From NCBI GenBank assembly GCA_014653365.1, contig JACWEQ010000008.1:1-48770 (forward strand): a DNA stretch of 48,770 nucleotides. Direction: 5' to 3'. Position 1 is the stretch's first letter; the number at the start of each line of letters is the position of its first letter. Made by a program: the position numbers and the translations under genes. The stretch is from Pelagibacterales bacterium SAG-MED49 (GTDB lineage Bacteria; Pseudomonadota; Alphaproteobacteria; Pelagibacterales; Pelagibacteraceae). Positions 1 to 48,770 of this stretch are shown here, piece by piece. The notes beneath the pieces are model-generated. The model was not told where the DNA came from and did no database searches. It worked only from the letters and a program-made list of their open reading frames with translations.

Positions 1-609
1 TTTGCTGATTTTAGGTAAATATTTTTGGCACATAATGTGATCGTGTTGTCTAATAAATTTTTGAACAAGTTTTAAATTAAACTTATTTAATAAATGAATA
101 TTATTACCACTAAAACTATGGATAGGTTTTAAAATAACTTTTTTGTTCTTTTTAAAAAATTTTTTAATTTCATCTATATTTTGTGTAAAAATCGTACTTG
201 GCATATATTTTTGATATTTAACTGAATAAAGTTTTTCTGATACATTTCTAATAGATGTTGGGTTATTAATGATGTTAACTTTATTTTTAATGGTATCTAA
301 AATGTAGGTTGCTGAGATATATTCAAGATTAAAAGGAGGATCTTGTCTAATTAAAATAAATTTACAACGTGAAAGATCTAATTTTTGTTTCTTTAATATT
401 TTAAAAAATTTTTTTTTTGAATAATTAAATTCAATAAAAAAACCTTTGGCTATGACCTTAGAGTTAATTACTGATAAATCTTTAGGATTGTAATAAAATA
501 TCTTATATTTTTTATTCTGGATTTCGTTAGCTAAAAAAACACTAGTATCAGTAGTCGGGTTTAGTTTTGAAGGGTGATTACCTTGTACCGCTACAATTTT
601 ATTTATCAT
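1..609 (-). CDS. gshB: Glutathione synthetase, N-terminal part (cut by window edge)
   Basis: Joins gamma-glutamylcysteine to glycine using ATP, the second step of glutathione synthesis in the cytoplasm. Only the first 203 codons are here; the gene runs off position 1. The start is the ATG read at 609-607, overlapping the end of gshA by 11 bases. Visible family signatures are RQDPPF (residues 88-93), NNPTSIRN (115-122) and VILKP (158-162), which opens the ATP-grasp domain. Just after VILKP the segment HSFSGNN sits where E. coli GshB, from memory, has a glycine-rich DGMGGAS loop, so this nucleotide loop is glycine-poor. Adjacency to gshA supports the call. The C-terminal ATP-grasp half cannot be judged. 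Confidence 0.9.
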   Translation of the reverse strand, partial: MINKIVAVQGNHPSKLNPTTDTSVFLANEIQNKKYKIFYYNPKDLSVINSKVIAKGFFIEFNYSKKKFFKILKKQKLDLSRCKFILIRQDPPFNLEYISATYILDTIKNKVNIINNPTSIRNVSEKLYSVKYQKYMPSTIFTQNIDEIKKFFKKNKKVILKPIHSFSGNNIHLLNKFNLKLVQKFIRQHDHIMCQKYLPKISK

Positions 610-1894
610 ATAATTCATTTAAATCTTCATTATTAGAAAATTTACTAATCATATGATCTGCGTTTGTAGTTTTGTTATCAATTACTTTTTTTAAGTGACT
701 TAAAAACAATGTTTCATTTTTACCGTGCTTGTTAAGAACATCTCTATTTTCCAAACCTTTTTTAGATAATGCTAATAAATTTGAAGCCCAATAAAGAAGA
801 TCTTTACCCATCAATTGAGTATTAAAACCTTTTTTGGGTGCATCAAGATAAGCATTAATAATTTTATCTTTATCCCAACTAGAAATTAACTCATAAACTT
901 CATCTAAATTACCATAGAGCATTCCAACATTAAAAGCTGGACCAGCACATAGACAATCCCAACCACAAGTATCCATTGATCGAAGTTCAATATATTTCTT
1001 TAATCTATTTTCTGTAAAAATTGTACTTAAGTGCGTAGTTAAATCACTTTCTGAGGGTAATCTGTTTTCTATTTCATCAATTTTACCCTCCATAAAATCT
1101 TTAAAGGTATATTTTCGACCTGAAATATAGACACCCTTTTCTTGAATAAATAAAATAGGAAAGTTAATTACAAATTCAGCATATTTTTCAAAGTTTAATT
1201 CTTCAAAAAACAATTTTGGTAGTCCACCTCTAGATGTGTTTTGCCAAACTTTTGATCGGTAAGATAAATAATTGCTATTCTTTCTTTCAACTATTGATGA
1301 GTTTGCAAATAAAGCAATAGAAATCGGAACAATAGAGTTAACAATTTTAAATTTTTTTATAAAATCTTCTTCAGAATTGTAATCTATGTTTAATTGAGTT
1401 CCGCAAGTTCGGTACATCATATCCAAACTTAATTCACCTCCTAAAGGCATGTCTTTAGTCATTAATTCATATCGTTGTTTTGGATTGTTTGGAACTTCAT
1501 CTAGTTTGGAAATTGGATCAAACCCAGCACTTACAATCTTGATATCTAATTTTTTAGTAACTTGTCTTAGTTCAAATAAGTAATCTTGAGATTCAGCACA
1601 AGCTTCATGAACGTGGTTAAGTTTATCACCTGATAATTCTATTTGATTACCTGGTTCAAGAGTAATGTTTTTACCACCTTTATTTAATCCAATAATATTT
1701 TCTTTTTCTAAAATCGGATTCCAGCCAAATTCTAATAAAGTGGAAAACATTTCTTTAACTTTTGTATAATCAATTCTTTTATTGTCATGATTGTTAAAAA
1801 GAAATTTTTCATGTTCGATTCCAATTTTAAAATCTTGCGTCTTTTTTATTCCAGATTTAAAATATTCAATAATTTGTTCTTTAGAATTAATCAT
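599..1894 (-). CDS. gshA: Glutamate-cysteine ligase, plant/alphaproteobacterial type
   Basis: Catalyses ATP-dependent ligation of glutamate and cysteine, the first and usually rate-limiting step of glutathione synthesis. The 431-residue protein carries GIEHEKF near residue 25, TLEPGNQIELSG at 78-89 and YRTCGTQLNIDY at 161-172, signatures of the plant-type GCL family that most alphaproteobacteria use instead of the E. coli type. Length is normal for the family once plant transit peptides are excluded. It overlaps gshB by 11 bases downstream and sits 29 bases after the HD-domain gene, so it is probably co-transcribed from upstream. No paralogous egtA context is seen. Confidence 0.95.
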   Translation of the reverse strand: MINSKEQIIEYFKSGIKKTQDFKIGIEHEKFLFNNHDNKRIDYTKVKEMFSTLLEFGWNPILEKENIIGLNKGGKNITLEPGNQIELSGDKLNHVHEACAESQDYLFELRQVTKKLDIKIVSAGFDPISKLDEVPNNPKQRYELMTKDMPLGGELSLDMMYRTCGTQLNIDYNSEEDFIKKFKIVNSIVPISIALFANSSIVERKNSNYLSYRSKVWQNTSRGGLPKLFFEELNFEKYAEFVINFPILFIQEKGVYISGRKYTFKDFMEGKIDEIENRLPSESDLTTHLSTIFTENRLKKYIELRSMDTCGWDCLCAGPAFNVGMLYGNLDEVYELISSWDKDKIINAYLDAPKKGFNTQLMGKDLLYWASNLLALSKKGLENRDVLNKHGKNETLFLSHLKKVIDNKTTNADHMISKFSNNEDLNELYDK

Positions 1895-1923
1895 TAGTTG
1901 TAAATGTATCTTAATTATTAAAT

Positions 1924-2481
1924 TTAAACATAATAATAAGGTGTTTTAGAAAAAATTTTTCTAACCAAGGGAGAAAAATCCTCTAAACTCATACTTTTAT
2001 AATTTGGATCAAAAGAAGCTTGATCATAATTTTCGCAAAAGCTAACAGTTGCTTCATAATATTTATGATCTTTAAATTTATCTCTTGCATTTCGATCACC
2101 TCCTAAATGATGAGCACTATAATATGTTTGAAAAAGACCATGATGTTGAATTATCCAATGAGTTTTTTCTGAAACATAGGGTCTGAGAATTGAAGCAGCA
2201 TATTGTGAGTGATTCATTGGTGCTAAATCATCTCCAATATCATGTAATAATGTGGCAACAATCATTTCTTCACTTTCTCCATTTTTAAAAGCACGTGTTG
2301 CAGCCTGCAACGAATGTTCTAATCTTGTAATTTGATAACCTTCTAAGGTTGTTGTTTGTGCTGATAAGTATTTTAAAATTCTATCAGCTGTTTCTCTTTC
2401 AAATTTTTTTTCATATTTTTCTAAAAGCTGGTAATCCTCTTTAGTCCCATTTTTCATTTCTGTAAAATTTACTTTTTTCAT
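1924..2481 (-). CDS. HD-domain protein, substrate unknown (possible diiron oxygenase relative)
   Basis: A 185-residue metal-dependent HD-superfamily protein. Likely metal ligands are H56 (LEHSLQAA), H80-D81 (LLHDIGDD), H91, H113/H114 (IQHHG) and D153 (YDQASFD), a complete HD set for a dinuclear centre. Around that core the layout (LEHSLQAA, then LLHDIGDDLAP, then a late YDQ) recalls small HD proteins such as the PhnZ/TmpB diiron oxygenases of phosphonate breakdown. The Tyr and Glu that I recall lying 10 and 7 residues before the first His in PhnZ are here Leu and Tyr, so a phosphonate role is not shown. It could equally be a nucleotide or phosphate-ester phosphohydrolase. It lies between purF (2 bases away) and gshA in a packed operon. 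Confidence 0.8.
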   Translation of the reverse strand: MKKVNFTEMKNGTKEDYQLLEKYEKKFERETADRILKYLSAQTTTLEGYQITRLEHSLQAATRAFKNGESEEMIVATLLHDIGDDLAPMNHSQYAASILRPYVSEKTHWIIQHHGLFQTYYSAHHLGGDRNARDKFKDHKYYEATVSFCENYDQASFDPNYKSMSLEDFSPLVRKIFSKTPYYYV

Positions 2482-2483
2482 TT

Positions 2484-3965
2484 TTAATTATTAGAAGCTG
2501 TGCTTAATAAAGATAATTGGGTAATTTTACTGTCTCCAAGCTCATCGATAGGTTTTATGGGATAATCTCCAGTAAAATAATGGTCTGTTAGTTGAGGATA
2601 AGTTTCATTTCTCTTATCAAACCCAACGGCTTTATATAATCCATCAAGTGATAAGAATTTTAATGACTTTGCTCCGATATATTTACAAATCTCATCGTTA
2701 GTTTTATTAGCAGCTAACAATTCTTTTTTAGTTGGAGTGTCAACTCCATAAAAATCTGGATATCTAATTTCAGGGCAGGCTATCTTAACATGCACTTCTT
2801 TTGCACCAGCATCATATAACATTTTAACAATTTTATGTGATGTTGTTCCTCTAACTAATGAGTCGTCAATTAATATAACTCTTTTATCTTTAATAGTTGT
2901 TTGGTTTGCATTTAATTTTAATTTAACTCCTAAGCTTCTAATTTTTTGACTAGGTTCAATAAAAGTTCGTCCAACATAATGATTTCTAATTAATCCATGT
3001 TCATAATTTATTTTTAAATGTTGTGAAAATCCCAGTGCCGCAGCATTACCGCTGTCCGGAACAGGTACCACTATATCAGCATCAACATCATTTTCTTTAG
3101 CAAGCTCTATACCTATATTTTTTCTATGCTCGTATGCAGTTTTATTGTCAAGTATACTGTCAGGTCTTGCAAAGTAGATGTACTCAAAAACACAAGGCCT
3201 AACTTTTTTAGGGGGGAAGGGTTTAATACTCGTTAGTTCATCGTTTTCAATTAAAACAATCTCTCCATTTTCAACATCTCTTATAAATTTTGCTCCAATA
3301 ATATCTAACGCACATGTTTCAGAAGCTAATACATAATTTTTTCCTAATTTACCTACCACAAGAGGCCTAATTCCATAAGGGTCTCTTACACCAATCAAAG
3401 AGTTTTGGGTTAACATCACTAGTGCATAACCACCTTGAATTTGAAATATAGCATCTACAACTTTATCAATTGTTTTTGCTCGTTTAGACTTTGCTATTAA
3501 TTGAACAATTGTTTCGGTATCAGAAGTTGTGTAAAAAATAGCTCCATCTTCAACTAATTTATTTCTTAAAGATATTGAGTTAGTTAAATTTCCATTATGA
3601 GCAACACCAATACCTCCAGCGTTTGTATCTGCAAAGAAAGGCTGTATATTTCTTAGGGTGTTTTCACCTGTAGTGCTATATCTATTATGTCCAATTGCGT
3701 AGTTTCCTTTAAGGTTTTTAAGTACTTTTTCTTCATTAAAATTGTCACCAACTAAGCCAAATCTCTTTTCAGAATAATATTTTTCACCATCAAATGTAAC
3801 TATTCCACATCCTTCTTGACCACGATGTTGCAAAGCATGAAGACCTAGAGCTGTTAGTGCAGATGCATCTTTTGCGTTACTTACACCGAATACACCACAT
3901 TCTTCTTTTAGTTTTGGATTAAAGTTCTTCAATTTTTTCTTTAGAATCTTGATATTTTTTTTCAT
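2484..3965 (-). CDS. purF: Amidophosphoribosyltransferase
   Basis: Transfers the amide nitrogen of glutamine to PRPP to make phosphoribosylamine, the committed step of purine synthesis. The N-terminal Ntn glutaminase domain shows EECGVFGV with the probable catalytic Cys at residue 23, then HALQHRGQEG and IGHNRYSTTG. The C-terminal phosphoribosyltransferase domain has the PRPP loop VILIDDSLVRGTTS at 363-376. The 22 residues before Cys23 would be a removable propeptide if the ATG at 3965 is the start. That start overlaps cvpA by 47 bases; a TTG at residue 12 (3932) would shorten the overlap but has no obvious ribosome site. cvpA-purF is a classic pairing. Feedback inhibition by purine nucleotides is known for the family. 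Confidence 0.97.
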   Translation of the reverse strand: MKKNIKILKKKLKNFNPKLKEECGVFGVSNAKDASALTALGLHALQHRGQEGCGIVTFDGEKYYSEKRFGLVGDNFNEEKVLKNLKGNYAIGHNRYSTTGENTLRNIQPFFADTNAGGIGVAHNGNLTNSISLRNKLVEDGAIFYTTSDTETIVQLIAKSKRAKTIDKVVDAIFQIQGGYALVMLTQNSLIGVRDPYGIRPLVVGKLGKNYVLASETCALDIIGAKFIRDVENGEIVLIENDELTSIKPFPPKKVRPCVFEYIYFARPDSILDNKTAYEHRKNIGIELAKENDVDADIVVPVPDSGNAAALGFSQHLKINYEHGLIRNHYVGRTFIEPSQKIRSLGVKLKLNANQTTIKDKRVILIDDSLVRGTTSHKIVKMLYDAGAKEVHVKIACPEIRYPDFYGVDTPTKKELLAANKTNDEICKYIGAKSLKFLSLDGLYKAVGFDKRNETYPQLTDHYFTGDYPIKPIDELGDSKITQLSLLSTASNN

Positions 3966-4464
3966 TAGGAAATTCTTTTATGAGATAATTACTACCTTTT
4001 TCTAGGTATGGAAAGACGTATGATTGATCATTATTTAACGGCCATTTATCGTAATTGTAGACAATATGAATTCCTGAAAATACACAAACTGCAATAATAT
4101 AAGCTTTTATAAATCCAAAAAAGAATCCAAACATTTTATCAAGACCACCTATTCCAGTATAGCTGACTGCTTTACTAATCCCTTTATTAATTAATAAAAC
4201 AAGGAATATAACGACAACGAAAATTGTAATTCCCAAACTCACATCTAAAACATATTCACTATCAATTATATCTTTAAAATAAGGCTTAACTGTAGGAAAT
4301 AAAATCAAGGTAATTACATATGCCAATATCCATTTTGCCATTGAAAGAACACTCAAGACAAAACCTTTTCTATAGCATTGTATTAAAGAAATTACTGTAA
4401 CCACAAGATATAAAAAATCAATTATGGATGTTTTGTTAAAAAAGTCTTGTAAGGTTTCAATCAT
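3919..4464 (-). CDS. cvpA: CvpA family inner-membrane protein
   Basis: A 181-residue CvpA-family membrane protein, named from colicin V production but with a housekeeping envelope role that is still poorly defined. Four hydrophobic segments are visible at about residues 14-30, 38-57, 73-93 and 112-134, with GGLDKMFGFFFGFIKA in the loop and last helix matching the conserved CvpA stretch. Its start overlaps the stop of the upstream RND gene as ATGA (4461-4464), suggesting translational coupling, and its 3' end overlaps the purF start by 47 bases. The cvpA-purF order is widely conserved in proteobacteria. Confidence 0.9.
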   Translation of the reverse strand: MIETLQDFFNKTSIIDFLYLVVTVISLIQCYRKGFVLSVLSMAKWILAYVITLILFPTVKPYFKDIIDSEYVLDVSLGITIFVVVIFLVLLINKGISKAVSYTGIGGLDKMFGFFFGFIKAYIIAVCVFSGIHIVYNYDKWPLNNDQSYVFPYLEKGSNYLIKEFPNEKKYQDSKEKIEEL

Positions 4465-6854
4465 TTACCAAATGGTTTAACCATTAAAATTAATGATGGC
4501 AATAACGTTAAAACTGATATCATTGCTAATAACATTGCAAGTCCTGTAAATATTCCAAAATAAATTGTTGGTATAAATTTAGATAAAACTAGAATTGAGA
4601 AACCAAAAACAATAGTAATTGAGGTATTTAATATCGCCACACCAACAGTCGAGTGACAAACTTTTAAGGTTTTATTATAATCCTTAATATTTCTAAATTC
4701 TTCTTTAAACCTATAAATATAATGAATGCTATTGTCTACTGCAATACCAATGGTAATAGCAGCTATAGTTATAGTCATCATATCTAATGGAATTCCAAGA
4801 AGTCCAATAATTCCTAAAATAAAAAATGCTGCAATAAAATTCGGTACCACTCCTATTAAAGATAATTTAACATTTCTAAATAAAATTACAAACATAGAAA
4901 ATATTCCAATCATTACTAATCCCAAAGTTAAAATTTGTGATTTAAATAAACTTTGTAATAAATTATTAAATAAAATTAAAACACCTGCTAACTTATACTC
5001 ATTTGCATCTAGTCCAATTTTATTTTTAAGATCAAAATTAATCTTATTAATAAGATCATTTCTTCTTAAATTTTCTTGAGAATCTATAATTCTTAAACTT
5101 ATACGAGCTTCATTATCTTTAATTGAAAGGTAGGGGTCTATAATTTCAGTTTTAATACTCTGTGGGATTTTAGAGTAAAGAACTCCCATTTCTAAAGTAC
5201 CAAGTGGTTTATTATTATTTAGCTGTGTTGCAACATCAATAATTGAAGAAAAAGACAAAACCTTGCCAACTTGTGGTAAACTATCTAAATAATTATGAAC
5301 TGAAGCAATTTTATCAATCTTATCTTTGGTAAACCAATATTTTTCATCATTTGCATCTTCCTCATCACCCCAATCTTCAAATTCATCATCTTCGCTTGAT
5401 GTTGTCTCTTCTTTTTCTTGGTCCGGGAATTTTAAAATAACTTCTAATGGTGTCGTCCCTCCCAACTCATCATCGATAAGCTTCATTCCTTTATAAATTT
5501 CAGTATTTTTATTAAAGTAATTTATAAAACTGTTCTCAACCTCTAACTTACTAATTCCCAGAACACTTAAAATGATCACTAAACCTGTTATTCCAAAAAT
5601 TGTATTCTTGTTATTAAGAGAAACTAAGGCTAAAAAAGCTGTAATTTTTGAATCTTGTTCTTTCTTAAGAGAGATATTTTTTGTTGGTGCAAAATTTAAA
5701 AGGGTAGGTAGCAAAGTAAAAGTAATAATAAATGATGTTATTAAACCAAAAGTCATCATCCATCCAAAATCAATAATAGGTTTTATGCCACTAAAGATTA
5801 GAGATAAAAAAGCAAATACTGTAGTGAAGACTGTATAAATAATGGGCCAAAACATTTTGTTGGTCGTCAATGAGATAATTTCAAAATTATTTTTCTTTGG
5901 AAAATCTTTTCTGAGCTGAAGAAATCGTGTGCTCATATGAATATTCATTGCCATCGTTAAAATCAGCATTAAAGCAATAAAATTTGAAGATATTACAGTA
6001 ACTTTCCATCCTAGAATTCCAAGTAATCCCATCATAATCACAACTGAGAATAAACAGCTGCTGATAGGAACTATAATCCAAATTAATTTTCTAAATACAT
6101 ACCACAAAATTACGATAATAAATAAAAGAACCCCTAAACCAAAAACTACAATATCACTTTTTATGAAAGTCATCATATCGTCAGCAATCATAGGAATTCC
6201 ACCTAAGTAAATTTTACCAACATCACTGTAACTTTGAATAACCTGTCTGATTTCTAAAATATTTTCATGATTTTGTTTCTTAATTTGATCTTTATAATCC
6301 TCTACTTCTTCTTTTGATTTCTCTTCAACATTTTCCAATTTTTTATTTTCTTTAATATTAACAATGATACCACTTGTGTTACCATTTTCACTAATTACAA
6401 AATTTCTAAAAACTGGACTATTTAAAATTTCTTGAAAACCACGATTTCTATCTACATCTTCATCTTTTAATGTTTTAAAGCTTTTTAGTCTTTCTTGAAG
6501 TGGTGCATCTGAATTATTTAAAAGTGGAATATCGAGAAGGGTAATAACACTATGAACCCAATCTAAACTTTGAATTTTATATTTTAAACTCAATAAATTA
6601 TTAATTGAGCTATCAGTTACCATTCCCTCATTAGGAGTATAAGTAAGGATTAAAAAGTCTTTTGAACCGTATCGTTCTGTAATTTCTTTGAGGTAAGCTA
6701 AATCTGGATCTCCCTCAATTAATAATGTTTCAGATGAGGCATCTAGTCTAAAATCTTTGGAATAATATCCAAAACTTAAAATTGCAATTAATAAAAGTGC
6801 CAATACTGCTTTTGGTTTTTTAAGTATAAAATTTTGATATAAATGAGCAAACAT
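4461..6854 (-). CDS. RND-superfamily exporter (MMPL/COG1033 type)
   Basis: A 797-residue inner-membrane transporter with the RND two-repeat plan: one N-terminal helix (about 17-30), a periplasmic domain, five helices (about 233-385), then a second copy of the same arrangement from about 418. The second half carries GIAVDNSIHYIYRF, matching the COG1033 predicted exporters, a group that includes hopanoid and lipid transporters. No membrane-fusion or outer-membrane partner lies nearby, which fits a lipid-type exporter rather than a drug pump, but the substrate is unknown. The second periplasmic domain contains a strongly acidic low-complexity stretch at about 479-504. It starts 21 bases after dnaB and overlaps cvpA by ATGA. 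Confidence 0.9.
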   Translation of the reverse strand: MFAHLYQNFILKKPKAVLALLLIAILSFGYYSKDFRLDASSETLLIEGDPDLAYLKEITERYGSKDFLILTYTPNEGMVTDSSINNLLSLKYKIQSLDWVHSVITLLDIPLLNNSDAPLQERLKSFKTLKDEDVDRNRGFQEILNSPVFRNFVISENGNTSGIIVNIKENKKLENVEEKSKEEVEDYKDQIKKQNHENILEIRQVIQSYSDVGKIYLGGIPMIADDMMTFIKSDIVVFGLGVLLFIIVILWYVFRKLIWIIVPISSCLFSVVIMMGLLGILGWKVTVISSNFIALMLILTMAMNIHMSTRFLQLRKDFPKKNNFEIISLTTNKMFWPIIYTVFTTVFAFLSLIFSGIKPIIDFGWMMTFGLITSFIITFTLLPTLLNFAPTKNISLKKEQDSKITAFLALVSLNNKNTIFGITGLVIILSVLGISKLEVENSFINYFNKNTEIYKGMKLIDDELGGTTPLEVILKFPDQEKEETTSSEDDEFEDWGDEEDANDEKYWFTKDKIDKIASVHNYLDSLPQVGKVLSFSSIIDVATQLNNNKPLGTLEMGVLYSKIPQSIKTEIIDPYLSIKDNEARISLRIIDSQENLRRNDLINKINFDLKNKIGLDANEYKLAGVLILFNNLLQSLFKSQILTLGLVMIGIFSMFVILFRNVKLSLIGVVPNFIAAFFILGIIGLLGIPLDMMTITIAAITIGIAVDNSIHYIYRFKEEFRNIKDYNKTLKVCHSTVGVAILNTSITIVFGFSILVLSKFIPTIYFGIFTGLAMLLAMISVLTLLPSLILMVKPFGK

Positions 6855-6875
6855 TTAGACTCTTTATATTTGAAT

Positions 6876-8294
6876 TTAACTTGCTTGAGTATCCTTAAAT
6901 TTCGTAAATCTCTCTTCAAATTCAAGTGTTACATTACCAATTGGACCATGTCGTTGTTTTCCAATTATAATTTGGGCCAAGTGTGCAACTTCATTCATTT
7001 TTGCTTGCCATTCAGCATGTTCAACAGTTGCTTCTCTCGGTTCTTTTCTTGATAGGTAATAGCCTTCTCTATAAACAAACATTACAACATCTGCATCTTG
7101 TTCAATAGAACCAGATTCTCTTAAATCTGAAAGTTGTGGTTTGTGGTCATCTCTTTGCTCAACTTGTCTAGAAAGTTGTGACAATGCCAAAACTGGAACA
7201 CCAAGCTCTTTAGCAATTGCTTTTAGTCCTTGAGTAATTTGAGAGATCTCTTGTACTCTTCCATCTTTGTTAAAAGTAGTTCCTTTCATTAATTGAATAT
7301 AATCAACCACAACCATATCGAGACCATGCTGTCTCTTAATTCTTCTTGCTCTATTACTCATAGCTGCAATGCTAATTGCAGGAGTCTCATCTATAAATAA
7401 AGGTAGGTCTGCTATATTTTTTGAAGTTTCTAAAAATTTATCAAATTGTTCATCAGAAATTCTTCCTCGTCTTATATCATTTGAACTAATTCTTGCTTGC
7501 TCGGAGATAATTCTTGTAGATAATTGTTCAGATGACATCTCAAGTGAAAAGAAAGCTATAGAAGATTTTTTACCACTTTCTTGTAATTTGTGAGCAGCAT
7601 TAAAAGCAATATTTGTTGCAAGTGATGTCTTACCCATTGAAGGTCGACCAGCTATGATCACTAAATCTGACTGATGGAGACCTCCAAGTTTGTCATCTAA
7701 ATCTTTAAGACCTGTTGGAACACCGACGATACCCTCTTCATTTTTATAAGCAGCAGACGCCATTTCAATAGTCTGTTTCATAGCTGCATCAAACTTAACA
7801 AGATTAGAATTAAAGGAACCTTTTTCTGCTAAATCAAATAAAGATTTTTCTGTGTTCTCGATAATATTTTGTCCAGTAGTATCTAGTTCACTTAATTTTG
7901 CACTATCCATTGTTTGTTCAGATATTTTAACCAATTCACGTCTTACAAACATGTCATAAATAATTTTTGAATATTCAATAGCTTGTCGAACAGATGTAGA
8001 AAATTTTGTAATTTTAACTAAATATTCTGGGACATTTAAATCATCTTTTTCATCTTCAAAATAATTTTTTAGGGTAATAGGGTTTGCGAGCATTCCTTTG
8101 TAAATTAAATTATCCACTGCCTCAAAAATTTTTTGGTGCATTGGATCATAAAAATTTATACCAGAAATAATTGTACTAATTTCATCAAAAATTTCATTGT
8201 TTACTAATAGTGATCCAATTACTGCTTGTTCTGCTTCAATATTATTTGGTAATTCTTTAAATTGATCCTTAACGATACTTAGATTGTTTTCCAT
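6876..8294 (-). CDS. dnaB: Replicative DNA helicase DnaB
   Basis: Hexameric 5'-3' helicase that unwinds DNA ahead of the replisome. The 472-residue protein has the N-terminal primase-binding domain (PNNIEAEQAVIGSLL at about 16-30), a linker, and the RecA-like domain with Walker A GRPSMGKT at 216-223, followed by FFSLEMSSEQL, VVDYIQLM and the LSDLRESGSIEQDAD stretch. Length is typical and no intein interrupts the P-loop or the later motifs. It follows rplI by 68 bases, an order (rpsF-rpsR-rplI-dnaB) common in bacteria, linking replication with ribosomal protein expression. Confidence 0.98.
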   Translation of the reverse strand: MENNLSIVKDQFKELPNNIEAEQAVIGSLLVNNEIFDEISTIISGINFYDPMHQKIFEAVDNLIYKGMLANPITLKNYFEDEKDDLNVPEYLVKITKFSTSVRQAIEYSKIIYDMFVRRELVKISEQTMDSAKLSELDTTGQNIIENTEKSLFDLAEKGSFNSNLVKFDAAMKQTIEMASAAYKNEEGIVGVPTGLKDLDDKLGGLHQSDLVIIAGRPSMGKTSLATNIAFNAAHKLQESGKKSSIAFFSLEMSSEQLSTRIISEQARISSNDIRRGRISDEQFDKFLETSKNIADLPLFIDETPAISIAAMSNRARRIKRQHGLDMVVVDYIQLMKGTTFNKDGRVQEISQITQGLKAIAKELGVPVLALSQLSRQVEQRDDHKPQLSDLRESGSIEQDADVVMFVYREGYYLSRKEPREATVEHAEWQAKMNEVAHLAQIIIGKQRHGPIGNVTLEFEERFTKFKDTQAS

Positions 8295-8362
8295 AGTAAT
8301 TATTTTACAGATTTACTCTTTAAATAAAATTACTAATAACTGCTGGGGAAAAGAATGTATAA

Positions 8363-8821
8363 TTATTGAATTGTATCAGCTGATTTAACACTAATAGTAA
8401 TCTCTGCATCAACTTCAGAGTGTAAAGAAACTTTTACTTTGAATTTTCCTAAAGATTTTATTTCTTCAACTGGTTGTATCATTGATGGCGTGATATCAAT
8501 TTTATTTTCTTCTTGTATTAGTTTTGCAATTTCAGTTGGTTTCACTGAGCCATACAATTCATTATTTTCAGTACTTAGTTTTTTAACTGAATATTCTTTG
8601 CCATTAATTTGTTCTGAAATTTGAACTGCTTCTTTTTTCTTTTCGTTATCTTTTTGAGATAAGTTAGATTTAATTTTTTCTACTTGTGCAACATTTTCTT
8701 TTGATGCGTATAAAGCTTTTTTATTAGCAATTAAAAAATTTCGAGCATAACCTCTTTTAACTTCTATCACTTCCCCAATAGAACCAACTCTTTTTACATT
8801 TTCTAGTAAAATAACTTTCAT
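8363..8821 (-). CDS. rplI: 50S ribosomal protein L9
   Basis: Large-subunit protein that binds 23S rRNA at the base of the L1 stalk and helps maintain reading frame. The N-terminal domain shows MKVILLENVKRVGSIGEVIEV and KRGYARNFLI, the RNA-binding signature, followed by a long Lys/Glu-rich connecting helix and a C-terminal beta domain ending in VSLHSEVDAEITI. At 152 residues it is full length. It lies one base after rpsR and shares the S6-S18-L9 transcript. Confidence 0.97.
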   Translation of the reverse strand: MKVILLENVKRVGSIGEVIEVKRGYARNFLIANKKALYASKENVAQVEKIKSNLSQKDNEKKKEAVQISEQINGKEYSVKKLSTENNELYGSVKPTEIAKLIQEENKIDITPSMIQPVEEIKSLGKFKVKVSLHSEVDAEITISVKSADTIQ

Positions 8822-8822
8822 T

Positions 8823-9095
8823 TTATATTAATGCTAAATTTCTAGCTCTTTTAATTGAAAGAGACAATTCTCTTTGTTTTTTTTGAGAAACATTTGTAAT
8901 TCTAGATGGTAAAATTTTACCATTTTCAGACATATATTTTTTTAAAAGTCTTATATTTTTATAATCAACAGTGGGAGAACCTTTTGCTGAAAGTGGGCAA
9001 GATTTTTTAAATTTATATTTATTTGGTTGAAAAATACTTAACTTTGCAAAGTTACTTTGTTTTCCTTTTTTATTACCACTCTGTCTTTTAGGCAT
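8823..9095 (-). CDS. rpsR: 30S ribosomal protein S18
   Basis: Small-subunit protein that pairs with S6 on the platform of the 30S subunit. The 90-residue sequence has the S18 core [40 protein letters not shown] (about residues 44-83), containing the conserved LPSR(I/R)T segment. A basic N-terminal tail of about 30 residues precedes the single Cys. The start codon overlaps the rpsF stop by one base (9095), so the two partner proteins are translationally coupled. Confidence 0.97.
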
Positions 9096-9457
9096 TAATT
9101 TCTGTAACTTTCTTTTTTGTCATATTTATCTTCGCCTTCTCTTTTAGCAAAGTAATTTGCTTCTAAATCAAACTTTTTAACTCTTACAGTCAGGTATCTT
9201 AATAATTTTTTGTCAATCGCTTCATTTTTTTCTAATTCATCAATAACTTTTCCTTTACCTTTAATTTTAAAGTGAATGTAGCTACCTTTTTTATTTTTTT
9301 TGATAAGGTATGATAAGTTTAGCAATCCCCAATCTTCTGTTTTTACAATTTCACCTTCATTTTTTTCAACAATTTTAGAATATTTTTCTATTAATTGTTT
9401 AATTTCACTTGGTGAAGTATCTTGTCTAGCTATAATTGTGTGTTCGTATAAATTCAT
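9095..9457 (-). CDS. rpsF: 30S ribosomal protein S6
   Basis: Small-subunit platform protein that forms a heterodimer with S18. The 120-residue sequence begins [13 protein letters not shown] and contains [23 protein letters not shown], the S6 beta strands, and [14 protein letters not shown] near residue 90. A short charged tail follows. It is the first gene of the minus-strand run that continues to gshB. In several bacteria S6-S18 bind their own leader RNA, but the 33-base leader expected here is too short for me to identify such a structure. Confidence 0.97.
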
Positions 9458-9489
9458 TTAAGTACTTTAATAAAAAGTGAGGATATACT

Positions 9490-9495
9490 ATTATA
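9490..9495 (-). promoter_or_regulatory. Candidate -10 element for rpsF
   Basis: The minus strand reads TATAAT here, placing transcription start roughly 25 bases before the rpsF ATG. I find no convincing -35 hexamer at 16-18 bases upstream (the best is a TTTAAC-like match). The 87-base gap to fabD is the only obvious place for the promoter of the ten-gene minus run and for fabD itself, so the two start regions probably overlap. Confidence 0.4.
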
Positions 9496-9544
9496 AATGT
9501 TCAATTACAATAGTTAAAAAGGCAAAATAAATAGTTTTTTTTAT

Positions 9545-10471
9545 ATGTTTTCAGTAATTTTTCCGGGTCAAGGTTCTCAAATAGTTGGTATGGGAAAGGA
9601 CTTTTATGAAAAGTTTGATTTTGTTAAAGACTTGTTTATAGAGGCTGACGAGAGCCTTGGATTTTCCTTATCTAAGCTTGTATTAGAAGGTCCTAAGGAA
9701 GAATTAGATCTAACAGCCAATACTCAGCCTGCAATATTTTTAATTAGTTACACAATTTTTAATGTTGTAAAAAAAGAATTTAATATTGATTTAAGTAAAG
9801 CAAAATATTTTGCAGGGCACTCATTAGGTGAATATTCAGCCTTATCCTGTGCAGGCTACCTAAGTTTTTCTGATACTTTGAAAACTTTAAGAATAAGAGG
9901 GGATGCAATGCAAAACTCAGTTCCTAAAGGACAGGGAGGCATGGTTGCAGTTTTAGGGTCTAAAGTTGAAATTATTGAAAAAATATTAAAAGATAATGAG
10001 CAAAATTTTAAAGCTCAAATAGCAAATGATAATTCGGAAGGTCAAATTGTTTTAAGTGGTCTAATTGATGATTTAGATAAATCAATTATCATTTTAAAAG
10101 AAAATATGATTAAGAGTATAAAACTGCCAGTAAGTGCTCCTTTTCATTGTAGCTTGATGAATAAAGCAACTAAAATAATGAGTAAAGAGTTAAATGAATT
10201 AAATTTTATACAATCTGAAAATAAATTGATTTCAAATGTTACTGCCAAAGAAATATCAAGCACAGATGAACTTAGGGACTTATTAATTAAACAGATTGAA
10301 AACAGGGTTAGATGGAGAGAGAGCGTGATTAATATGATTAATAATGATATAAGCCATTTTATTGAAATTGGTCCAGGAAAAGTTTTATCAGGTTTGGTAA
10401 AAAGAATTAACAAAGAAGTAAAAATAAGTACTATTAATAACCAAGGAGATATTGAGGGTTTGGAAATATGA
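9545..10471 (+). CDS. fabD: Malonyl-CoA:ACP transacylase
   Basis: Moves malonyl groups from CoA to acyl carrier protein, feeding type II fatty acid synthesis in the cytoplasm. The 308-residue protein opens with FPGQGSQ, has the nucleophile motif GHSLGEYSAL with Ser93, Arg118 in LRIRGDAMQ for carboxylate binding, and His201 in APFHCSLM as the partner of the serine, all at positions expected for FabD. It overlaps fabG by ATGA (10468-10471) and heads the fabD-fabG-acpP cluster. Confidence 0.98.
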   Translation: MFSVIFPGQGSQIVGMGKDFYEKFDFVKDLFIEADESLGFSLSKLVLEGPKEELDLTANTQPAIFLISYTIFNVVKKEFNIDLSKAKYFAGHSLGEYSALSCAGYLSFSDTLKTLRIRGDAMQNSVPKGQGGMVAVLGSKVEIIEKILKDNEQNFKAQIANDNSEGQIVLSGLIDDLDKSIIILKENMIKSIKLPVSAPFHCSLMNKATKIMSKELNELNFIQSENKLISNVTAKEISSTDELRDLLIKQIENRVRWRESVINMINNDISHFIEIGPGKVLSGLVKRINKEVKISTINNQGDIEGLEI

Positions 10472-11205
10472 ACAATTTAGAAAACAAAAATATCATAGTA
10501 ACAGGTGCTTCAGGTGGAATAGGAAATTCTATAGTCAAAAAATTAAATAAAGCTGGGGCTAATATATTAGCATCTGGAACTAGAATAGAAAAATTAGAAG
10601 AACTTAAGAAAAACTTTGAAAATATTAAGATATTAAAATTTGATATTTCTCAAAGTGATAAAATTGCTGAATTTATTGAAAATGCAACCTATGAATTGGA
10701 TGGTAGCTTGGATGGGTTAGTAAACAATGCTGGTATTACCCAAGACAACCTAGCAATAAGAATGAGCTTGGAGGAATGGCAAAAAGTTATAAATATTAAT
10801 TTAACCTCAACTTTTTTAATGAGCAAGTTTGCAATAAAAAAAATGCTTAAGAATAAATCTGGAAAAATTGTCAATATTACTTCAGTAGTAGGTCACACTG
10901 GTAATTTAGGACAAGCAAATTACACAGCTTCTAAGGCAGCAATTGTAGCAATGTCAAAAAGTCTTGCAATTGAATACGCAAAGAAAAATATTAATATAAA
11001 TTGTATTTCACCAGGCTTCATTAAAACAGCAATGACAGATAACATTGATGAAAAGTTTAAGGAGGTTATTGTGTCTAAGATACCATCTGCTCGATTAGGT
11101 GAACCAGATGATATTGCAAATGCTGTGCTTTTTTTAAGCTCAGATCAATCTGACTACATAAATGGAGAAACAATACATGTAAATGGAGGCATGTATATGG
11201 CTTGA
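10468..11205 (+). CDS. fabG: 3-oxoacyl-ACP reductase
   Basis: NADPH-dependent reduction of 3-ketoacyl-ACP in the fatty acid elongation cycle. It is a 245-residue classical short-chain dehydrogenase: nucleotide loop GASGGIG at 13-19, NNAG at 86-89, and the catalytic set Ser139 (ITSVVG), Tyr152 and Lys156 (YTASK). The ending IHVNGGMYMA is typical of FabG. The ATGA overlap with fabD and the following acpP support FabG over another SDR role. Confidence 0.98.
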   Translation: MNNLENKNIIVTGASGGIGNSIVKKLNKAGANILASGTRIEKLEELKKNFENIKILKFDISQSDKIAEFIENATYELDGSLDGLVNNAGITQDNLAIRMSLEEWQKVININLTSTFLMSKFAIKKMLKNKSGKIVNITSVVGHTGNLGQANYTASKAAIVAMSKSLAIEYAKKNININCISPGFIKTAMTDNIDEKFKEVIVSKIPSARLGEPDDIANAVLFLSSDQSDYINGETIHVNGGMYMA

Positions 11206-11253
11206 CAAAATAACTTTTTAAACTATTAAGAATTCATAACAAAAAGGATCAAT

Positions 11254-11493
11254 ATGTCAGAAGATGTTTCAAGCAAAGTAAAAAAAATTGTAGCAGATCA
11301 CTTAGGTATAGATGAAGCAAAAGTAAACGAAGAATCTAGTTTTATAGATGACTTAGGAGCAGATAGTTTAGATACAGTTGAGTTAGTGATGGCTTTTGAG
11401 GAAGAGTTCGGATCTGAAATTTCAGATAGTGAAGCAGAGAAAATTTTAACTGTAGGAGATGCAGTTAAGTTTATCGAAGGAAAAGCCAACTAA
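11254..11493 (+). CDS. acpP: Acyl carrier protein
   Basis: Small acidic carrier (79 residues) that holds growing acyl chains on a phosphopantetheine arm attached to Ser38 in [18 protein letters not shown]. The four-helix ACP pattern and strong excess of Asp/Glu are clear. An AAGGA ribosome site lies at a good distance before the ATG. The 48-base gap after fabG may allow extra or separate transcription, as is common for this highly expressed gene. Confidence 0.98.
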
Positions 11494-11501
11494 TAATTTG
11501 A

Positions 11502-12134
11502 ATGCCCTCAGAAAAACATGGGGTAATGATAATTTTATCATCTCCTTCAGGAGCAGGTAAAACTACATTGGTTAAAATGTTATCTGAAGTTGATAATTAC
11601 GAAGTTTCAGTTTCACATACCACACGTCAGCCCAGACCAACCGAAACAACTAATAAAGATTATTTTTTTATAGACTCAAATGAGTTTGAAAGATTAATCA
11701 AAAATCAAGAATTTCTTGAATACGCAAAAGTATTTAATAATTTCTATGGTACTACCAGAACTCCAGTTATAGATAAATTAGATAAAGGTAAAAATGTTTT
11801 ATTTGATATTGATTGGCAAGGTGCTGATCAAATTAAAAATAAAAAATTAGATTATAAATTAATAACTTTTTTTATACTGCCACCAAGTAAAGACGAGTTA
11901 TTTGAGAGACTTTCAAATAGAGACATGAAAGACAAGTTAATAGCTGAAGAGAGAATGAAACAATTTGAAAGAGATGTACTGCATTGGATTAATTATGATT
12001 ATGTTGTGGTAAATGATAATCTAAATAGTTGCTTTAAAAAGATACAAAATTTAATAAATGCAGAAATAAATAATGGATCTAAGGATTATGATCTAGAATT
12101 TATAAGAAATCATGTAAATAAATTAACTTCGTAG
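11502..12134 (+). CDS. gmk: Guanylate kinase
   Basis: Phosphorylates GMP to GDP with ATP. The P-loop [12 protein letters not shown] lies at about residues 13-24, followed by [11 protein letters not shown], the GMP-binding segment, and [23 protein letters not shown] and the lid segment with SNRDMKD complete the fold. At 210 residues it is full length. It starts 8 bases after acpP and its last 12 bases overlap the end of rsmA on the other strand. Confidence 0.97.
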
Positions 12135-12908
12135 ATTTTCGTAAGCACAGGTTAGCTGGTAATAAGTATCAAAATCTAAATTTTGAGGTCTCAAATTTAA
12201 ATCAATTTTAAGCTCATTTAAAACTCTTTGATCCCCATTAAATAGTTGATTGAAGGGTTTCTTTAACATTTTTCTTCGGTGATTAAAAAAAACTCTTGTA
12301 ACTTTTTCTAAGTTTTTTGGATCTTTTATTTTATAAAAATTTTTTTTGGGAAAAAAAAATAACAAAGAGCTATCTATTTTTGGTCTTGGTGAAAAAGATT
12401 CAGGCTTAATATCACAGATTTTTTCAACATTTAATTTCCAATTACTTAAAATTGATAATCTGCCATAATCTGAAGTATTAAATTTAGCAATTATTCTATC
12501 CGCAACCTCTTTTTGAAACATTAAAATTAGATTATTAAACCAAAATTCATCTTTTGTTTGTGTGATCCATTTACTTAATATTTCAGTAGAAATATTGTAA
12601 GGTAGATTTCCAAATACAGTTACTTTATTTTTAAATATTAAATTTTCATCTACTTGTAATATATCATCATTAATAATTGTTAGCTGATCTTTAAAAGTTT
12701 CATTAAGATTTATTGCTAAAACATCATCTTTTTCAATAACAAACATTTTTTTTGGTTTTTTTTTAAGAATGAAAGATGTTAAATTTCCTGTTCCAGGCCC
12801 TACTTCTAGAATAGTTTTATCTTTAATTTGAACTACATTTGTAATTTTTTCTATAACTTCTCTGTCTATTAAAAAATTTTGACCTAAACTTTTTTTAGCT
12901 CTAATCAA
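12123..12908 (-). CDS. rsmA: 16S rRNA dimethyladenosine transferase
   Basis: Dimethylates the two adjacent adenines in the 3' hairpin of 16S rRNA during 30S maturation, using SAM. The 261-residue protein begins [12 protein letters not shown], has the SAM loop [10 protein letters not shown] at 35-44 and the catalytic GNLPYNIS motif, then [12 protein letters not shown] and the C-terminal RNA-binding helices with NHRRKMLKK. It overlaps pdxA by 4 bases; pdxA-rsmA adjacency downstream of surA and lptD is a conserved proteobacterial order. Confidence 0.97.
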
Positions 12909-13867
12909 TTTTTATCCAAAAATTTAATTGCTCTCGATAAGCTTAGAGGGTTAGATAGATTTTTACCTAACATAATTTCATTTGGTCCATGATCAGGAGA
13001 CACTCTTATAAATGGCAAACCCAAAGTGATATTGATAGCATCATATTCAAATAGAGTTTTTAATGGAGTAAGAACTTGGTCATGATACATTCCAATAATT
13101 ACATCAAATTTTTTTCTATTATTTTTTAAAAAAATAGTGTCAGCAGGATATGGACCTGATACATTATATCTATTCTTTAAATATTTTATTGTTGGTTTAA
13201 TAATTTTTTCATCTTCATTGTATTTGTGAACACTTTCACAATGTGGATTTAAACCTAAAATAGCAATTCTAGGTTTAATATTAAATTTTTTTTCATAAAA
13301 ATCATTAACCAGAGAAACGTTATTTAAGATAATTTTTTTGTTTATTTTTTTAGAAACTAGTTTTAATGGTAAATGAGTAGTAATTGGACAAACTGAGAGA
13401 GTTTCATTATAAATTAACATGCAAGTATTTTTTGCCTGAAATTTTTTAGAAATATATTCAGTGATCCCTAAAAATTTTTTTTTTAAAAATTCTTTTTTAG
13501 AAATTGGTCCATTAATAAATTTATAGATATCATTTTTTTTAATTATTTGAAAAGCTAAATCAAATGAATTTTTAATAAATATATTTGATTTTTTTGATAT
13601 TTTCTCAAAAGCTTTACCAGGATTATATTTAACATCTATCAAGTTAATTGTTTTATTATCTAGCTTGTAAGATTTTAATTTTGAAGTCTTTAATAGTTTA
13701 ATTTTTTTTTTAAATTCTAACTTTTGCATTTGAAGAGTTAATAATTTTTTTGATGAAATAAGTATTATTGGACTTTTAATCATATCTTTTTTTAAAACTT
13801 TAAAAAATAGTTCTAAAAAAACACTGTTCGGTTCGCCTGAAACAATTAAAATTGGACTATAATTCAT
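12905..13867 (-). CDS. pdxA: 4-hydroxythreonine-4-phosphate dehydrogenase
   Basis: NAD-dependent oxidation in the DXP-dependent pathway to pyridoxal phosphate. The 320-residue protein shows NGPISK (near 118), TTHLPL, AILGLNPHCE, GPYPADTIF, GMYHDQVLTP and FIRVSPDHG, the His/Asp metal-binding and phosphate-binding motifs of PdxA. The region is extremely Lys/Asn rich but no motif is missing. It starts inside the end of the surA-like gene (11-base overlap). Confidence 0.96.
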   Translation of the reverse strand: MNYSPILIVSGEPNSVFLELFFKVLKKDMIKSPIILISSKKLLTLQMQKLEFKKKIKLLKTSKLKSYKLDNKTINLIDVKYNPGKAFEKISKKSNIFIKNSFDLAFQIIKKNDIYKFINGPISKKEFLKKKFLGITEYISKKFQAKNTCMLIYNETLSVCPITTHLPLKLVSKKINKKIILNNVSLVNDFYEKKFNIKPRIAILGLNPHCESVHKYNEDEKIIKPTIKYLKNRYNVSGPYPADTIFLKNNRKKFDVIIGMYHDQVLTPLKTLFEYDAINITLGLPFIRVSPDHGPNEIMLGKNLSNPLSLSRAIKFLDKN

Positions 13868-14786
13868 TTATTAAAATATCTTTCTTCACTTTGTTAAAAT
13901 ATATATTTGAAAATCTATTTAATTGTTGGTTTGTTTTTTCTTTAACTATTTTTTTAACTTCATTTTCTATATCAATTTCTTTGTTGACCTCTTTAAAATC
14001 TAAAAGTTTTAAAATTAAAAAACCCCCTGGCACCAATATTGGGTTTGTATGCTCTCCAATTTTTAATTTTTTAATTTTCTTATAAATTTGTTCACTTAAG
14101 ATTGATTCTGAAATCCAACCTAATTTACCACCTTTATTGGCTGTATCTGAAATACTATAAGCTAAAGCTGTTTGTGCAAAATTTATTTCTTTAATACTAT
14201 TATCAATAAGAAGGAATTTTTTATTCAAATCTTCATTTTTATCAATATTAAATAAAATTTCTGAAATTAAAAATTCTGTTTGTTTTTTATTATTTGATAA
14301 ATTGCTTTTTATTAATTGTTTATCAATTTTTATATTTTGATTATATTTGCTGTAAATCAATTGATTCCATAATACTTCTAGTGTAATTTTTTTTTTTATC
14401 AAATTAGGATCTATATTTTTGTTTAAGAAAAAATTTTCAAATTCAGTAATAGTGTTAATTTCAAACTCCTTAAAATAACCAATTATTATATTATTTAAAA
14501 TTTTATCATCAATCTCAATTTCTTTAATTACTCTTTTAATTTCTATTTCTTTAATCTTTTCTCTAATTATCGATTTTCTCGAAATCTCAAACGCTTTTTC
14601 TTTTTCTATTTTTTTAAATTCTTTATTAATAATTTTTAGATATTGTAATTCAGTAAAAATATCTAGCGAAGTAATAATGTTATTGTTTACTTTAAAAAGA
14701 ATTTTATTTTCAGCTGAATTGCAATAATTAATTATTAATAATGAATAAATAATACTTATAACTATATATTTTAATTGTTTAATCAT
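13857..14786 (-). CDS. surA: SurA-like periplasmic chaperone / parvulin isomerase
   Basis: Probable periplasmic chaperone that escorts outer-membrane beta-barrels to the BAM machine. The 309-residue protein has a signal peptide (cleavage likely near residue 24, after CNSA), a SurA N-terminal helical domain starting ILFKVNNNIITSLDI, and one parvulin-like domain from about residue 172 (FLISEILFNI ... ANKGGKLGWISE ... PILVPGGFLILKLL). E. coli SurA has two parvulin domains and about 428 residues, so this is a shorter single-domain version. Position between lptD and pdxA is the conserved surA location and supports the name. Confidence 0.87.
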   Translation of the reverse strand: MIKQLKYIVISIIYSLLIINYCNSAENKILFKVNNNIITSLDIFTELQYLKIINKEFKKIEKEKAFEISRKSIIREKIKEIEIKRVIKEIEIDDKILNNIIIGYFKEFEINTITEFENFFLNKNIDPNLIKKKITLEVLWNQLIYSKYNQNIKIDKQLIKSNLSNNKKQTEFLISEILFNIDKNEDLNKKFLLIDNSIKEINFAQTALAYSISDTANKGGKLGWISESILSEQIYKKIKKLKIGEHTNPILVPGGFLILKLLDFKEVNKEIDIENEVKKIVKEKTNQQLNRFSNIYFNKVKKDILINEL

Positions 14787-14794
14787 TTCTTTAT

Positions 14795-17614
14795 TTAATT
14801 TTCTAGTAAATCACCAGCATCGTGTTCGTATGTTGTTATAGGAAATAGAGTTACTGTAAATAATAAATTTTCACTTGGTCTTAAATCTCCATCTGAGTAA
14901 TAAGTTTTTTTATATTTTATTCCTGCTGTCAAGCAATCATTTTTATATTCATAAACAAGATTGTAAAATTCAGTTAAGTTTAATTTTCTATTTCGTCTAG
15001 TTTCAAATGAAAAAAAGTTTTTATCATCTAAGCTGTATGCAATTGAGCCACCAACAATATTTGAGTTTCCTCGCTCTCCATTTTCTTCAATAAAATTAAA
15101 TTTTGTTACAATATTATTAAGAGATATTGTTGTATCAATGTTGTTGTATTCCAGCGTATTTAAATCATTATCTAGAGAAAAATTATAACCAATTTCAATA
15201 TTTTCTGAGAATTTATTGGTAACAGATCCAAATAAATTTGAATTTTTTCGATTTATAGTACTATTGTTTGGAATAAATTTTTCTTCTTTGTCTCTTAAAA
15301 TAGTGGCTAGTTTCATTTCAAAATAATTATTAATCTGATCTAATTTATCTTTTCTTTCATTGCTATAATTTAATCCCAACGTTAGCGATCTGCCAGACTC
15401 ATAAGTATCTGATAAACCTAGCCTATTAATTGCCCATGCATTATTTGCATCTATTGTTCTTACTGTTGTTGTATAATTTTTCATATCACTTGGATTAAAT
15501 CTAAGTGATAACTTTGGTGTTAATAAATTTTTGGATATTGTGCTTTCTTTTATTAACGGTAAGCTTACATCTATATTATACAAGCTAACTAGCTCGCTTT
15601 GCATACTAGACTTATATTTGGTTGATTTTTTTCCAATAGAATTTAAATTTTTAAAATTTACCCCAAAATTACTTTTAATACCTAAATTGTTGATTATATC
15701 TAAGCTATTATAAGTTAGATTATTTATGACACTTGTTTCAAGTTTGTTGGTATTATTAAGTCTATTATTTCCATTTGAGTTAAAAGAAAAATTACCATTA
15801 AAATAATTTTGTGAAATATTTTTATCAAAGTTGTAATAAGGTAAAACATATTGATATCGATCACTTTGTTTTTTCGTTCTAAGATCTTCAAAGCTTTGAA
15901 CCCCACTTTGGAAGTTATAGTTTTCATGATCTAAAGAAAGATTTATATTATTAGTTAATTTATTAAAATTGCTAGGTCGTAAATTTGATTTAGTTATATA
16001 TTGATCAAATACATTTAAATATGAATCGTTTGAAACCTTCTCAATTTCCATATTAAAAGTACTTGAAGTAAATTTTTCTAAATTTAAATCTAAATTAAAA
16101 TTTAAAAATAAGTGTGATAAACTATTTTTTTTCTTTGTTGTGGGCGATTTATATCCATTAACAAAACTAAAATCTGCAATTAACGAAGAATCTTTATTTT
16201 CTTGTCTGTATTCTGCTGTAGCCATCAATGTATCACTATCAAACCAAGTTGGGGTAAATGTTAGATCTTTATTTTCAGAAATTACTTTAAAATATGGTAG
16301 CGTAAGTGAGCTTCCAAGCACATTCGAGTTATTAATTTCTGGCTGAAGTAATCCAGATTGTCTTTTTACAGTTGGATCAGGGTGAAAAAATTTAGGAAAA
16401 TATAAAACAGGAAAGTCATAAATTTTAAGTACAGCATTTTCATAATTAAGTGTTTTTTTTATTTTGTCATGTTTTATAATATCAGACTGTATTGACCACG
16501 GTGGACAAGTGTCATTCTTTTTACAACTAGTAAAAACACCTTTTTTAATTATCGTTATATTTTCGTCACCTTTTGAAGAAACACCTTCTATTCTTGGATC
16601 ATTTTCAGTATTATCAAAAATATCTTTATGAATTTTAATTTTGGTATCTTTTGCAATAAATTTTTTATCTTTAAGATTTATAATTCCATCTTCTAAAAAA
16701 AATTTATCACTTTTGGGAAGATTATAATTTGTAATAATTAGAATTTTTTCTCCCTTAATAATTTCTTCATCTATTGAATAATTAAATTTTTCAGCAAAAT
16801 AAACTTGAGAATTTTGGTCTATAATTTTTGATTTGTTTTGTGAACTTAAAATCCTTTTATTATGAAGATAAGTAACATCTTTAGAGTTTATTATGTATCT
16901 TGATTGTATAAATGCTTCTGTATCTCCATTTGTAGTTATTTTTTCTAAATTTTTATAATAAGTAGAATCGCTAGCTAAAATCAAATAGTCATTTATAGAG
17001 TCTTTTATTTTAACATTACCACTAGCATTTATTACGTTGGTAATTTTATTATATTCAAAGTTGTCTGCATCAATAACAATGTCTTCATTTATAGCTTGAG
17101 ATTGACCTTTAGTTAGAAATAATTCCTTATTTTTAAGATAAGTTGCATTGTTTGCATAAATTAAATAATTTTCACTTTTATTATCAATTTTAACATTACC
17201 ACTAGCATTTATTACGTTGGTAATTTTATTATATTCAAAGTTGTCTGCATCAATAACAATGTCTTCATTTATAGCTTGAGATTGACCTTCAGAAAAAATG
17301 AATTCTTTGTTTTTAAAATAAGTAACTTTTTGTGATGTAATTATTATATTCTCTTTTTTATTATCAATCTCAACATCACCAATTGCAATTAGTATATTTT
17401 TTAATTTATCATACTCAAAATTGTTTGCTTTTATAACAGTACCATCATTAGAAGTTGCAGTTCCACCACTTTTTCCAAGAAATTTATTACCTTCTTCAAT
17501 AATTTCTAATTCTGTTACATCAAAATTAAAAACTTCAGTAGCATATGTACTAAAGCTAGACATAAAATTTAAAATCAAAATTAATAAAATATATAATAAT
17601 TTATTTATCATCAA
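14795..17614 (-). CDS. lptD: LPS-assembly protein LptD with expanded N-terminal repeats
   Basis: Outer-membrane beta-barrel that inserts lipopolysaccharide into the outer leaflet, the last step of the Lpt bridge. After a signal peptide (about 1-26) comes an LptA/OstA-like jelly-roll region built from roughly 60-residue units (about 60-110, 120-170, 180-230), then the LptD barrel with CPPWSI, YFPKFFHPDPTVKRQSG and a long series of amphipathic strands. At 939 residues it is clearly longer than E. coli LptD (784). Cys364, Cys370 and a late Cys in NDCLTAG are the cysteines I noted, so the four-Cys disulfide pattern of E. coli is not kept. It overlaps lptG by 14 bases. Confidence 0.93.
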   Translation of the reverse strand: MMINKLLYILLILILNFMSSFSTYATEVFNFDVTELEIIEEGNKFLGKSGGTATSNDGTVIKANNFEYDKLKNILIAIGDVEIDNKKENIIITSQKVTYFKNKEFIFSEGQSQAINEDIVIDADNFEYNKITNVINASGNVKIDNKSENYLIYANNATYLKNKELFLTKGQSQAINEDIVIDADNFEYNKITNVINASGNVKIKDSINDYLILASDSTYYKNLEKITTNGDTEAFIQSRYIINSKDVTYLHNKRILSSQNKSKIIDQNSQVYFAEKFNYSIDEEIIKGEKILIITNYNLPKSDKFFLEDGIINLKDKKFIAKDTKIKIHKDIFDNTENDPRIEGVSSKGDENITIIKKGVFTSCKKNDTCPPWSIQSDIIKHDKIKKTLNYENAVLKIYDFPVLYFPKFFHPDPTVKRQSGLLQPEINNSNVLGSSLTLPYFKVISENKDLTFTPTWFDSDTLMATAEYRQENKDSSLIADFSFVNGYKSPTTKKKNSLSHLFLNFNLDLNLEKFTSSTFNMEIEKVSNDSYLNVFDQYITKSNLRPSNFNKLTNNINLSLDHENYNFQSGVQSFEDLRTKKQSDRYQYVLPYYNFDKNISQNYFNGNFSFNSNGNNRLNNTNKLETSVINNLTYNSLDIINNLGIKSNFGVNFKNLNSIGKKSTKYKSSMQSELVSLYNIDVSLPLIKESTISKNLLTPKLSLRFNPSDMKNYTTTVRTIDANNAWAINRLGLSDTYESGRSLTLGLNYSNERKDKLDQINNYFEMKLATILRDKEEKFIPNNSTINRKNSNLFGSVTNKFSENIEIGYNFSLDNDLNTLEYNNIDTTISLNNIVTKFNFIEENGERGNSNIVGGSIAYSLDDKNFFSFETRRNRKLNLTEFYNLVYEYKNDCLTAGIKYKKTYYSDGDLRPSENLLFTVTLFPITTYEHDAGDLLEN
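17007..17289. repeat. Perfect 103-bp direct repeat inside lptD, 180-bp period
   Basis: Bases 17007-17109 and 17187-17289 match exactly by eye, exactly 180 bases (60 codons) apart. In protein terms residues 110-143 equal residues 170-203. The 77 bases between the copies differ from the corresponding flank, so identity is confined to part of the unit. Third-codon positions are conserved too, which points to a recent duplication or gene conversion. Confidence 0.95.
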
Positions 17615-18674
17615 TTTTGTTTAGCATTAAACTATTCACTATCGTTAGTAAGATTAGAGGTGTTAGAATAGCAAAGATTAATGACATTCTTTCTGTGCTT
17701 CCCATCACCATAAAAAAATTATTTATATAATATATAATAACAGAAAAAAATAAACCTAATGAAATTTTAAAAGTTGTATTATGTAATCTTTTTATTCTAA
17801 ACATAATTAGAGATGAAAAAAAAGCTATCAACAAAAGATATAATGGAAAAAAGCAAATTTTTAATAATTGAAGATTAATTTCAGTGAGTGAGTAATTTAG
17901 TTTTTTGTAGTTTTTTCTCAACTCAAAAAGCTCGAAAATGGTTAAAGAAGATAAATTGGAATAAAGAGATTGAATTCTTTTATAGTCAAAATTTGTTTTT
18001 ATTTTTAATAATTTTTGGAGCTCATAATTATTTCTTTTATAAATCATAACGTCATTTATTTTCCATTCTTTATTTTGAATATCTATTTTATCACTTTTTA
18101 AATTCCTGATAACTTTATAATCTTGATCAAATTCAGTTATAAAATTACTAATTAAGAAATTATCTTTTATCCTTGAAGAATTGACTATATAAATTTTTTC
18201 ATCTATTTCATCTTTGATCCATAAACCATTTTTTGTAATTACAGCCAAGTATTTTGCGTCAGTTGTAAATTTGGTTTTTTTATCTAAATAAAATTTTTTA
18301 AACGTCGCTGAAAAATTATAAAATATTATAGTTAAGATAATTGCAGTAATGAGCGTTATTACACTATAAATTCTTAATATACTTGAATTTTTTAAGCCTG
18401 AATATTTGAAAATTTCAATTTCATTATTATTAAAAAGTTTAATAAAAAATAATTGAGTTGTTATTAAGAATATAAATGGAAGCATTTCAAAAATCATCGA
18501 AGGTGAATTTAATAATGAAAGAAGTATCGGAAAAGTAATACCCACTTCAATTTCTTTAAAAAATTCTAATTCTGTTAATAAATTTAAAATAAATATTAAA
18601 CTAAACATTATGGAAATTACATAAAATAAAGATTTAGAGAAAATTGATAAAAGAAATTTTATATATACTTTCAT
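17601..18674 (-). CDS. lptG: LPS export ABC transporter permease LptG
   Basis: Inner-membrane permease that, with LptF and the LptB ATPase, extracts LPS from the inner membrane and passes it to LptC. The 357-residue sequence has N-terminal membrane helices (about 15-33, 40-75, 95-120), a periplasmic jelly-roll domain in the middle (about 135-260) and three C-terminal helices (about 270-350), the YjgP/YjgQ plan. It overlaps lptF by 4 bases and lptD by 14. Being second in the pair and adjacent to lptD favours LptG, although F and G are similar. Confidence 0.9.
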   Translation of the reverse strand: MKVYIKFLLSIFSKSLFYVISIMFSLIFILNLLTELEFFKEIEVGITFPILLSLLNSPSMIFEMLPFIFLITTQLFFIKLFNNNEIEIFKYSGLKNSSILRIYSVITLITAIILTIIFYNFSATFKKFYLDKKTKFTTDAKYLAVITKNGLWIKDEIDEKIYIVNSSRIKDNFLISNFITEFDQDYKVIRNLKSDKIDIQNKEWKINDVMIYKRNNYELQKLLKIKTNFDYKRIQSLYSNLSSLTIFELFELRKNYKKLNYSLTEINLQLLKICFFPLYLLLIAFFSSLIMFRIKRLHNTTFKISLGLFFSVIIYYINNFFMVMGSTERMSLIFAILTPLILLTIVNSLMLNKIDDK

Positions 18675-19807
18675 TTGCTTGAATGCTTATAATTAAATTT
18701 TTTAACGAATATTAGGTATAGAGTTATAATAAAAATAATTGGTAGTAATGAAATTACAACATTTCTAATCAATGAATCTGAGATTAATCTTATGGTTGTT
18801 TCTGAAAAAATTATAAAAAATAGACCTATTAAAAATGTAATAAGTTTTAACTTTGAATACCTAGAGTCCTCTTTTGATAAAATTATTAATAGAAGAGGGA
18901 TTAATGATAATATTAGAATATAGAGAGGAATTATAAATCTTTTATATAATTCTTTAAAAATATTATTTGAGTTTCTTATTGAGCAATTTACTATTTTAGG
19001 ATTGATTTTATTTTTTTTTTTTGAAATTAAGAAGTTTGCACATTTAAACAAATTAAGTGATGTAAGCTCTTGAGTTTTTTGCTGTGAATGAAATGAACTT
19101 GACTCAGCATTATTTAATCGGAAATCTGATTTTGAAAAACTAATGTTAGTTATTTTATCATTTTTTCCTGTGATGGTTTCTCCATCAAATAAAACCAAGA
19201 TTGGCATATCATTAATTTCTTTAAAAAAACCTTTTTTTGCGTAAGTTATTTGAAAATTGTTTTGATCGATTTCTTTTTTTAAATATAAATTATATAAATT
19301 TCCTTCTGCATCTTTCTTTTCACTATAAATTGTAATTTTTTTTAAAGTGTCATTAAATCTTTTGGCTTTAATAAAATTTTCATAAAAATTTACTGATGAT
19401 TCTCTCAGAAAAGATCTTGCCAAATCTTGAGCTCTTGGAACAGCTATTGATGAGAGTATTAATTGAATTAACATTAATATACATGAAAATTTAAATACAA
19501 AATTGATCAATTGAATTTTGTTTTCACCAAAATTCCAAAATATTATTAATTCATTATTTGCTTCATACTTAATTGTTACATAAAACAAGCTAAAAAATAA
19601 TACAAATGGAAATAATTTATTTAAAATTTTGGGAAAATTAAGCAGGGAATAACTTATATAAACTGAATAACTTCGACCATCTTCTATCATGATATCAAGA
19701 AAATTTACTGCCTGAAATACCCAAATCACTATCCCTGAACTAAAAAGAGCTATTAAAAAAAAGCTCATGTAATCTAGTAATAATTTTCTATATATTATTT
19801 TTTTCAT
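18671..19807 (-). CDS. lptF: LPS export ABC transporter permease LptF
   Basis: Partner permease of LptG in the inner-membrane LPS extraction complex. The 378 residues show helices at about 12-32, 55-75 and 98-120, the conserved stretch AVPRAQDLARSF just after the third helix, a periplasmic domain, and C-terminal helices from about 290. The first gene of a six-gene minus-strand run ending in rsmA. It contains an A12 tract (positions 19011-19022) in the coding strand, encoding SKKKN. LptB is not in the window. Confidence 0.9.
   Translation of the reverse strand: MKKIIYRKLLLDYMSFFLIALFSSGIVIWVFQAVNFLDIMIEDGRSYSVYISYSLLNFPKILNKLFPFVLFFSLFYVTIKYEANNELIIFWNFGENKIQLINFVFKFSCILMLIQLILSSIAVPRAQDLARSFLRESSVNFYENFIKAKRFNDTLKKITIYSEKKDAEGNLYNLYLKKEIDQNNFQITYAKKGFFKEINDMPILVLFDGETITGKNDKITNISFSKSDFRLNNAESSSFHSQQKTQELTSLNLFKCANFLISKKKNKINPKIVNCSIRNSNNIFKELYKRFIIPLYILILSLIPLLLIILSKEDSRYSKLKLITFLIGLFFIIFSETTIRLISDSLIRNVVISLLPIIFIITLYLIFVKKFNYKHSSK
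19011..19022. repeat. 12-base A/T homopolymer inside lptF
   Basis: Twelve T on the plus strand, twelve A in the lptF coding strand, in the periplasmic-domain coding part. The frame is open as written. It is the longest homopolymer I noticed in the window. Confidence 0.9.
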
Positions 19808-19868
19808 TGAAATATGATAATTTTACACCTATATAGCACTCTACTCGCAATGAGTGTATTTAAAATTT

Positions 19869-21326
19869 ATGACTGTTCAAATTAATTATAAAAGTAGTAA
19901 ATTAAAAAAAGATTTACCAAATCTAGTCTTATTTGTTGATGAAAAATTCAATATTGCTGGTTTAGAAAAAAATATTTCTAAATCTGAATTTTCATATATT
20001 TCAGATTTGTTAAAAACTAGCGATTTAAAAAAAGATTTACTTTTTTTTGAAATTAATTCAAAAAAAACTATATTTTTAGTGTCCATCAAGAAAGATATAA
20101 AAATTTCAGATATAGAAAATTTGGGAGCCAAATTTCACAGTTTTATAAATTATGATAAGAAAAATGAATACTTTGTAGACTCAGATACAATAAATAACAA
20201 AATTAAAAATTTTGTAGGATATTTTCTTCATGGATTGAAATTAAAATCATATGAGTTCAATATTTATAAATCAAAAAAAAATAAAAAATTGATCTCTATT
20301 AATATTATAGGTAATAAAAATAAGATATCCCCACAAGATTATCTAAAATTCAATGCATTAGAGAGAGGAAGTTTTTTTGCAAGAGATCTTGTCTCAGAAC
20401 CAGGAAATATTTTACACCCTGATGAATATGCAAAAAGAATAAATTCACTTAAAAAATTTGGATTAAAAATAAACATTTATGATGAAAAAAAATTAAAAAA
20501 ACTTGGAATGAACGCTTTGCTTGGCGTAGGACAGGGAAGTATTCGGGGATCATATCTTGTAACAATGGAATGGAACGGTAAAAAAAATAATTCCAAACCT
20601 TTAGCTTTTGTTGGAAAAGGTGTTTGTTTTGATACTGGTGGTTACTCATTAAAACCAGCAAAGTTCATGGAAGATATGACTTATGATATGGCAGGTTCTG
20701 CTACAGTAGTAGGTTTAATGAAAAATCTTGCAATAAGAAAAGCAAAAATTAATGCTGTAGGTGTTGTTGGGCTAGTTGAAAATATGGTGAGTGGAAATGC
20801 TCAAAGGCCAGGTGATATAGTGAAATCTTATAGCGGCAAAACAATAGAAATATTAAATACGGATGCTGAAGGAAGATTAGTCTTAGCAGATGCTTTAACC
20901 TTCACTGAAAAAAAATTTAAACCTAAATTTATGGTTGATTTAGCAACTTTAACTGGTGCCATTATAGTTTCATTAGGTTCTGAATATGCTGGTTTATTTT
21001 CAAATGATGATAAATTGTCAAAACAATTATTAGAAGCAGGTGATAAGGTTGAAGAAAAATTATGGAGAATGCCTTTACATAAAAACTTTGATAAACTTAT
21101 AGATTCAAAAAATGCAGATATGCAAAACATTAATTATGTTGGTGGCGCAGGATCAACTACTGCAGCACAATTTTTACAAAGATTTATTTTAAATAAAACA
21201 CCTTGGGCTCATTTAGATATAGCTGGCATGGCATTTTCAAAATATGGTGGAGCTTTAAATTCAGGTGGAGCAACTAGTTATGGAGTAAGATTATTGAACA
21301 AACTAATAGAGGATTACTATGAGTAA
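19869..21326 (+). CDS. pepA: Cytosol (leucyl) aminopeptidase
   Basis: M17-family two-metal aminopeptidase that releases N-terminal residues from peptides; PepA of E. coli also binds DNA. The C-terminal catalytic domain shows GKGVCFDTGGYSLKP and the signature NTDAEGRLVLADAL, with AGSATVVG and HLDIAGMAF following; the N-terminal domain is divergent and Lys-rich. I prefer the ATG at 19869 (MTVQINYK) to a GTG 15 bases upstream, which would place the start even nearer the divergent lptF promoter. The product is 485 residues, normal for M17. It overlaps ndk by 8 bases. Confidence 0.95.
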   Translation: MTVQINYKSSKLKKDLPNLVLFVDEKFNIAGLEKNISKSEFSYISDLLKTSDLKKDLLFFEINSKKTIFLVSIKKDIKISDIENLGAKFHSFINYDKKNEYFVDSDTINNKIKNFVGYFLHGLKLKSYEFNIYKSKKNKKLISINIIGNKNKISPQDYLKFNALERGSFFARDLVSEPGNILHPDEYAKRINSLKKFGLKINIYDEKKLKKLGMNALLGVGQGSIRGSYLVTMEWNGKKNNSKPLAFVGKGVCFDTGGYSLKPAKFMEDMTYDMAGSATVVGLMKNLAIRKAKINAVGVVGLVENMVSGNAQRPGDIVKSYSGKTIEILNTDAEGRLVLADALTFTEKKFKPKFMVDLATLTGAIIVSLGSEYAGLFSNDDKLSKQLLEAGDKVEEKLWRMPLHKNFDKLIDSKNADMQNINYVGGAGSTTAAQFLQRFILNKTPWAHLDIAGMAFSKYGGALNSGGATSYGVRLLNKLIEDYYE

Positions 21327-21729
21327 TACAGAACAAACCCTATCAATTATTAAGCCAGATGCAGTTGAAAGAAATTTAGATAATGAAATCAAAGAAATGT
21401 TTAAAAACAAAGGTTTTTCAATTGTAAAAGAAAAAAAAATACAAATAGAAAAACCTGAAGCTGAAAAATTTTATAAGGTTCATGAAACTAAGCCTTTTTA
21501 TAATGATCTTTGTGCTTATCTTTCATCAAGTCCAATAGTTGTAATGGTTTTGGAAAAAGAAAATGCAGTATTGGCTAATAGAGAGCTTATGGGAGCAACA
21601 AATCCTACAGAAGCAGAAGAGGGCACTATTAGAAAAAAATATGGAATTTCCATTGATAAAAATTGTGTTCATGGATCTGATAGTGTTGAAAACGCAAAAA
21701 TAGAAATAGATTTTTTCTTTAAAGATTAA
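21319..21729 (+). CDS. ndk: Nucleoside diphosphate kinase
   Basis: Equilibrates nucleoside di- and triphosphates through a phosphohistidine. The 136-residue sequence starts EQTLSIIKPDAVERN, contains GATNPTEAEEGTIRKKYG and has the active-site His in NCVHGSDSVENA near residue 116. It lacks none of the family motifs. Its start overlaps the pepA stop, and its stop shares the four bases TTAA with the stop of purN on the other strand. Confidence 0.98.
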   Translation: MSNTEQTLSIIKPDAVERNLDNEIKEMFKNKGFSIVKEKKIQIEKPEAEKFYKVHETKPFYNDLCAYLSSSPIVVMVLEKENAVLANRELMGATNPTEAEEGTIRKKYGISIDKNCVHGSDSVENAKIEIDFFFKD

Positions 21730-22301
21730 AAAACTTTTAGAATAGCCTTTGGATACAATTTATGTTCTTTTGCTAAAATTTTTTTAGCAAGTGTTTTAGG
21801 TGTTTCATTTTTATTTATCCTTACTTTATCTTGAAGAACAATTTTTCCAGAATCTAGTTTTGAATTAACAAAGTGGACAGTACAACCAGAGTATTTTTCT
21901 TTGTTTCTAATTGCCCTTTCATGCGTATTTAAACCTTTGAATTTTGGAAGGAGAGATGGGTGAATATTTAATATTTTTCCATCAAAATTATTTATAAAGG
22001 TTTTTGATAAAATTTTCATAAAACCAGCAAGACAAATTAAATCTATTCTATTTTTTTTTAATTCAAAAAGTGTTTTTTTTTCATCTACATGTTGTTTTTT
22101 GAAATCAAATATCTTTGTTTTAATTTTAAAAATTTTTCCATATTGTAGACCTTTAGATTTAGGGTTATTTGAAAGTATTAAGTTAATAGATAGGGGTGAT
22201 TTTTTAAGTTTAGAAAATTTTATGAGTGATTTAAGATTACTTCCAGTCCCAGAAATAAAAACTGCAGTTTTTATTTTATTAGATCCAGTTAATAGAGCCA
22301 T
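21726..22301 (-). CDS. purN: Phosphoribosylglycinamide formyltransferase
   Basis: Transfers a formyl group from 10-formyl-THF to GAR in purine synthesis. The 191-residue protein has VFISGTGSNLKSL at the phosphate-binding loop, CLAGFMKILS, the signature NIHPSLLPKFKGLNTHERA and GCTVHFVN with the conserved His. The N-terminus is about ten residues longer than the usual MK-x-x-V-L-I-SG start because the only ATG overlaps the end of purM by 23 bases. The purM-purN pair is conserved. Confidence 0.96.
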   Translation of the reverse strand: MALLTGSNKIKTAVFISGTGSNLKSLIKFSKLKKSPLSINLILSNNPKSKGLQYGKIFKIKTKIFDFKKQHVDEKKTLFELKKNRIDLICLAGFMKILSKTFINNFDGKILNIHPSLLPKFKGLNTHERAIRNKEKYSGCTVHFVNSKLDSGKIVLQDKVRINKNETPKTLAKKILAKEHKLYPKAILKVF

Positions 22302-23307
22302 TTAGTTTAACTTTATTTTTTCCTTTAGAAATCTTGCCAATCACATATGGTTTAAATTCTTTTGTAAAGTATTTTTTTACTTTATCTAAATTTTTAGAAC
22401 TAATTATTAAACAAAAACCAACACCACAATTAAATGTTTTAAGCATTTCTTTATCTGGTATATCATTCTTTTTAAGCCATTTAAAAATTTTAGAAGCATT
22501 AATTTTTGTTAAATCAATTTCAGCAACTAAATTCTCAGGAATAATTCTTTTTATATTGTCGGCTAAACCACCACCAGTAATATTGGCACATCCATTGATT
22601 AAATTTTTATTAATCAACTTAAGAACTTCTTTAACATAAATTTTAGTTGGTCTTAATAATTCGGTTTTTAAAAAAATATTTTTTTTAATATTAATCTTTT
22701 TTTTATTGAGCACGTATCGAACTAGAGAATAACCATTAGAGTGAAGACCACTAGACGGTACAGCTAATACTAGATCATTATTTTTAATTTTATTTTTACT
22801 TAAAATTTTATTTTTATCAACTACTCCAGCTGCGAATCCTGCAATATCAAATTTACCTTTTTCGTAAGTACCTGGCATTTCTGCTGTTTCTCCACCTACC
22901 AATTCACATTCTGACTGTTTACACCCATTTACTATGCCTTTAATAATTGATTTTAGTTTTTTTAAATCAATTTTGTTAATAGATATGTAATCTAAAAATA
23001 AAAGTGGTTTTGCACCTTGAACAATTAAATCATTTACATTCATAGCAACCAAGTCAATTCCTATGGTGTCATATTTATTTAGAACATTGGCAATTTCAAT
23101 TTTAGTTCCAACACCGTCAGTACAAGCAACAATTTTAGGTTGTTTAATATGATTTGGAATATTTGATATAGAACCAAAACCTCCAATATTAGAAAACTTT
23201 TTTTTGCCTTTTTTTTTTGATGAAACTGTAGATATGAAATTAACAAAGCTATCAGCAGCATCAATATTAACTCCACTTTTTTTATAGGTAAAAATTTTTT
23301 TATTCAT
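22279..23307 (-). CDS. purM: Phosphoribosylformylglycinamidine cyclo-ligase (AIR synthetase)
   Basis: Closes the imidazole ring to make AIR in purine synthesis, using ATP. The 342-residue protein has YKKSGVNIDAADSFV at the start, CTDGVGTKIEIA, GIDLVAMNVNDLIVQGAKPLLFLDY, GGETAEMPGTY and SSGLHSNGYSLVR, a full set of PurM motifs. The start lies only 11 bases from the divergent DUF2066 gene, so its promoter must reach into that neighbour. Confidence 0.97.
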   Translation of the reverse strand: MNKKIFTYKKSGVNIDAADSFVNFISTVSSKKKGKKKFSNIGGFGSISNIPNHIKQPKIVACTDGVGTKIEIANVLNKYDTIGIDLVAMNVNDLIVQGAKPLLFLDYISINKIDLKKLKSIIKGIVNGCKQSECELVGGETAEMPGTYEKGKFDIAGFAAGVVDKNKILSKNKIKNNDLVLAVPSSGLHSNGYSLVRYVLNKKKINIKKNIFLKTELLRPTKIYVKEVLKLINKNLINGCANITGGGLADNIKRIIPENLVAEIDLTKINASKIFKWLKKNDIPDKEMLKTFNCGVGFCLIISSKNLDKVKKYFTKEFKPYVIGKISKGKNKVKLNGSINWI

Positions 23308-23318
23308 TAATATGTTTT

Positions 23319-24398
23319 ATGAAATTTAATTTTAAATTTTTTTCTTTTAGAGAACTATATATTCATTTTTGTTTTCTGGCTTTACTAAATATTTTTTTTT
23401 CCACAACTAATGTATATGCTAAAAGCTTTAATATTAACGATATAGAAATATCTACTCCATTTGAGTTAAATTTTAACAAAAATCAGATAATTGATGAGGG
23501 ATTTTTGGAAGCATTTAATGAATTAGTTTTATCCATAGTCCAGACAAAAGATCAGAAAAAACTTAGAAAAACTTCTCTTGCTAAAATTAAAGGGATGATT
23601 GAAACCTTTTCAATTAAAGAAGAAAAATTTATTAATGAAATTTATTATTTAACATTAAATGTTTCATTTAATAAAAAGAAAGTATTTAACTTACTAGAAC
23701 GTAAAAATATATTTCCGTCTTTGCCAATAAAAAAAGATGTATTATTTATTCCAATAATCCTTGATGAAAATAAAGATGAAATTTTAATATTTTCTGAAAG
23801 TTATTTGTTTAATAATTGGAATTTAGATATTAAAAAATATCATTTACTTAATTTTATTTTACCAACAGAAGATTTAGAAGATTTCAACTTAATAAAAGAT
23901 AATTCAAAAAATTTAGAGAATTATAACTTTGAACCAATAATTAAAAAATATAACTTAGAAGATCACATTATAATGATTGTGTTTAAAAATGATAAAGAAA
24001 TAAGAGTTTTAAATAAGATAAATTTTAATAAAAAAATGGATTTAAAAAATTCAAAGTTTCAAAATTTGAGTTTAAAAAATGAAAAAGAATTTCAACAATT
24101 CATCGAAAATTTAAAAGATGTTTACGAAAATTACTGGAAATCTAACAATGAAATCAATACTTCGATTAAGTTAACTTTAACAGTTTCAATTGAAAATAAT
24201 GATAATTTGAAAATCTCTAAATTTGAAGAAGTACTAAGTAATGGAGATCTTATATATGATTTTTATATTTTTAAAATTAACAATAAAAGTAATGTTTACA
24301 AAATTATATTCAACGGTTCACCTGACCATTTTTTAAAAATTATGAAAGATAAAAATTATGACTTTGATATCCAAGATCAGATATGGGTTTTAAAATGA
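23319..24398 (+). CDS. DUF2066-type exported protein
   Basis: Protein of 359 residues with an N-terminal signal sequence (hydrophobic stretch about 14-30, cleavage likely near NVYAKS at 34). The rest is soluble, Lys/Asn/Ile rich, with no catalytic motif I recognise. I assign DUF2066 from the general layout (exported, early segment with LARKTSLAKIKGMI-like helix, later two-domain beta-rich part) and from its position between purM and hdaA, where alphaproteobacteria often carry such a gene. Function is unknown; a periplasmic role is inferred from the signal peptide only. Its end overlaps the preferred hdaA start as ATGA. Confidence 0.65.
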   Translation: MKFNFKFFSFRELYIHFCFLALLNIFFSTTNVYAKSFNINDIEISTPFELNFNKNQIIDEGFLEAFNELVLSIVQTKDQKKLRKTSLAKIKGMIETFSIKEEKFINEIYYLTLNVSFNKKKVFNLLERKNIFPSLPIKKDVLFIPIILDENKDEILIFSESYLFNNWNLDIKKYHLLNFILPTEDLEDFNLIKDNSKNLENYNFEPIIKKYNLEDHIIMIVFKNDKEIRVLNKINFNKKMDLKNSKFQNLSLKNEKEFQQFIENLKDVYENYWKSNNEINTSIKLTLTVSIENNDNLKISKFEEVLSNGDLIYDFYIFKINNKSNVYKIIFNGSPDHFLKIMKDKNYDFDIQDQIWVLK

Positions 24399-25057
24399 AA
24401 GATTTAAATCAGCTAATTATTAAATTTGACTATGATCAAAATTTTAAAGATCAAGATTTTTATGTTTCTAAAAGTAATGAATATTCTTTTAAATTACTAA
24501 ACAGTTGGCCAAATTGGGAAAAAAATTTTTTAAATTTAATTGGAGAAAAATTTTCAGGCAAAACACACTTAATAAATATCTTTTTAAAAAAATTTAAAGG
24601 AATTAAAATAGACGCTAGTAATATAAATAATCATATTTTAAAAGAGATTAAGATTTATGAAAATATTGTTGTTGAAAATCTCAATAAAGATATCAATGAA
24701 AATTTATTTTATACATTGCTAAATATTATTGAGCAGGACAATAAATATTTAATTGTAACTTCAAAAAAACCTATTGTTGATTTTTCATATAAATTAGATG
24801 ATTTAAATTCTAGATCTAAAAATTTTCTTTTATCCAGTATAGAAAAACCTGATGATGACCTTATGTTCGCATTAATACTTAAAAATCTTTCTGATAGACA
24901 AATATCAATAGATAAAAAGCTAATAGATTTTATTATTAAAAGAATTGATAGATCCTATGGCAAAATTTTTGATTTCATATATAAAATCGACGAAATTAGT
25001 TTAAAAAGAAAAAAAGCTATAGATTTTAAAATTATTAAAGAGGTCTTGGGAGAATAA
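24395..25057 (+). CDS. hdaA: DnaA-regulating protein HdaA
   Basis: DnaA-related ATPase that, with the DNA clamp, inactivates DnaA after initiation (regulatory inactivation). From the ATG at 24395 the protein is 220 residues. That start overlaps the upstream stop as ATGA and puts QLIIKF at residues 6-11, a good match to the N-terminal clamp-binding motif of Hda proteins; an ATG 12 bases earlier only adds four residues. Walker A is GEKFSGKT at 50-57. The C-terminal part DLNSRS ... SIEKPDDDLMFALILKNLSDRQISID matches the Hda/DnaA AAA+ lid. It lacks a DnaA DNA-binding domain IV. It is immediately followed by aspS. Confidence 0.87.
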   Translation: MKDLNQLIIKFDYDQNFKDQDFYVSKSNEYSFKLLNSWPNWEKNFLNLIGEKFSGKTHLINIFLKKFKGIKIDASNINNHILKEIKIYENIVVENLNKDINENLFYTLLNIIEQDNKYLIVTSKKPIVDFSYKLDDLNSRSKNFLLSSIEKPDDDLMFALILKNLSDRQISIDKKLIDFIIKRIDRSYGKIFDFIYKIDEISLKRKKAIDFKIIKEVLGE

Positions 25058-26842
25058 TTGAATAAGTACAGAACTCATAATTGTAACGAATTAAGAAAAA
25101 AAGATTTAGATAAAGATATTTCTATATCTGGATGGATTAACAAAAAACGAGATCATGGAAACTTACTATTTATTGATTTACGTGACAATTACGGAATTAC
25201 TCAATGTATTATTGATAAAGAGAATAAAAATTTTTTAGAGTTAGAAAAAACTCAATTAGAAACTGTTATAAAAATACAAGGAAAAGTAATTAATCGTTCA
25301 AATGAAACCATTAATAAAGATATTGAAACAGGTGAAATAGAAGTTGTAATAAATAAATTTGAAATATTAGGAACCTGTAAAGAGCTGCCAATGCCTGTTT
25401 TTAGCGATCAAGAATATGCAGAAGAAATCAGATTAAAATATAGATTTTTAGATTTAAGAAGAAAAAAGATTCATGAAAATATAATTCTAAGATCTAAAGT
25501 AATTTCATATATCAGGAATGAAATGACAAAAATAGGTTTTTTGGAATTTCAGACTCCAATTTTAACTTCTTCAAGTCCAGAAGGAGCAAGAGATTTTCTT
25601 GTTCCAAGTAGATTGAATCCTGGTAAATTTTATGCATTACCACAAGCTCCTCAACAATTTAAACAGCTAATTATGGTATCTGGATTTGATAAATATTTTC
25701 AAATAGCTCCATGCTTTAGAGACGAAGATGCAAGAGCTGATAGAAGTCCAGGTGAATTTTATCAATTAGATTTAGAAATGTCATTTGTTGAACAAGAGGA
25801 TGTTTTTAATGTAGTTGAAAAATTATTAGTCAATACTTTTAAAAAATTTTCAAATAAGAAGTTAATGTATGATCAGTTTCCGAAAATTTCATATGTTGAT
25901 GCAATGTTGAAATATGGAAGTGACAAACCTGATTTAAGAAACCCTCTAGTAATAAACGATATTACAAATGTATTTGAACGTGATGATGTGTCATTTGAAA
26001 TTTTTAAAAAACTTGTAAAATCTGGCTCTAAAGTAAGATGTATTTCTACTAAAAATACAAAAGACAAACCAAGAAGTTTTTTTGACAATATTGATAAATG
26101 GGCCAAAGAACAAGGTGCTTCAGGATTAGCATATTTTACTTTTGAAGAAGAGGGAGAACTTTTCGCAAAAGGTCCGATAGGAAAATTTTTTTCCAAAGAA
26201 GCTTTAGTAGAAATAATGAAAAAAACAAATTCTGAAGTAGGTGATAGTATTTTTATGGCTTGTGGAAAACAAAATGATTTAGAAAAAATTACTGCACAAG
26301 CTAGAGATAAAATTGCTAAAGATTTAGATTTAATAGATGATGATATCTTCGCTTTTTGTTGGATTATTGATTACCCAATGTTTGAAAGAAATGAAATAAC
26401 AAATAAGATTGAATTTAGTCATAATCCTTTTTCAATGCCTCAAGGTGATTTAACTGATAAAGACTTAGAAAATCCCCTAGATATATTGGCTTATCAGTAT
26501 GACATTGTTTGTAATGGTATTGAGCTATCTTCTGGAGCAATAAGAAATCACAAACCAGAACTTATGTATAAGCTATTTTCAATTGCTGGTTATGATAAAA
26601 ACCAAGTCGATGAAAAATTTAGTGGAATGATCAACGCCTTAAGTTTTGGAGCGCCTCCACATGGAGGAATTGCTCCTGGTATTGATAGAATTGTAATGTT
26701 ATTAGCAAATGAAAAAAATATTAGAGAAGTTACTATGTTTCCAATGAATCAAAATGCTCAAGATTTGATGATGAAAGCACCATCTGAGGTTACTGAAGAG
26801 CAATTAAAAGAACTTAATCTTGCTTTAAAAACTAAAAAATAA
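25058..26842 (+). CDS. aspS: Aspartyl-tRNA synthetase
   Basis: Class II synthetase charging tRNA-Asp (and probably tRNA-Asn if no AsnRS exists). The N-terminal OB fold includes GWINKKRDHGNLLFIDLRD; the catalytic domain has SSPEGARDFLVPSR, QAPQQFKQL, motif 2 FRDEDARADRSPGEFYQLD and motif 3 GIAPGIDRIVML; the bacterial GAD insert lies between. At 594 residues it is full length. The start is a TTG at 25058, directly after the hdaA stop, with GGGAGA at 25048-25053 as a well-placed ribosome site; there is no suitable ATG nearby. Confidence 0.97.
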   Translation: MNKYRTHNCNELRKKDLDKDISISGWINKKRDHGNLLFIDLRDNYGITQCIIDKENKNFLELEKTQLETVIKIQGKVINRSNETINKDIETGEIEVVINKFEILGTCKELPMPVFSDQEYAEEIRLKYRFLDLRRKKIHENIILRSKVISYIRNEMTKIGFLEFQTPILTSSSPEGARDFLVPSRLNPGKFYALPQAPQQFKQLIMVSGFDKYFQIAPCFRDEDARADRSPGEFYQLDLEMSFVEQEDVFNVVEKLLVNTFKKFSNKKLMYDQFPKISYVDAMLKYGSDKPDLRNPLVINDITNVFERDDVSFEIFKKLVKSGSKVRCISTKNTKDKPRSFFDNIDKWAKEQGASGLAYFTFEEEGELFAKGPIGKFFSKEALVEIMKKTNSEVGDSIFMACGKQNDLEKITAQARDKIAKDLDLIDDDIFAFCWIIDYPMFERNEITNKIEFSHNPFSMPQGDLTDKDLENPLDILAYQYDIVCNGIELSSGAIRNHKPELMYKLFSIAGYDKNQVDEKFSGMINALSFGAPPHGGIAPGIDRIVMLLANEKNIREVTMFPMNQNAQDLMMKAPSEVTEEQLKELNLALKTKK

Positions 26843-26845
26843 AAA

Positions 26846-27670
26846 TTATTTTTTTCCTTTTAAATTTATTTTAACATCAGAGAGATCTACCAGGTTCTTT
26901 TTGTAGTTATTTCTTACAAAACCCTTGCTTGTAATATCTTTTACGATTTTTAATAATTGATTTTGATCTTCAGATCCTTGCTCATCAACTGAATAAGCAT
27001 CATTACCGCCAATTGAAGGAGTATGAGCTAAGTCTTCTCTATTTTGATATGAGATAGCTAGTTCTCTAAAAATATAATCTAAAATCGAACTTGCACTCAA
27101 TATTCTGTCGTTTCCGTGAACTTTTCCTGAAGGTTCAAATTTTGTCCCAACAAAAGCACTAATATACTCATCTAAAGGAACACCATACTGAAGACCAAGA
27201 GACACAGCGATTGCAAAATTATTCATTAAAGCTTTAACTAGTTCGCCCTCTTTACTTGTATCAATAAAGATTTCTCCTATCTTTCCATCTTCATATTCTC
27301 CTGTATGAAGATATACTTTATGATCCCCAATAGTTGCTTTTTGGATGTATCCTTTTCTCCTATCTGGCATTCCAAATCTTCTACCACCTCTTTCTGAAGA
27401 TTTGTTTAAGCTAGCAATAATATTTTCTTTATTTTGTGGTGTTGTTTGATTTGTTTTCGTAACTAAATCAACTTTTTTGTTCTCAATGACTTTGTTGTTA
27501 TTTGGGTCAAGGCTTTTAGTTTTTCGATTATCCAATTTAACATCTAAAACTTCGAATTTACCATCATCTCGTTTTTCAAGGTTTTTAAGCTCAGTTTCAT
27601 TAATATCATCAAGATAATGATTAACTTTAAAAGTACATGTGTAATAAGTCTCAACTAAATATTTTGCCAT
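26846..27670 (-). CDS. Free-standing homologue of the C-terminal part of B12-dependent ribonucleotide reductase (TSCPD-type)
   Basis: A 274-residue protein whose residues 100-217 ([26 protein letters not shown], then [18 protein letters not shown], then [21 protein letters not shown], quoted in pieces) match, from memory, the C-terminal region of alphaproteobacterial NrdJ that contains the TSCPD domain. The catalytic ten-stranded barrel with its active-site cysteines is absent; the only Cys is at residue 12, and the usual terminal CxxC zinc ribbon is also missing. The N-terminal 100 residues are unlike NrdJ. No nrd gene is adjacent. A regulatory or nucleotide-binding role is possible but unproven. 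It stands alone on its strand, with 114 bases upstream. Confidence 0.75.
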
Positions 27671-27784
27671 TTAACCTCAATTTTAATTTTAATTTGAATA
27701 ACGAATTATTTAATTTATATACAAATTCATATTTTAGTCTAATTTAAATTATACAATTTTAGATTGAAAATAAAATAATATTTT

Positions 27785-28144
27785 ATGTTGACACTTTTAC
27801 AAAAAATTTTCACCTGGTGGAATCAAGACACCTTTGGAACAAGATTGAAAACTATTTTCTATGGAAAGTTAGTTGGAAGAGATGAATCAGGTAACAAATA
27901 TTATGAAAGTAAAAATGGTAAAAGGTGGGTTATTTATGCAAGCTCTATTGATGCATCAAAAATACCAGTTGAATGGTATTCATGGATGCATTTTACGCCT
28001 AATAAAATTGAAAAAAATCACAATTTTGAAAAATATGATTGGCAAAAACCTCACCAATCTAATTTAACTGGTACAGAAGAGGCTTATTATCCAAATAAAA
28101 ATAAAGATGGTATCAAAAAAAAATATTCTAGCTGGAAAGAATAA
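27785..28144 (+). CDS. NDUFA12-like accessory subunit of complex I
   Basis: A 119-residue homologue of the mitochondrial 17.2-kDa (NDUFA12) subunit of NADH:ubiquinone oxidoreductase. Matching segments are TFGTRLKTIFYGKLVGRDESGNKYY, KRWVIYASSIDASKIPVEWYSWMHF and LTGTEEAYYPNK, read in order; the W-H/WMHF and TGT-x-x-AY blocks are characteristic. Alphaproteobacteria are known to carry this supernumerary subunit away from the nuo operon. It overlaps the following DUF2155 gene by 38 bases, a conserved neighbour. No nuo genes are in the window. Confidence 0.93.
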   Translation: MLTLLQKIFTWWNQDTFGTRLKTIFYGKLVGRDESGNKYYESKNGKRWVIYASSIDASKIPVEWYSWMHFTPNKIEKNHNFEKYDWQKPHQSNLTGTEEAYYPNKNKDGIKKKYSSWKE

Positions 28145-28514
28145 ATTAAATTTTTCTCTTTTATATTTTTTAGTTTATTTTTTTTTATTTAATACTTCAT
28201 TTGCACAAAATAAAACTGAAGGCAATTTTACAGACTTAAAGATTCTAGACAAAATAAGCTCTAAGAATACTCTAATTAAATTAAAAAATGGAGAATTGAT
28301 TAAATTTAAAGATTTATCTATTAGAAGTTTAAAATGCAAAAATTCAGAGTTTGACGATAATCCAGAAATTACTGCTTATATACAGGTTAAAGATCTAACA
28401 GATGAAAATAATAACGAGGTATTTGTATTTAATGGGTGGATATTTTCCTCAAGTCCATCAATAACTCCTTTTGATCATCCAGTATACGATGTTTGGCTTG
28501 TAAATTGTTATTAG
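28107..28514 (+). CDS. DUF2155 exported protein
   Basis: A 135-residue protein with an N-terminal signal sequence (hydrophobic 17-32, cleavage likely after SFA at 33) and the DUF2155 core: LKNGELIKFKDLSI, an internal Cys in SLKCKNSE, and the strongly conserved ending FNGWIFSSSPS then HPVYDVWLVNC. The two cysteines could form a disulfide in the periplasm. Its start lies 38 bases inside the NDUFA12-like gene, so the two are probably translated from one transcript. Function is unknown; its stop shares TTAG with the accC stop on the other strand. Confidence 0.88.
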   Translation: MVSKKNILAGKNKLNFSLLYFLVYFFLFNTSFAQNKTEGNFTDLKILDKISSKNTLIKLKNGELIKFKDLSIRSLKCKNSEFDDNPEITAYIQVKDLTDENNNEVFVFNGWIFSSSPSITPFDHPVYDVWLVNCY

Positions 28515-29848
28515 ACAATAGTATCTTTGTCTAACCAGCTTACATTAAAATCAGAATTAATAAACTTCTCATGACTTAATAGTTTTTTATGTAATGGAAT
28601 AGTTGTTGTTATCCCCTCAATAACAAATTCATCCAAAGATCTATTCATTCTTTGAATTGCTTCAGTTCTATTTCTTCCATGGCAAATTAATTTACAAACC
28701 ATACTATCATAATAAGGAGTTACCTTGTAACCTTGAAATATAGCTCCATCTACTCTTGTTCTAAAACCAGATGGTTGATGACACATACCTATTGTTCCTG
28801 GTGATGGTTGAAAGTTTTTACTTGCATCTTCAGCATTAATTCTACATTCAATGGCATGGCCTCTTGGTTTTATGTCGTCCTGTTTAAGCGCTGTTTCTCC
28901 TGAAAATGCAATCCAAATTTGCTCCTTAATAATATCAATGCCAGTAACCATTTCAGTTACAGGGTGTTCAACTTGAACTCGTGTATTCATTTCTAAAAAG
29001 TAAAATTTTCCATCTTCATAAATAAATTCTACGGTACCAGCACCCATATAACCAATTTTTTCTACCATTTTTACTGTTCTTTCAAATAAATCTTTTCTTA
29101 TCTCATCATTCAGAACTGGACTTGGTGTTTCTTCAATTAACTTTTGATGTCTTCTTTGAACCGAACAATCTCTTTCATGAAGGTGAACAACATTGTTTTT
29201 ACCTGATAAAATTTGAACTTCTATGTGTCTAGGGTTTTGAAAAAATTTTTCAATATAAACTTCATCATTACCAAAATATTTTTGAGCTTCTGATTTTGCA
29301 GTAGAGAACAAAGTTTCAAACTCTTCTTCCTTGTAGACAATCTTCATACCCTTTCCACCACCACCACCTGAAGCTTTAATTAATACAGGAAAACCAATTT
29401 TTTTACATAACTCTTTAGCTTGAGCAATATCAACAACACCTCCCTCAGAACCTTCAATTACTGGTAAACCATTTTCTTTAGCTATTTTTTTAGCTTGGAT
29501 TTTATCACCCATCATTTTAATATGTTTTGAGGATGCACCAATAAATTTTATTTTGTTGTCTTCAAGAATCTTTGCAAAGTTTGCATTTTCAGATAAAAAT
29601 CCATATCCAGGATGAACAGCATCTGAGTTAGTTAGTTCAATTGCAGACATTAAGTTTGGAATATTTAAATAACTATTTGCAGGTTGATGAGAACCTATAC
29701 AAACACTTTCATCAGCCATTCGTACATGCATACTCTCTCTGTCAACATCAGAGTGGACAGCTACTGTTGAAATTCCCCATTCTTTACAAGCTCTAATAAT
29801 TCTAACTGCAATTTCCCCTCGGTTTGCAATTAAAATTTTTTTAAACAT
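28511..29848 (-). CDS. accC: Biotin carboxylase subunit of acetyl-CoA carboxylase
   Basis: ATP-dependent carboxylation of the biotin on AccB, first half of malonyl-CoA formation. The 445-residue ATP-grasp protein has KILIANRGEIAVRIIRAC at the start, HPGYGFLSENA, the glycine-rich loop ASGGGGGKGMKIV, RDCSVQRRHQKLIEE and FLEMNTRVQVEHPVTE with the catalytic Glu/Arg. Length matches AccC. It lies 4 bases after accB. AccA and AccD are not in the window. Confidence 0.98.
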   Translation of the reverse strand: MFKKILIANRGEIAVRIIRACKEWGISTVAVHSDVDRESMHVRMADESVCIGSHQPANSYLNIPNLMSAIELTNSDAVHPGYGFLSENANFAKILEDNKIKFIGASSKHIKMMGDKIQAKKIAKENGLPVIEGSEGGVVDIAQAKELCKKIGFPVLIKASGGGGGKGMKIVYKEEEFETLFSTAKSEAQKYFGNDEVYIEKFFQNPRHIEVQILSGKNNVVHLHERDCSVQRRHQKLIEETPSPVLNDEIRKDLFERTVKMVEKIGYMGAGTVEFIYEDGKFYFLEMNTRVQVEHPVTEMVTGIDIIKEQIWIAFSGETALKQDDIKPRGHAIECRINAEDASKNFQPSPGTIGMCHQPSGFRTRVDGAIFQGYKVTPYYDSMVCKLICHGRNRTEAIQRMNRSLDEFVIEGITTTIPLHKKLLSHEKFINSDFNVSWLDKDTIV

Positions 29849-29852
29849 TAAT

Positions 29853-30287
29853 TTATTCTAGAATGATAATAGTTTGGCCAAACTCAACTGGATGTCCATC
29901 TTCAACACAAATCTCTTTTACAATACCATCGGCTGTTGAAGGAACGTGATTCATAGTCTTCATTGCTTCAACAATCATTATGGTTTCACCTTTTTTAATC
30001 TTTTTACCAATTTCTACAAATTTTTTTGCTCCAGGTTCTGGCGCATGGTAAGCAGTACCAATAATTGGTGAAGTAACTTCAGTTCCTGATTTTGTATTAG
30101 AAACGCTAGCAGTGTTTTCGTTTTGCAAAGTTTGCGAAGTTGTAGTTAAAATTGGCTGGTTGCTTATAGATACATTATTTTTTGATACTTTAATTTTAGT
30201 ATCTTTTTCTGTAATTTCTATTTCAGTAAGATTGAACTCATCCAAGTAGTCACTTAATTCTTTAATGATACTTTTATCTATTTTCAT
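29853..30287 (-). CDS. accB: Biotin carboxyl carrier protein
   Basis: Carries biotin between the carboxylase and transferase of acetyl-CoA carboxylase. In the C-terminal biotinyl domain the acceptor Lys lies in VEAMKTMNHV (Met-Lys-Thr, the alphaproteobacterial variant of MKM), about residue 109. The N-terminal 40 residues form the AccB helix and strand, linked by a Thr/Ser/Asn-rich hinge. At 144 residues it is normal. It overlaps aroQ by 14 bases; aroQ-accB-accC is a common bacterial order. Confidence 0.97.
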   Translation of the reverse strand: MKIDKSIIKELSDYLDEFNLTEIEITEKDTKIKVSKNNVSISNQPILTTTSQTLQNENTASVSNTKSGTEVTSPIIGTAYHAPEPGAKKFVEIGKKIKKGETIMIVEAMKTMNHVPSTADGIVKEICVEDGHPVEFGQTIIILE

Positions 30288-30723
30288 TTTGTAAAATCTT
30301 TTGTATTGAAATTATGGCCAAAATATAACCTTCAGCTCCTAAACCAAAAATTCCTCCTGTCGCTATATCACTAATTAATGACTTATGTCTAAATTCCTCT
30401 CTTTTATAGATATTTGAAATATGTAGTTCAATTATTGGTTTTTTGAATAAATCAAGCGCATCTCTAATAGCAACAGATGTATGAGTAAATCCTGCTGCAT
30501 TGATTATCATGCCATCATATTCATTTCTTGCATGTTGAATTAAACTTACCAGTTCACCCTCTATATTTGAATGAGCAAACTCCAAATTAATTCCAATCTC
30601 ATTTGATTTTTTTAAACAATTCATTTTTAATTCTTCAAAAGTTATTGATCCATATTGTGATTGTTCTCTTTCACCTAATAGATTAAGGTTTGGACCATTA
30701 ATAATAATAATTTTATTATTCAT
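30274..30723 (-). CDS. aroQ: 3-dehydroquinate dehydratase, type II
   Basis: Removes water from 3-dehydroquinate in the shikimate pathway. The 149-residue protein has INGPNLNLLGEREQSQYG with the catalytic Arg/Tyr region at the N-terminus, IINAAGFTHTSVAIRDAL, and IELHISNIYKREEFRHKS with the catalytic His. Type II enzymes form dodecamers. It heads the aroQ-accB-accC run and starts only 16 bases from the divergent thiS gene, so its promoter elements lie inside thiS. Confidence 0.97.
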   Translation of the reverse strand: MNNKIIIINGPNLNLLGEREQSQYGSITFEELKMNCLKKSNEIGINLEFAHSNIEGELVSLIQHARNEYDGMIINAAGFTHTSVAIRDALDLFKKPIIELHISNIYKREEFRHKSLISDIATGGIFGLGAEGYILAIISIQKILQNENR

Positions 30724-30739
30724 TCAACACTTATATACG

Positions 30740-30958
30740 ATGAGAAAAATAAAAAAAATAGAAATTAGAGTAAATGGTAAAGTTAAATATATATCGGATA
30801 AATATAAAATGTCAGATTTGGTAAAAAATCTTAAAATTCCCATGAAAAAAGTAGCAATTGAACTTAATCAAGAAATAATAGATAAAAAAAAAATTAACAA
30901 AATAATTTTAAAAAAAAAAGATAAAATTGAAATAGTTCATTTTATTGGAGGTGGTTAA
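30740..30958 (+). CDS. thiS: Thiamine sulfur carrier protein ThiS
   Basis: Ubiquitin-like carrier that delivers sulfur as a C-terminal thiocarboxylate for thiazole formation. The 72-residue protein ends IVHFIGGG, giving the needed GG terminus, and has IRVNGKVKY, VAIELNQEII and KDKIEIVHF in ThiS order. It contains two A10 tracts. The short space upstream (16 bases) leaves no room for a TPP riboswitch. thiG follows at once; thiO, thiF and thiE are not adjacent. Confidence 0.93.
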   Translation: MRKIKKIEIRVNGKVKYISDKYKMSDLVKNLKIPMKKVAIELNQEIIDKKKINKIILKKKDKIEIVHFIGGG

Positions 30959-31735
30959 GTGAAAGTTAATAAATTAATAATTTCAAAAAAAAGATTTAAT
31001 TCTCGACTAATTGTTGGCACTGGTAAATATAAAAGCATGTCTGAGTGTGCGAAAGCTATTAAGCTTTCTGGAGCTGAAATTGTAACTGTTGCGGTAAGAA
31101 GAGTAAATATAACTGATAAAAAAAAACCACTTCTAATGGACTATATTGATCCAAAAAAAATTACATATTTGCCTAATACAGCTGGATGCTTTAACTCAAA
31201 AGAAGCATTAAGAACATTAAGACTTGCTAGAGAAATAGGAGGGTGGAAGTTGGTTAAGCTAGAGGTTCTTGGAGATAAGCAAAATTTATTTCCAGATATG
31301 ATTGAAACTTTAAAATCAACAGAAGTTCTAGCTAAAGAAGGTTTTAAAGTAATGGTTTATTGTAATGATGATCCATTAATGGCTAAACGATTAGAGGATG
31401 CTGGTGCAGATGCAATAATGCCGTTGGCTGCACCCATTGGCTCAGGTCTTGGTATCCAAAATAAAGTAAATATCCAAATTATTAGAAAACAAACAAAGCT
31501 ACCATTAATTATTGACGCGGGTTTGGGTCAAGCTTCTGATGCAACAATTGCAATGGAATTAGGTTGCGATGGTGTTCTGGTTAATACAGCAATTGCAAAA
31601 GCAAAAAAACCATTTGATATGGCTCTTGCATTTAAAAATGCAGTAATTGCTGGAAGACAATCTTTTTTAGCTGGTCGTATTGATAAATATTTATACGGAA
31701 ATGCATCTTCTCCCAAAATAGGGATTATCAAATAG
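30959..31735 (+). CDS. thiG: Thiazole synthase ThiG
   Basis: Condenses deoxyxylulose phosphate, dehydroglycine and ThiS-bound sulfur into the thiazole of thiamine. The 258-residue TIM-barrel protein has [36 protein letters not shown] (with the Schiff-base Lys), [12 protein letters not shown] and GLGQASDA. The start is GTG directly after the thiS stop, with GGAGGT just upstream inside the thiS GG-terminus codons. Its end overlaps rne by 8 bases. Confidence 0.97.
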
Positions 31736-33554
31736 CAATTGGTTTTTTAATAAATTTTTTTTTAAAATAAGGTTTCTTTTTAAAAGGTTTTTTTTGAAAT
31801 TTTTTAGAGTCTTTTTTGTCAATAATTTTACCTTCTTTTATTTGAAGCTCTATATTCTTTAACTTTTCATAGTGTTCAACTAGTTCGATAGTTTTTTTAG
31901 ATTTATTTTGAATATTGATTATATACTCAGGAATTATTAAGGTTGGGTCACTGATGATATCAATCGTCACTTTATTTTTCTTTTCAAAATAAGTTAAGTC
32001 ATCAACGAAATTTTCTTTTAAAAAATTAGAAATTTTCTCACAAACTTTCAATTCAACGAATTTAGCTTTATTAATTACTGCTTTTAATTCAACGGTTTTA
32101 AGTAGTTTTTGAGCAAATGACTCATCTGTTAGTGTCACTTTCCACTTGATTGCACTTTCCCTAAGTCTTTGTCTAGACATTTCTAAAAGACCAAAATTAC
32201 TTATTCTACCAATTTGTATTCTAGCTCGATCAGTTCTACATTTTTCCTTAAGCTTTCTTTCAACCAATCTTCTGTTTCCATAGCTTAGCATGTCAATAAA
32301 ATCGATTATAATTAAACCTGACAAATCTCTTATTTTTATTTGCCTAGAAATTTCTTCTGCTGCCTCAATATTGGTATCTAATGCTGTGCTTTCAACATTT
32401 TTACCTTTTATTGAGCTTCCGGAGTTAATATCAATTGATACAAGAGCTTCAGTTGGGTTAATAACCAAATATCCTCCAGATTTAAGTTTTATTTCCGAGT
32501 CAAATATTTGATTTAATTTTTGTTCTATATTTTCTTCAATAAAAAGAGGAACTTTTCCTCTATATTTTTTTATTTTTTTAACATTTGATGGCATAATCAT
32601 TTTCATAAAGGTTTGTGCTTTTTTATAACCTTCGTTACCTTCGATAATTATACTTTTTGTGCTATCATCAAACATATCTCTTAAGGTTCTTTTGATAATT
32701 TCGCTTTCTTGATGAATTAAAGATGGTGCAATAGAATTAATCGCGTTATCTTTAATCTGGCTCCAAGTTTTAATAAGAGTGTCTAGATCATTGTTAATTT
32801 CATTTTTAGTTTTATTGCTGCCAGCAGTCCTTACTATTAGCCCCATTTCTTTTGGTATTTCAATTTCATTCAAAATAGTTCTGATTTTTTTTCTATCTGC
32901 TGGATTGAATATTTTTCTAGAAATCCCACCACCTTTTGGTGTATTTGGCATTAGCACAATATATTTTCCTGCAATTGAAATGAATGTGCTTAGTGCAGCA
33001 CCTTTTTGACCTCTTTCATCTTTAATTACTTGGACCAGTATAACTTGGTTTGGTTTTATAACTTCTTGAATTTTGTATCTCTTGAATCTAAATTTATTTT
33101 CTTTCTTTTTTTCTTTTTCCTCATCGACAATAACTTTATCATAAATATTATTTTCGTTTTCCTCTGACGCATCTTTTTCTATATTAATAGGATCATCTAT
33201 TTCAAGTTTTCCTTCTGCAATATTTTCTTCTTCTTTTGCTTGCACCTCTTTAGAAAGTTCTTCTCTAGCTTTTTCTTCTTCTTCTTTTATTTTTTCAAGG
33301 TCAGCCTGAGGTATTTGATAATAATCTGATTGGATGTCGTTAAATGAGAGAAAACCATGCCTGTCTCTTCCAAAATCAATAAATGCTGCTTGAAGAGAAG
33401 GCTCAATTCTACTAACTTTTCCTAAATATATGTTATTCTTAGTTAAGTTATTCTTTAAACCTTCGTATTCGTAGTCTTCAATTTTGTCGTCTGATTTAAG
33501 AACAACTCTAGTTTCATTAGGATGCGATGCATCGATATATAAATTTTTTTCCAT
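31728..33554 (-). CDS. rne: Ribonuclease E/G family endoribonuclease
   Basis: Single-strand endoribonuclease for mRNA decay and rRNA/tRNA processing. The S1 domain (about 35-195) is split by an acidic Glu/Lys-rich insert at about 85-155. Catalytic Asp375 in SIDINSGSS and Asp418/421 in IIDFIDM are kept, followed by the [24 protein letters not shown] block. Directly after this the usual Zn-link CPxCxGTG is absent. The C-terminal scaffold is reduced to about 40 basic residues ([15 protein letters not shown]). At 608 residues it is well short of E. coli RNase E (1061). It overlaps thiG convergently by 8 bases. Confidence 0.93.
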
Positions 33555-33610
33555 AATAATTTGATTGATTGATTCATTTAATATTTTAAGTATTTATAAA
33601 ATTTTGTTTA

Positions 33611-33616
33611 ATTATA
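33611..33616 (-). promoter_or_regulatory. Candidate -10 element for rne
   Basis: The minus strand reads TATAAT, about 57 bases before the rne start. A TTGGAA lies 19 bases upstream as a weak, over-spaced -35. It is the only good -10 match for rne in the 104-base gap shared with mrcA. Confidence 0.35.
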
Positions 33617-33643
33617 GTGCCTTATCTTTAACAAATTCCAAGA

Positions 33644-33649
33644 TATAAT
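33644..33649 (+). promoter_or_regulatory. Candidate -10 element for mrcA
   Basis: A TATAAT ends 9 bases before the mrcA ATG. If used, transcription would start within a few bases of the start codon, giving an almost leaderless mRNA. No good -35 is seen, so the real promoter may lie further upstream. Confidence 0.3.
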
Positions 33650-33658
33650 GGAAATTAA

Positions 33659-35995
33659 ATGAATAAATATCTAAAGAATACATTACTTGTAACACTATCT
33701 TTTATTTTATTGCTTAGTATCGTGATATTTAGCGTTTTATGGAGTTATTCAAATAATATTCCTGATTATAAATTTCTTAAAAATTACAAACCACCGGTCT
33801 CAAGCAAAGTATATTCAGGTAATGGAGAATTAGTTGCAGATTTTTCCAAAGAAAAAAGAATATTCGTTCCTTATAACTCAATACCAAAGAATGTAATAAA
33901 CTCATTTTTATCTGCAGAGGATAAAAATTTCTTTTCACACCCTGGGGTTGATGCAAAAGGAGTTTTAAGAGCAGTAGTAAACAATATTTCCAATATAATT
34001 TCTTCAAAAAGACTTGAAGGAGCCTCTACTATTACTCAGCAGGTAGCAAAAAATTTTTTACTAAATAATGAAGTAAGCTTTAATAGAAAAATTAAAGAAG
34101 CAATTTTGGCGTTTAGAATAGAAAGAGCTTTATCAAAGCAAAGAATTTTAGAGCTATATCTAAATCAAATTTATCTTGGTAGTGGAGCATATGGTGTGGC
34201 AGCAGCAAGTTTAGAATACTTTGATAAATCTATTAAAGATTTAAATTATGCTGAGAGCGCTTTGTTAGCAGCTCTTCCAAAAGCTCCAAGCAAATATAAC
34301 CCTTATAGAAATATTGAGTTAGCAAAATTTAGAAGAAATTTAGTATTAAAAAATTTATTTGATAACGAATATATAAATTTAAAACTTTATAACGAACTTA
34401 AAATAAAAAAAATTGATCTAAGAAAATCAAAAAAAATTTTTTTAGAAGATGCTCAATATTATATTGAAGATGTAAGAAAAAATGTCATTGACACGTTTAC
34501 TTATGATAAAATTTATAAACAGGGCTTTAATATAAATACACCTATTAATTTAAAATTTCAAAAAATTGCAACTGAAACACTAAGGGAGGGTTTAATTTCT
34601 TATGATAAAAGAAAAGGCTGGAGAGGAGCTCTAACCAATAAAAAGTATTCTAAAAATTGGAATAATGATTTAAAAAAATTTAATTTAGAAAAATCTATTA
34701 ATTGGGAACTTGCAATAGTTAAGAAATTAAATAAGTTTTCTGCTGAAATTGAAACAGAAAAAAAATTAAATGGAAAAATTAAATTTCAAGATATTTCGTG
34801 GACAAAAAAAGAATTTAATAAATTATTAAAAGTTGGTGATATAATTTATGTAAAAAGGATTAATGAAAGTATTTACAGCTTAAAACAACTACCAAAAATT
34901 AATGGTGGCATAGTTGTTATGGACCCATACACCGGAAGAGTTTTAGCTTTAAGTGGTGGATTTAGTTTTAAAAAAAGTGAATTTAATAGAGCAACACAAG
35001 CTTTGAGACAACCGGGTTCAGCTTTTAAACCATTTGTTTATGCTTTGGCTTTAGAGAATAATTATACTCCATCATCTTTAATTTTAGATGCTCCTATAGT
35101 TCTTGATCAAGGAGATGATTTAAAAATGTGGAAACCTGAAAATTATGGAAAAAAATTTTACGGTCCCTCAACACTTAGGGTTGGTTTGGAAAAATCAAGA
35201 AATCTAATGACTGTAAGAATAGCTCAAGATTTAGGCCTTTCAAAAATCATAAATTTATCTAAAAAACTAGGTATTTATGATAATCCTGAAGAACTGCTAT
35301 CCATTTCACTTGGATCTGCTGAAACAACTTTGTTAAAACTTACTTCTGCTTATTCTGCATTTGTAAATGGAGGAAAACTTGTTAATCCAATTTTGATAGA
35401 TAGAGTCCAGGACAGTGAAGGAAAAACTATTTTTAATAATAATAAAAGAAAATGTGTAAATTGTGATCAAATCTCATATTTGGGAAAAGATTATCCAATC
35501 ATAAAAGATAGTTATCAAACAGTTTTTTCACCTCAAACAGCGTACCAAATGACATCCATACTTGAAGGAGTAGTTAAAAGGGGAACAGCTAAAAAAATAA
35601 AAGATCTTAAATTAAATATTGCTGGTAAAACTGGTACAACAAATAAAAATACGGATACTTGGTTTATTGGATTTACATCAAATTTATTAATAGGAGTTTA
35701 CGTTGGCTCAGATAATCCTGTTTCATTAGGAAAATATGAAACAGGTTCAAAAACAGCTTTACCAATTTTTAAAGAATTTATCAAAAAGGTAGTGAAGAAA
35801 TCTGAGGCAAGACCATTTAAAGCTGCTAAAGGCACTGTGATGATGGTGGTTGATCCAATTACTGGTCAAAAAGCAAAATTTACTTCAAAAAATACTATTA
35901 TTGAAGTTTATAAAAAAGAAAATGTAATTAATGGTGAAGTGCTTTATTCAAATAATGATAGATTAGATGTTAATAATATATTAAAATTTTATTAA
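33659..35995 (+). CDS. mrcA: Penicillin-binding protein 1A
   Basis: Bifunctional class A PBP that polymerises glycan strands and crosslinks peptides in the periplasm. An N-terminal membrane anchor (about 9-29) is followed by the GT51 glycosyltransferase domain (SAEDKNFFSHPGVD at 85-98, GASTITQQ at 121-128, ELYLNQIYLGSGAYGV) and the transpeptidase domain with SxxK at 454-457 (GSAFKPF), SRN at 513-515 and KTGTT at 657-661. The 778-residue length is typical of PBP1A. It overlaps prfB as TAATG. Confidence 0.97.
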   Translation: MNKYLKNTLLVTLSFILLLSIVIFSVLWSYSNNIPDYKFLKNYKPPVSSKVYSGNGELVADFSKEKRIFVPYNSIPKNVINSFLSAEDKNFFSHPGVDAKGVLRAVVNNISNIISSKRLEGASTITQQVAKNFLLNNEVSFNRKIKEAILAFRIERALSKQRILELYLNQIYLGSGAYGVAAASLEYFDKSIKDLNYAESALLAALPKAPSKYNPYRNIELAKFRRNLVLKNLFDNEYINLKLYNELKIKKIDLRKSKKIFLEDAQYYIEDVRKNVIDTFTYDKIYKQGFNINTPINLKFQKIATETLREGLISYDKRKGWRGALTNKKYSKNWNNDLKKFNLEKSINWELAIVKKLNKFSAEIETEKKLNGKIKFQDISWTKKEFNKLLKVGDIIYVKRINESIYSLKQLPKINGGIVVMDPYTGRVLALSGGFSFKKSEFNRATQALRQPGSAFKPFVYALALENNYTPSSLILDAPIVLDQGDDLKMWKPENYGKKFYGPSTLRVGLEKSRNLMTVRIAQDLGLSKIINLSKKLGIYDNPEELLSISLGSAETTLLKLTSAYSAFVNGGKLVNPILIDRVQDSEGKTIFNNNKRKCVNCDQISYLGKDYPIIKDSYQTVFSPQTAYQMTSILEGVVKRGTAKKIKDLKLNIAGKTGTTNKNTDTWFIGFTSNLLIGVYVGSDNPVSLGKYETGSKTALPIFKEFIKKVVKKSEARPFKAAKGTVMMVVDPITGQKAKFTSKNTIIEVYKKENVINGEVLYSNNDRLDVNNILKFY

Positions 35996-37090
35996 TGGAC
36001 GATAAATATCAAAATTATAAAAAAGAAATAGAAAAAATTAATCAAAGAGTTAAGGAGTATCTTTGAAAAAAATGATATTTACTCAAAACTTGAAATATTA
36101 AATACAGAAATGTTAGATGCCAACTTTTGGCAAGATAAAAATAATTCAAAAAATATAATTAAAGAAAAAAAACTTTATGAAGGTTTATTAAACACTCACA
36201 AAGTTTCAATAGAAAAACTTTCTGACTTAGATGATTTAAGTGAGTTAGCTTTAGAAGAGGAAAATCAAACTGTTCAAAAAGAAATTTTACAAAATATTAA
36301 AGATCTTAGAATCTTAGTTAAAAAAAATGAGATTAAATGCTTCTTATCAAATGAAGCAGACTCACTTGATTGTTATATTGAAATACATGCCGGGGCAGGA
36401 GGTACAGAGAGCCAGGATTGGGCTGAAATGTTAAGAAGAATGTATTTAAAGTGGGCAGACTTAAAAAATTTTAAATCAAATTTAATAAGCGAGCATAAAG
36501 GTGATGAAGCAGGTATAAAATCATCTACAATTAAAATAGAAGGAGATTATGTTTTTGGATGGTTAAAAAAAGAATCAGGTATTCATAGATTGGTTAGAAT
36601 TTCTCCCTTTGACTCAGGTGCAAGAAGACACACAAGCTTTGCGAGTATATGGGTGTATCCTGTAGTAGACGAAAATATTAATATTGAAATTATAGAAAAA
36701 GATTTAAGAATTGACACATATCGATCAAGTGGAGCAGGAGGTCAACATGTAAATACTACAGATAGCGCTGTGAGAATTACCCACATACCCTCAAAAATTG
36801 TTGTTCAATGTCAAAATGAAAGATCTCAACATAAAAATAAAGAAACCTGCATGAATATGCTTAAAGCAAGACTATATGACCATGAAATGAAAAAAAAAGA
36901 ACAAGAAAACCAAAATACAGAAAGTTCCAAATCTGAAATAGGATGGGGACATCAAATAAGATCTTATGTCTTGCAGCCATACAGACTTGTAAAAGATAAT
37001 AGAACAAATTTTGAAAGCACAAGCCCAGATAAAGTATTAGAGGGTGAGTTGGATGATTTTTTAGAGCAATCCTTATATCAAATTAAATGA
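35995..37090 (+). CDS. prfB: Peptide chain release factor 2, expressed through a programmed +1 frameshift
   Basis: Recognises UGA and UAA stop codons and releases the finished peptide. Frame 0 starts at the ATG at 35995 (overlapping the mrcA stop) and encodes 23 residues up to CTT, then meets TGA at 36064. Skipping the T at 36064 continues as GAA at 36065 and reads open to 37090, giving a 364-residue protein, the same size as other RF2s. The recoded part contains the anticodon-like SPF (in ISPFDSG) and the catalytic GGQ (GAGGQHVNTTDS). The internal ATG at 36110 would lose the N-terminal domain start and is not the true start. It overlaps the next gene as ATGA. Confidence 0.97.
36052..36066 (+). 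other. prfB programmed frameshift signal
   Basis: AAGGAG (36052-36057) acts as an internal Shine-Dalgarno three bases before the slippery CTT (36061-36063) and the in-frame stop TGA (36064-36066). This is the same arrangement and spacing as the E. coli prfB site, except that the base after TGA is A instead of C. Low RF2 stalls termination at TGA and favours the +1 slip, so RF2 controls its own synthesis. Confidence 0.95.
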
Positions 37091-39732
37091 GAAAAAAAAT
37101 TTTAAAATATACATCTATAGTATTAGGATCTTTGGTTTTATTAATAATTTATTTAAGCACAGTTGGTTTTGAGACAGATAAATTTAACAATCAAATCCAA
37201 AATCTTGTTAAACAAAAAAATGATAAATTTGATATTAGTTTAAAAAAAATTAAACTTACTTTAGATCCATTAAATTTTAAAATTAATGCAAAAACAATAG
37301 ACACTAAAATACTTTTTAAAGGTAAACTGATCGAACTTGAATATTTAAAAACTCAAATATCATTAAACTCGTTTATAAAAAGTCAATTAGTTACCTCGCA
37401 AATAGAAATATCAACTAAACCAATTTTACTTAAAAACTTTGTATCATTTATAAGATCCATAAATAACAGACCTGAATTATTTTTTTTAGAACGATTTATA
37501 AAGAAAGGATATCTAATAGCAGATTTAAAATTTAGTTTTGATGAGTTCGGTAAACTTAAAGAAGATTATAAAATTAATGGGTTACTAAAAGAAGGCGAAA
37601 TTAGTATTTTAAAAACAAATAGACTAGAAAAAATAAATTTTCTTTTTAATATTACAGAAAATAATTTTAATTTTAGAGAAATTGGTTTTGATGCAAATAA
37701 CATTAATTTTTTATCTGATGGATTAAGTATAAAAAAAAATAAAATGGATTATTTGTTTGAAGGTAATATAAGAAATAAAAATTCTTCTCTAAATGATCAA
37801 TTACTTCAAGCAATCAAATTAAAATATCCTCAATTTGATCTAATAAATACAAACTTTGAATCTGAAAATGATTTTTTATTTAATATTGATAACAAGTTTA
37901 AAGTTAAGAATTTAACAATAAATTCAAGTATTTTAATTGATAGCTCTCAATTTAAAAAAAATAATTTAATTAGTGAGAAATTCATAGAGATTAATGAGTT
38001 AATAGACTTAAAAAATCATAATATAAAAGCATCTTATGAAAATAAAAAATTAAAAATTGAAGGAAAAGGTCAAATTAAACTTCAAAATAAATTTGAAATT
38101 ATTAATTATAAGATAATAAATAATGGTCCTGATTTAAATTTAGTATCAAATATCGAATTAAGTGAATTAGATATTAAAAACCAAAATTTAATTAAAGAAT
38201 ACTTACCTAAAACAAAGGATATTTTAAATCTTAAAGATCATAAGATAAGGGCATCTTATGCAAATAAGAAATTAAAAATTGAAGGAAGAGGTCAAGTTAA
38301 ACTTCAAAATAAATTTGAATTTATTGATTATGAGATAGCACACAGTGGCTCTGATCTAAATTTAGTGTCAAATATCGAACTAAGTGAATTAGATATTAAA
38401 AACCAAAATTTAATTAAAGAATATTTACCTAAAACAAAGAATATTTTAAATCTAAAAGATCATAAAATTAAATTACAATATAAAGATAGCAATTTATCAG
38501 TAGAAGGTTTAGGAAAAATTAGTTTAGATAAAGAATTCAATAAAATAAATTATACATTCTCAAAAAAAAATAAAAAATATAATTTTAAAACTGATTTAGA
38601 AATTAATGACACACCAATAAAAATTGATTTTATTAATTATGTAAAGAATAAAAACTTAAATTCTCAGTTAAAAATTAATGCAAACTATAGTAAAAAATTT
38701 GGACTTGATCTAAAAAAGATTAGTATTTTTTCAAAGAATAACAGAATCTCAATTAATGATTTAATAATAGATGAAAAAAATAAAATAGTTAAAGTTGATA
38801 AAATTGACTTAGATTATTTTGATATTAGTGACAAAAAAAATAAATTTATAATTAATAGAATTAGAAATAATGATTATGAATTAAATGGGTCAATACTAAA
38901 TGCCGATAGTCTTATTACGAACTTATTGAAAAGTAATAATGATCAACAACTAGATATTTTTAAGGAAAATATAAATATAAAACTAAATTTGTCTGATGTT
39001 TATCTTGATAAAGATAACATTGTTAAAAATTTAAATGGTAAGCTTGGAATTGTAGATAACAAAATATATCAAGCTAATATATCGGCACTATTTGTAAATA
39101 ATAAAAATTTAACATTTACAATAAACACTAAAGAAGGTGAAAAAATTACTACTCTATTCTCATCTAGAGCTAAGCCACTTGTAAAAAGATACAAATTTAT
39201 AAAAGGTTTCGAAGATAGTGATGAAGGATATTTAGATTTTTATTCTTCCAATAAAAATGGCATTTCAAATTCAAAATTGATTATTGATAATTTTAAAGTT
39301 AAAGAAATTCCCGCATTAGCAAAGTTACTAGCTCTTGCTTCTCTCCAAGGAATAGCAGATTTACTAACCGGAGAAGGTATTAGGTTTACAGATTTTGAAA
39401 TGAATTTTACAAATAAAAATAAAGTTATGACGATTCAAGAATTGTATGCAATTGGGCCAGCAATATCTATTTTAATTGACGGTTATATTTCAGAAAATAA
39501 TATAGTTAGTTTAAGAGGTACATTGGTTCCAGCGACTACAATTAATAGATCTATTGCTTCAATTCCATTAATTGGAGATTTACTTATTGGAAAGAAAGCT
39601 GGTGAAGGTGTTTTTGGAGTAAGTTTTAAGGTGAAGGGTCCTCCAAAAAACCTTGAAACAACTGTAAATCCAATAAAAACATTAACTCCAAGATTTATAA
39701 CTAGGACATTAGAAAAGATTAAAAAAAATTAA
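37087..39732 (+). CDS. AsmA-like inner-membrane-anchored protein
   Basis: An 881-residue protein with one N-terminal membrane helix (about 7-24) and a very long beta-rich periplasmic part. The C-terminal block SLQGIADLLTGEGIRF, then ELYAIGPAISILIDGYI, then LRGTLVPATTINRSIASIPLIGDLL and GEGVFGVSFKVKGP, is the AsmA-like C-terminal domain of the YhdP/TamB superfamily, whose members are thought to carry phospholipids between membranes. Residues about 305-455 contain two and a partial third copy of a 74-residue unit. It overlaps prfB by ATGA and completes the mrcA-prfB run. Transport function here is an inference from the family. Confidence 0.85.
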   Translation: MRKKILKYTSIVLGSLVLLIIYLSTVGFETDKFNNQIQNLVKQKNDKFDISLKKIKLTLDPLNFKINAKTIDTKILFKGKLIELEYLKTQISLNSFIKSQLVTSQIEISTKPILLKNFVSFIRSINNRPELFFLERFIKKGYLIADLKFSFDEFGKLKEDYKINGLLKEGEISILKTNRLEKINFLFNITENNFNFREIGFDANNINFLSDGLSIKKNKMDYLFEGNIRNKNSSLNDQLLQAIKLKYPQFDLINTNFESENDFLFNIDNKFKVKNLTINSSILIDSSQFKKNNLISEKFIEINELIDLKNHNIKASYENKKLKIEGKGQIKLQNKFEIINYKIINNGPDLNLVSNIELSELDIKNQNLIKEYLPKTKDILNLKDHKIRASYANKKLKIEGRGQVKLQNKFEFIDYEIAHSGSDLNLVSNIELSELDIKNQNLIKEYLPKTKNILNLKDHKIKLQYKDSNLSVEGLGKISLDKEFNKINYTFSKKNKKYNFKTDLEINDTPIKIDFINYVKNKNLNSQLKINANYSKKFGLDLKKISIFSKNNRISINDLIIDEKNKIVKVDKIDLDYFDISDKKNKFIINRIRNNDYELNGSILNADSLITNLLKSNNDQQLDIFKENINIKLNLSDVYLDKDNIVKNLNGKLGIVDNKIYQANISALFVNNKNLTFTINTKEGEKITTLFSSRAKPLVKRYKFIKGFEDSDEGYLDFYSSNKNGISNSKLIIDNFKVKEIPALAKLLALASLQGIADLLTGEGIRFTDFEMNFTNKNKVMTIQELYAIGPAISILIDGYISENNIVSLRGTLVPATTINRSIASIPLIGDLLIGKKAGEGVFGVSFKVKGPPKNLETTVNPIKTLTPRFITRTLEKIKKN
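37999..38448. repeat. 222-bp tandem duplication in the AsmA-like gene
   Basis: Copy 1 spans about 37999-38220 and copy 2 about 38221-38442, with the beginning of a third copy after it. Aligning 38131-38226 with 38353-38448 shows only about five differences in nearly 100 bases; the first parts of the units are more diverged. The period is exactly 74 codons, so frame is kept. Confidence 0.92.
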
Positions 39733-40958
39733 TTTAATTCAATTTTTAAATGCCTTTTTTTTCCAATAGAAAGCTTAAGGTAGTTCTCTTTAAAAAATTC
39801 GTTCGTAATAATTAATTTTTCATCAGATATAACTTTATCATTAATTTTTATCGCTTTACCTTTAATTAATCTTCTTATTTCACTTTTAGATTTTTCTAAT
39901 TTAGAAAGAACAACTAGATCAATTATATCTAATTTATCATTGATGTTTTTTAAATTAATCTTTATAGAGGGTAAATTTGATCCAAGTGAATTACCCGAAA
40001 ATACTTCTTTAGCAGCTTGTTCTGAATTTTTCGCAGCATCTTCACCATGAAGCATTGAAGTTGTTTCATTAGCTAAAAGTATTTTTAAATCATTAATATT
40101 ATGATTTTCAGCTTTCTTGATATCCTCTATTTTCATATCTGTAAAATTTTTCAAAAATTTTACAACATCTCTATCATCTGTGTTTCTCCAAAATTGCCAA
40201 TAGTCATAAGCAGATAGAAATTTTTCATCCAACCAAATTGCTCCATTTTCAGATTTTCCCATTTTAGCACCTGTAGCTAAAGTAATTAAAGGCGTTGTTA
40301 AACCATAACTTTGTTTATTAGAATATCTCTTGATAAGCTCAACACCGTTAATAATATTACCCCACTGATCAGAGCCGCCTATTTGTAAAATACAATTTTC
40401 TTTTTTGTTTAACTCTAAAAAATCATATGCTTGCAGGATCATATAGTTAAATTCCATGTAACTTAAAGATTGTTCTCTATCTAACCTTAATTTTACACTA
40501 TCAAAAGTTAACATTCTATTAATTGTAAAATGTTTACCTATGTCCCTAAGAAAAGAGATATAATTTAAATTTTTAAGCCACGTATAATTATTTACAAATA
40601 TAGGTTTTGTTTCTGGGTCATTATTGTCTAAAAATTTTTTTAGTATATTTTTTATATTCTTAATATTCTTTTCAATCTCTTCTTCACTTAAAATTTTTCT
40701 AGTTTTATCTTTACCTGAGGGATCGCCAATTCGTGTTGTTCCACCACCCATCAACACTATTGGTCTATGACCATTTTTTTGTAGTAATCTTAGACACATT
40801 ATTTGTAGCAAACTGCCAACATGTAAGCTTTCCGCAGTACAATCGAATCCGATATAGGCTTTAATTTTTTTACTATCCATTACATTAGATAATTCTGCTT
40901 CATTTGTGCATTGATAGAAGAAACCTCTATCTTTAAATTCTTTTAAAAATTTATTCAT
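39729..40958 (-). CDS. tyrS: Tyrosyl-tRNA synthetase
   Basis: Class I synthetase that charges tRNA-Tyr. Motifs are YIGFDCTAESLHVGSLLQIM (with the HIGH-equivalent HVGS, quoted as one 20-residue piece), DQWGNIINGVELI and KMGKSENGAIW (the KMSKS loop), then a C-terminal S4-like RNA-binding domain (SEIRRLIKGKAIKIND). I start it at MNKFLKEFKDRG (40958), giving 409 residues, because an earlier in-frame ATG at 41006 would add 16 hydrophobic residues, abut the divergent anmK start and match no TyrRS. Its stop shares TTAA with the AsmA-like gene. Confidence 0.96.
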   Translation of the reverse strand: MNKFLKEFKDRGFFYQCTNEAELSNVMDSKKIKAYIGFDCTAESLHVGSLLQIMCLRLLQKNGHRPIVLMGGGTTRIGDPSGKDKTRKILSEEEIEKNIKNIKNILKKFLDNNDPETKPIFVNNYTWLKNLNYISFLRDIGKHFTINRMLTFDSVKLRLDREQSLSYMEFNYMILQAYDFLELNKKENCILQIGGSDQWGNIINGVELIKRYSNKQSYGLTTPLITLATGAKMGKSENGAIWLDEKFLSAYDYWQFWRNTDDRDVVKFLKNFTDMKIEDIKKAENHNINDLKILLANETTSMLHGEDAAKNSEQAAKEVFSGNSLGSNLPSIKINLKNINDKLDIIDLVVLSKLEKSKSEIRRLIKGKAIKINDKVISDEKLIITNEFFKENYLKLSIGKKRHLKIELN

Positions 40959-41005
40959 AAGATTATAGTTACACAATATACAAATTTTTATTAAAAAGAA
41001 TATCA

Positions 41006-42154
41006 ATGAAAAATAAATTATATACAGCTATTGGATTAATGAGTGGTACATCAATGGATGGTGTTGATATGTCTTTAATTAGATCGGATGGGTTGGATCA
41101 ATTTGTCAATATTATAGATGAATATTATGAGTATGATACCAATTTACATGATCAATTAGTTGATCTGAGAAATGTAATTTTCAACATCAAGGATTTAGAA
41201 ACATATTCTCAAAAATTGAGTAAATTAGAGAGAGAAATCACTTTATTTCATAGCAAAATTGTTAACGAAGTATCATTAAAATATAAAGGCGAGGTTAATT
41301 TTGTTGGTTTTCATGGTCAAACTATCTTTCACAATCCTGAAATAAAAATTTCACGACAACTAGGTGATGGTGAATTAATGTCTCAATTAATTAAAAAACA
41401 TGTTGTCTATGATTTTCGACAAGAAGATTTAAAAAATAATGGTCAGGGCGCACCTTTGGCACCTATTTTTCATAATTTATTATCCAAAAAAATTAATGAA
41501 AAGCATCATGTAGAATACCCAATTTGTTTTATTAACATAGGTGGAATTTCAAATATTACAAAAGTAAATAAAAAAGATGAAAGGTTAGAAGAAAATTTAG
41601 AGGCATTTGACTCAGGTCCTGGCAATTGTATGATTGATGAATGGATAAGAAAAAATTCAAAATATAAATTTGATCAAAATGGTTCAATTGCAAAATCTGG
41701 AAAAATTAATCAACTAACTTTAAATCAAGCGATTGACAATTTTAATATAGGTACGTTTGAAAAATCTTTAGATATAAAGGATTTTGATATTTCATTTGTA
41801 AGAGGTCTTTCACTTGAAGATGGATGTGCAACAATTACAAATTTTACGGCCTACCTAATAGCAAAAGGGATTGAATATTCAAATGGTAGTAACGATAAAC
41901 CAATTAAATATTTCATATGTGGTGGAGGAAGAAAAAATAATTTTCTTGTTCAAAATATTAAAGATTATCTTTCCAAGAAAACTAATATAAGTTTAGATAT
42001 AATAGATGAATATAATTTAAATGGAGATTACATAGAATCCCAAGCTTTTGGTTATCTTGCTATAAGATCATTTTTAAACTTATCAATATCTTATCCTAAA
42101 ACAACTAGATGCAAAAAGCCTACTGTTGGTGGAAAATTGGTTAAAAACTTTTAA
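41006..42154 (+). CDS. anmK: Anhydro-N-acetylmuramic acid kinase
   Basis: Phosphorylates and opens 1,6-anhydroMurNAc in peptidoglycan recycling, producing MurNAc-6-phosphate. The 382-residue protein has GLMSGTSMDGVD at 10-21, FHGQTIFHNP, LGDGELMSQLIKK, NIGGISNIT, DSGPGNCMID and ICGGGRKNNFL, matching AnmK throughout. Its presence suggests that wall fragments are reused despite the reduced genome. The upstream gap to tyrS is 47 bases. Its stop shares TTAA with the hydrolase gene. Confidence 0.96.
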   Translation: MKNKLYTAIGLMSGTSMDGVDMSLIRSDGLDQFVNIIDEYYEYDTNLHDQLVDLRNVIFNIKDLETYSQKLSKLEREITLFHSKIVNEVSLKYKGEVNFVGFHGQTIFHNPEIKISRQLGDGELMSQLIKKHVVYDFRQEDLKNNGQGAPLAPIFHNLLSKKINEKHHVEYPICFINIGGISNITKVNKKDERLEENLEAFDSGPGNCMIDEWIRKNSKYKFDQNGSIAKSGKINQLTLNQAIDNFNIGTFEKSLDIKDFDISFVRGLSLEDGCATITNFTAYLIAKGIEYSNGSNDKPIKYFICGGGRKNNFLVQNIKDYLSKKTNISLDIIDEYNLNGDYIESQAFGYLAIRSFLNLSISYPKTTRCKKPTVGGKLVKNF

Positions 42155-42807
42155 TAAAGAGCAGTTTCTTTTTTTATGTATTTTTCAAGATTTTTAATTA
42201 ATGCGTCTTCAGTTTTTGAAAAAAAATGATTGGCCTCGGGTATTGATTGGAATTCTACTTTAATACCTTTCTGTGCACTTAATCTTTTATCTAATTCTGT
42301 GATATATTCTAAAGGAACTAATTCATCTTTTTTACCGTAGATCATTAATCCAGATGTTGGACAAGGAGATAAAAAAGAAAAATCATAAACATTTGGTTGA
42401 GGAGAGATTGCAATAAATCTATTAATTTCTGGTCTTCTCATCAGTAGCTGCATTGCTATCAAGGATCCAAATGAAAAACCTGATACCCAACATTGAGAAT
42501 TATCAAAATTTTCTCTTTCTAACCAATCTAATGCAGCTGCAGCATCAGCAAGTTCACCTTGACCATTATCAAATTCACCATCACTCTTCCCAACACCTCT
42601 GAAGTTAACTCTACAAACTGAAAAATCATTATCCATAAATGTATGAAATGTATCCACTATAACTTTATTATTCATTGTTCCCCCATATTGTGGATGAGGT
42701 TGTAGAACAAGCGCTATCGGAGATGTATTTTTTTTACTTTTATAATATTTAGCTTCTAGTCTACCTGCAGGGCCAGGAATGAATATCTCTAAGATTTTAT
42801 TATCCAT
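42151..42807 (-). CDS. Alpha/beta hydrolase (COG2945 type)
   Basis: A 218-residue cytoplasmic serine hydrolase. LQPHPQYGGTMNNKVV-like start (residues 35-50) and FRGVGKSDGEFDNG (69-82) are typical of the COG2945 group. The nucleophile is Ser112 in GFSFGS, with Asp161 (GKKDELVPL) and His194 (EANHFF) completing the triad. The substrate is unknown; esters or thioesters are possible. It stands alone, divergent from iscR and convergent with anmK. Confidence 0.9.
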   Translation of the reverse strand: MDNKILEIFIPGPAGRLEAKYYKSKKNTSPIALVLQPHPQYGGTMNNKVIVDTFHTFMDNDFSVCRVNFRGVGKSDGEFDNGQGELADAAAALDWLERENFDNSQCWVSGFSFGSLIAMQLLMRRPEINRFIAISPQPNVYDFSFLSPCPTSGLMIYGKKDELVPLEYITELDKRLSAQKGIKVEFQSIPEANHFFSKTEDALIKNLEKYIKKETALY

Positions 42808-42894
42808 ATGTGCAATTGATTATTGTTCTCAAAAAAAAACTAGGTTTATCACAAGTGAGCGACAATATGTTAGTTTTTTTATTATAATCTATAC

Positions 42895-42922
42895 TTGACC
42901 ATTTTAGTCAGGTATGTATAAA
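42895..42922 (+). promoter_or_regulatory. iscR-suf promoter
   Basis: TTGACC (42895-42900) and TATAAA (42917-42922) are separated by 16 bases, a good sigma-70 pair placed about 24 bases before the iscR ATG. A second possible -10 (TATAAT at 42883-42888) lies upstream with a weaker -35 (GCGACA near 42859). Confidence 0.65.
42896..42910. promoter_or_regulatory. Candidate IscR operator
   Basis: TGAC-7 bases-GTCA is a palindrome overlapping the -35 element and spacer of the iscR promoter. Binding there would block RNA polymerase, which fits autorepression of the operon by [2Fe-2S]-IscR. The arrangement recalls predicted Rrf2-type sites in alphaproteobacteria, but this is one site only. Confidence 0.5.
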
Positions 42923-42923
42923 A

Positions 42924-42942
42924 ACCCTTCAATTTAAAGGGT
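42924..42942 (+). promoter_or_regulatory. Small hairpin over the iscR ribosome site
   Basis: ACCCTT and AAGGGT pair as a 6-base stem around a 7-base loop. The right arm contains the AAGGG that would be the ribosome site, three bases before the ATG at 42946, so folding could lower translation. Confidence 0.4.
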
Positions 42943-42945
42943 AAT

Positions 42946-43371
42946 ATGAAATTAACATCAAAAGGTAGATATGCTGTAATGGCATTAGTGGATTTAGCAA
43001 GGTTTGATAACATTAACCCAGTATCATTAAGAGATATATCTTTGCGTCAAGGAATTTCACTAGATTATCTTGAACAAATTTTTTCTAAGCTTAAAAAAAA
43101 TAAAATAGTTGAAAGTATCAGGGGTACACAGGGTGGGTATGTTCTTTCTAGAAAACCAAATGAAATTAAACTTACAAATATATTTCATGCAGTTGATGAG
43201 AAAGTTAAAACAGTTCAGTGTAAGAAAGAATTGAAAAAGGGATGCAATGGTAGAGCTACAAAATGTGTTACACACAATCTTTGGGATGAACTAGAAACTC
43301 ACATCAATAGTTTTTTTGAAAAAAAAAGTTTAGAAGATTTACTAAAAAATAATACAGAACAAAGAACATAA
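42946..43371 (+). CDS. iscR: Rrf2-family iron-sulfur regulator IscR
   Basis: DNA-binding regulator that senses Fe-S supply through its own cluster. The 141-residue protein has the winged helix ([44 protein letters not shown]) and cluster ligands Cys92, Cys100, Cys107 with His110, spaced slightly wider than the 92/98/104 of E. coli. First gene of the suf operon, one base before sufB, which supports IscR over a nitrite- or other-sensing Rrf2 protein. Confidence 0.93.
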
Positions 43372-43372
43372 A

Positions 43373-44815
43373 ATGGATAATAGACAAAAAGAAATTGATA
43401 ATTTAAAAGATTATAAGTATGGTTTTTCAACCGATATTGAAAGTACTAGAGCCCCAAAAGGTTTAAGTGAAGAAGTAATTAAATTTATATCAAATATTAA
43501 AAAAGAACCTCAATGGATGCTTGATTTTAGATTAAAAGCTTTTGAAAGATTTAAACAATTAAAAGAACCAGAGTGGCAAAAACCAAAATATCCAAAAATA
43601 GATTATCAAGATTTATATTATTATTCTGCTCCTAAAAGTATGGATGATAAACCTAAAAGCTTAGATGAATTAGATCCAAAACTTTTAGAGACGTATAAAA
43701 AACTTGGTATCCCTCTTCAAGAACAAGCAAGATTAAATGGTATTGCAGTAGATGCAGTATTTGACTCAGTCTCAGTTGCCACAACTTTTAGAGAAGAATT
43801 ATCTAAACTAGGAATTATTTTTTGCCCTATATCTGAAGCTATTCAAAACCATCCTGAGTTAGTTAAGAAATATTTAGGTTCAGTTATTCCAACGACAGAT
43901 CATTTCTTTGCCACTCTAAATTCTGCAGTTTTTACTGATGGTTCATTTGCATATATACCAGAAGGTGTAAGATGCCCAATGGAATTATCTACTTACTTTA
44001 GAATTAATGCTACTAATACAGGTCAGTTTGAAAGAACTTTAATTGTAGCAGATAAAGGAAGCTATGTAAGTTACCTAGAAGGTTGCACTGCACCAATGAG
44101 AGATGAAAATCAGCTGCATGCTGCAAACGTTGAATTGATTGCACTTGATGATGCTGAGATAAAATATTCAACAGTACAAAATTGGTATCCTGGAGATAAA
44201 GATGGAAAAGGTGGAATATATAATTTTGTAACTAAACGTGGTTTATGTAAAGGTATAAACTCAAAAATTTCATGGACACAAGTAGAAACTGGATCTGCAA
44301 TAACTTGGAAATATCCAAGTTGTATTTTAAAAGGAGATAATTCTGTTGGAGAGTTTTATTCAATTGCTATTACTAACAATCATCAAAAAGCTGATACTGG
44401 TACAAAAATGATCCATCTAGGTAAAAATACAAAAAGTAAGATTATTTCTAAGGGAATAAGTGCTGGATTTTCAGATATGACTTACAGAGGTCTTGTGGAT
44501 ATTTCATCTAAAGCCTCAAATTCAAATAATTATACTCAATGCGATTCCTTATTAATGGGAAATAAGTGTGGAGCACATACAGTTCCATACATTAAGAATA
44601 AAAATTCTGAATCAAATATTGCTCATGAAGCTACAACCTCAAAGATAAGTGAAGAACAATTGCATTATTGTCAGCAAAGAGGATTGAATGCAGAAGAGGC
44701 TGTTGGATTGATTGTAAATGGATTTTGCAAAGAGGTTTTACAACAGTTGCCAATGGAATTTGCAGTTGAAGCTCAGAAGCTTGTGGGTATTAGTTTAGAA
44801 GGAAGTGTTGGATAA
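43373..44815 (+). CDS. sufB: Fe-S assembly scaffold SufB
   Basis: Core of the SufBC2D complex on which new Fe-S clusters are built. The 480-residue protein has [19 protein letters not shown], the beta-helix core, [13 protein letters not shown] with the Cys equivalent to the catalytic cysteine of E. coli SufB, and [20 protein letters not shown] near the end. Full length. Its stop overlaps the sufC start by one base (TAATG). Confidence 0.98.
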
Positions 44816-45549
44816 TGTTAAAAATAAACAAATTAAATGCAAAAATTGATAATAAGGAAATTTTAAAGGAATTTTCTCTCGATATAAATCCTGGAGAAGT
44901 GCACGCTATAATGGGTCCAAATGGATCTGGTAAAAGCACATTATCAAATATATTATCAGGAAAAAAAGGCTATGAAACCTCTGGAGAAATTCTTTTTGAA
45001 GAAAAAGATTTATTTGAGCTTGAAACAGAGGAAAGAGCTCATAAAGGTATTTTTTTAGCTTTTCAATATCCACTAGAAATTCCAGGAGTGAATACCAATA
45101 TATTTTTAAAGACATCATTAAATGCAGTTAAAAAAGCAAGAGGTGAAAAAGAACTTGATGCTATAGAATTTTTAAAACTAGTTAAACAAAAATCCAAAGA
45201 TCTAAAATTTGATGAGGAGAAATTAAATAGACAATTAAATGTTGGTTTTTCAGGTGGAGAAAAAAAGAAAAATGAAATTTTACAAATGTCATTATTGGAA
45301 CCAAAGTTATCAATTTTAGATGAAACAGATTCAGGATTAGATATTGACGCTTTAAAGATTGTTGCTGATGGAGTTAATACCTTGAGAGACAAGAAAAATT
45401 CATTTTTAATAATTACTCACTATCAAAGATTACTTGATTACATAAAACCTGATTTTGTACATGTATTGATGAATGGAAAAATTGTTAAATCTGGAGGACC
45501 AGACTTAGCCTTAGAATTAGAAAAAAAAGGATACGAAAATTTTCATTAG
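44815..45549 (+). CDS. sufC: Suf ATPase SufC
   Basis: ABC-type ATPase that drives conformational change in SufBCD. The 244-residue protein has Walker A GPNGSGKST near residue 35, the SufC-type FQYPLEIPGV, signature FSGGEKKKNEI and Walker B LSILDETDSGLDIDAL. No membrane partner is present, as expected for SufC. It directly abuts sufD. Confidence 0.98.
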   Translation: MLKINKLNAKIDNKEILKEFSLDINPGEVHAIMGPNGSGKSTLSNILSGKKGYETSGEILFEEKDLFELETEERAHKGIFLAFQYPLEIPGVNTNIFLKTSLNAVKKARGEKELDAIEFLKLVKQKSKDLKFDEEKLNRQLNVGFSGGEKKKNEILQMSLLEPKLSILDETDSGLDIDALKIVADGVNTLRDKKNSFLIITHYQRLLDYIKPDFVHVLMNGKIVKSGGPDLALELEKKGYENFH

Positions 45550-46797
45550 ATGAAAGAACAATTAAGAAAAGATTTTGATAATATTATTAAAAATTTGAGT
45601 TTATCTCAAAGAGATACTGAGATTAAACAATTTTATTTAGATAACTTTATTAACAAAGGGTTTCCAAACAGAAGAGATGAAAATTGGAAATTTTCAGATC
45701 TTAATCAAATAATAAAAAAAAATATTGGGGAACTAAGTTTTTATAACGATTATACAGCTACTAATAAAGTTGATACCTCTGTATTTGTAGATGGACTAGA
45801 GCATAATAAAATAGTTTTTATAAATGGCAGAATTGAAAAAATTGATTTTGATTATGAAAAAAAAGACCAAATAGAAATAATTGATAAGTCAGAAACTATA
45901 AATAAATTTAATAATAATAATTCTCTATCTGATTTAAATAATGCTTTTACTAACAAATCGTTCAAAATACTGGTTAAAAATGGCTATCAACTAGTAAAAC
46001 CACTTATTATTTATCATACCACTAACTCTAATATTTGGTCCAAAAGTATAAATTTAAGATTAGATTTTGAGTTATGCAAAGATAGTTCTTTAAGGCTAAT
46101 TGACTTATATAATGATACTTCTGAAAAAAATTTTTTAAATATTTTTTATAACTTTGATTTAAAAGAAAATGCAGTTTTAAAAAATTATAAAGTAGATAAA
46201 CTTGAAAATAAAAATATTAAATATTCCTTTAATAATATTGAACAAGATAAAAACAGTATTTCAGAAACATTTATTTTATCTTCGGGATCAAATTTCTTTA
46301 AAAATGAAATTAATTGTAATTTAAAAGGAGGATATTCGTCAGCTTTTGTTAACGGTATTCTCTCTCTTAATAATGATAAACATCATGAAATTAGAACAAT
46401 AATAAACCATTTAACTGAGAACACGAAAAGCTATCAATTAATTAAAAGTGTTTTAGATGATAATTCTAAATCAGTTTATCAGGGAAAAATATTTGTTAAT
46501 TCAGAAGCACAAAAGACAGATGGATACCAACTCAGTAAAGCAATCTTATTAAATAAAGATTCTGAATTTAATGCCAAACCAGAATTAGAAATTTATGCAG
46601 ATGATGTAAAATGTTCACATGGCTCTGCATCAGGTAGCTTAAGTGAAGACTCTATATTTTATTTAATGTCTAGAGGATTAAATTATCAGCAATCTAGAGA
46701 ATTATTAATTAATGGTTTTTTACTTGATGTAGTTGAAAAAATTACTGACTCGGAAATAAAAAATTTATTAAAAAATATGATTGGAATTAAAGAATGA
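45550..46797 (+). CDS. sufD: Fe-S assembly protein SufD
   Basis: SufB paralogue that pairs with it in the SufBC2D complex and is needed for iron acquisition. The 415-residue protein is poorly conserved in its first half but has the SufD ending KPELEIYADDVKCSHGSASG, containing the His equivalent to the functional one of E. coli, and YLMSRGLNYQQSRELLINGFL. It overlaps sufS by ATGA (46794-46797). Confidence 0.95.
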   Translation: MKEQLRKDFDNIIKNLSLSQRDTEIKQFYLDNFINKGFPNRRDENWKFSDLNQIIKKNIGELSFYNDYTATNKVDTSVFVDGLEHNKIVFINGRIEKIDFDYEKKDQIEIIDKSETINKFNNNNSLSDLNNAFTNKSFKILVKNGYQLVKPLIIYHTTNSNIWSKSINLRLDFELCKDSSLRLIDLYNDTSEKNFLNIFYNFDLKENAVLKNYKVDKLENKNIKYSFNNIEQDKNSISETFILSSGSNFFKNEINCNLKGGYSSAFVNGILSLNNDKHHEIRTIINHLTENTKSYQLIKSVLDDNSKSVYQGKIFVNSEAQKTDGYQLSKAILLNKDSEFNAKPELEIYADDVKCSHGSASGSLSEDSIFYLMSRGLNYQQSRELLINGFLLDVVEKITDSEIKNLLKNMIGIKE

Positions 46798-48011
46798 AAA
46801 TAAATGATATAAAACAAGAATTTCCTATTTTTGATGAAAAAATTCAAAATAATGATTTAGTATATTTAGATAGCGCAAACTCATCACAAAAACCAAAAGT
46901 TGTAACAGACAAAATCAATGAATTTTATACAAAACAATTTTCTAATGTAGGTAGAAGTGTTCACTATCTTGCTGTTGCTGCTACTAATTTATATGAAAAT
47001 ACAAGAACTTCTGTTCAAAAATATATAAATGCAAAAGATAAAAACGAAATTGTATTTACTAAAGGTGCTACTGAGGCACTGAACTTAGTTGCTAATACTT
47101 TGGGTCAAGATTATTTGCAAGAAGGTGATGAGATATTAATTACTGAGTTGGAGCATCATTCTAATTATGTTCCATGGCATTTCTTAAGAAAATCAAAAAA
47201 TATTAAGATAAACTTTGCTGAAGTTAATGAAGATTGTGAAATTACTTTAGAAGAAATTGAAAAAAAAATAACTCCTAGAACAAAAATAATATCAATTACC
47301 CATTTATCAAATGTTACAGGAGCCATTTTACCTATTAAAGAGATAACTGAGTTAGCACATTCAAAAAATATAATTGTTGTTGTTGATGGTTGTCAAGGCG
47401 CACCTCATTTAAGACTAGATATGCAAGATTTAGACTGTGATTTTTATGCAATTTCTTGTCATAAAATGTATGGCCCAACTGGTTTAGGGGTCTTGTATGG
47501 TAAAAAAAAATGGCTTGAAGAATTGCCACCATATCAAGGGGGTGGAGGAATGATCAATGAAGTAAAAAAAGATAGAATTTCCTATGGTGATTTGCCCAAT
47601 AAATATGAGGCTGGCACAATGGCTACTGCACAAGTAATAGCATTTGACCAATCTATTAAATTTTTAGAAAGTGTTGGAATAGATAATGTGATGAAACATG
47701 AAGCAGAATTAGTTGAATATGGACAAGAATTATTACAAAAAAATAATTCTGTTAAATTAATTGGTAATCCAAAAAATAAGGGTGGTGTTTTATCATTTAC
47801 TATTGAAGGTATTCATCCACATGACGTAGCAACTATACTAGATGAAGATGGTGTGGCTATTAGAGCAGGTCATCATTGCTGTCAAATACTTCATGATAAA
47901 TTAAATATTCCTGCAAGTTCTAGAGCATCAGTTGGAATTTATAATACCAAAGATGATCTTGATAAACTTAATGATGCTATAAATAACTGTAAAAAAATGT
48001 TTAATTTATAA
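46794..48011 (+). CDS. sufS: Group II cysteine desulfurase SufS
   Basis: PLP-dependent enzyme that takes sulfur from cysteine as a persulfide. The 405 residues include ELEHHSNYVPW at 118-128, VVDGCQGAPH, the PLP Lys224 in SCHKMYGPTG, and the persulfide-forming Cys362 in RAGHHCCQ, followed by a second Cys363. It is followed by SufU, not SufE, as sulfur acceptor. The stop overlaps sufU as TAATG. Confidence 0.97.
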   Translation: MKINDIKQEFPIFDEKIQNNDLVYLDSANSSQKPKVVTDKINEFYTKQFSNVGRSVHYLAVAATNLYENTRTSVQKYINAKDKNEIVFTKGATEALNLVANTLGQDYLQEGDEILITELEHHSNYVPWHFLRKSKNIKINFAEVNEDCEITLEEIEKKITPRTKIISITHLSNVTGAILPIKEITELAHSKNIIVVVDGCQGAPHLRLDMQDLDCDFYAISCHKMYGPTGLGVLYGKKKWLEELPPYQGGGGMINEVKKDRISYGDLPNKYEAGTMATAQVIAFDQSIKFLESVGIDNVMKHEAELVEYGQELLQKNNSVKLIGNPKNKGGVLSFTIEGIHPHDVATILDEDGVAIRAGHHCCQILHDKLNIPASSRASVGIYNTKDDLDKLNDAINNCKKMFNL

Positions 48012-48475
48012 TGAATTTAAAAGAATTATATCAAGAAATAATATTAGAACATGGTAAAAATCCAAGAAATCTTGGAAAGACTGATGATTTTAATAAAGAC
48101 GCTAAAGGACATAATCCCTTATGTGGTGATAATGTTCATGTTTATTTAAAACTTAATGGTCAAAAAATAGTTGAAGATATTTCTTTTGAAGGAAGTGGTT
48201 GTGCTATTTCAATGGCATCAGCGTCTATAATGACTGATTTAATCAAACAAAAAAATGAACATGAAGCTAAGGAGATTGTTGAAGATTTCTTAGGAATGAT
48301 CAAAGAAAATCCAGATTTAAAATCTGAAAATTTAGAAGAAGATGAAAAAACAAAATTAATGTGTTTATCTGGTGTAAAGCAATATCCAATGAGAGTTAAA
48401 TGTGCAACTTTATCATGGCACACTTTAGTTTCTGCATTTGATGATAAAAAAGAGGAAGTTAAAACAGAAAATTAA
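48011..48475 (+). CDS. sufU: SufU-type sulfur acceptor
   Basis: Zinc-dependent NifU-like protein that accepts persulfide sulfur from SufS. The 154 residues contain Cys38-x-Asp40 (NPLCGD), Cys64 (GSGCAIS) and Cys131 (VKCATLSW), matching the metal ligands of B. subtilis SufU (C41/D43/C66/C128), plus Cys118. The insertion between the second and third ligand (about 95-115) is the SufU-specific one that separates it from IscU. Context directly after sufS supports the role. Confidence 0.95.
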   Translation: MNLKELYQEIILEHGKNPRNLGKTDDFNKDAKGHNPLCGDNVHVYLKLNGQKIVEDISFEGSGCAISMASASIMTDLIKQKNEHEAKEIVEDFLGMIKENPDLKSENLEEDEKTKLMCLSGVKQYPMRVKCATLSWHTLVSAFDDKKEEVKTEN

Positions 48476-48481
48476 AAAGAT

Positions 48482-48770
48482 ATGTCTAAAAAAGAACTGA
48501 TAATTGAAGAGATTAGAAAAATTTACGATCCAGAGTTGCCAGTAAATATTTATGAATTAGGCTTAATTTATGATGTAACTGTTGAAAATGAAAATTTTGC
48601 TAAAATTAAAATGACATTAACAACACCAAATTGTCCAGTTGCTGAAAGTTTACCAAAAGAAGTTAAAGAGGGTGCCATGCAAGTCGATGGTATTGATGAT
48701 GTAGACCTTCAGTTAGTCTGGGACCCCCCATGGACCAAGGATATGATGTCTGATGCCGCAAAGCTGGAGT
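48482..48770 (+). CDS. sufT: SufT-like MIP18/DUF59 protein, partial
   Basis: Fe-S maturation factor of the DUF59 family. The 96 visible codons show IRKIYDPELPVNIYELGLIYD and TTPNCPVAESLP, the DUF59 core with its Cys, then LQLVWDPPWTKDMMSDAAK. The gene is cut at the right edge a few codons before the expected end. It is the seventh gene of the suf run, 6 bases after sufU. Confidence 0.93.
   Translation, partial: MSKKELIIEEIRKIYDPELPVNIYELGLIYDVTVENENFAKIKMTLTTPNCPVAESLPKEVKEGAMQVDGIDDVDLQLVWDPPWTKDMMSDAAKLE

Follow-up and report, generated by a model that had tools for sequence, protein, structure and literature searches.

A freestanding NrdJ tail under strong purifying selection in Pelagibacteraceae, an in-place remnant of a class II ribonucleotide reductase

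The window, by which we mean the whole stretch of 48,770 nucleotides analysed here, carries a gene for a freestanding ribonucleotide reductase tail between aspS and NDUFA12 (Table 1). Pfam places a TSCPD domain (PF12637) at residues 110–205 of its product (E = 3.6e-13; 50.1 bits against a curated cut-off of 22.8). The NCBIfam model of the vitamin B12-dependent reductase (NF005736, 1222 positions) aligns through its positions 941–1133 with residues 68–263 (E = 1.5e-65), scoring 221.5 bits where the full-length cut-off is 1737. Homology with the alphaproteobacterial NrdJ tail spans about 120 amino acids, and both matches agree with the initial annotation, which had likened residues 100–217 to the TSCPD-containing C-terminus of NrdJ and had the range right. 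The module opens at the stretch R[13 protein letters not shown], and its start is basic (RRKGYIQK). A PDB sequence search with the whole protein returned four matches at E = 0.34–0.76, which we took as chance.

Table 1. The orphan tail gene, its regions and the genes that border its slot, in window positions.
Feature	Position	Strand	Remarks
Orphan NrdJ tail, whole gene	26846..27670	(-)	274 aa + stop, start ATG
N-terminal domain, family-specific, residues 1-52	27515..27670	(-)	median ω 0.050; carries sole cysteine Cys12
Variable linker, residues 53-97	27380..27514	(-)	median ω 0.34; mean identity 0.39; low pLDDT
TSCPD (IscU-like) module, residues 98-217	27020..27379	(-)	PF12637, NF005736; median ω 0.015; alignment
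C-terminal segment, residues 218-274	26849..27019	(-)	matches the NrdJ region that precedes the zinc ribbon; median ω 0.109
aspS, convergent neighbour, one slot border	25058..26842	(+)	NF001750 E 6.5e-244
NDUFA12, divergent neighbour, other slot border	27785..28144	(+)	PF05071 E 3.8e-22
DUF2155 protein, in conserved neighbourhood	28107..28514	(+)	PF09923 E 2.6e-26

The window genome belongs to family f1, taken as Pelagibacteraceae, and f159 is the sister family in its order; the hosts are probably very common ocean bacteria. Pfam found neither a catalytic barrel domain in the window protein nor the class II N-terminal domain (PF08471), the latter being present in f159 NrdJ, and alignment with NrdJ tails shows no zinc ribbon. 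Cys12 is the only cysteine, as it is in all 56 f1 proteins compared, so the protein has neither the active-site cysteine pair nor a zinc ribbon. The loss of barrel, active-site cysteines and ribbon that the initial annotation described is thereby borne out. Judged from the sequence, catalysis and dithiol electron delivery by this protein are excluded.

The gene is present in 52 of the 61 genomes of the genus, including all 10 that are at least 90% complete, so its occurrence is more than chance. TSCPD is found in 137 of 147 genomes of the order. Within f1, 90 of 94 genomes carry the tail, in ORFs of 269–307 aa; within f159, TSCPD occurs in 47 of 53 genomes, 43 of them with ORFs of 1180–1218 aa and four with short ones (315, 343, 810 and 908 aa). 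Selection was estimated by the Nei–Gojobori method for the window gene against 57 relatives, with 27 to 47 usable pairs (dS < 2) per region. Median ω by region (Table 1) runs from 0.015 in the TSCPD module to 0.34 in the linker; dS is high, which makes individual ω values rough, and the contrast between regions is large. No internal stops occur in the within-genus matches listed. These comparisons indicate that the orphan tail is under strong purifying selection.

In the window and at a second f1 locus (L078), the gene order is aspS – tail – NDUFA12 – DUF2155 – accC – accB – aroQ, with accC, accB, and aroQ identified by sight. Two f159 loci (L093 and L094) carry a full NrdJ of ~1200 aa in exactly the slot of the f1 tail. 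Outside the two families of the order, the slot was compared at ten full-NrdJ loci: NDUFA12, DUF2155, and AspS all lie nearby at L095 and L100 (other families), DUF2155 and AspS at L101, and DUF2155 alone of the three at L099 and L102, while none of them is near NrdJ at L096, L097, L098, L103, and L104. From these counts, the aspS–NDUFA12–DUF2155 slot of NrdJ is common, not universal. The gene order and alignments show the window protein to be an in-place remnant of NrdJ that lost the barrel and zinc ribbon, kept the TSCPD module, and gained a 52-residue N-terminal domain. The full NrdJ in the same slot of the sister family supports the earlier suggestion of a module detached from a catalytic NrdJ. 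A fusion to a catalytic NrdJ in a related genome, which had been named as grounds for abandoning that suggestion, does exist; as the ancestral state, however, it favors detachment.

The sole PF02867 match in the window genome (89% complete) is a class I NrdA (645 aa) that lies beside NrdB (346 aa) on another contig, and the search for a full NrdJ and for nrdA/nrdB that the initial annotation had recommended thus yielded an adjacent class I pair and no NrdJ. Among 22 f1 genomes searched with PF02867, 21 have an ORF of class I size (646–669 aa), none has one of NrdJ size, and one gave no match. The same search in eight f159 genomes found only a 1196–1203-aa ORF in six and no match in two. NrdB is present in all six f1 genomes searched for it and was found in neither of two f159 genomes.

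The same retention is seen in a second marine order, represented here by the single family f9. TSCPD occurs in 27 of its 32 genomes, in 25 ORFs of 270–301 aa and two shorter ones, and no NrdJ-sized TSCPD ORF was found among the 27. Named records with the tail are AG-892-K07, AG-337-B08, MED657, AG-896-A16, and AG-895-B20 (cut). At two f9 loci (L076 and L077), the tail is divergent to NDUFA12, followed by DUF2155, AccC, AccB, and AroQ (the last three by sight); AspS was not found within 18 kb of either. The only large-subunit candidate in each of two f9 genomes searched is a 620-aa ORF, and NrdB was found in all four searched. The f9 tails have a ribbon with four cysteines at the Zn-ligand positions, and both redox-pair cysteines are absent in 19 of 19. 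As separate observations, two short ORFs that resemble the MlaD type by sight lie between NDUFA12 and DUF2155 at these loci (L076:7472-8370 and L077:9680-10578) and are not so placed in the window, and one f9 genome (G493), which is bigger than its relatives and 4% contaminated, has three NrdB-type matches.

A further order, called Caulobacterales-type from where L209 and L221 fall in the tree, carries the tail in 111 of 120 genomes. Its ORFs measure ~750–1075 aa in f64, f146, f160, and most of f161, 1196–1356 aa in f162, and 1236–1250 aa in three f161 genomes; a handful of ORFs fall short of these lengths or are split (344, 574, 695, and 1117/194 aa). An eroded barrel joined to a nearly unchanged tail was found in Maricaulis salignorans (L221), Brevundimonas AAP58 (L209, cut), and L284–L286. 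The motifs ACFIQS, NPCSE, CNLAS, and PTGT are gone in all 21 aligned eroded rows and present in all seven intact rows; this alignment leaves out L323 and L094, whose sequences mismatch the pattern, and the 21 eroded rows represent about 20 organisms, as L332 and L221, equal in length and end, are seemingly the same protein. Mean pairwise identity is 0.88 in the tail and 0.24 in the barrel among eroded proteins (n = 210), 0.83 and 0.64 among intact ones (n = 21), and 0.84 and 0.21 between eroded and intact (n = 147). In a Pfam search, the barrel is strong in f159 NrdJ and missing from both L284 and L221. Long flanks are available for 21 eroded loci: NDUFA12 and DUF2155 lie near the gene in 20, AspS as well in 15 of these, and L286 has none of the three. 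NrdB was found in all 21 genomes with an eroded NrdJ and in all nine tail-less genomes of the order. Such NrdJ pseudoenzymes are widespread in this order at the same locus (L221, L284, L285, L286, and L318–L335). CCNA_01966, treated as the NrdJ of Caulobacter, has a place in the B12-use scheme of a 2019 study, in the part of PMC6538847 available to us; judged by its family likeness to the order's eroded proteins, CCNA_01966 is probably an eroded NrdJ itself.

We surveyed ribbon cysteines in 232 distinct tails, a gathered and not a random sample obtained by removing identical tails from 277 loci. The six cysteines were assigned after the S. nassauensis NrdJ as described in the accessible part of PMC5704485. 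All 116 tails with the barrel motif PTGT have six ribbon cysteines. Four cysteines and no redox pair are found in all 34 proteins with a barrel remnant that lacks PTGT and in all 20 tail-only proteins with a readable ribbon. Ribbon-less tails number 59 (58 f1 rows and L253, an f9 sequence with ambiguous bases), and three entries are cut or partial. Across the survey, loss of the catalytic part is accompanied by loss of the redox pair and retention of the TSCPD module; what is selected in the tail is therefore neither electron delivery nor contact with a working barrel.

In a tree of 97 tails over 112 columns, f1, f9, and f159 each fall on one side of a branch with a support of 100. Intact NrdJs are the neighbors of f9 in this tree; the Caulobacterales-type forms stand apart, and L286 is separate from those. 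In the best tree, f1 is not grouped with its sister f159, and constraining the two to one group lowers the log-likelihood by 1.97 units (p = 0.453). In the comparison with NrdJ tails that the initial annotation had called for, the f1 module is distinct and does not group with that of f159, and joining them is not rejected. A single origin of the degenerate forms was considered and not adopted. The best tree separates f1, f9, and the Caulobacterales-type forms, but AU tests over the 112 columns do not reject joining any pair (f1 with f9, p = 0.112; f9 with eroded forms, p = 0.0615; f1 with eroded forms, p = 0.121). Several losses are likely because sister groups keep an intact NrdJ in the slot, although the tree leaves this unproven, and the argument for independence comes from synteny and taxonomy, not from the tree.

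The 52-residue N-terminal domain, to which the initial annotation did not refer, is highly conserved, has one invariant cysteine and no Pfam entry, and was found in f1 only. The AlphaFold model predicts a strand-helix-strand arrangement for it. A profile of the domain gave 10 matches at E ≤ 0.1 in 289 genomes of the class, and E ≤ 0.001 was reached in three f1 genomes only; the seven matches outside f1 (E = 0.009–0.096) include one that we inspected and recognized by sight as ribosomal protein L4. A second profile, run on 40 chosen genomes, matched six, all of them f1. Pfam and PDB sequence searches returned nothing credible, and neither these nor the profiles found an origin for the domain.

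Burnim et al. (2022, PMC9669993), in the portion available to us, describe an IscU-like domain in class II NrdJ C-termini, suggest oligomerization, note that most such domains of class II enzymes lack the ligand cysteines, and state that their role is so far unreported. AlphaFold models of the window and f9 proteins are of moderate confidence, with a mean pLDDT of 64.5 and 67.0, respectively; the tail core is higher, and residues 58–98 of the window protein are under 50. For the window model, IscU (1q48; Z = 5.2, rmsd 4.3, 94 aligned residues) scores highest among known structures, with the nucleic-acid-binding PUR-alpha just under it at Z = 4.8, both weak in that Z is below 8. For the f9 model, IscU ranks third at Z = 5.4, and a lipoyltransferase is ahead at 6.2; for both models, other folds score nearly the same. 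Foldseek against the PDB gave no match for the orphan-tail structure at E ≤ 0.001. The weak IscU matches of the models agree with the assignment of Burnim et al. and are no proof of it.

Freestanding tails also occur in phages. A search of IMG/VR by means of the tail profile retrieved 43 loci, whose types were assigned by reading: 24 full NrdJ, one split enzyme (L382, with the tail beside a 732-aa catalytic ORF), 15 freestanding six-cysteine tails, and three short ribbon-less tails. At L349, L351, L353, L355–L359, L361–L363, L367, L368, L370, and L372 (L356 cut), the tail gene lies 2–53 nt behind a DnaB-type helicase gene in 15 of 15 cases, and SSB is downstream in all 12 that reach that far. 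An HTH gene also follows the tail on these contigs, giving the order DnaB – tail – HTH – SSB; the typed neighbors at L351 are DnaB_C (5e-48), SSB (1.5e-32), and YqaJ (1.6e-16). No match to NrdJ, NrdA, or NrdB was obtained in the stretches read of these 15 loci (20.6 kb for the two contigs measuring 41 and 51 kb, ~29 kb for one of 34 kb, and less for the rest), and control loci were found. The 147-aa ribbon-less tail shared by L387 and L388 (5947-6387, same sequence) lies in L387 amid genes for primase, helicase, and DNA polymerase, and the 18.8–18.9 kb around it gave no reductase match. L390 encodes a 176-aa ribbon-less tail (3142-3669) with no catalytic NrdJ in view and no recognized replication neighbor, four proteins having been tested. 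The 15 tails that keep six cysteines may be NrdJb subunits whose catalytic partner is encoded by the host or farther along the contig, beyond the stretch read, and the gene context is only suggestive of a link to replication. Phage replication modules often include genes of nucleotide metabolism.

The tail has very probably kept a function that is independent of both nucleotide reduction and dithiol electron delivery. Starting from the window protein as an in-place remnant under selection, of a kind that has recurred, we tentatively propose that the tail is a docking or oligomerization unit for a partner in replication or dNTP supply; taken as a whole, this statement is possible rather than probable. 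In such a mechanism, the IscU-like module would dock or oligomerize by binding a conserved partner that takes part in DNA replication or in supplying dNTPs, and within NrdJ it would couple the enzyme to that partner. After NrdJ was replaced, the tail would stay as a separate adaptor, to which the N-terminal domain might give a second contact. More generally, and with similar reserve, the NrdJ tail could be bifunctional, serving class II reduction and a non-catalytic job, perhaps at the replication fork. If so, this would explain why the tail is conserved above the barrel and retained alone or on a dead barrel after the switch to class I, and why phage tails with no reductase in view sit between DnaB and SSB. 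Several observations count against the proposal as a whole: the six-cysteine phage tails, the split enzyme L382, the frequency of nucleotide-metabolism genes in phage replication modules, the context of L390, the separation of f1 and f159 in the tree, and the fact that the tail is dispensable in some lineages, as the nine tail-less Caulobacterales-type genomes with NrdB and the 99 of 289 class genomes without TSCPD indicate.

The orphan tail might instead act in trans as a regulatory or oligomerization subunit of the class I NrdAB that replaced NrdJ, which we consider somewhat unlikely. NrdB accompanies the degenerate forms in every f1, f9, and eroded-NrdJ genome searched, though it would be needed there anyway; NrdA and NrdB of the window genome have no ATP-cone detectable by Pfam; and the C-terminal domain of S. 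nassauensis NrdJ is required for dATP/dGTP-induced tetramers, according to the part of PMC5704485 at hand. Tail-less genomes that also have NrdB, and freestanding phage tails with no NrdA or NrdB match nearby, argue against such a subunit. It is quite unlikely that the module binds nucleic acid or nucleotides in some other housekeeping role with no tie to replication or a reductase: the basic start of the module and the rank of PUR-alpha would fit binding, but the structure-comparison tool itself rates any Z under 8 as weak.

Other readings meet stronger objections. P. aeruginosa NrdJb is likewise a tail encoded by a separate gene; it works with NrdJa and mediates disulfide exchange, as described in the accessible part of PMC4520616. 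A similar role in passing electrons to a reductase is highly improbable for the orphan tail, however, since the f1 proteins have a single cysteine that lies outside the tail, a search of the 89%-complete genome turned up neither NrdJa nor any other catalytic NrdJ chain, and the redox pair is missing from the f9 proteins and every eroded NrdJ row read; the absent cysteine pair rules out electron delivery. An iron–sulfur scaffold like IscU, which the top match of the window model and the IscU-like assignment of class II C-termini might bring to mind, is equally hard to credit given that residues 13–274 contain no cysteine and that ligand cysteines are missing from most such class II domains in the account of Burnim et al. 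(PMC9669993). A decaying relic without function can be given almost no credence: the source enzyme was indeed lost, but the ω of the TSCPD module, near-universal presence in small genomes, and the intact reading frames of the matches listed contradict decay.

What goes beyond the initial annotation is that the tail arose in place and is under strong selection, that tail-only and dead-barrel forms lacking the redox pair recur, and that phages carry NrdJ tails in replication cassettes. We recognized no description of a SAR11 orphan NrdJ tail or of an eroded NrdJ in the portions of the literature available to us. With the NrdJ tail defined by NF005736 and PF12637, the window protein shares TSCPD homology and, through the sister family, a genomic slot; it differs from NrdJ in having a new N-terminal domain and no barrel, AdoCbl-enzyme N-terminal domain, zinc ribbon, or redox cysteines. 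It corresponds to the same NrdJ region as the IscU-like class II domain and matches IscU weakly in structure, but that domain is part of an enzyme, and section 2.4 of Burnim et al. (PMC9669993) does not describe a freestanding or dead-enzyme form. The data point to a catalysis-independent function of the class II reductase tail, and organisms that have the tail but no working enzyme would allow this function to be tested apart from nucleotide reduction. They also carry a warning, as tail-only and eroded genes are easily annotated as B12-dependent reductases. TSCPD outside a reductase is also seen in a small freestanding protein at L079:8827-9210 (also L016; PF12637, E = 5.1e-22), but this protein is of a different kind, being short and cysteine-containing.
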